This document shows positions 1 to 30,469 of a DNA stretch of 30,469 bases, piece after piece. Each line of letters begins with the position of its first letter. Position 1 is the first letter of the stretch. Position numbers and translations under genes: made by a program. Source of the stretch: a virus; IMG/VR virus record IMGVR_UViG_3300028840_000716, positions 1 to 30,469 of that record. The stretch is one strand, 5' to 3'. The notes below the pieces were generated by a model. The model had not been told where the DNA came from. It saw only the letters and a program-made list of their open reading frames with translations, and made no database searches.

Positions 1-1
1 C

Positions 2-214
2 ATGCCAGTTATAAACAGAGATGCGTCTACTACCCCCGCGCCGCCGCCAAAAATAAAATGCCAGAACTGCGGGGAAACGGAAATAAAAAAAGGTCATTGC
101 GTTGGTTGTGGTTGCAGGGTCATTAGCCCGAAACGGAAGCGCATAAAGAAACTTTACGATGAGAACAGTTTCGGTCAGTTGATGCGCGACATGTTGAACT
201 TTAGGACAAAATAA
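2..214 (+). CDS. small zinc-ribbon protein, possibly 5'-partial
   Basis: A 70-residue basic protein. It contains a cysteine cluster C20-x2-C23-x9-C33-x2-C36-x-C38 followed by a Lys/Arg-rich stretch (about residues 44-51), which is a zinc-ribbon-like pattern. The function is unknown; small phage zinc ribbons often bind nucleic acid or a host protein, but that is inference. The ATG lies one base inside the window edge, so the true start may be further upstream. The stop overlaps the next start as TAATG, so the two genes are likely co-translated. Confidence 0.6.
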   Translation: MPVINRDASTTPAPPPKIKCQNCGETEIKKGHCVGCGCRVISPKRKRIKKLYDENSFGQLMRDMLNFRTK

Positions 215-639
215 TGTATGGGATCATTGCATGGCTGATTTTACTAACAATATGGAACATCCAGGTCGCCATCAAACTGGATGGATACGACTATTGGAGC
301 ATCCTGCCAGCCATCAAACGCCCGCGCGATGAAGATCAACCGCGTGTAATTCCGAACCTAAACTCCGAATATGCACTGGTAACCGAAGGCGTGAAGATCA
401 ACGAGTTGCAGCAGATCGCGCATATCCTGCTCAGTCAAAAAGCGGGACAAATGAAGGTGGATCTTCGGGAGAAGTTTTGGACGAAAAAATACACCCGCGC
501 TCAATGGATCGAATATCGTGACATGATGGAGAACGACGGAGCAATCACTCGGACGGGCAGGGGGATTGCGTCCGGATTTGATGTGGTGGACTGGTCTAAA
601 GTTAGAAGTTATTCCGCGGGAAGGATGCCGAGACAATGA
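214..639 (+). CDS. hypothetical protein with N-terminal membrane segment
   Basis: A 141-residue protein with no recognised family. Residues 2-20 are hydrophobic (isoleucine, leucine and tryptophan rich) and look like a membrane anchor. The remainder is soluble and charged. Its last 80 residues alternate helical stretches and end in a Gly/Arg-containing turn, which could be a small winged-helix-like fold; this is a weak guess. It starts in a TAATG overlap with the zinc-ribbon gene and ends in an ATGA overlap with the next gene, so it belongs to one tight plus-strand operon leading to the lysis genes. Confidence 0.6.
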   Translation: MYGIIAWLILLTIWNIQVAIKLDGYDYWSILPAIKRPRDEDQPRVIPNLNSEYALVTEGVKINELQQIAHILLSQKAGQMKVDLREKFWTKKYTRAQWIEYRDMMENDGAITRTGRGIASGFDVVDWSKVRSYSAGRMPRQ

Positions 640-929
640 AAACAGAACTTGAAACATTAAAAATATTATGTTATGAGCTAGACAGTTGGAAAGAAATTAT
701 TGATGTTCGTCTTGAATGCGTAAAGCAAATAGATGGTTCTAACTTGTGGGCGATACGAGAGAAAGGTTGTTGCCTGAATAAATTCAGAAAATGGGAAGTT
801 GAACCAATTCCTTCAAGTCGCACAAGTGCTTTTTATAAAAGATGTCGATGGGATTCGGCAGAATCCGCATTATTATTTTGGAAAAATGGATGCACTAGTC
901 GTTTTGAACACTATAAAAACAAAAACTAA
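636..929 (+). CDS. hypothetical protein, AT-rich
   Basis: A 97-residue protein coupled by an ATGA overlap to the gene before it. It is rich in Lys, Glu and Cys and has no motif I recognise. Its codons are visibly more AT-rich than those of the lysin gene downstream, which hints at a separate origin. An alternative frame over 799-984 is also open, but it lacks the start coupling. Function unknown. Confidence 0.55.
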   Translation: MKTELETLKILCYELDSWKEIIDVRLECVKQIDGSNLWAIREKGCCLNKFRKWEVEPIPSSRTSAFYKRCRWDSAESALLFWKNGCTSRFEHYKNKN

Positions 930-1018
930 CCACCTCCCCCACCGAACCCTCCCCCACCGCCAAAACGGGGGAAATCACGAATAAAGCGAGTGAGCGAGTG
1001 ACGAGGTGAAAGGAAGAT
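930..1018 (+). repeat. intergenic spacer with short direct repeats
   Basis: This 89-bp gap holds two 12-bp direct copies of CCTCCCCCACCG (933-944 and 948-959), an 8-bp tandem duplication GCGAGTGA (986-1001), and a 6-bp inverted repeat TCCCCC/GGGGGA (950-955 and 967-972). The only feature with a clear role is the ribosome binding site AAAGGA just before the next start. The inverted repeat lacks a T-tract, so I do not call it a terminator. Confidence 0.4.
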
Positions 1019-1222
1019 ATGAGTAAAACAACGTTTTTTGACAATGTTCGTGAATGGATAGGCAGCATCGCTTTTGCTGTCTATTTGTGTTCCATTCGGA
1101 TGACGAGGGAAGAATTTTGGGCAGAACAAGATCGCCAGGCAAGGGAGTTTATAACTTGTACAAGATGCTCGGTGACGATAAAAGACGAGTGTTATTGTGG
1201 TGAATGTTGGCGCGATGCCTAA
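1019..1222 (+). CDS. small cysteine-rich (zinc-ribbon-like) protein
   Basis: A 67-residue protein preceded by a good ribosome binding site (AAAGGA). Residues 12-24 are moderately hydrophobic. The C-terminus carries C47-x2-C50-x7-C58-x-C60-x2-C63, a plausible zinc-binding knuckle similar in style to that of the first gene in the window. No family is recognised and the function is unknown. It stands alone between two non-coding gaps (about 90 and 60 bp) but runs in the same direction as its neighbours. Confidence 0.5.
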   Translation: MSKTTFFDNVREWIGSIAFAVYLCSIRMTREEFWAEQDRQAREFITCTRCSVTIKDECYCGECWRDA

Positions 1223-1285
1223 ATCATGCCCCTAGACGCCCACAGGAACGATTCTACGAGATTTTGAGACAGGAAAGGTGAAACG

Positions 1286-1519
1286 ATGCGACAGACTGAC
1301 GAAACAAGCGTTACCGTAGGACAGGCGTTAGTGATCACTGGCAAACTGGACGCCAAGACACAGAGGAAAATCGAAGAGATTGTCGAGTTGGAAGAGCGTT
1401 ACAAAAGAGCCAAATCGAGCGGTGACAAGTTTGAATTATTTGCGCTGGCTGAGGAATGGAGAAAACGGGGGAAGCGGACAAAATACAACGAGTTGATGAA
1501 AGAGGCATACGGGTTATAA
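1286..1519 (+). CDS. small helical protein
   Basis: A 77-residue, highly charged protein preceded by an AGGAAAGG ribosome binding site. Apart from a short N-terminal strand it is predicted to be almost entirely helical (Glu/Lys/Arg/Ala rich), with possible coiled-coil character over residues 25-70. There are no catalytic motifs. It lies immediately before the lysin gene with a 7-bp gap. It could be a small regulator or partner protein; the function is unknown. Confidence 0.55.
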   Translation: MRQTDETSVTVGQALVITGKLDAKTQRKIEEIVELEERYKRAKSSGDKFELFALAEEWRKRGKRTKYNELMKEAYGL

Positions 1520-1526
1520 TAACACC

Positions 1527-3263
1527 ATGAACAGAATAAGAAAAATGCTAAAAGTCTTACGTCAGGAATCATACGCCGGTCAACACCTGCGCGAATATGA
1601 ACTCCCTCGTTATACATGGGGCGACGTTTACGCACAGGGAATCATCGTCCCGCCTAATCCGGTTACGCTTGCGGATGTCAGTTTTTATCAGGCGCGGATG
1701 GACTGGAACAGATACCCACATCCCGCCGCCATCATCCGCCTCGGTCAGAACGTCTGGAAGGATAGCGAATTCGAGTTCAATTACTCCGAAACAAAGAGAC
1801 TTAAAATTACTACGGGCGGTTATTGGTTCTTTGATGATCGGGTCAGTCCAGAGCAGCAGTTCAACGTCATCAAGTCAATGATGGCAGGCAAGCAACTGGA
1901 AATGGAAATCTTCGTTGATGTTGAGCGAACGTATGGCGGCGCTTACGGTGGAGCGAAGAACATCAGACGCCTTATGGAACTGATCGAGACATTAGGAATC
2001 AAGACGGGGATTTATACAGGTTTCTATTACTGGCGAGATAAGATACTTCCGGGATGTACTACAGACGACAAAGCGTATTTCTCGAAACGTCCATTATGGT
2101 TGGCGTGGTATGCAGGAGCTTCAGTAGTTCAGATCCCGCAACCCTGGACGGATTGGTTGATTTGGCAATATGGCACGCCAACAGTAGATTGGGGACAGCC
2201 AACGGCGGAGATCGACGCGAATAAATTCAACGGGGACAAAGCGAAGTTTGACGCCCGTTACAATGTCTCATCACCGGAAGAGATAACAAATCCTTACGAC
2301 GGGGTTACTACCATCAAAGGCAAACGAAGCGGATGGGATTATACGATCGATGTCATTGATACCAGTAAGGTTAGGTTTGAGTTTGTTCACGGGAATCCAT
2401 TAGCACGTCCGTCTGATGTGGCAATAAGCAAAGGTGCGTCATTGGCGTACAACGGTGGTGAATGGGATAAGGTTTCCATGCCCCAAGACTTATCCATTCA
2501 GAACAATAATGTTTACGTCCAGAGACAAGCGGACCGCCCAAGTTTTTATATTATGGATGACGGAAGCGCATCAATCAGCCACGTAAACAAGGCGGGCGTA
2601 AAACATGCCTTGACTGGACTTCGTTACCTTGTTCGTTATGGTGACATTCAACAATATTTATACGGAACAGAACCACAGTACACCGAAGGACACGCGCGAA
2701 CCTGTTACGGGATTGACTCTGCTGGCTTCGTGATGGTGTTTGTCTGCAACGGCTTGTATCCTAATCAAGGATTGAGACTGTCAGAGGTTGCAGAAATAAT
2801 GTGGATGCATGGAGCGATTGATGTGTTCGATGCCGGGGGCGGTGGTGACAGTGTTCGAGTAAAAGATGGAATAGTGACGAACGTCCCGCAAGACGGGGCG
2901 GTGAGATATGTACCGGAAACAGTTCTAATTTATGCACAGGAGGCAGATATGGCAAGATATACAGCAATCAGCGCGAACGCGATGAGCGTGAGAAAAGATC
3001 ATTCAGTCTATGCGGCAAAGGTGTACACCCAGCCCGCAGGCGTACCAATGCATGGCGACGTGTTATGGGTTGCGCCTGCTGATGGAGACCTGGTAAAAGC
3101 TGGGGATCAGTGGTTGCAGCTTGACGATTGGAACTGGGTCGCCATCGTGCATCTTGGGGTTAGATACTGCGAGCTGACAGACACTCAGCCCGTCGTGGAT
3201 GATGAGATTGAAATCTTCGTCAATGGTGAGTTGAAGTATCACATCATTGGGAAGTTACAGTGA
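1527..3263 (+). CDS. endolysin: GH25 muramidase + NAGPA-like phosphodiester glycosidase + SH3-like domain
   Basis: A 578-residue modular cell-wall hydrolase. Residues about 45-245 match the GH25 (Chalaropsis/Cpl-1) lysozyme family: DVSFYQ with Asp50, FVDVE with Asp131 and Glu133 as the expected catalytic pair, GIYTG, PLWLAWY, and a closing WQYGTP...EIDANKF stretch. GH25 enzymes cut the MurNAc-GlcNAc bond of peptidoglycan. Residues about 265-470 resemble the NAGPA phosphodiester glycosidase fold: HARTCYGID near residue 388 and DAGGGGDS near 435, in place of the usual DGGGSS. The last 90 residues look like an SH3-type wall-binding domain ending in a GDxW...WNWVAIVHLG pattern. There is no signal peptide, so release should depend on the downstream holin. 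The next gene starts in a GTGA overlap. The GH25 call is strong, the NAGPA call good, and the SH3 call moderate. Confidence 0.88.
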   Translation: MNRIRKMLKVLRQESYAGQHLREYELPRYTWGDVYAQGIIVPPNPVTLADVSFYQARMDWNRYPHPAAIIRLGQNVWKDSEFEFNYSETKRLKITTGGYWFFDDRVSPEQQFNVIKSMMAGKQLEMEIFVDVERTYGGAYGGAKNIRRLMELIETLGIKTGIYTGFYYWRDKILPGCTTDDKAYFSKRPLWLAWYAGASVVQIPQPWTDWLIWQYGTPTVDWGQPTAEIDANKFNGDKAKFDARYNVSSPEEITNPYDGVTTIKGKRSGWDYTIDVIDTSKVRFEFVHGNPLARPSDVAISKGASLAYNGGEWDKVSMPQDLSIQNNNVYVQRQADRPSFYIMDDGSASISHVNKAGVKHALTGLRYLVRYGDIQQYLYGTEPQYTEGHARTCYGIDSAGFVMVFVCNGLYPNQGLRLSEVAEIMWMHGAIDVFDAGGGGDSVRVKDGIVTNVPQDGAVRYVPETVLIYAQEADMARYTAISANAMSVRKDHSVYAAKVYTQPAGVPMHGDVLWVAPADGDLVKAGDQWLQLDDWNWVAIVHLGVRYCELTDTQPVVDDEIEIFVNGELKYHIIGKLQ

Positions 3264-3928
3264 CAAAAATTACTGTCAACATCCGAACCGGTTCGGAAGT
3301 TAAATACTCAGGATACCGCGTACTTCATAAGGTCGAGGGTGGCTGGCAGAATACGCCTTTGGGAATGCCTGAAGTCATGCCGCCAATTGATGCGATTGCG
3401 GTCGATATGACGGAAGCCATTCAGTTGATGAGCTTCAACCTAATGTTGAAAGGCAACAATCTAATCACGGGTCCGCTGTGGACGCGTGTACATGATGGTG
3501 ATCGTGCATTTACAAACTATCAGGGGTTCGACATGGCAGGAGATCCTCGAGCGAATTTCGTACTTCGGCAGGACTTATCTTCACCGCTGCCGAAATACGA
3601 TAAATGCCAACGGGTGTGTGGTGGTTCGTTCGTGCGTGGAATTGAGACGGTAACAAACGGTGTACCTGTCCTGCGTTGCGTTGCAGGAATACATGGCATT
3701 GATGCTGATAAGCCCATGCCAGATACACAAACGATACTAGATAACAACTGGTATATCTATGCTGTTTCAATGGACACACCGACAAATATAAGCCACTTTC
3801 CGCAAGGTCAAGGCGGTCCAGTCCTGATACCGTTCATCATTCGCGGTGCGATTGAATTTCCATTACAGCACTTTGAGCGGTGGGAAAGTGACGTACTTCC
3901 CGACCCGCTAAAGGTGTATAATGTATAA
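3260..3928 (+). CDS. hypothetical protein in the lysis cassette
   Basis: A 222-residue protein starting at a GTG that overlaps the lysin stop (GTGA), so the two are translationally coupled. It has no transmembrane segment or signal peptide. It is beta-rich, with two cysteines near residues 116-120 and one near 142, and ends in an acidic/aromatic tail. I do not recognise a family. Its position between lysin and holin suggests a lysin partner, a wall-binding subunit or a late structural protein, but nothing in the sequence decides between these. Confidence 0.65.
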   Translation: MTKITVNIRTGSEVKYSGYRVLHKVEGGWQNTPLGMPEVMPPIDAIAVDMTEAIQLMSFNLMLKGNNLITGPLWTRVHDGDRAFTNYQGFDMAGDPRANFVLRQDLSSPLPKYDKCQRVCGGSFVRGIETVTNGVPVLRCVAGIHGIDADKPMPDTQTILDNNWYIYAVSMDTPTNISHFPQGQGGPVLIPFIIRGAIEFPLQHFERWESDVLPDPLKVYNV

Positions 3929-3949
3929 AACTAAAGAAAGGAGTAAAAG

Positions 3950-4138
3950 ATGTTATCTGAACTTGTAAAAGGTGCGTTGGTGCTCGTGATCGGTTTTGCG
4001 CTGAAGTGGGTATTTGCTTTGATCAATTTCCCCATTGATGAAGCTGTGTTCAATGCCTTGCTCGGCGCGATCGTTTCGTACCTGCTCGCTTTGTTCGGTC
4101 TTGAAGGCGTCAAGAAAGCCGCCCCAAAACTGTTCTAG
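3950..4138 (+). CDS. holin-like small membrane protein
   Basis: A 62-residue protein with two hydrophobic segments (about residues 5-25 and 32-52) separated by a short turn containing Pro and Asp. It ends in a basic Lys-rich tail (KKAAPK). Two short helices with a charged C-terminus and a place directly after a lysin gene fit a class II holin, which would make membrane lesions that release the lysin. A strong ribosome binding site AAAGGAG (3937-3943) lies 6 bases before the ATG. It is the last plus-strand gene before the convergent terminator. It could also be an anti-holin or another small membrane protein. Confidence 0.7.
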   Translation: MLSELVKGALVLVIGFALKWVFALINFPIDEAVFNALLGAIVSYLLALFGLEGVKKAAPKLF

Positions 4139-4156
4139 TTTTCTCCTCCCTCCCAA

Positions 4157-4192
4157 TGATAAGCCCCTCGGGTCACCACGAGGGGCTTATCA
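4157..4192. terminator. bidirectional hairpin terminator between convergent operons
   Basis: A perfect 14-bp inverted repeat (4157-4170 and 4179-4192) flanks an 8-base loop. It lies 18 bases after the holin stop on the plus strand and 3 bases past the fibre-gene stop on the minus strand. Because the stem is perfect it folds equally in both RNAs. The T-tracts are weak (CTTTAAT on the plus side, none on the minus side), so termination efficiency is uncertain, but the placement is exactly where a shared terminator is expected. Confidence 0.8.
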
Positions 4193-4194
4193 CT

Positions 4195-4980
4195 TTAATC
4201 AAGTTTCTCTATCGTTACCACACTGTAATTATAATAAGACCCGCTTAGAGCGGTGACATTGGCAAGCGAGATAATAACGTAATCCCCGCTTACCGCTTCA
4301 AATCCATAATCAACTTGTAAATATTCTCTGTTGCTTGTGTCAGTCGCTGAAGCATAAACGAGCGCATCTTTTACGCTGATTATTACTCCCGGCGATGGAA
4401 GTCTTACAACATTTACAGTCATGGATTTATAGTTTGACGCCGTTGTGAACTGACAAGCTAAATGCACACTAACGTGATAATACCCGCTTGATTGAATATC
4501 AATCTGACCCGTTGATAGATTGGAAGTGCCGAAGGCAGTGCCTGAAGAAAATACTACCGTCGATATATCGGGAAGCCCGCTTGACAATGCGGTTGCTGCT
4601 GGCTGAACGACGAGATACGACGAAACACCACCGCCGCCCGTTGTTATTCCAGACGGCTGAACTTCAAAGCTGACAACTCCATTATCCCAAGTCGTAATAA
4701 CTCCGTTCGATATGATCGTGCCGGAAAAGTCACCGGGAGGGATTGAGTTTGTCCAGCCTGTAACACTATTATCAGGTAGCACAAGTGTTCCGTTTGTGAT
4801 CGTACCTAAAGATTGAACCATGTCAGACGCATTGGAAGCGGTAACATCCAGCCCAGCCAATTGAGAAACTATCACCTCAAGATTATGCACTCGATCCAAA
4901 AGGTTATTGATTTGTCCAGCTTGATCGGAAGGGCTTACAAGACAAATATCAAGACCACCATCACCGGGAGTATCAGCCAT
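4195..4980 (-). CDS. tail fibre/tip protein with C1q-like C-terminal domain
   Basis: A 261-residue protein and the last gene of the minus-strand late operon. Residues about 20-45 form a short leucine/isoleucine heptad region, as in a trimerising coiled coil. A Gly/Ser/Thr-rich beta stretch follows. The last 130 residues resemble a C1q/TNF-like jelly roll, with the G-Y-Y-H-V strand and a closing YYNYSVVTIEKLD edge. Such domains end phage fibres and bind host surface ligands. The start overlaps the upstream tail-hub gene by 8 bases, which ties it to the tail tip. The fold is inferred from pattern only. Confidence 0.6.
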   Translation of the reverse strand: MADTPGDGGLDICLVSPSDQAGQINNLLDRVHNLEVIVSQLAGLDVTASNASDMVQSLGTITNGTLVLPDNSVTGWTNSIPPGDFSGTIISNGVITTWDNGVVSFEVQPSGITTGGGGVSSYLVVQPAATALSSGLPDISTVVFSSGTAFGTSNLSTGQIDIQSSGYYHVSVHLACQFTTASNYKSMTVNVVRLPSPGVIISVKDALVYASATDTSNREYLQVDYGFEAVSGDYVIISLANVTALSGSYYNYSVVTIEKLD

Positions 4981-6028
4981 CTATCACCTCAATATTTAAC
5001 GGACATTTATTAGATAAGTCGTTATAGTCCATTGATTTTATTTTTACTTTCGTTTGTATCCCAAATCCACCCCCGTCTAAAAATCCGACGGTGGTGTCGA
5101 ACAAATCCCAAGTATTACCAGTGTTTAGAAATGAGAACGTATCACCCAAGTCAAGCGCAGTCCTACGGAGTATCCTTGTTGGGCGTCCTGATTTGTTGGC
5201 GTGTTCCTGCGATGAAGTTTTCAACCCTGCTAAATCACGAATACCCATAAAGGTTGTATTTAGTTCAAGCGGTCCGTAATCGTCAAGAGCGTCTTGGTGT
5301 ACTGCTCTCCACTCCAACCTGTCTCTTTGTGTCTGCGCTTGTGTATGCCCGATCACGACGTTTGCAGGCGCTCCCTGCTCAGTCAAAGAAGGTGATTCTA
5401 GTTGGCTGTTCGTGTTCGTAAATGTCTGCCCGGTATAAGTTCCCTTACTTGAATAAAGATTTCCAAATAATTGTAAATTCCCTTTACTGTCCAGTTCTCC
5501 GGTTACATCCCAATCCATCCCACATTTACCGATCAGTTTCTTGATGTGGTCGTAACCGTTTACTCTTAAATCGTCGCTGAAGTTATCCGTTACATCATCC
5601 AGCGCTCCGGGTTGAATAATAATATTGGGTGCGCTTTCAGCGGCAAACTGTAAAATCTTCGTGAACATAGTTTTGGGCGTGCCTTTTATAGTTCTCCATG
5701 GCATGGCGCGAAACGCTAAAATCAATTCAGCGGAATAAGCGGTTACATGTACCATCCCCAAATCCCATTTACGAATTGGTAGAATCATTCCAACCCAATC
5801 CGGGAGCCTTCCGTTTAGCACGTTATCTTCGTTCTTGGTTTGGATGTGCTGAATGAATACCATGTTGCCGAATTGTAAATTGCGCAATGTGCATTTGGGA
5901 TCCGCTGTTGAGATGGTAAACTCAGCACGCCCGTAATCATTCAGAACCCATGAACGAGGGGTTACAGCTACATTCAGCTCATCCAATGGGTGTAAGTTGT
6001 GGTCGAATACTGTTACTTTGGAAGCCAT
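4973..6028 (-). CDS. tail hub / baseplate protein (siphovirus Gp37-like, Tal N-terminal type)
   Basis: A 351-residue protein following the distal tail gene with a 1-base TAATG overlap. The early AEFTIST strand, a WVGMI...W.L...HVTAYSAELIL region and the RVNGYDHIKKLIGKCGMDW stretch match the layout of phage tail-associated hub proteins of the ReqiPepy6 Gp37-like group. These form the ring that closes the tail tube and anchors fibres. There is no peptidase or lysozyme domain, so this is the short hub form. Family recognition is by pattern and synteny (after the tape measure and distal tail, before a fibre). Confidence 0.7.
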   Translation of the reverse strand: MASKVTVFDHNLHPLDELNVAVTPRSWVLNDYGRAEFTISTADPKCTLRNLQFGNMVFIQHIQTKNEDNVLNGRLPDWVGMILPIRKWDLGMVHVTAYSAELILAFRAMPWRTIKGTPKTMFTKILQFAAESAPNIIIQPGALDDVTDNFSDDLRVNGYDHIKKLIGKCGMDWDVTGELDSKGNLQLFGNLYSSKGTYTGQTFTNTNSQLESPSLTEQGAPANVVIGHTQAQTQRDRLEWRAVHQDALDDYGPLELNTTFMGIRDLAGLKTSSQEHANKSGRPTRILRRTALDLGDTFSFLNTGNTWDLFDTTVGFLDGGGFGIQTKVKIKSMDYNDLSNKCPLNIEVIDG

Positions 6029-7956
6029 TACATGTTCCGATCTTCGTGACTTAGTTCAAGCGTGACTGCGGATGTATCAAGGTCAGTAAATTGGATATTG
6101 TTCGTCCCCGGTGAAATATCCAGCCAGCCCTCCCGAACACTTGAGAATGTCAATATGATGGGCGATCCATCCGCCCGGTATGCTTTTTTCGCATCACAAT
6201 CAATCGTCAAATCTTCCTCGTCTGTTGCGATGGTTTTGAACTTGAACCATTCGCCAGTGGTGACGTTTGTAATTTTAGCATCGAACCAATAAGTGGCAGT
6301 TTCAGCCCCGACGGTTCTTGTAGGAGGTGTTTCAAGGCTGACTGTCACGGTATCAAATTCAGCCTTTGCCTGGATGCCTGACGAAACATATAAACTTCCA
6401 TCCATGATGAATCTGATATATTTATACGCCGTCCCTCCGCTTGTTGTGGACGTGGAGAACGACTGCCAGCTTAGGGTAGTTGATGGTGCGGTCACGGTTG
6501 GTCCGGCAAGATTCCAAACGCCTAGAATATTCTGACGCTGTAATCCAACGGTAGCGGGAAATGATGCGATGTCATTCGAGTATCTTTTACCCTGGTAAAC
6601 GATTGTAGTAATCCCGGCGCCTTGATACAAACTCCACGCGATCTGTCCCTCTTCGCCCTGTGGCACGTTCTGGTATGTAGCACCAAGTAACGCCATGCCC
6701 ATTGTGGTTGATGGGTTGGCGGTCGTATCCTCTGTGGCGGTGTAAATGTATGAGTCGCCTGATTTACTGGCAAGCACTTCGCCTTTCCACGCTCCCGGAC
6801 GGTTTGAAGTTATGTCACTGAAGTTTGTATAAATCCAGCTTGAGTTCGTTGAAGTCAACGCAAAGATGGGTTTATAAGTGTCATCCACATCGGGAGCGGT
6901 TGCGGCTGGGTTACCATAGATGATCCATATATCATGTTCAATGTGTCTAATGGTAAGACTTCCGCCTGTATGCTCTGCTTCGCTCGTGTCTTTTTGCGCC
7001 CGTTTACAACCTGTGATTTGATAGTTTGCAAAATCGACATTATCTCTATCATAGGTAATAGCTTCAGACTCAATCAATATAACTTGATTTGCGGCGGTCG
7101 CCAGATGTTTCAACATCTTTAGATTCGCGCTCGTCTGGTTGAACACGACTGTCACGTCTGTTGTATTGTTTGGCAGGGTTGTTTTGAGCGTCCCTTCATG
7201 TCTTGGGGATAAGTTTAGATTGATCCATACTTCCGTTGTTGCGCTGTCCATGTCCTGAAGCCAGCGGTCAACTTCCACCCCATCAACTAAAACCCTTAAA
7301 TCATCTCCGTCGGCTTGCATCTTTGCGGTGGTCAATGCGTCCGTGTCAAGCGGTCCGCCTATCTCGATTGGTGCGTTATACGTTACATCAAGATTGTTAT
7401 AAACAGAGATCCATCTTCTATAAGTGTAACTTGTTGCGTTTGCTTTCACTTCTGTCGGTGTTACCGTTATGACTGGCTTTACTTTTACATTCCCAATGTT
7501 GGTAAATGTCGAACTGTCACCGCTTGCAGTTATATCCCATGAAAAAGTCAGCGGTGTAACAACCCTCCAAATTGGCATCTCAACTTGAAAGGTAACTATA
7601 AAGCTGTTTGGTTCCTGCTCAACAATACGAATGGGAAAGCCTGTCAGATACCATTGGCGGTCACTGTCTGCAGTATCCTTAGCGACTAAGTTGTGTCTTT
7701 GGGTGTCCTGAATGTTGAAGTAACCTTTTATGATTTCCCGGTTACTATGGATGGTTTGCCCAGCCCCAATAATTACCCCAATCGTGAAGGTATGAGGTTG
7801 TAATAAAGTCGTTGAAAGATAGGGGAAATCCAGCGCACGCGGGACGGTGATCGCGTTCGATGTCAGATTCATCAACTGTCCGGGCGGGATATAAGATTTT
7901 AGAATCGTCCCGTCATTTATATTCTGGCTGTTCCATTGGTATAAGCTGAGCTGCAT
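6028..7956 (-). CDS. distal tail protein (Dit-like) with large insertion
   Basis: A 642-residue beta-rich protein directly after the tape measure gene. The N-terminal 150 residues and the last 60 look like the two halves of a Dit-type tail ring: the C-terminal half contains DCDAKKAYRADG followed by a W-L-D-I-SPGTN-NIQFT pattern typical of the galectin-like domain. Between them lies about 400 residues of Ser/Thr-rich beta sequence, much longer than the insert of classical 250-residue Dit proteins. Evolved Dits carry carbohydrate-binding modules in this place, so the insert may bind host sugars. No catalytic motif is seen. Confidence 0.7.
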   Translation of the reverse strand: MQLSLYQWNSQNINDGTILKSYIPPGQLMNLTSNAITVPRALDFPYLSTTLLQPHTFTIGVIIGAGQTIHSNREIIKGYFNIQDTQRHNLVAKDTADSDRQWYLTGFPIRIVEQEPNSFIVTFQVEMPIWRVVTPLTFSWDITASGDSSTFTNIGNVKVKPVITVTPTEVKANATSYTYRRWISVYNNLDVTYNAPIEIGGPLDTDALTTAKMQADGDDLRVLVDGVEVDRWLQDMDSATTEVWINLNLSPRHEGTLKTTLPNNTTDVTVVFNQTSANLKMLKHLATAANQVILIESEAITYDRDNVDFANYQITGCKRAQKDTSEAEHTGGSLTIRHIEHDIWIIYGNPAATAPDVDDTYKPIFALTSTNSSWIYTNFSDITSNRPGAWKGEVLASKSGDSYIYTATEDTTANPSTTMGMALLGATYQNVPQGEEGQIAWSLYQGAGITTIVYQGKRYSNDIASFPATVGLQRQNILGVWNLAGPTVTAPSTTLSWQSFSTSTTSGGTAYKYIRFIMDGSLYVSSGIQAKAEFDTVTVSLETPPTRTVGAETATYWFDAKITNVTTGEWFKFKTIATDEEDLTIDCDAKKAYRADGSPIILTFSSVREGWLDISPGTNNIQFTDLDTSAVTLELSHEDRNM

Positions 7957-9942
7957 TTATATCGCTCCCATCGCGGGCAATGACGAACCCAAAGCATTTA
8001 GAGCCGGGTTGGGACTTTGGCAATCAACGCCGCCGTTTGTCTGCCCCGTTCCCTGGAAATAAACCGGACCGTAATAATAGTTGTAATAATTTTGTGTGGC
8101 TGTGCTTGTCAGTGTCCCAGATCCAGCCACTCCACCGCCAGCCGTACCCAGCCCGGTTGCGTCTAATCCGCCCCCGCCAAAATCCAAACCTAGTAAATCA
8201 AGGATTGGCTGAAACGGTGCAAGGATAATACCGACAACGGTATTGAGAAACTGAATCAATGGCGCAACCATTGAAAGGATGCCGGACATCAAGCCTTGAA
8301 TGATGTTTGTACCAATTTCCATAAACACAGTAGACGGCGAAGAAATACCAAAGATGCGCTTGAATAGATTTATAAGCGATTCTGCTAATGTTTGTATTCT
8401 GCCATACAAACCAAACGACATGATATTTATTCCGGTTTCTATGCCTTCCACAATACTTGTCCCTATTTCTATGGCAATGTTTTTTAACCTGGTTGCTCCG
8501 ATCTTTACGTTAGCCTGAAAAGTTGCAACGTCTGGATCTCTAAATATTTTAGCTAAACCCTCTAAAAGAAGATTTGCACCAGAATCGATGACACCTTGAA
8601 ACACCTCAATCAATCCATTCCACAAGGCAGCACCAACAGGACGCCAATCAATTATTTCGATAATAATATACAATCCCTCAAGCGTTGCGGTTATGGCAAG
8701 ATTAAAAACTTCCGTAAGAGCGTTGGCAATCGGCTTCCAGTCCATAGAAACTATTTGGTCTGACAGTATTTGCAACCCACGTATAAAAATATTACCGAGC
8801 ATTTGTCCAATCGTTTCCCCTATCCCCTGATTTTCTGTATCTTCTATAAATGTACTAATCCAGTTTGCTATATTTGCCAAAGGCGAATCGCCTTCACCGA
8901 TTTCAGCAAGGATGTTCTTAAATGTTTCAAGCGGATCTTCACCCTGAGAAATGGCAACATTAAATCTAAGTATAGATTCTCCAAGCTCTGAAAATATAGG
9001 AGAAATATCGCCAAGCTGATATAAGTTCATTCCAAGACTGGCAAGGAACGCAGTAAAATCAACATCTTCACCACTTGCCCAATCTTTGAAAACATCAACA
9101 AGTTTTTGTATTGGTTCTGTTACTGCTCCGGCAATCCTTCCAATATCATCAAGGATGGGGCGGAGTATTCCGCCCTCTTCGACTGCGCTACCGACCCACT
9201 TTGTTAAATCTGCGAAAGCAAAGACAACATTACCAAATGCCTCTTGAAACGGCTCACCAACGGCGACCTTGATGTCATCAAAATAGCGCGGGAATGAACG
9301 TAACACCTTCCCCGGTTCTTCCATTGCTGCTGCGTATGTTCCGGCGATAATCGCGCCGTATTCCATTACTGCGTTTAATGCAACCTGTTGCTTTTCTGCG
9401 GTCGTCATGCTTTCAACGGTTCGCCCGTTCTCGTCCGCCCATTCTTTATAAGATAGTTGCAAGTCAACAATAATCCCGGCATGACGTAATACCAGAGGAT
9501 TCAATGTTGTAATCCCATAGATGATATTATCCAGCGCTTCTGACGAGTTGGTTTGTGCGATAACGGCTGAGTCTTGTGCTATCCTTGCAAGGTCTGTCGC
9601 ATAAGATAAATCAAGTTGAGCTTTTATAAAAGATGCAACCGTTGATTGAGCAATTCCCGCCTCAATACCTTGCGCCCGTATCGCTTCAACAAGCGGAGGA
9701 ATTGACGCGGCATTGATACCGTTCTGCTCTGCCAGTACTCTATTTACCGTTGCGAGTTCTTCAACACTGGCAGAAGCTAACAAACTTTCTTTCCCAAACT
9801 CTATCACGGGCACAACAAGCGCGTCAAAAGCCCTTTTAGCAAGATTAATGACAGATTCAATACCCGTCATAATCGAGCCAAAGTTACCGAGTACTGACGA
9901 AAAATTATCCTCTGCTATTATGTTGATTTTTACATCAGCCAT
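7957..9942 (-). CDS. tail tape measure protein
   Basis: A 661-residue protein in the canonical slot after the frameshifted tail chaperone. It is rich in Ala, Ile, Leu and Gly, with long helical stretches and several hydrophobic helices (around residues 380-420, 440-470 and 540-590), as expected for a protein that fills the tail tube and enters the host membrane. The segment around residue 535, with I-F-G-I-S-S-P-S-T-V-F, is a hallmark of many tape measure proteins. Using about 0.15 nm per residue, the tail would be near 100 nm. The C-terminus is Gly/Tyr/Asn rich. No peptidase or transglycosylase motif was seen. Confidence 0.9.
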   Translation of the reverse strand: MADVKINIIAEDNFSSVLGNFGSIMTGIESVINLAKRAFDALVVPVIEFGKESLLASASVEELATVNRVLAEQNGINAASIPPLVEAIRAQGIEAGIAQSTVASFIKAQLDLSYATDLARIAQDSAVIAQTNSSEALDNIIYGITTLNPLVLRHAGIIVDLQLSYKEWADENGRTVESMTTAEKQQVALNAVMEYGAIIAGTYAAAMEEPGKVLRSFPRYFDDIKVAVGEPFQEAFGNVVFAFADLTKWVGSAVEEGGILRPILDDIGRIAGAVTEPIQKLVDVFKDWASGEDVDFTAFLASLGMNLYQLGDISPIFSELGESILRFNVAISQGEDPLETFKNILAEIGEGDSPLANIANWISTFIEDTENQGIGETIGQMLGNIFIRGLQILSDQIVSMDWKPIANALTEVFNLAITATLEGLYIIIEIIDWRPVGAALWNGLIEVFQGVIDSGANLLLEGLAKIFRDPDVATFQANVKIGATRLKNIAIEIGTSIVEGIETGINIMSFGLYGRIQTLAESLINLFKRIFGISSPSTVFMEIGTNIIQGLMSGILSMVAPLIQFLNTVVGIILAPFQPILDLLGLDFGGGGLDATGLGTAGGGVAGSGTLTSTATQNYYNYYYGPVYFQGTGQTNGGVDCQSPNPALNALGSSLPAMGAI

Positions 9943-10446
9943 TACGCATCATCCTCAAGTTTGCTTCTTCTGCGAGCCTGTTTTGTCTGCGGGTGTATTC
10001 TTCCGCGTATAACTTTCGACGGCTGCGCCAAACAAGACGCCGCCAGCGCGTAAGCCTTTCACCTGTAACATCCCAGGGGGGAATATGCCAATCGTTTGCA
10101 GTTTCTATTGTTCCGACCCAAGCGGGGACCCGGAGCCCTGTGGCTCGACTTCGGAAGGCGAGTTCAACGGATCCCCGTTCACTTTTGGGACTGTTGAATT
10201 TTGCATACCTTCCATGAAGGCGGATACAACGTCTTTGATCCGTGACATCGAAATCTTTGCGAGTTGTTTCATGGCATCTTCGTGTTTGATGGGTTGTCTC
10301 TTTTCATCAACCATGAAACGAGCCAGGACGGGGCGCAACCTGTAAAGCTTTAACGATTCCCCGTCCTGCACTCTCTCAAATACTTCATATTCTTCCCAGC
10401 TTAGATTATTGACGCCTTCCTCAGTCAGGTGAAAGTTTATTTCCAT
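9935..10446 (-). CDS. tail assembly chaperone, -1 frameshift product (gpGT-like)
   Basis: The reading frame starts at 10446, shifts back one base at the heptamer C CCA AAA (10183-10189), and continues to a TGA at 9935-9937. The product would be 88 residues from the zero frame plus 82 from the -1 frame, 170 in all. The -1 frame is open across the whole zero-frame tail and reads like real protein, including W-H-I-P-P-W-D-V and a basic RWRRLVWRSRRK stretch, both typical of the T part of gpGT proteins. Such fusions bridge tape measure and tail tube during tail assembly. It overlaps the tape measure start by 8 bases. The shift itself is inferred from the heptamer, the frames and conserved synteny. 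Confidence 0.8.
10105..10446 (-). CDS. tail assembly chaperone, unshifted form (gpG-like)
   Basis: This 113-residue form ends at a TAG in the zero frame. The N-terminal 75 residues are acidic and helical (W-E-E-Y-E-V-F-E-R, followed by a charged KHEDAMKQLAKIS helix), as in gpG-type chaperones. The last 30 residues are a low-complexity Pro/Ser/Gly tail, which fits a sequence constrained mainly by the overlapping frame. The gene lies between tail tube and tape measure, the invariant position for this pair. Usually the short form is made in large excess over the fusion. Confidence 0.85.
   Translation of the reverse strand: MEINFHLTEEGVNNLSWEEYEVFERVQDGESLKLYRLRPVLARFMVDEKRQPIKHEDAMKQLAKISMSRIKDVVSAFMEGMQNSTVPKVNGDPLNSPSEVEPQGSGSPLGSEQ
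10183..10189 (-). promoter_or_regulatory. programmed -1 ribosomal frameshift slippery site
   Basis: The heptamer CCCAAAA read as C CCA AAA fits the X XXY YYZ rule exactly in the zero frame of the tail chaperone. After slippage the next codon is AGT and the -1 frame stays open for 82 codons. It plays the same role as lambda's GGGAAAG. A GC-rich stretch follows within 15 bases and could form a stimulatory structure, but I did not resolve a clear stem. Confidence 0.75.
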
Positions 10447-10458
10447 GTATCGCGCTTT

Positions 10459-11460
10459 CTAGGGTAACGCGCTGAGCGTGTTGACCACTGTAATGGCTCC
10501 GAACTTCGAGCCGGTTGAATCATAACGGGCAAGGAACTCACCTTCGATTACATCGTTGCCGTTCCGGTCGCCGATCTTCTTGAACGATTCCCATTTGCCA
10601 GCCAGGTCAATCAAGCATTTTTTGGTGCTGTACAAAGTTCCCGGTGTAGCCAATGTCGAGCCGGAAATGTCAAGGCGAACGAGTACTGGGGTTTCTGCAC
10701 GCCAGTTTACCTTTTGAGCGGCTGATACTGCGTCATGCTCGAAAGTACAGCGTAATCGGACTTCAGGCGCTAAAGTCTGTACAAAACTAAAATACAGATT
10801 ACCATCGGCGGTGTACTTTGCAGTCATGCCAGTCTTGACGGATAACTGTGCGGCGAGTAATGAGTTGGATTTGATCGTTCCACCCCAAGAGCCTCCAATC
10901 GCATCAATGTAAAGCCGTGTCTTTTGGAATAGCATCTCTTCGACGGTCGGGATCGTGATCGCGGCGGTGAAGGCTTGCAAAGCAACCTGCCGCCCGGTAA
11001 TGTTCGCTCCCACCATCCACGCCTGACGCTCATCACCTGTCATGGTGAAGTCGGTAACGTGACAGTATTCCATCACCTCAGCTTCCTGGTTATCCCCGCC
11101 CTCGATGGTGTAAGTCTTGATTACATTGGGGGCGGTGGTCGGGAAGGTATAAGCGTAAATGTATCCGCTTCCCGTTGTCCCGTCTGTGGTCGGCGTGGCG
11201 GTCTTGATACCCATCTCCAACAAGTGCGGGAACATCTCAAAAGTCGCCGGGACGGATTCAATCAATAACCCGCCTTCATACTTGGGGGTATAACTGCGAT
11301 CCGTTCCACTCAACAAACCGACATCTTCGTTTGGAAACTTGACTTCACGTTTATCTTCAATCGTTCCCATACCTCGCCAAATAAAGGTCGGCGCGGTGAT
11401 GGTGCCTGAAGTGGTTTCGCGTCCGAATTGGAGCTTCCTTAAAGCTTTTATTCCTGCCAT
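10459..11460 (-). CDS. major tail tube protein
   Basis: A 333-residue beta-rich protein placed between neck genes and the tail chaperone, where the tail tube gene always sits in siphoviruses. It starts M-A-G-I-K-A-L-R-K-L-Q-F-G-R-E-T and contains a conserved W-R-G-M-G near residue 28. An Ig-like or extended C-terminal part (last 90 residues) may decorate the tail surface. A ribosome binding site (AAGGTG) precedes the ATG, and the gene overlaps the small upstream gene by 13 bases. At 333 residues it is larger than a minimal 150-250-residue tube protein. Confidence 0.78.
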   Translation of the reverse strand: MAGIKALRKLQFGRETTSGTITAPTFIWRGMGTIEDKREVKFPNEDVGLLSGTDRSYTPKYEGGLLIESVPATFEMFPHLLEMGIKTATPTTDGTTGSGYIYAYTFPTTAPNVIKTYTIEGGDNQEAEVMEYCHVTDFTMTGDERQAWMVGANITGRQVALQAFTAAITIPTVEEMLFQKTRLYIDAIGGSWGGTIKSNSLLAAQLSVKTGMTAKYTADGNLYFSFVQTLAPEVRLRCTFEHDAVSAAQKVNWRAETPVLVRLDISGSTLATPGTLYSTKKCLIDLAGKWESFKKIGDRNGNDVIEGEFLARYDSTGSKFGAITVVNTLSALP

Positions 11461-11627
11461 TTTTCACCTTCTTTTTGTTTGGTTTCGCGCTTCTTTTTTG
11501 GCGCTTCTTTTTCATAAAGTCCGGTGGCTAGTAATTTCTTTTCGCCTCCGAACTCTTTTACTTCCTCATCTGTCAAATCACGGGCTGGGATGCCCGGTAT
11601 AAAACCTTTGCCGTTGTGTATCAACAT
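11448..11627 (-). CDS. small neck-region protein, 59 residues
   Basis: A short gene that fills the only apparent gap in the late operon. It starts at ATG 11627-11625, overlapping the previous stop as TAATG, and ends with TAA at 11448-11450 inside the tail tube gene. The product contains F-I-P-G-I-P-A-R-D-L-T-D-E-E-V near its N-terminus and a very basic KKKRETKQK tail. Small proteins with an IPxRDLT/S-xEE pattern occur in the neck region of many siphoviruses and are usually unannotated; their role is unknown. The double overlap and protein-like composition support it as real. Confidence 0.7.
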   Translation of the reverse strand: MLIHNGKGFIPGIPARDLTDEEVKEFGGEKKLLATGLYEKEAPKKKRETKQKEGEKWQE

Positions 11628-12049
11628 TAGAAACCATCCCGACGCGCTACAACTGAGATAGCGTCGTCTATTTCCTGCGGTAGTTTTGCAACTTCCTCAT
11701 CCTGAATGTCTCTCCATAACATGTGCCGTCCGGGTCTTGAGTGCATCCAGGCTTGATCCAATCCGTAAGCATTGCCGACCACATACTTTGTATAAGGAAC
11801 ACTATTAGACAATGTGTATCCGTTCGGTATGCCTGTAATGGTGTAACCTGCTGCCAATCTTCCGGTTCTTTGGTAACTCGGCAATTCCGGCGGATTATTG
11901 CCAGTCCAGTAAGATTTAAGTCTTTTGACAATCGCCTGCTCGGTTCGGTAAATCTGAAGCCGTCCGACCTTTGGAATTTCAGCAGCTAAATCCTGCAAAC
12001 CTTGTCTGACAAGCTCAGCGCCCGTAACCTGAATGGAAAGCTGCGTCAT
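11627..12049 (-). CDS. HK97 gp10-like tail completion / neck protein
   Basis: A 140-residue protein coupled upstream by an ATGA overlap. Its pattern fits the HK97 gp10-like family: an N-terminal strand, a helix with EQAIVKRLKSYWTGN, and an R-T-G-R-L-A-A-G segment followed by a V-P-Y-T-K-Y-V-V-G strand turning into an H-S-R-P-G-R loop. These proteins form the neck ring joining head connector to tail. The conserved RTGRL and PYxxYV motifs are clear. Its place after the connector and before the tail tube fits. Confidence 0.8.
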   Translation of the reverse strand: MTQLSIQVTGAELVRQGLQDLAAEIPKVGRLQIYRTEQAIVKRLKSYWTGNNPPELPSYQRTGRLAAGYTITGIPNGYTLSNSVPYTKYVVGNAYGLDQAWMHSRPGRHMLWRDIQDEEVAKLPQEIDDAISVVARRDGF

Positions 12050-12471
12050 AGGTTTATCAACAGCTTCACATTGTTCATCAGGAAGCGATAACCAATGTGC
12101 TGAACTCCGCCATAAACAACATCGGGTATAAACTCAATCGATAGAAAATCGAAAGTGTTTATGGTCCCGCTGAATATATCGCCCCCTGTGCTTAGTTCGC
12201 CAAGCAAGGCAGCAGGGACGGTATCAAGGAACGGTGTCAGGGTTTCCATGTCTAAAGCAATATCACGGCGTGGTATCAATAAGTCGATTGCAATGTTTAG
12301 TAAACTTTTCCGCGTTCCGATGGGACCGATGTCAATCTCGCCCGTTATGACATACGTTACAGCAAACGGAGATTCATTCATCGTCTCGCGCGGGTAAGTG
12401 GGGGCGAGCGTTACACCGGAAACGCCATCCACAACGGCGGCAATTGCGGCAACCGCTGTTGCAACTGTCAT
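12046..12471 (-). CDS. probable tail terminator / neck protein
   Basis: A 141-residue protein between the head-tail connector and the gp10-like protein, joined to both by ATGA overlaps. It begins with an Ala/Val-rich helix, then a Y-P-R-E-T stretch, several beta strands, and a closing strand with G-Y-R-F-L-M. This resembles the short alpha-beta tail terminator or minor tail proteins of siphoviruses. The gene order (terminator-like before gp10-like) is slightly unusual, so it could instead be a head-closure protein. Function is inferred mainly from synteny and size. Confidence 0.55.
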   Translation of the reverse strand: MTVATAVAAIAAVVDGVSGVTLAPTYPRETMNESPFAVTYVITGEIDIGPIGTRKSLLNIAIDLLIPRRDIALDMETLTPFLDTVPAALLGELSTGGDIFSGTINTFDFLSIEFIPDVVYGGVQHIGYRFLMNNVKLLINL

Positions 12472-13067
12472 GCAAACCTCACGTATGCAGAAATCAAGGC
12501 GCAGACATCCGGGTCGAGTTTCGGGATCTGTAATCTCATTTCACCCAGCGGGGTCATGGCGGATTGACCTAATGGGGTAATGTATCTTTTGAACAGGCGC
12601 ACGGACTGAAGCACGCACGCCCGATTGATGGGTTTTGGAATAGCAGACCAACCAAACGTTCCCACGATCTTGACGCCCTTCTTGGTTCCTGGAAATGTAT
12701 ATTCCCCGTCCGGGGTTGTCTCGATCATTGTGAAGGCGTGTCCGTCTGTGGAGGCATTAAAGGGAAGTAAATCGTAATCCGTCGCCGCCCAAGTATTCTC
12801 ATAAGTTCGGTCGCCATCATCATCCGTGTAAATCGTCAATCCTGTTGCGGTTGCGATGTCATCGACATACAAGGTGTCACTTAGTTCGGACGTGTAGTAC
12901 CTGGTTTCGGTGGCGCTGTAAAAGTGGCGCCCCGTCCAGTTATCAATCTCACGGGATACACCCTCGATGACAGTTTCAAGAATGGTGTCATGATCGGTGT
13001 TTGAGATATTCAAGACATCCGTTGCCTTTATTTCTGCCAAAGTGGCGTAACCGTTTGTTATGGTCAT
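12468..13067 (-). CDS. head-tail connector protein (gp6-like adaptor)
   Basis: A 199-residue protein. I place the start at the ATG at 13067, which overlaps the glycosyltransferase stop as ATGA; a longer 231-residue reading has a very basic N-terminus that is only the overlap with that gene. The N-terminus Y-A-T-L-A-E-I-K-A, followed by D-T-I-L-E-T-V-I-E-G-V-S-R-E-I-D-N-W-T-G-R, is the characteristic helix pair of phage gp6/gp15-type adaptors that bind under the portal ring. The C-terminus carries the long basic helix and an ending I-S-A-Y-V-R. Confidence 0.8.
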   Translation of the reverse strand: MTITNGYATLAEIKATDVLNISNTDHDTILETVIEGVSREIDNWTGRHFYSATETRYYTSELSDTLYVDDIATATGLTIYTDDDGDRTYENTWAATDYDLLPFNASTDGHAFTMIETTPDGEYTFPGTKKGVKIVGTFGWSAIPKPINRACVLQSVRLFKRYITPLGQSAMTPLGEMRLQIPKLDPDVCALISAYVRFA

Positions 13068-13783
13068 TGTTCTCCGGTGTTGTTGAATACCGAGGCACTG
13101 TCCCACGCGATGAAATCGGCGGCGCTTGTGGGAACATCCCCGACCAGATGACCGACCACGCAAGAGCGGTCAACATAGGGTATAAATCCTGCCATTCTTG
13201 CGTTTTGAAAGAAACGGCGATCTTCTCCGCCGCCTTTCAACTCGTCGTCCATCTCGAACCATAAATCAGCGACATAGGGGCGCATGGTTTCAAGTACAGT
13301 CCTGTGAATGAGCGTAAAACTTGTACTTGTAAAATCAACGGGGACAAGCGCGTCATCCGGTCTTGGGTCAATGACGAACGGACCGAACTTGATCCACTCA
13401 GGGCGGGCATAGAACCATTCGCGCGTATCATTTATCCTTTGTATCATGCGCTCCTCTTGCCCTTCGTATGAGTTCCATATATGCGGGACGGGCGGAGACT
13501 GCCTCATGAAAATCAGCGCACTTATAAGCGGATTTTCCCACGACAAAAGACGGTTGACCGCTTCCGGTGAAAACACAACGTCATGATGACATGAAAGCAG
13601 CCAGTCATCCTTTGACTTCAGGAACTCTTTTACAAACTCATTCCATATATATTTTACGTTTCCGGGTCCGGTGTGCTTTAGTGTTATCTTTCCGTCTTTC
13701 GGTTGGATGACGTTCAGCCAGCTATCCACACAAGCCCAGCGCGGGTTCCCGTTTGATGGTATCCATAAAGTGATATTGTTCAA
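13064..13783 (-). CDS. GT-A-like glycosyltransferase
   Basis: A 239-residue protein that looks like a family-2-type glycosyltransferase. It opens with I-T-L-W-I-P-S-N-G-N, has an acidic metal/nucleotide site in S-C-H-H-D-V-V-F (Asp68) and a GGGEDRRFF motif near residue 190, followed by the A-G-F-I-P-Y-V-D and V-G-H-L elements usual in this fold. It would move a sugar from a nucleotide donor to an acceptor. The start is TTG at 13783; no ATG exists near the expected N-terminus. It lies among head genes, between a putative capsid accessory protein and the connector, and is coupled to the latter. With the sugar cassette nearby it may glycosylate the virion or a host glycan; the acceptor is unknown. 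Confidence 0.78.
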   Translation of the reverse strand: MNNITLWIPSNGNPRWACVDSWLNVIQPKDGKITLKHTGPGNVKYIWNEFVKEFLKSKDDWLLSCHHDVVFSPEAVNRLLSWENPLISALIFMRQSPPVPHIWNSYEGQEERMIQRINDTREWFYARPEWIKFGPFVIDPRPDDALVPVDFTSTSFTLIHRTVLETMRPYVADLWFEMDDELKGGGEDRRFFQNARMAGFIPYVDRSCVVGHLVGDVPTSAADFIAWDSASVFNNTGEQ

Positions 13784-13797
13784 GTACTTGCTTTTCT

Positions 13798-13821
13798 GCC
13801 CCCGGCTGTTACACCGGGGGC
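13798..13821 (-). other. GC-rich intergenic hairpin
   Basis: A perfect 8-bp stem GCCCCCGG/CCGGGGGC (13798-13805 and 13814-13821) with an 8-base loop lies between the capsid accessory gene and the glycosyltransferase. On the minus strand it is followed by AGAAAAGC rather than a T-run, so it is not a classical terminator. It may slow polymerase, stabilise the mRNA end, or lower glycosyltransferase expression from its TTG start. Confidence 0.5.
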
Positions 13822-13831
13822 GTTCGTGTTG

Positions 13832-14269
13832 TTAGTTGACGATGACGGTTGTCAAGGTGCTTGTCGGCGGGCGGTTGACCTTTTCATACAGGTTGACCGT
13901 TGCGCTCATCGGGACAGTGGACGAATCCACAATACCCGAAATCTTCAAAAAGCGCGAGCCAGCAGGAACAGCCAGGTCGATCACATAAGCACCGTGAGAA
14001 ATAAGCCCGGATGACTTTGCACCCAGGAAAGCACCCGGTACAGATGCGTAAGTTGTAGCGCCCACGACGGAGCTATTTGATCCAGCCGCGCACCATACGC
14101 CGATTGAACTGGCTTTAATGGATGCGTCCGCACCGGGAACGCCAAAGGTGAATACAAACTTCGCGCGCCCGTAACCGTGAGCATCAATAGCGGTTCCCAC
14201 AAGTGCGCCGCTGGTTGTGCTGTTGCTCATGGCAAGTTGGACATCTTCTCGATCAGGGGATCTTTTCAT
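13832..14269 (-). CDS. putative capsid decoration / accessory head protein
   Basis: A 145-residue protein immediately after the capsid gene, with a strong ribosome binding site (AAAGG, 9 bases before the ATG). It is small-residue rich (Ala, Gly, Ser, Thr, Val) and predicted to be all beta: repeated short strands end in a V-N-L-Y-E-K edge. This placement and composition fit a capsid-binding decoration or stabilising protein. No enzyme motif is present. It could also be a small fibre on the head. It is a candidate acceptor for the glycosyltransferase encoded just after it. Confidence 0.55.
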   Translation of the reverse strand: MKRSPDREDVQLAMSNSTTSGALVGTAIDAHGYGRAKFVFTFGVPGADASIKASSIGVWCAAGSNSSVVGATTYASVPGAFLGAKSSGLISHGAYVIDLAVPAGSRFLKISGIVDSSTVPMSATVNLYEKVNRPPTSTLTTVIVN

Positions 14270-14282
14270 ATTTCACCATCCT

Positions 14283-16133
14283 TTAGGTTTGGTTGGTCAG
14301 GTAGTAGATAGCTTCCTGTTGAAGCGTAGAACCACCGCGGAAAATGGAGGCGAACAAACCGACCTGTCCGTTTGCCATGTAAAGGTATGGGTTGCGCTGT
14401 ACGATCATGCCGGGTTTCTCAACGATGCCATAGAAGTTCCAGTTTCCGAAGAAAATGATCTTGGCGGCGTTGGTGGTGTAGGGTGAAACATCGTCATTGA
14501 TAACGATGGGATAACCCATCAAGCGGTCGGAGGCAATCGCACCGTCGGGGCTTGACTGATAAGCAAAACCACCTGCGGAGTGAGTGACACCGCGCAGATA
14601 CCACTTGGTCACGTTCGCCATCACAAAGGCACATTCCGAAGGCACGTTATATCCTGCGCCAAGATAACCGACAAAGGCAGCCAGTTCAGAGGGCAGGATG
14701 GTGTCAGCGGTTGCCAGAGTGTTAGCAACGGTCGAGCCTGAAGAATCAGCAATACCGAGCGGCTCGGCTGTTCCGGTTCCAGAGTGGAAAATCGTGTTCT
14801 CGGTTGCGGCTTCAGCACGCGCCAAAGCACCGACGAGCCAAGAATCGAAGTTCGTGGTGTTGTACATCAGGAACTCTTCGCTAAACTTCTGCATCTTGGT
14901 GTACTTGTACAGTACCAAATCAACCTGAGCGACTGTCCCTTCTTCCTCAGTGTATGCAGCCGCTTCGAGTGTCTTGGTGAACGCCGTGTGACTGGTCGAT
15001 TCAACAGGCACCAAAAGGTGATCTGCCTGGGTAACAAACTTCTGCGTCGGGAGTTGGCGCACAAATGAAGCGATGTCACGCTTTGCGATGATCTGATTGT
15101 AGAGCGGATCGGGGACAAGGAAACCACCGCTTCCGCCTGTGGTAACGTTCCAAGCCGCCTTAGAATCTTTAATATTGCCATAGGACGAGTCGGGGGTAAT
15201 CAAACCACCGTTCACCTGTCCAGTAGCAACCCAATGTTTGAACGCGGGGACCGCGTCATGTTCTTCGCTGAAACCCAGCTCAGTCATAGTATTAAAAGCG
15301 GGGGCTTTGCGGTTCTTGACTTCCTCAATGGCTTTCTTATAGCCTGCTTCCTCCGCCGCTTTCAAGGCAGCCTGGTTCTCAGCTTCAGCCTTAAGTTCTG
15401 CGTCACGCTTGGCAAGCGCTTCCGCTACCGCCGTATCAACGGCGGATTTGATCTCATCTTCCATGTTAATCTCCGTTTTTGTATTTTGTTCCTCGCCAGT
15501 CTCGGACAACGCCGTATCAGGCGGTAGCAACGATTTCAAGCTCTGTACAGTGTTCCTGTACTCGGCAGGTGTAGGGGTTAGGCTTGCCTCCCCAATAAAC
15601 CACGTTTTAATGTGCATCGCTTTTCCAGCTGGTTCTCTCTCTACCAGATGAGACAATGCACCCGAACTAAATCCCAGCTTCCCCTTTTCAGCCATCGCAT
15701 AAATGGCTTTCTCGTAATCGTCGCGTATGTTCATTTGCGCTTCAGCCCAAACGCCCGCATCCTGGTACTCTGTTCTAATGACTTTCCCAATGGGGCGCTT
15801 CTTGAGCGTTGAGTCCATGCCGTGATTGTAGAGTAGCGGGATGTTGTCAGGGATGTTGATTACAGACTTTGAATCAAAGTAATCCTTTGTCAAGTCTGGA
15901 TCTTCAGCGGTTGAATAGCGGACAAGGAACCCGCCGATCTTCCCATCCCCCAGTGCTTTCAGTTCATCGCTAAAATAAATCAGTTCATCATCCATGCTTT
16001 TCTCTCCTCGTTTGTTCCATATACTCATGCAAGCCGCGACTGCTTGATCGTTCTCGCGTCCTTCGCTCATCATTGCCGGGACACAGGCAGCCATCCATTT
16101 ATTTTTATCGGTATATTTGCTTACATCTGGCAT
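14283..16133 (-). CDS. HK97-type prohead protease-major capsid protein fusion
   Basis: A 616-residue polyprotein. Residues about 1-45 form a small helical leader with two W...C motifs (ending C-M-S-I-W-N-K-R-G). Residues about 48-200 are an S78-type prohead protease: LYNHG with His104, GFSSGA with Ser156/Ser157, and the GEASLTPTPA segment. Residues about 225-275 are an Ala/Glu/Lys coiled coil acting as scaffold (delta domain). Residues about 300-616 are the HK97 capsid fold, starting near the G-G-S-G-G-F-L-V-P-D region. Protease and capsid are usually separate genes. Here self-cleavage should free the capsid from protease and scaffold. A GAGG ribosome binding site lies 6 bases before the ATG, just after a strong hairpin. 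Confidence 0.92.
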   Translation of the reverse strand: MPDVSKYTDKNKWMAACVPAMMSEGRENDQAVAACMSIWNKRGEKSMDDELIYFSDELKALGDGKIGGFLVRYSTAEDPDLTKDYFDSKSVINIPDNIPLLYNHGMDSTLKKRPIGKVIRTEYQDAGVWAEAQMNIRDDYEKAIYAMAEKGKLGFSSGALSHLVEREPAGKAMHIKTWFIGEASLTPTPAEYRNTVQSLKSLLPPDTALSETGEEQNTKTEINMEDEIKSAVDTAVAEALAKRDAELKAEAENQAALKAAEEAGYKKAIEEVKNRKAPAFNTMTELGFSEEHDAVPAFKHWVATGQVNGGLITPDSSYGNIKDSKAAWNVTTGGSGGFLVPDPLYNQIIAKRDIASFVRQLPTQKFVTQADHLLVPVESTSHTAFTKTLEAAAYTEEEGTVAQVDLVLYKYTKMQKFSEEFLMYNTTNFDSWLVGALARAEAATENTIFHSGTGTAEPLGIADSSGSTVANTLATADTILPSELAAFVGYLGAGYNVPSECAFVMANVTKWYLRGVTHSAGGFAYQSSPDGAIASDRLMGYPIVINDDVSPYTTNAAKIIFFGNWNFYGIVEKPGMIVQRNPYLYMANGQVGLFASIFRGGSTLQQEAIYYLTNQT

Positions 16134-16149
16134 ACTTCACCTCAACAAC

Positions 16150-16193
16150 AAAAAACCGACTTCACCAACCTGTTTCCAGATCGGTAAAGCCGG
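16150..16193 (-). terminator. terminator-like hairpin before the capsid gene
   Basis: In minus-strand RNA, 16193-16177 pairs with 16172-16156 over 17 consecutive base pairs, four of them G-U, closing a GAAA tetraloop and followed by six U (16155-16150). On the plus strand the G-U pairs become A-C mismatches, so the minus-strand RNA is the folded one. This is the shape of an intrinsic terminator. It ends 8 bases before the capsid ribosome binding site, so it may instead work as an attenuator or a 5' stabiliser for capsid mRNA. I saw only a weak promoter candidate in the 16194-16238 spacer (TTGTAA and TAGACT, 15 bases apart). Confidence 0.75.
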
Positions 16194-16238
16194 TACAAAG
16201 TCTAGCGGCGTTTATTTAGTTACAAATAATTTACCACA

Positions 16239-17237
16239 CTAGGCAAGTTTTGACAATAGTCTGTCAAGATGTTCGTCAATGTTGTCGGGTAAGACTTGCA
16301 TATAATCGCACTTGTTACAGGCGGCGTTTTCGTTCCTGCGTCCTGAAAGATGCATCATTCTAAACTTCTTCAGCCTTTCCCCGTTCCAAATGTCTGTTAT
16401 TGATTCGTCCTTCACGTTCCCGATTTGATGAAGATGGAATGCGTCATCGTTGCAGATTGAAACATCCCCGTTACTTGAGACTGCCAGCATGTATAAAACA
16501 AGCGGACATGCGACTTTATACTTTCTCGGTGTCCCGTCGAATGATTGATCCGTTCCCATCTTCCAATCGTATAACTCGGACGTTGACCATCCATGCAAGC
16601 CTTCAATGGCAATATAATCACATCTGTCGGAAAAGTCATCCAGGAACTTTTGCTGCTGTTCTTTCGTCAAGTTTGTGTCAGCGATCTTGCAGCTTATTTT
16701 CACATCCCCGCGCCTTTGGTACAGGTCCAACAGGTTTGAGCGGTATAACTCATAATCCACCCGCTTCTGTGTTACGTCAAAAAATGACTGTGCATCGAAC
16801 CCGTTTACAGAGATCCCGATCATGTCCAACCCACAGTCAATCAACTCCTGGTTTGTTTCCGGTGACAATGTACTCCCGTTTGTCTTTACCCAAATCTGCT
16901 CGCTTATATCCATGTAACGGGCATAACGAACCATTTTAGTGAAGTCGGGATTAAGCAGGCTCTCCCCGTCTTTGTATAAATTCAGCATCTTGAGCGGTTG
17001 CGGGAACTCTGCGATCCCGTCTATAATCCCCTTGAACATCTCAAAATTCATCATCTGAACTTTGCGCCCCATCTCCCGTAATAGTTTGGGGTGTCCCGTT
17101 GGGCAAAATACACAACGGAAATTACAAGCGTTCGTAGGCTCGATGAACATCGTCAAAGGCGTATCGCGTGGGAACTCTTCGATTATGTCAATCTTACGCT
17201 CTCCCCTCAGTTCTCTTGCCTGAATTTTAGCCGCCAT
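16239..17237 (-). CDS. radical SAM/SPASM-domain enzyme
   Basis: A protein of about 332 residues, counted from the ATG at 17237 that overlaps the dehydrogenase gene by 11 bases; an upstream start at 17285 would give 348. The motif C-N-F-R-C-V-F-C (Cys38, Cys42, Cys45) binds the radical SAM iron-sulfur cluster. The C-terminal part has the SPASM arrangement: C-P near the middle, S-N-G-D-V-S-I-C-N-D-D, and a closing A-C-N-K-C-D-Y. Such enzymes reductively cleave S-adenosylmethionine to start radical chemistry; SPASM members modify peptides or aminoglycoside-type sugars. As last gene of the sugar cassette it might oxidise, dehydrate or epimerise the sugar, or modify a peptide; the substrate is unknown. 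Confidence 0.85.
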   Translation of the reverse strand: MAAKIQARELRGERKIDIIEEFPRDTPLTMFIEPTNACNFRCVFCPTGHPKLLREMGRKVQMMNFEMFKGIIDGIAEFPQPLKMLNLYKDGESLLNPDFTKMVRYARYMDISEQIWVKTNGSTLSPETNQELIDCGLDMIGISVNGFDAQSFFDVTQKRVDYELYRSNLLDLYQRRGDVKISCKIADTNLTKEQQQKFLDDFSDRCDYIAIEGLHGWSTSELYDWKMGTDQSFDGTPRKYKVACPLVLYMLAVSSNGDVSICNDDAFHLHQIGNVKDESITDIWNGERLKKFRMMHLSGRRNENAACNKCDYMQVLPDNIDEHLDRLLSKLA

Positions 17238-17907
17238 TCTTAACCATCCATCCTCCATCGACAACCACAGTTTGACCGTAAACAAACTGCGCTTGTGTCA
17301 GGTAGTAAATCGCCTGCGCTATCTCTTCAGGCGTTCCAAATCGACACGCCGGGGTGATGCCGTTCAGAAAGTCTTTGCGGTTCTTTGGGATTATATCCGT
17401 CATGTCTGTCTCGATCAGCCCAGGCGCTACCGCATTTACTCTTATCTTCGGGGCAAGTTCAACCGCCAGAGCCCGCGTCAATCCTAGTAAAGCATGTTTG
17501 GCGGCAACATATCCCACGATATTTCTGGCGCCCTGTAATGCGGCTGTGGATAATACGTTGATGATGCTCCCGCTTTTCATGTGCTTTGCCGCCTGCTGGG
17601 ACAAATCGAATGGAGCGGTAACCATCAACTCCAAATCGCGTTTAAATTGCGTAGTTTCGTAAGTAACTGCTTTTTGCTGATACTGCGCTCCCGCGTTATT
17701 GACCAGGATGTCAATCCCGCCCAAACTGTCAACAACCCGCTCGACTACTCTAAACCTATCATGGATCTTCGATAAATCCGCCTGAATGAACAAATCACAA
17801 TCAACGGGAGTTCTTGAAATGACTGCAACCTTTATTTTGTGCTTCTTGAATAATTTTACAGTTGCCGCGCCGATGCCGCGCGAACCGCCAGTTACTAAAG
17901 CGATCAT
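17227..17907 (-). CDS. short-chain dehydrogenase/reductase (FabG-like)
   Basis: A 226-residue classical SDR of full but compact length. It has the nucleotide-binding T-G-G-S-R-G-I-G at residues 6-13, NNAG at 70-73, catalytic Ser120, and the Y133-x3-K137 pair in YVAAK. It ends with the V-V-D-G-G-W pattern of FabG-type enzymes. It should be an NAD(P)H-dependent oxidoreductase acting on a carbonyl or hydroxyl. In this operon the likely substrate is a keto group of the branched nucleotide sugar, for example the acetyl carbonyl left by a YerE-type reaction. It overlaps the methyltransferase stop as ATGA. Confidence 0.88.
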   Translation of the reverse strand: MIALVTGGSRGIGAATVKLFKKHKIKVAVISRTPVDCDLFIQADLSKIHDRFRVVERVVDSLGGIDILVNNAGAQYQQKAVTYETTQFKRDLELMVTAPFDLSQQAAKHMKSGSIINVLSTAALQGARNIVGYVAAKHALLGLTRALAVELAPKIRVNAVAPGLIETDMTDIIPKNRKDFLNGITPACRFGTPEEIAQAIYYLTQAQFVYGQTVVVDGGWMVKNGG

Positions 17908-18908
17908 ATTATTATCAACTCGTTTGTTACACCCATCGCCTTTATATTCTCAATCAATAGTTCTTTTTGACTTTGCGAGACAATCAAGATGGGGTGATCG
18001 GTGTCCGGGCGCTCTTTTACTGGCAATCCTTTTATCGTCTGCCCCCTATAAGCCGGGTCATTGTCTATAAAATATTTTATATTCGGGTTGCACCTGGTTA
18101 GAAGATGCAGGGCAATATCCCCGCACCCCCATAAAACAAGTTCCTTATCTCCGAGTTCGTCTATTTTCTGAACCTTCTCTGCTATGTTTTTTAGCACATA
18201 TTGCTTTGATGACCCTGCAATATCAGCGGATTTATAGAATATGTACATCCTGGCGCTCATAAACCGCTCTTTATAAAGTTCTGTTTCCAACAACTCAAAC
18301 CCGAACCGCTGGCATAAATTCAGGATGTCATTTATTCTGAAGTGGTTTATATGTACCTGGTGGTAATCGAGTATTGGCATTTCTTTGGGTAAATCGAACG
18401 CAGCCCGCCCTGCGTCGGGTACATCTATAATCAACCCACCATCGTCTTTCAATGAGTTTGATATCATGGTCATGGCTGATTCCAGATCGTAAATGTGTTC
18501 CAATACATGCTCAGCCACAACGCAATCAACAAGCGGCGGCATAATGTCACCCGCGTTGTATGTGATGACATCCTTGAATCCGACGTTGCGTAATAGTTTC
18601 TCAAGCCCGCTATCACCGCCGCCAAAGTCAACCACCCGGCTCTTACGCTTGAAATGATCCCTGACATAACCCGCACGCTTGGCGAGCCTATGGCGGCAAA
18701 AGTCATCCACCACGCCATAACCATAACGCTCGTTATAATAACGGGTGTAATCATCCTGTGTTACGTTTGGATTGTCACCGTAAATCATTCCGCACTCACA
18801 TTTCAGCCATTCAAGATAAGGCGGTTTTGTCCATCCGTCAGGGACTATAAAATCACTTCTCCATAAAAAATCACGTTTATCACTTTTACAAACCGGGCAA
18901 TTTCTCAT
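17904..18908 (-). CDS. three-domain sugar C-methyltransferase
   Basis: A 334-residue protein with the order seen in TylCIII/NovU-type sugar C-methyltransferases. An N-terminal zinc-binding part has C4-x2-C7 and C37-x-C39. A class I SAM methyltransferase domain carries V-V-D-F-G-G-G-D-S-G near residue 94 and an A-E-H-V-L-E-H motif. A C-terminal Rossmann-like part has L-W-G-C-G-D and I-D-N-D-P. Those enzymes methylate a carbon next to a keto group of a nucleotide 4-keto-6-deoxysugar. It is shorter than the usual 400-410 residues, mostly in the N-terminal and linker parts. Its neighbours make a keto-deoxysugar substrate plausible. It could also be a general carbohydrate methyltransferase. Confidence 0.75.
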   Translation of the reverse strand: MRNCPVCKSDKRDFLWRSDFIVPDGWTKPPYLEWLKCECGMIYGDNPNVTQDDYTRYYNERYGYGVVDDFCRHRLAKRAGYVRDHFKRKSRVVDFGGGDSGLEKLLRNVGFKDVITYNAGDIMPPLVDCVVAEHVLEHIYDLESAMTMISNSLKDDGGLIIDVPDAGRAAFDLPKEMPILDYHQVHINHFRINDILNLCQRFGFELLETELYKERFMSARMYIFYKSADIAGSSKQYVLKNIAEKVQKIDELGDKELVLWGCGDIALHLLTRCNPNIKYFIDNDPAYRGQTIKGLPVKERPDTDHPILIVSQSQKELLIENIKAMGVTNELIII

Positions 18909-18910
18909 TG

Positions 18911-19549
18911 TTATCCTTTCGGTACATAGTATGGCATGGGTACATCTTTTTCAATGTATTCAATCTTTGCGCCTGTGAAAGCGCTTATTCTTTCAGCCAG
19001 TCGTTTTATGGTCTGTGGGCGTTTGCTTCCAATATCTCGTATTTCGCCTGATTCGCCAGTCAGTAATAAATCCCACATTTGACGCGCCATTTCTGAGCCA
19101 TGCATGTAAGACCTGACAGTCGAACCGTCGCCCCAAACTTCGAGCGGTTTTCCTTCGCGTGCGGATTTGATGAACTGTGTATATGCTTTGCCATCATCCA
19201 GACCCTTTCCAAAGAAAGTAAATAATCTGGCGATTACAGCAGTTACGCCGCTTTCAATGCAGTACCATTCCCAAATCCGTTTATTTTGTGCGTATTCCGT
19301 TTGAGCGTTGGAATACACTATCCCAGATGAAGCGTAAAGCATACGGGCGCAAAACCATTCCACCGCATTTATAACGGGCAATGGGGAAACGTTCGCAAGG
19401 TGAACATAATAATCATAACGCTCCTGTGTCCATTTCATTGACTCAAATTCAGAACGCCCAATGTAGCGACATTCCAGTTCTGGCGGTTGCGTCTTTCGCA
19501 TCCACATTCCGACGAAGCCTGTACCACCGTCAATTAATACTTTGTTCAT
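18911..19549 (-). CDS. short NAD-dependent epimerase/reductase (extended SDR)
   Basis: A 212-residue protein with the GGTGFVG dinucleotide motif at the N-terminus, an S-S-G-I-V-Y segment, and an active-site-like Y-x3-K in YAQNK. These match extended SDRs acting on nucleotide sugars (epimerases, dehydratases, 4-ketoreductases). It is about 100 residues shorter than the usual 300-320, but key motifs are retained, so it looks compact rather than broken. It is coupled to the 3-dehydrase by an ATGA overlap. In yersiniose A synthesis the reductase YerF follows YerE; this protein or the SDR downstream could fill that role. Confidence 0.78.
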   Translation of the reverse strand: MNKVLIDGGTGFVGMWMRKTQPPELECRYIGRSEFESMKWTQERYDYYVHLANVSPLPVINAVEWFCARMLYASSGIVYSNAQTEYAQNKRIWEWYCIESGVTAVIARLFTFFGKGLDDGKAYTQFIKSAREGKPLEVWGDGSTVRSYMHGSEMARQMWDLLLTGESGEIRDIGSKRPQTIKRLAERISAFTGAKIEYIEKDVPMPYYVPKG

Positions 19550-20670
19550 TTGAAAAACTCGTGCATGGATTCGATTACATAATTCATCATATCGTTATCA
19601 ATTCCCGGAAAGCATCCGACCCAAAGACCCTGTTCGTGGATCTTGTTCGCGCCTTTCAAATCACCAATGACGTGTATCTCGGTTTCCCTGTAAGCAGGTT
19701 GTCTCATAATGTTTCCTGCCATGATCGGACGGTTGCCGATTTCCTTCTTATCCAGGAATCTGGCTAATTCATTTCGCCTGTCAGTCAGAAACGCTAATCC
19801 AAACCATGACGGGCTCGAGCCTTCCGTCGCCTCCACGAACTCAAGCGGTAAATCTTCCAGGTTGGCACGTAAATAGTATTGGTTCTCTTTTCGTATCCGT
19901 GTAAATCTTTCAAGCCTGTCGAGCTGGGCGCACAACGCCGCCGCCTCGAAGTCAGTACTTTGCAGGTTGTAACCGATCTCTGAATACGTGTACTTGTGAT
20001 CGTAGTCGTATGAAAATCTTTTCCCACATGTATTATCTTCGCCAGGCTCGCACCAACAATCCCTCCCCCACATCATAAACCTGTCAATGTTTAGTTTCAG
20101 CTTCGGGCTGTCAGTCAACACAATCCCGCCGCCTCCACCAGTAATATGATGAGCCGGGTAAAACGAAGCGGTGGACATTACGCCAACTCTGCCAACCATC
20201 CTCCCGTGAATTGTTGAGCCAAGAGCGTCAGAACAATCCTCGATTATCGGAAGTCTGTAACTTGCGTAGTGAGTTAAATCCATTGGATTGCCCAAAGTAT
20301 GAGCGAACAGCATGGCACGTATGCTATCAATGTCCACATCCACATTTACAGCGTTCAGCGTCTTGGGATCTGCATCCACCAGAACGGGAACATAACCGCG
20401 CTGAATGATTGCGTTCACGGTAGTCGGGAAGTTCACCGCGCTTGTCAATACCTTTGAGCCTTTCGGCATACTCAAGGCGGACATGGCGAGCAATAAAGCG
20501 CTCGATCCAGAGTTACAGAACGAACCAAAACGCGCCCCCATGAAATCAGCCAATCCACGTTCAAACCTGCGCGTCCATTCGCCCGGTCCGTAGTGACTGG
20601 ATTCCGCAACCTTTATAATATTGTCGCGCTCTTCCTGTCCTGTTACCTGTCCTGAAATGGGGACTTTCAT
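19546..20670 (-). CDS. RfbH/DdhC (E1)-type CDP-4-keto-6-deoxyglucose 3-dehydrase
   Basis: A 374-residue member of the DegT/DnrJ/EryC1 fold, counted from the ATG at 20670 (ATGA overlap with the previous stop). In aminotransferases of this fold a lysine binds the cofactor; here the segment is S-F-Y-P-A-H-H-I-T, with His174 in its place. This is the diagnostic change in E1/RfbH and ColD, which remove the C3 hydroxyl instead of transferring an amino group. Four cysteines, C146-x58-C205-x-C207-x7-C215 within RDCWCEPGEDNTCGKRF, match the [2Fe-2S] ligand spacing of E1. That assigns it to the iron-sulfur, CDP-sugar type. It is shorter than RfbH (about 437). E1 needs a separate reductase (E3/DdhD), which is absent here. 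Confidence 0.9.
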   Translation of the reverse strand: MKVPISGQVTGQEERDNIIKVAESSHYGPGEWTRRFERGLADFMGARFGSFCNSGSSALLLAMSALSMPKGSKVLTSAVNFPTTVNAIIQRGYVPVLVDADPKTLNAVNVDVDIDSIRAMLFAHTLGNPMDLTHYASYRLPIIEDCSDALGSTIHGRMVGRVGVMSTASFYPAHHITGGGGGIVLTDSPKLKLNIDRFMMWGRDCWCEPGEDNTCGKRFSYDYDHKYTYSEIGYNLQSTDFEAAALCAQLDRLERFTRIRKENQYYLRANLEDLPLEFVEATEGSSPSWFGLAFLTDRRNELARFLDKKEIGNRPIMAGNIMRQPAYRETEIHVIGDLKGANKIHEQGLWVGCFPGIDNDMMNYVIESMHEFFK

Positions 20671-22259
20671 AACATCCACCTTTCAAAGTCAATATGCGGG
20701 TACATATCATACAAAGGCATGGCGGTCTGAATCCCGTCAGATGTAAGCATTGAATCGTATCTAGGCGGGCGTTCTTCGTTGCCTGTCTTTATTTCGGTAA
20801 TGTCAACGCCGTAAATCTCAGCGATCTTGTTTATATCCACAAACTCAAATTCACTCCCGACATGCCGCCCATCGAAGAACCTGTCTTGTGTTAGTTTGAT
20901 GGAACGGTAACCGCCGTTATTCAAATAGTAAAACTTTATAGGCAGTTTCAAACGTCTTACGGTGTCAAGTTCTTGAATATTGAGTTGAAACGAACCATCC
21001 CCATCAATACAGGTGACAGGCTTTCCGCTTGCCAGTGCTGCACCAATCGCGGCGGGGATGCCGAAACCCATGGCACCCAGCCCCATCGTTGAAAACATCC
21101 GCTGCCCTGCTTTCAGCACCACTGAAAGCCATAGTTCATCCAAAGTAACACCCGATGAGCCTGAAACGATCACATCGTCAAATTTGATTTGTTTTACCCA
21201 ATCGTAGGAAATGTGGAACTCCTGAAAGACTTTCTCGCAATATTCCAGCCAGTCACGATCCGCCGACCTTGACACAGCCCAATGATTCAATAAAACCTTC
21301 TGCATGAAGATTTCAGCGTCGGCATTTACCAGTAAGGCGTTCTCCGTCTTTTCGAGTTCCGCTTTGTCAACATCAACCACGACCTTGACGGCATTGGGGC
21401 AGAACTGGTTTTTGTCATACCCTGTAATGGTTTGATCCAGCCTCGTACCGATGAACAGAACAAAATCAGCGTTTTGTAGAATGAAGTTAGGACCGCGCGA
21501 AGCCACAGCACCAGGACAGCCAAAATATAAAAAGCTCCAATGAGAAAGGATGTCCATCGCTCCCCACGTACTCAGAACGGGGATGTTGAGCAATTTGACA
21601 AACTCTAATACATTCCTTGTTCTTGCCCCGTTACCCAAAACCAATACAGGGCGCTTGGCTTCATTCAATAGTCTTATAGTTTCGGTGATTTCTGTTTTTA
21701 AGTCCGGGACTTCGTAATCTTCCACGCTGAAAGGAATTAACTTTTCCGGGTTTATCTGTGCGCTCTGAACGTCTAAAGGAATATCGAGCCAAACGGGACC
21801 GCGCCGTCCTGTTGTCGCCTCGTGTATTGCCCTTTCAAGATGGTATCTGATTGTATTGGGTTCTCTGATCGTGACGGCGTACTTGGTTATCGATTCGACA
21901 ATCGTGACAATATCCAGTTCTTGAATACCGTATTGACGGACGCCACGTCCATTTATCATGTCGGCACGTTTCACCTGTCCTGAAATCACGATCATGGGAG
22001 TTGATTCGCACCACGCACCCGCTACGCCCGTTATGGCGTTCGTTCCTCCCGGTCCCGTAGTAACTAGACAGACGCCCATCCCATTTATACGGGAGTAAGC
22101 CTCCGCCGCGATTGCGGCGGCTTGTTCGTGCAGCATTGGCACATCCATCTTTTTGATACCGACTGAATCGTTCAGGTGCATCGCGCCCCCGCCTGAAACC
22201 ATAAATATGTGCTTTACATATTTTGAAAGGAAGTCAACAACGTAATCACTTAGTTTCAC
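20667..22259 (-). CDS. YerE-like thiamine-diphosphate-dependent carboligase (acetolactate synthase fold)
   Basis: A 530-residue three-domain enzyme of the acetolactate synthase family. The catalytic glutamate is Glu45 in M-L-H-E-Q-A-A. The ThDP/Mg2+ motif runs from G-D-G-S (420-423) to N-N (447-448). The central domain resembles the FAD/nucleotide-binding domain of this family. The C-terminus ends in P-P-R-Y-D-S-M-L-T-S-D-G and a P-L-Y-D-M-Y-P pattern, which I associate with lipopolysaccharide-cluster members rather than IlvB. YerE transfers a two-carbon acetyl unit from pyruvate to a 4-keto-3,6-dideoxysugar, and pairing with an RfbH-type enzyme supports that role. The start is GTG at 22259 with an AGAAAGG site 7 bases upstream. 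A true acetolactate synthase is less likely, as no regulatory subunit or branched-chain genes are near. Confidence 0.85.
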   Translation of the reverse strand: MKLSDYVVDFLSKYVKHIFMVSGGGAMHLNDSVGIKKMDVPMLHEQAAAIAAEAYSRINGMGVCLVTTGPGGTNAITGVAGAWCESTPMIVISGQVKRADMINGRGVRQYGIQELDIVTIVESITKYAVTIREPNTIRYHLERAIHEATTGRRGPVWLDIPLDVQSAQINPEKLIPFSVEDYEVPDLKTEITETIRLLNEAKRPVLVLGNGARTRNVLEFVKLLNIPVLSTWGAMDILSHWSFLYFGCPGAVASRGPNFILQNADFVLFIGTRLDQTITGYDKNQFCPNAVKVVVDVDKAELEKTENALLVNADAEIFMQKVLLNHWAVSRSADRDWLEYCEKVFQEFHISYDWVKQIKFDDVIVSGSSGVTLDELWLSVVLKAGQRMFSTMGLGAMGFGIPAAIGAALASGKPVTCIDGDGSFQLNIQELDTVRRLKLPIKFYYLNNGGYRSIKLTQDRFFDGRHVGSEFEFVDINKIAEIYGVDITEIKTGNEERPPRYDSMLTSDGIQTAMPLYDMYPHIDFERWML

Positions 22260-22274
22260 TCCATAACCTTTCTA

Positions 22275-22955
22275 CTATAATCTTGCGCTCATTATACGAT
22301 TAAACGCGTTCCTTGTGCGTCTTTCTGTGGTGGGAATCAAAGTACAATCACACCTCCAACCTCCGCAATCAAGAGCCGCGTTGGGAGCGCCTTGCGGTTT
22401 TACGCCCGCCAGCTCCCATTCGTTAGCATAAGCAACGATGCCATTCAACGCTGAGCAAGTCGGGCAGTGCTGTTCCGTCCTGCCCAAGATCCACAATAGT
22501 TTTCCGCCGTTCTTTGATGCGATCAGCGCAACCGCTTCTGAATACGCCTCGTTGTACCTATTTGCCCAAAGCGAAGCGCGAGCCAGTAACGGTTCGATGG
22601 ATGTTTTGTCAACTCGAGCATCTACAATGTCGGTATAGTAGGAATAGATGTAATCGAAGTTCGTATTACGGGAAATATTCTCATCTAATCCTTGTTGAAG
22701 GAAGTCCGGCAAAAAGAACGAGGTATTGCCATCATCCTCCCACGCCTGTTTATATGCCTGCGTCATCTGTCCGATAATCAAACTTTGTAGAATGTCGACG
22801 AACTCCCCGCCCATCCAACCGTTATAAACAGATTGAACGGCGTGGAGTATCACGCCCATCATATAATCATACGTCTTATAAAATCCCGATTTTAGATTCG
22901 GGATGATGAAAGATGGCGCGAGCAGGACAGCCCGCGCGATTAGATCAGGCTTCAT
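22275..22955 (-). CDS. minor head protein (Mu F / SPP1 gp7-like)
   Basis: A 226-residue protein, taking the ATG at 22955 that overlaps the previous stop as ATGA. The last third has the family signature: E-Q-H-C-P-T-C-S-A-L-N-G, then a tryptophan, then a C-G-G-W-R-C-D-C-T-L end, two Cys pairs around a Gly-rich loop. Proteins of this group bind the portal and a few copies enter the procapsid. The N-terminal two thirds are helical. Members can be fused to other domains; this one is short. It is the last head gene before the sugar cassette begins 15 bases later. Confidence 0.78.
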   Translation of the reverse strand: MKPDLIARAVLLAPSFIIPNLKSGFYKTYDYMMGVILHAVQSVYNGWMGGEFVDILQSLIIGQMTQAYKQAWEDDGNTSFFLPDFLQQGLDENISRNTNFDYIYSYYTDIVDARVDKTSIEPLLARASLWANRYNEAYSEAVALIASKNGGKLLWILGRTEQHCPTCSALNGIVAYANEWELAGVKPQGAPNAALDCGGWRCDCTLIPTTERRTRNAFNRIMSARL

Positions 22956-23254
22956 GCCTTGAGCCAACAAACCTTGTCACCATTCGTTGCCGCATCGAAC
23001 CAGAGTTCATTTAGATTGTTACAGGTGACGAAGATTTGAGCGCCTGCGGCAAGGGAGTAACCATTGGACGAGGACACATCCCCGGCTCCATCGTTGCCGA
23101 CATAGACAACGCCAGTATTCGCAGACAGTCCGCGAATGAAGAAACCACCGCCTTCAATAGCCGGAACCCATGCGGCAATATCTGATCCTTGCTGCGCTGT
23201 TCCTGCCGTCGCAATCGTTATCACCCCAGATAAAAGTCTATTTTGAGCTGTCAT
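22952..23254 (-). CDS. small predicted virion protein
   Basis: A 100-residue, beta-rich protein low in charge and rich in Gly, Ala, Ser and Asn. It has a V-Y-V-G-N-D-G-A-G-D-V-S-S-S-N-G-Y motif and a closing W-F-D-A-A-T-N-G-D-K-V-C-W-L segment. I have seen this kind of small protein repeatedly among phage head genes, where it looks like a decoration or fibre subunit, but its function is not established. Overlap of stop and start with the minor head gene suggests coordinated translation. Confidence 0.55.
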   Translation of the reverse strand: MTAQNRLLSGVITIATAGTAQQGSDIAAWVPAIEGGGFFIRGLSANTGVVYVGNDGAGDVSSSNGYSLAAGAQIFVTCNNLNELWFDAATNGDKVCWLKA

Positions 23255-23319
23255 TTTATTTGTCTCCTATATAGTTTACGAACTGATACCATAACAACAA
23301 TATCTCATCTTCATCATCG

Positions 23320-23544
23320 TCATACTTTGTCAAAAGGCATAAGAACCCTGATGCTCCTAAGCTGTTCCCCACAGCATGGATGCAATATGTTCCAATCATA
23401 AGCAGATATGACCGCCGTCCCCTTTCCGTTCTTGGCAATAACACCGAGTTGTGAGACTGGAATGACGAAATCACGCGGACAGGTTGCGCACATTTCATTG
23501 TCATTATTTACGCATCGCATTTTCAGGAAATCAGGCTTAGGCAT
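23320..23544 (-). CDS. small cysteine-containing protein
   Basis: A 74-residue protein starting 9 bases after the stop of the preceding gene. It has cysteines at residues 11, 19 and 22 (C-A-T-C-P) and a C-C-G-E pair near 57-58, so it could bind a metal. A second open frame overlaps it (23256-23504), but this one has the better start position and spacing. No family recognised. A gap of about 65 bp follows before the next gene. Confidence 0.5.
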   Translation of the reverse strand: MPKPDFLKMRCVNNDNEMCATCPRDFVIPVSQLGVIAKNGKGTAVISAYDWNILHPCCGEQLRSIRVLMPFDKV

Positions 23545-23553
23545 GGTTTACTC

Positions 23554-24456
23554 CTAGATTGTCACAAGCTCCAAATCAAAACCGCTTTCTCCGTCAATAT
23601 CCGCCGCGCTCCCGATTGCATTAACTTTTATAATGCACGGACCGGAATAAACGGGTGGGATTGCATAAACTCGCTCAAATGCGCTCGTCCCTGTTGATTG
23701 CAGGCTCATGTCGTCTTTTCTCAAAAACCCGGTAGTCTGGACGTTCGGGTTTTCATTCACAAATAACCTAAAATCAGCACTCACGGCGGCGGCGGTAGTT
23801 TTGTCTATTTGGCAATTCCATCTATGCAGTAATGCCTTTTGTGTCGAAGGCACGCCATAGATCGCCATTTCTGTCTGTCCATTCCCCGCTAGAATTAGAG
23901 CGGTGACGGTTGAGTCTGTTGCCGCCGTTGCCGAGATCGTCCCGGCGTTGGTTGTCTTGGCGGCTGTATAAATACACTTCATGCGGTGGATTATCACATA
24001 ACTGTTTGATGTATTTACGGGCGTTGTACCATTCAATGCAACCAGTTCGCTAGTTTCTGCGGTATCCCACGAAGTCAAGCCATACACACGGACATTGAAA
24101 CCAGTATCAGCCGCATCGGATGAGACAATGGCATGAACTCGCGCCGCAGTCGGGGCAAGCCAGATTTGCTGTGTTGCGGCGGCGTTTGCCCGATCCCAAA
24201 TATCAGTAGATGTGATTTGTACTCCGTCTGGAGCTGCGCCGAACTTGTTTACAGATGTTCGACTTGTAATATTACCCAGCGCTAATTCACTCAAATAATT
24301 GAGCCTGTTGGATGTGTAAATTGGCGAACTGTCCGAAGGCGTCCTAATTGCTACCACCTGTCTCTGTGACCCGTCGCCCTGTAACTCGGTTTCAATCGTG
24401 GTATTGTTCGGGATGCCGCCCGATTTATCATGGGTTACATAAGTAACATTGCTCAT
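23554..24456 (-). CDS. predicted virion structural protein
   Basis: A 300-residue, beta-rich protein coupled to the portal gene by an ATGA overlap. The central part, from N-K-F-G (near 70) through T-D-I-W-D and the V-A-L-N-G-T-T-P-V-N-T-S-N-S-Y-V stretch, resembles a type of structural protein found in many environmental tailed phages, thought to decorate head or tail. Short strands repeat every 15-20 residues. No catalytic residues are seen. Function beyond being a probable virion component is unknown. Confidence 0.6.
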   Translation of the reverse strand: MSNVTYVTHDKSGGIPNNTTIETELQGDGSQRQVVAIRTPSDSSPIYTSNRLNYLSELALGNITSRTSVNKFGAAPDGVQITSTDIWDRANAAATQQIWLAPTAARVHAIVSSDAADTGFNVRVYGLTSWDTAETSELVALNGTTPVNTSNSYVIIHRMKCIYTAAKTTNAGTISATAATDSTVTALILAGNGQTEMAIYGVPSTQKALLHRWNCQIDKTTAAAVSADFRLFVNENPNVQTTGFLRKDDMSLQSTGTSAFERVYAIPPVYSGPCIIKVNAIGSAADIDGESGFDLELVTI

Positions 24457-26324
24457 TGTTTGCCTTTCGTTCTAATGCCCGTGATTTTACCATCCGCTCC
24501 GCGTTCAACCGTTGCGCTACTTGGTTTCGGTAGAATAACTTCGGCGGGTTGGACTGTGATCTCATTCGTCACGTTCGGGGCGGCGACGTTTATGACTGGC
24601 GGGGATGCCTTGACTTCATTGGTGACATTTACGTTTGGCGAAGGCTGTTCCGGGATCTGATTTGTAACCGTGACGTTTGGAGCAGGTTGATCTGGAACAT
24701 TGACGATAATATCCTGCTTTGTACCAGGCAGTTGAGCATTGACTTTTATTTCTGGAATGGTGAAGTTGTAGACTGGCGCGGGTGTCTCGGTTGCGTAGTT
24801 TATGGCATTTATAAGCGCCTTCAAATCACCGCTATCTGCCAGTTCCGTGATAATGTCCTTGACCTCGAATGCTTTTATAATGTCCAGCTCCGTCTTTGCG
24901 TTTCTCAACTTGTCACGGATGGGTAACGCCATTTCCTCGGGCAATGCTTTACATTCAAAGTCAATCGGTATCGGTTTCCCTTTTGAGTAGAAACGCTTTG
25001 CCATGTCGCACCATGTTTTCAAGTCCGTCATCATGGGAGGGGTTAGATTGACACTTCTTACCGCAACCTGTTCGCGTGGCTCTGGTTTGTCGTCCGGTTC
25101 GTTCATGGATTCCTGCTGCATTTCGCGATCTTCTTCCTGTCGTGTTTCTGTCTCATTCACGATTTCTTCGAGTTCGCTTTCCTGCTCTTCTGTCAAGTCA
25201 TACCCTAAAATGTCCATGACAAGGTAAGCTATTTTCGGGTTCGTGTTGATCGCGTTAGTCAAAACACTAACAGCCTGCCCGCGCTCGTTCTCATCTTCCT
25301 GGAAGGCGTCAATGGATTCGGGTCTAAAGTACATCTTGTAACCCCAGCGCTTTAATAACTGGTCACTGAATGTTTCCTCAATCGTGTGGTAAATCGTGGT
25401 AAAGATGCTGTTTGAATACCACTGTTTTATGAGTGCGTTGTATTCTGCGGCATAAGCCTTGTCTGACATAAAAATGGCGGCTGGGATGCCGAACGCCTTT
25501 GCTACATCTTCGGACGCTTCCCGCTTCAATTCCACATACGTTCCTTTGAGTTGTTCCATGCCCGCGCCGACCTGGGTGATTGTCACTTTTTGAGCGTTGA
25601 CGATCTTGGCGATTTGTGCGAATGCTCCGCGTAAGAAACTATTCCACCACTTTTCGACCCGTTCCTTTTCACCGGGTAATGTCATGCCGTCCACACCCAT
25701 GATTGTTGGTGGAATAAACCCGCGCTCTGAAATCTTGTTTAGGCTGTTCGCCATGTTCAAAGACAATCCAGCGGCGGAGGCGGCAGCACCCAACGGATGA
25801 GACAACGCCGGACCTAACTCAACATCGGAATCAGGCAGCCAGAAATATAAAATGTTTTCAGGCATAATCCGTTCGCTGATTCCTTGATCCGTTATCCTGT
25901 CGAAATACTGTAATCCGTTTCTGTCCATCTGTGGCGTGATGGTATGAGGGGCGAGATATTGAAGGCTGAAAACCACCCGGCTTGTAAGTTCAGGCAATAC
26001 ATACGCCTCACCACCGCACAAAGACGATGCAATAAGGTAAATCAATCTTTGTGGATTGTCAAACCCTCCGACTTTATTCTGCCAGTCAACCGATGAATCA
26101 ATTATGTTTTCCTGTTCGTCACAGATGTCGAATGGCAGAGTGGCAACCGCCGTCGCTGTCATATCCACCGCTCTAAGCAGATCCGGGACGCGAGCCTTAT
26201 AAACGCTCCCGTTCTGACTTGAGTTTTTCGACATCTCCAAAAACCCGTCAATCCCTCCCCATGGCGAAAAGTCAAACGATTTGTATTGTCCTTGCCTGTC
26301 AACCATCATAAAAGGTGTATCCAT
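24453..26324 (-). CDS. portal protein (HK97-like) with long C-terminal extension
   Basis: A 623-residue protein. Residues about 45-390 match the HK97-type portal: R-A-V-D-M-T-A-T-A-V-A-T-L-P early, G-G-E-A-Y-V-L-P, a P-E-N-I-L-Y-F loop and K-A-F-G-I-P-A-A-I-F near 285. It forms the twelve-subunit ring through which DNA is packaged. From about residue 390 there is a Glu-rich helix, then an extra helical domain, then a Pro/Asn/Val tail (about 535-600) with repeated P-N-V-x-V-T-N units. Usual HK97-type portals are 400-450 residues, so the tail is an add-on. The neighbours (terminase before, head genes after) confirm the role. Confidence 0.9.
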   Translation of the reverse strand: MDTPFMMVDRQGQYKSFDFSPWGGIDGFLEMSKNSSQNGSVYKARVPDLLRAVDMTATAVATLPFDICDEQENIIDSSVDWQNKVGGFDNPQRLIYLIASSLCGGEAYVLPELTSRVVFSLQYLAPHTITPQMDRNGLQYFDRITDQGISERIMPENILYFWLPDSDVELGPALSHPLGAAASAAGLSLNMANSLNKISERGFIPPTIMGVDGMTLPGEKERVEKWWNSFLRGAFAQIAKIVNAQKVTITQVGAGMEQLKGTYVELKREASEDVAKAFGIPAAIFMSDKAYAAEYNALIKQWYSNSIFTTIYHTIEETFSDQLLKRWGYKMYFRPESIDAFQEDENERGQAVSVLTNAINTNPKIAYLVMDILGYDLTEEQESELEEIVNETETRQEEDREMQQESMNEPDDKPEPREQVAVRSVNLTPPMMTDLKTWCDMAKRFYSKGKPIPIDFECKALPEEMALPIRDKLRNAKTELDIIKAFEVKDIITELADSGDLKALINAINYATETPAPVYNFTIPEIKVNAQLPGTKQDIIVNVPDQPAPNVTVTNQIPEQPSPNVNVTNEVKASPPVINVAAPNVTNEITVQPAEVILPKPSSATVERGADGKITGIRTKGKQ

Positions 26325-26331
26325 AGTTACC

Positions 26332-27549
26332 TCAACTCATCAGCCAGTTATCTTCCTGATCCTGTTCATGGGCATAACGCCCTGCATCAATCAGGTGGTT
26401 ATCTTTGTCGGCGGGCTTTGTGGTTGCGTTCCCGCCCGCGTCCTCCTGCCAGTGGTATGTACTCAGTTCGTTCTTTGTGTTTATGCAGTTCTTATCAACG
26501 ATGATTTCCTGCTGCTGTAACCACTGGATACCGTGTAAAACACTATCCTTGCCTTTTGCCGCTGGCGACGCACTTACTCCATAACTCACCAGTTCAGCAA
26601 TAGACTTCGGCTCCGCACTATCACAAACGACATAGTTTTCACCAATCTTGTCCTTTATCTCTTCCGCAAGTTTGTCATTCGTCAATCCTGTTTGGTAAAG
26701 TTCATCATAAACATAAATCCGCTTGTTCTTGCGGTCGTAGTGTGCAATCCATAACGCCGCTGGATCGTGGGAGTAACCGAAGTCCAAGCCTGCCCGGTGG
26801 TTGGTGAACTGGTTCGTCATGCCTGACAAATCCTCAACCCTCCAATTTGTAAAGATGACATAACCAAGCACGCCCCAGTTACCCAAAGTATATACATTAT
26901 ATCTATACTTGTCCCTTTCGTTCTCCAAGTCTTTGTGATCGTCCGAAGTCAAGAACTTGTTATCTTTGTACGTCGTTTTGAGTATTGACAAGTCACCGTC
27001 TTTGTACTCTTTCTGATCGTCTGCCCAAGCGATTGTCTTGAAATGCTCATCATAAATCCAGTGAGACTGTAATATCGGGTTGAATGACATTATCATTCTC
27101 TTTTTGGTATCTTCGTCGCCGCCGCGTTGACGCTTATATAAGTCTTTCACATCTCCGCGCTCTGTCTCTGTCGCCTCTTCGATCCAAATGTCAGTAATGA
27201 CACCGACTTTAGGAATGAGTGACTTTATCTTTTCCACATCATCCAGCCCGGCGAATAAAATCTGGAAACCGTTGGCACAAGTCATCACCGCATCGGATTT
27301 GTTCAAAGTAAAGTACTCCAACAATCCAGCCTCACGAATGACACGCTCAATCTGTTGGTAAACACTGCCTCGAATAGTTCTTGCAGTCTGACGACAAACG
27401 AGGTAATTCCTACCGCCTTTGAGTACATCCAATACACAACGTTGGGCAAGGAACCAGGACTTACCCGAAGATGAACCGCCGTAAAATATCTGCGTGCGGG
27501 CGTAGTTCTCCAGGTGCGGTTCGTAAATGTCATTTACTATCAGGTCCAA
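26332..27549 (-). CDS. terL: terminase large subunit
   Basis: A 405-residue packaging motor. The ATPase half has Walker A G-G-S-S-S-G-K-S (residues 24-31) and a Walker B-like V-I-T-D-I-W-I-E-E near 110-122. The nuclease half begins G-L-D-F-G-Y-S-H-D-P (first acidic residue), continues with V-C-D-S-A-E-P, and ends D-K-D-N-H-L-I-D-A-G-R-Y with the last metal ligands. This is the PBSX/phage-terminase type. The start is TTG at 27549 with AAAGG 9 bases upstream; an in-frame TGA lies just before, and no ATG is available. It overlaps the small subunit by 20 bases. Confidence 0.93.
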   Translation of the reverse strand: MDLIVNDIYEPHLENYARTQIFYGGSSSGKSWFLAQRCVLDVLKGGRNYLVCRQTARTIRGSVYQQIERVIREAGLLEYFTLNKSDAVMTCANGFQILFAGLDDVEKIKSLIPKVGVITDIWIEEATETERGDVKDLYKRQRGGDEDTKKRMIMSFNPILQSHWIYDEHFKTIAWADDQKEYKDGDLSILKTTYKDNKFLTSDDHKDLENERDKYRYNVYTLGNWGVLGYVIFTNWRVEDLSGMTNQFTNHRAGLDFGYSHDPAALWIAHYDRKNKRIYVYDELYQTGLTNDKLAEEIKDKIGENYVVCDSAEPKSIAELVSYGVSASPAAKGKDSVLHGIQWLQQQEIIVDKNCINTKNELSTYHWQEDAGGNATTKPADKDNHLIDAGRYAHEQDQEDNWLMS

Positions 27550-28063
27550 CTTCGCTCGCCTTTCGTATCACAATATCGAGCGGGATGCCATCCTTCCCGC
27601 TGATCTCTGTTCTGTCGATGAACTTTCCATGTATCTTTAGTATGTCACGGAGCGCCGACTGCTTATCGTATAACTCGACCTCCAAATCAATGACCTCCCT
27701 GTCCTCGTCGCTTTCGCTTTTCGCTAAATGCGTAATAGTGCGCTGTTTGACTTTCTTTATAAGTCCAGTCAATCCCAATTCTTTCGCCTTGCTCATATCG
27801 AGACTGAAACCCATCGAAGAAACGTCCATCAATTGCGCTATGTCACCGCGAGCGATATCAGCGGTAAGTTTCAAGGCTTCGTCTGCGCTCATGTGGACTT
27901 CTGCCAAACGTTCTTGAATCATCGCTGAAACCTCAGCATCTTTCAACAGGCGCGAGCCTTGTGCATACGCTGTTTTCGCTGAGTACCCTGCCTTTCTTGC
28001 CGCATCAGACGCGTTAAATGACTGCAAATAATAGTCAACGAATAGCGCCTGCTTCTTGTTCAT
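27530..28063 (-). CDS. terS: terminase small subunit
   Basis: A 177-residue protein. The N-terminal N-K-K-Q-A-L-F-V-D-Y-Y-L and N-A-S-D-A-A-R-K-A-G-Y-S with K-T-A-Y-A-Q-G-S-R-L-L form the helix-turn-helix DNA-binding domain of phage TerS proteins, which recognise the packaging site. A helical oligomerisation region with alternating charges follows. It is coupled upstream by an ATGA overlap and precedes the large subunit. Packaging sites are often within or near this gene, but I cannot locate one by eye. Confidence 0.92.
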   Translation of the reverse strand: MNKKQALFVDYYLQSFNASDAARKAGYSAKTAYAQGSRLLKDAEVSAMIQERLAEVHMSADEALKLTADIARGDIAQLMDVSSMGFSLDMSKAKELGLTGLIKKVKQRTITHLAKSESDEDREVIDLEVELYDKQSALRDILKIHGKFIDRTEISGKDGIPLDIVIRKASEVGPDSK

Positions 28064-28278
28064 ACCTTCACGCCTTCCAATTCCTCCACCTTCAGATCCT
28101 CGAACAATCCTTTGGGCGGGATGTGTTCCAATATAATCGTAAGTCTAATCCGTGTATCTGCTGGGATTGCATAACCGTCCGAACGCTTGAAAATGCGCTC
28201 GTAATGTTCCCGCCCGTCAAAGACGAAATGACGGACAAGTTCACCGCTTGACATGTCGAGTAAATCAATGCGTTTCAT
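28060..28278 (-). CDS. small hypothetical protein before terminase
   Basis: A 72-residue protein. The start at ATG 28278 overlaps the stop of the upstream carbohydrate-binding gene as ATGA; a longer open frame to 28503 is only overlap with that gene. It begins M-K-R-I-D-L-L-D-M, has mixed charge, and ends in a Glu/Val-rich tail. It may be a small alpha-beta domain. No family recognised. Its ATGA overlap with the small terminase gene at the other end shows it is part of the same operon. Confidence 0.65.
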   Translation of the reverse strand: MKRIDLLDMSSGELVRHFVFDGREHYERIFKRSDGYAIPADTRIRLTIILEHIPPKGLFEDLKVEELEGVKV

Positions 28279-28913
28279 AGAGGCAGCCACAAAGCTAATA
28301 CGTTGGGCGGTTCCCATCCGATCTGCGAAGTGTGGGACTGTCTGCATTGATAGCGTAATCCCAAATATGTCACAATGTCTCCGATCTTGTAAGCCACACC
28401 TGCCGCCCATTCGTTTGTCGGAGGTGTTGGTACATATACTCTCCATAACGCTGGGACAACGGGAGGCGTCCAATCTGATTGTGTTACATGCGCCTGTAAG
28501 CATACATACTCAGTACCAAGATATAAACGATGTGTCCCAACCTGGACTTGTTCGCCCGCAATCCACAAAAGCACGCCCGTTTGATTTTCACGGTAAACAA
28601 CGAATAACGCCGGGGTTTGTTCCGGCGGGTAAATTGTTCTAAAATGAGATTGGCGAACTATCACAAGACCGTCGTTGTATCCGTAAATCTTTCCAGCTTC
28701 CACCCATTCACCAACATCAGGGAGCGGATCGTAATTCGTCACTTTTCCCGAAACTTTGCCGAGATATGCATTTTCGTCTGTATCATGGTACTCGGTAAGT
28801 GTTGGAGGTATCCCCGTCTTTCCCCCAACCTCCGTCAAAGATGCGATCACGATTGCGCCCTGATACTCGACTGCAAAATATATGGGTTGATCTGTTGCCA
28901 CTAAATAAGCCAT
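28275..28913 (-). CDS. protein with two carbohydrate-binding modules (CBM5/12-like)
   Basis: A 212-residue protein. Its second half holds two copies of a chitin/cellulose-binding-like module: W-I-A-G-E-Q-V-Q-V-G-T-H with a W-T-P-P-V-V-P-A-L-W-R end, and W-A-A-G-V-A-Y-K-I-G-D with a W-E-P-P-N-V-L-A-L-W end. The spaced tryptophans and A-L-W close match CBM5/12 modules that stack on sugar rings. The N-terminal half is beta-rich and may attach to the virion. It likely helps adsorption by gripping glycans. It is expressed just after the repeat-rich adhesin, and the pair lies before the terminase genes rather than with the tail tip. Confidence 0.72.
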   Translation of the reverse strand: MAYLVATDQPIYFAVEYQGAIVIASLTEVGGKTGIPPTLTEYHDTDENAYLGKVSGKVTNYDPLPDVGEWVEAGKIYGYNDGLVIVRQSHFRTIYPPEQTPALFVVYRENQTGVLLWIAGEQVQVGTHRLYLGTEYVCLQAHVTQSDWTPPVVPALWRVYVPTPPTNEWAAGVAYKIGDIVTYLGLRYQCRQSHTSQIGWEPPNVLALWLPL

Positions 28914-28922
28914 GATAATCTC

Positions 28923-30143
28923 CTATGCCGTTGTTACTGTCCACTCAGGTCCGTCTGCGGTGTATGAACCGTTTACAAGATCGTACTTATATTCATTGCC
29001 TGTTGTTGGAGGACTGGCGGCTTGATATACTCCGTTTGGCGCGGCATTAGAACCACCCAAAAGATCAAGCGTTGGGGTTGCATACGTAAAGTTCGCCTTG
29101 TTTGTCCATATCGCCGCAAGCACCGCATCAACCGCCGCCGCGTTGTACGCATTTTCTAGCTGTATGCTTCTTATTGCGTTATCAGTCCAAGCGGATACAG
29201 TAACATTCGGACAAGTAATAGCTAAGCATGCCGTTGCGCCTGTTGGGAATGGCTGCGATGCGTTTATTTCCCAAGTCAGACCCGCGAGGGTGTTTAGATA
29301 TAGATACGTCAAACCTGATGGTAACGGGTCGGTATTGGCGTTATAGGTCAAACCTGTGAGGGTGTTTAGATATAGATATGTCAAACCTGATGGTAACGGG
29401 TCGGTATTGGCGTTATAGGTCAGACCTGTGAGGTTGTTTAGAGTAAGAGACGTCAAACCCGATGGTAACGGGTCGGTATTGGCGTTATAGGTCAGACCTG
29501 TGAGGTTGATTAGATATAGAGACGTCAAACCCGATGGTAACGGGTCGGTATTGGCGTTATAGGTCAAACCTGTGAGGATTGATAGATATAGAGTTGTCAA
29601 ACCCGATGGTAACGGGTCGGTATTGGCGTTATAGGTCAAACCTGTGAGGGATTGTAGATATAGATATGTCAAACCCGATGGTAACGGGTCGGTATTGGCG
29701 TTATAGGTCAGACCCGTGAGGGTGACTAGAGTAAGAGACGTCAAACCCGATGGTAACGGGTCGGTATTGGCGTTATAGGTCAAACCCGTGAGGGCGTTTA
29801 GATATAGAGTTGTCAAATTTACCGGGGGCGGGCTGGCGTTTGCGTTCCAAGTAAGTTTAGTATCCCTTAAATCGAGATAGGTTATTAGTGATTTATTCGA
29901 GATTCTTACCACATACGTTCCAGCACCGGCATAATTATGAGTAGTCGTCCCTGTGTTTCCGTTTGCGATTGTACTATTCGCCGTTCCATCTCCCCAACTT
30001 ACTGTACATGTTCCGCCTGTCGGAGTAATGCGCTGAAGCGTTAGTGTTTGCGCTCCGGTCGTAACAGCACCAAGAATTAATACGTTACTATCATCCGCCC
30101 CTCCCAACACCGTCATAAAAACATGTTTTCTTTTTCTATTCAT
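28923..30143 (-). CDS. adhesin-like protein: PKD-like domain + leucine-rich repeats
   Basis: A 406-residue protein. Residues about 30-90 are a PKD-like domain (V-S-W-G-D-G-T, then H-N-Y-A-G-A-G-T-Y-V-V-R). Next come seven near-identical 24-residue repeats plus a degenerate one at each end. Each has the form L-x-x-L-x-L-x-x-L-T-G-L-T-Y-N-A-N-T-D-P-L-P-S-G, a bacterial-type leucine-rich repeat. The last 120 residues are a separate domain with a helix and a Pro/Tyr-rich end. No signal peptide is clear. It probably binds a host surface molecule or another protein. It could be a head fibre, a tail fibre placed upstream of the terminase in a circular map, or a host-directed effector. Confidence 0.7.
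   Translation of the reverse strand: MNRKRKHVFMTVLGGADDSNVLILGAVTTGAQTLTLQRITPTGGTCTVSWGDGTANSTIANGNTGTTTHNYAGAGTYVVRISNKSLITYLDLRDTKLTWNANASPPPVNLTTLYLNALTGLTYNANTDPLPSGLTSLTLVTLTGLTYNANTDPLPSGLTYLYLQSLTGLTYNANTDPLPSGLTTLYLSILTGLTYNANTDPLPSGLTSLYLINLTGLTYNANTDPLPSGLTSLTLNNLTGLTYNANTDPLPSGLTYLYLNTLTGLTYNANTDPLPSGLTYLYLNTLAGLTWEINASQPFPTGATACLAITCPNVTVSAWTDNAIRSIQLENAYNAAAVDAVLAAIWTNKANFTYATPTLDLLGGSNAAPNGVYQAASPPTTGNEYKYDLVNGSYTADGPEWTVTTA
29289..29792 (-). repeat. seven tandem 72-bp repeats encoding leucine-rich repeats
   Basis: Seven exact-length 72-bp units. About 53 bases of each unit are nearly invariant, with only scattered single-base changes. The remaining 19 bases hold almost all variation, and these changes alter amino acids at the x positions of xLxLxx while keeping the leucines. 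Flanking half-similar units lie on both sides. Confidence 0.92.
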
Positions 30144-30179
30144 GTAATTATCCTTTTGTTACATTTTACACCATTTTTA

Positions 30180-30469
30180 CTACTCTTCAAACACGCTCCA
30201 AAATCTTTCGCTGACCTTGCCTGCTAAAGTCGCAACTTTCTCATCAGCCCAATCGCTGTAAAAGTGCTGAAGCTCGTGATCGAGTAAGCCTTTCAACTTG
30301 TACCCCTTCCAGTCATCACGGATGTAGATGGTCCCGAATAGTCCGCGCTTTTCTGTCCTATCCTTGTTATATATATAATAGGCGTGGCAGTCCTGTAATC
30401 GTTTATCGCTTGGAGGCAAGAACACGATCTCTATCCACTGACGGGCACCGATGGGAATTTTTATAATAT
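30180..30469 (-). CDS. HExxH metallopeptidase-like protein, cut by the window edge
   Basis: The frame stays open from the TAA near 30180 to the right edge, so the true start is outside the window; at least 96 residues are present. A GTG at 30425 would give only 81, but the residues before it (I-P-I-G-A-R-Q-W-I-E-I-V) read as protein, so I prefer the longer form. The motif H-E-L-Q-H (codons 30264-30278) followed by D-W-A-D-E-K-V-A is the zinc-binding HExxH pattern with a plausible downstream acidic ligand. Small phage proteins with this motif exist, but their substrates are mostly unknown. Without the start the family is unsure. Confidence 0.6.
   Translation of the reverse strand, partial: IIKIPIGARQWIEIVFLPPSDKRLQDCHAYYIYNKDRTEKRGLFGTIYIRDDWKGYKLKGLLDHELQHFYSDWADEKVATLAGKVSERFWSVFEE

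Follow-up and report, generated by a model that had tools for sequence, protein, structure and literature searches.

In most virions the capsid is among the most abundantly made proteins. This study concerns a phage locus in which the capsid start codon is directly preceded by a hairpin with every outward sign of a strong transcription terminator, and asks what such an element might do there. The window, meaning the whole stretch of DNA analysed, is a 30,469-nt virus record in IMG/VR (IMGVR_UViG_3300028840_000716). In the direction of transcription its genes run from terminase and portal, through several small genes, to a sugar-type cassette, the capsid gene, and finally the head-tail and tail genes. 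The cassette (16239-22259) comprises genes for a TPP enzyme, a DegT aminotransferase, an epimerase, a methyltransferase, an SDR protein and a radical SAM-SPASM protein, the last of which (16239-17285, minus strand; Pfam) is the final cassette gene. The capsid gene (14283-16133, minus strand) is a prohead protease-major capsid protein fusion with a product of 616 aa. The C-terminal half of this product belongs to the HK97-type capsid proteins (Pfam Phage_capsid, E = 2.1e-34; PHROG major head protein), and the N-terminal portion, judged from the alignment, looks like a prohead protease. The ribosome-binding site of the gene is GAGGTGA (16137-16143, minus strand). By terminase, the closest named phages are Marinitoga viruses, at 52%, and relatives within IMG/VR reach 80% identity.

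The hairpin and its conservation

The hairpin (16155-16194, minus strand) reads ACCGGCTTTACCGATCTG-GAAA-CAGGTTGGTGAAGTCGGT from 16194 to 16155 and is followed by T as far as 16150, giving a U6 tract (16150-16155) that ends 6 bases short of the ribosome-binding site at 16143-16137. Its stem has 18 bp, made up of 17 bp at 16193-16156 and one additional A-U pair, with four G-U pairs among them, and is capped by a GAAA loop. A 66-nt segment of minus-strand RNA folds at -30.9 kcal/mol, against a mean of -13.9 for shuffled sequences (z = -6.5), and none of 200 shuffles equalled it. The plus strand folds much more weakly (-12.1 kcal/mol, z = -2.3) because the stem includes G-U pairs. The earlier note, written from the letters alone, had described a GAAA-loop hairpin with a U6 tract in full terminator form that folds only in minus-strand RNA on account of its four G-U pairs, and both descriptions are borne out by these values. 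Within the region a crude consensus scan returned 20 terminator-like sites where 18.9 were expected by chance, with the hairpin at 16150-16194 ranking first at 18 pairs. A thermodynamic scan likewise placed it as the strongest on the minus strand of the window (-28.9 kcal/mol), ahead of a gapped, intragenic runner-up (-22.1). The sequence features of an intrinsic terminator are thus all present, namely a stable, G+C-containing, short-loop hairpin (-28.9 to -30.9 kcal/mol) and an adjoining U-tract. Neither the window nor any of 17 relatives gave a gathering-level match to an Rfam covariance model, and a relaxed Rfam search gave a sole match, on the plus strand, with E = 2.

Relatives were reached via a terminase search and capsid alignments. 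A direct nucleotide search of known phages, a search with the hairpin pattern, and single-protein searches with the capsid and radical SAM proteins gave no match, and a capsid alignment of eight rows proved too divergent for use as a query. Relatives with a homologous capsid carry a hairpin and a T-tract ahead of the capsid gene. A strict scan of 28 loci (235 kb) yielded 34 gene-strand terminators, of which 24 are the pre-capsid one, and in 22 of the 28 loci the pre-capsid terminator was the strongest. In the four loci that did not pass the strict filter (L027, L073, L231 and L245), the corresponding position is occupied by a hairpin that is bulged, weaker or tailed in another way. A small reading frame separates the hairpin from the capsid gene in L011 and L231, and in L229 the capsid start lies about 100 nt from the hairpin. 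Three further capsid loci (L309, L325 and L328) also have a hairpin, found with a U-tract/ribosome-site pattern that itself required the T-tract; that of L325 is weak (-10 kcal/mol). Between phages the spelling of the hairpin is mostly unrelated, and what is kept is the pairing, the T-tract and the position.

The closest relative, L216, has a capsid 85% identical to that of the window. Over its full length the hairpin is 67.5% identical; four pairs have changed in both partners, three in a single partner and one is broken, so that 97% of cells are still paired, and the U6-G stretch is unaltered despite the heavily changed stem. The earlier note had named a loss of the structure among close relatives as an observation that would count against it, and no such loss occurred. 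These comparisons also bear on whether the hairpin might be a stability or processing element at the 5' end of the capsid mRNA instead of a terminator. A hairpin a few bases ahead of a highly used ribosome-binding site could indeed protect the message, but such an element needs no U-tract, and the T-tracts behind the hairpins of relatives, together with the unchanged U6-G in L216, make this explanation very unlikely.

Promoter, start box and leader

Upstream of the hairpin lies a predicted capsid-leader promoter spanning 16256-16228 on the minus strand, with a -35 hexamer TTGTCA (16251-16256) found by consensus scan, a spacing of 17 bases, and an extended -10 in which TGTGG precedes TAAATT (16228-16238). 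The -35 falls within the 3' end of the radical SAM-SPASM gene. The extended -10 was the top unaligned motif upstream of 30 terminators, scoring 195.8 in an alignment-free search of the 200 bases upstream of them, compared with 85-95 in shuffles. At the predicted +1 stands a conserved box, AACTAAATA (16213-16221, minus strand), which matches a leader motif AAYYGAATA (score 83.0; shuffles at most 45.9). This motif occurs at the predicted +1, with the exact spacing after the -10 that is seen in the window, in 13 of the 28 loci. Two loci found via an independent pattern (L309 and L328) show the same promoter, spacing and +1 box. The promoter with TTGAATA alone proved unspecific as a search pattern, yielding 120 matches that were mostly other promoters. 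A box resembling CCGYTAGACTTTG immediately ahead of the hairpin exceeded its shuffles by only a slight to moderate margin, and we make no claim for it. In many contigs, L100, L102, L104, L106, L107, L112, L118 and L123 among them, differing genes are preceded by a near-identical combination of promoter and 5' leader (AAGTTGACAGGNTGGCATGGTGTGGTACACTG..GAAC-TTGAATATCAGACAGCGAGGTATACAGTATGA), as if one unit had been copied around a phage family.

The transcribed leader ahead of the hairpin (16195-16221, minus strand) would be 27 nt long and is 100% identical to that of L216; the identity extends from the +1 through base nine of the hairpin (36 aligned bases), apart from a single-base insertion in L216. 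Immediately upstream, in the coding sequence for the radical SAM protein, identity between the two is only 66%, with no identical run longer than 11. This identity beside diverged flanks, taken with the kept pairing of the hairpin, indicates selection on the leader sequence and on hairpin pairing. Sequence comparison thus shows conservation of the promoter, the +1 box, the leader sequence, the hairpin pairing, the U-tract and the position of the unit, and it supports a hairpin at 16155-16194 of complete intrinsic-terminator form, under selection, between a predicted promoter and the capsid gene.

A promoter, a conserved sequence and a terminator of its own are also what would be expected if the leader were itself the product, that is, a self-terminated regulatory RNA of about 72 nt, with capsid mRNA arising by incidental read-through or from upstream promoters. 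A precedent is lambda 6S RNA, a leader RNA with this promoter-leader-terminator layout. Among relatives, however, the length of the leader before the hairpin ranges from about 25 to 120 nt and most of its sequence is highly variable, while its place ahead of the capsid gene is constant, which renders a leader RNA made for its own sake distinctly unlikely.

Distribution among cassettes, capsids and hosts

The earlier note had placed the hairpin at the border between cassette and capsid gene and had proposed that it sets the ratio between their transcripts. The border position is exact in the window and in L216, and a sugar-type cassette lies directly upstream of the capsid leader in the window (16239-22259), L090 (8578-17322), L216, L218, L219, L224 and L234. 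Cassette gene order is reshuffled among relatives, and in L011 a methyltransferase is the only cassette gene found. The hairpin is nevertheless kept where no cassette gene was detected at that place (L005, L008, L012, L017, L223, L225, L226, L231 and L233), and likewise where other cassette genes adjoin the site (L218, L219, L224 and G001, a 60 kb record among the terminase relatives that carries the same cassette in another gene order). The location therefore holds for the window and its closest relative, and the proposed purpose is contradicted: a terminator that exists to mark this border is scarcely credible, and an effect on the cassette/capsid transcript ratio may be a by-product.

The pre-capsid unit is also bounded on other sides. 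It is not a generic feature of HK97 phages: in eight others only 13-20 nt separate the capsid gene from the gene ahead of it, too short a gap to hold a terminator. Several relatives by terminase whose capsids are of another type lack it too. Nor is it universal among protease-capsid fusions, since only one clear case (L360) was found among 30 homologues from Anaerolineae-class genomes. Of 396 genomes in the class to which an uncultured Anaerolineae bacterium (MAG) belongs, 46 carry relatives of the fusion (L355-L384), which hints at the bacterial group that hosts these phages. In more distant relatives, strong terminators lie immediately ahead of scaffold-like genes (L019 at 6143, L033 at 15784, L052 at 3748 and L256 at 12196). 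On the minus strand of L330, upstream of about 7655, a terminator of -36.9 kcal/mol precedes a protease-like gene whose leader carries several direct repeats that include GAGCTAACGT. These cases suggest similar wiring elsewhere, with the scaffold- and protease-like genes judged by eye.

Proposed read-through to the capsid gene and its parallels

With promoter, strong terminator and capsid start codon in succession, read-through is the only obvious route from this promoter to a capsid mRNA; a second promoter between terminator and ATG is ruled out by a space of 16 bases. The layout thus supports, for the leader promoter, the earlier expectation that capsid synthesis past the terminator needs read-through or antitermination. 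We consider it probable, at roughly 60%, that the hairpin is an intrinsic terminator closing a conserved, capsid-dedicated promoter-leader-terminator gate that is opened by regulated read-through. RNA polymerase would initiate at the extended -10 promoter, transcribe the short leader and encounter the terminator just ahead of the capsid ribosome-binding site, by default releasing a leader RNA of about 72 nt. On some condition, presumably late in infection, read-through would produce capsid mRNA. Promoter activity, termination, read-through and any factor involved are here inferred from sequence. Opening might depend on a factor, from phage or host, that acts on the +1 box or on the promoter-proximal complex in the way Q works at lambda pR'-tR'; alternatively, a short antiterminator stem might be stabilised and so sequester the 5' arm of the terminator.

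For the second of these routes, a candidate stem GCCG-N13-CGGC (16189-16209, minus strand) overlaps the terminator 5' arm, with a weak energy of -3.0 kcal/mol. Many leaders can form a stem of 4-6 bp with a loop of 10-18 nt whose 3' arm is the beginning of the terminator 5' arm, for example CTCCG-N15-CGGAG in L011 and CACCG-N14-CGGTG in L224. When leaders were scored with their own versus swapped terminators, pairing gave p = 0.025 initially and, in a non-redundant set with four added leaders, p = 0.007 for loops of 10-18 nt, the loop range having been picked after looking; loops of 3-9 and 19-27 nt gave no signal. Two of the four added leaders lack the stem and the other two have weak stems only. 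We regard the stem as a lead with moderate statistical support, not as a result. A stronger version is rather doubtful. In it, synthesis of the major capsid protein is gated by a clade-wide RNA switch of a kind not described before, built from the start box and a covarying antiterminator, which passes polymerase only upon a signal from the phage, perhaps an assembly protein.

Constitutive leakiness would suffice to make capsid mRNA, and a terminator with a U-tract is all that would be required if it simply shielded the capsid gene from upstream transcription and passed a fixed share of polymerases with no regulator. In keeping with this, no antiterminator gene was recognised in a PHROGs scan among ten early or other genes of G001; the window itself is a fragment. 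Such a passive leak leaves unexplained both the 100% identical leader with its +1 box and the placing of the promoter ahead of the terminator and not behind it, and we hold it to be unlikely; leader conservation, the +1 box and partner-specific pairing favour regulation, of the Q type or by attenuation. Counting against the regulated gate are the negative scan for an antiterminator among those ten G001 genes, the weak antiterminator stems, the intervening frames in L011 and L231, the gap in L229 and the distant homologues that have no hairpin.

Given the usual abundance of capsid protein, a strong terminator that selection has kept ahead of its start codon throughout a set of uncultured phages suggests a dedicated control step in virion production. 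If the gate exists, these phages, which are without known transcription control, should make a short leader RNA that ends at the terminator and should possess a means of antitermination; with some thirty natural variants to draw on, its parts could be tested directly in reporters.

The open-access literature searched yielded no account of a terminator placed between a capsid gene and its promoter. The T7-like phage LUZ100 has a local capsid promoter, which serves the phage polymerase, and a terminator after the capsid gene (PMC10134795). The window resembles it in having a predicted capsid promoter of its own and an adjacent terminator, and differs in that the terminator sits between the two. 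The RAT sites of BglG/LicT are attenuators in which an RNA antiterminator overlaps a terminator. Similarly, the short upstream stem-loop of the window could share bases with the terminator 5' arm; unlike in RAT attenuators, the candidate stems have just 4-6 bp and loops of 10-18 nt, the comparison being one of layout and not of RAT sequence. Late control of the lambda type combines pR', a qut site, a terminator and the antiterminator Q (PMC6266700). The window unit departs from it in standing directly ahead of the capsid gene, in its far shorter leader, and in a conserved +1 box in place of an identified qut site or, among the ten G001 genes scanned, a Q homologue. In layout, lambda-type control at pR' is nonetheless the nearest analogue, with a promoter and leader followed by a terminator that is to be read through toward late genes.
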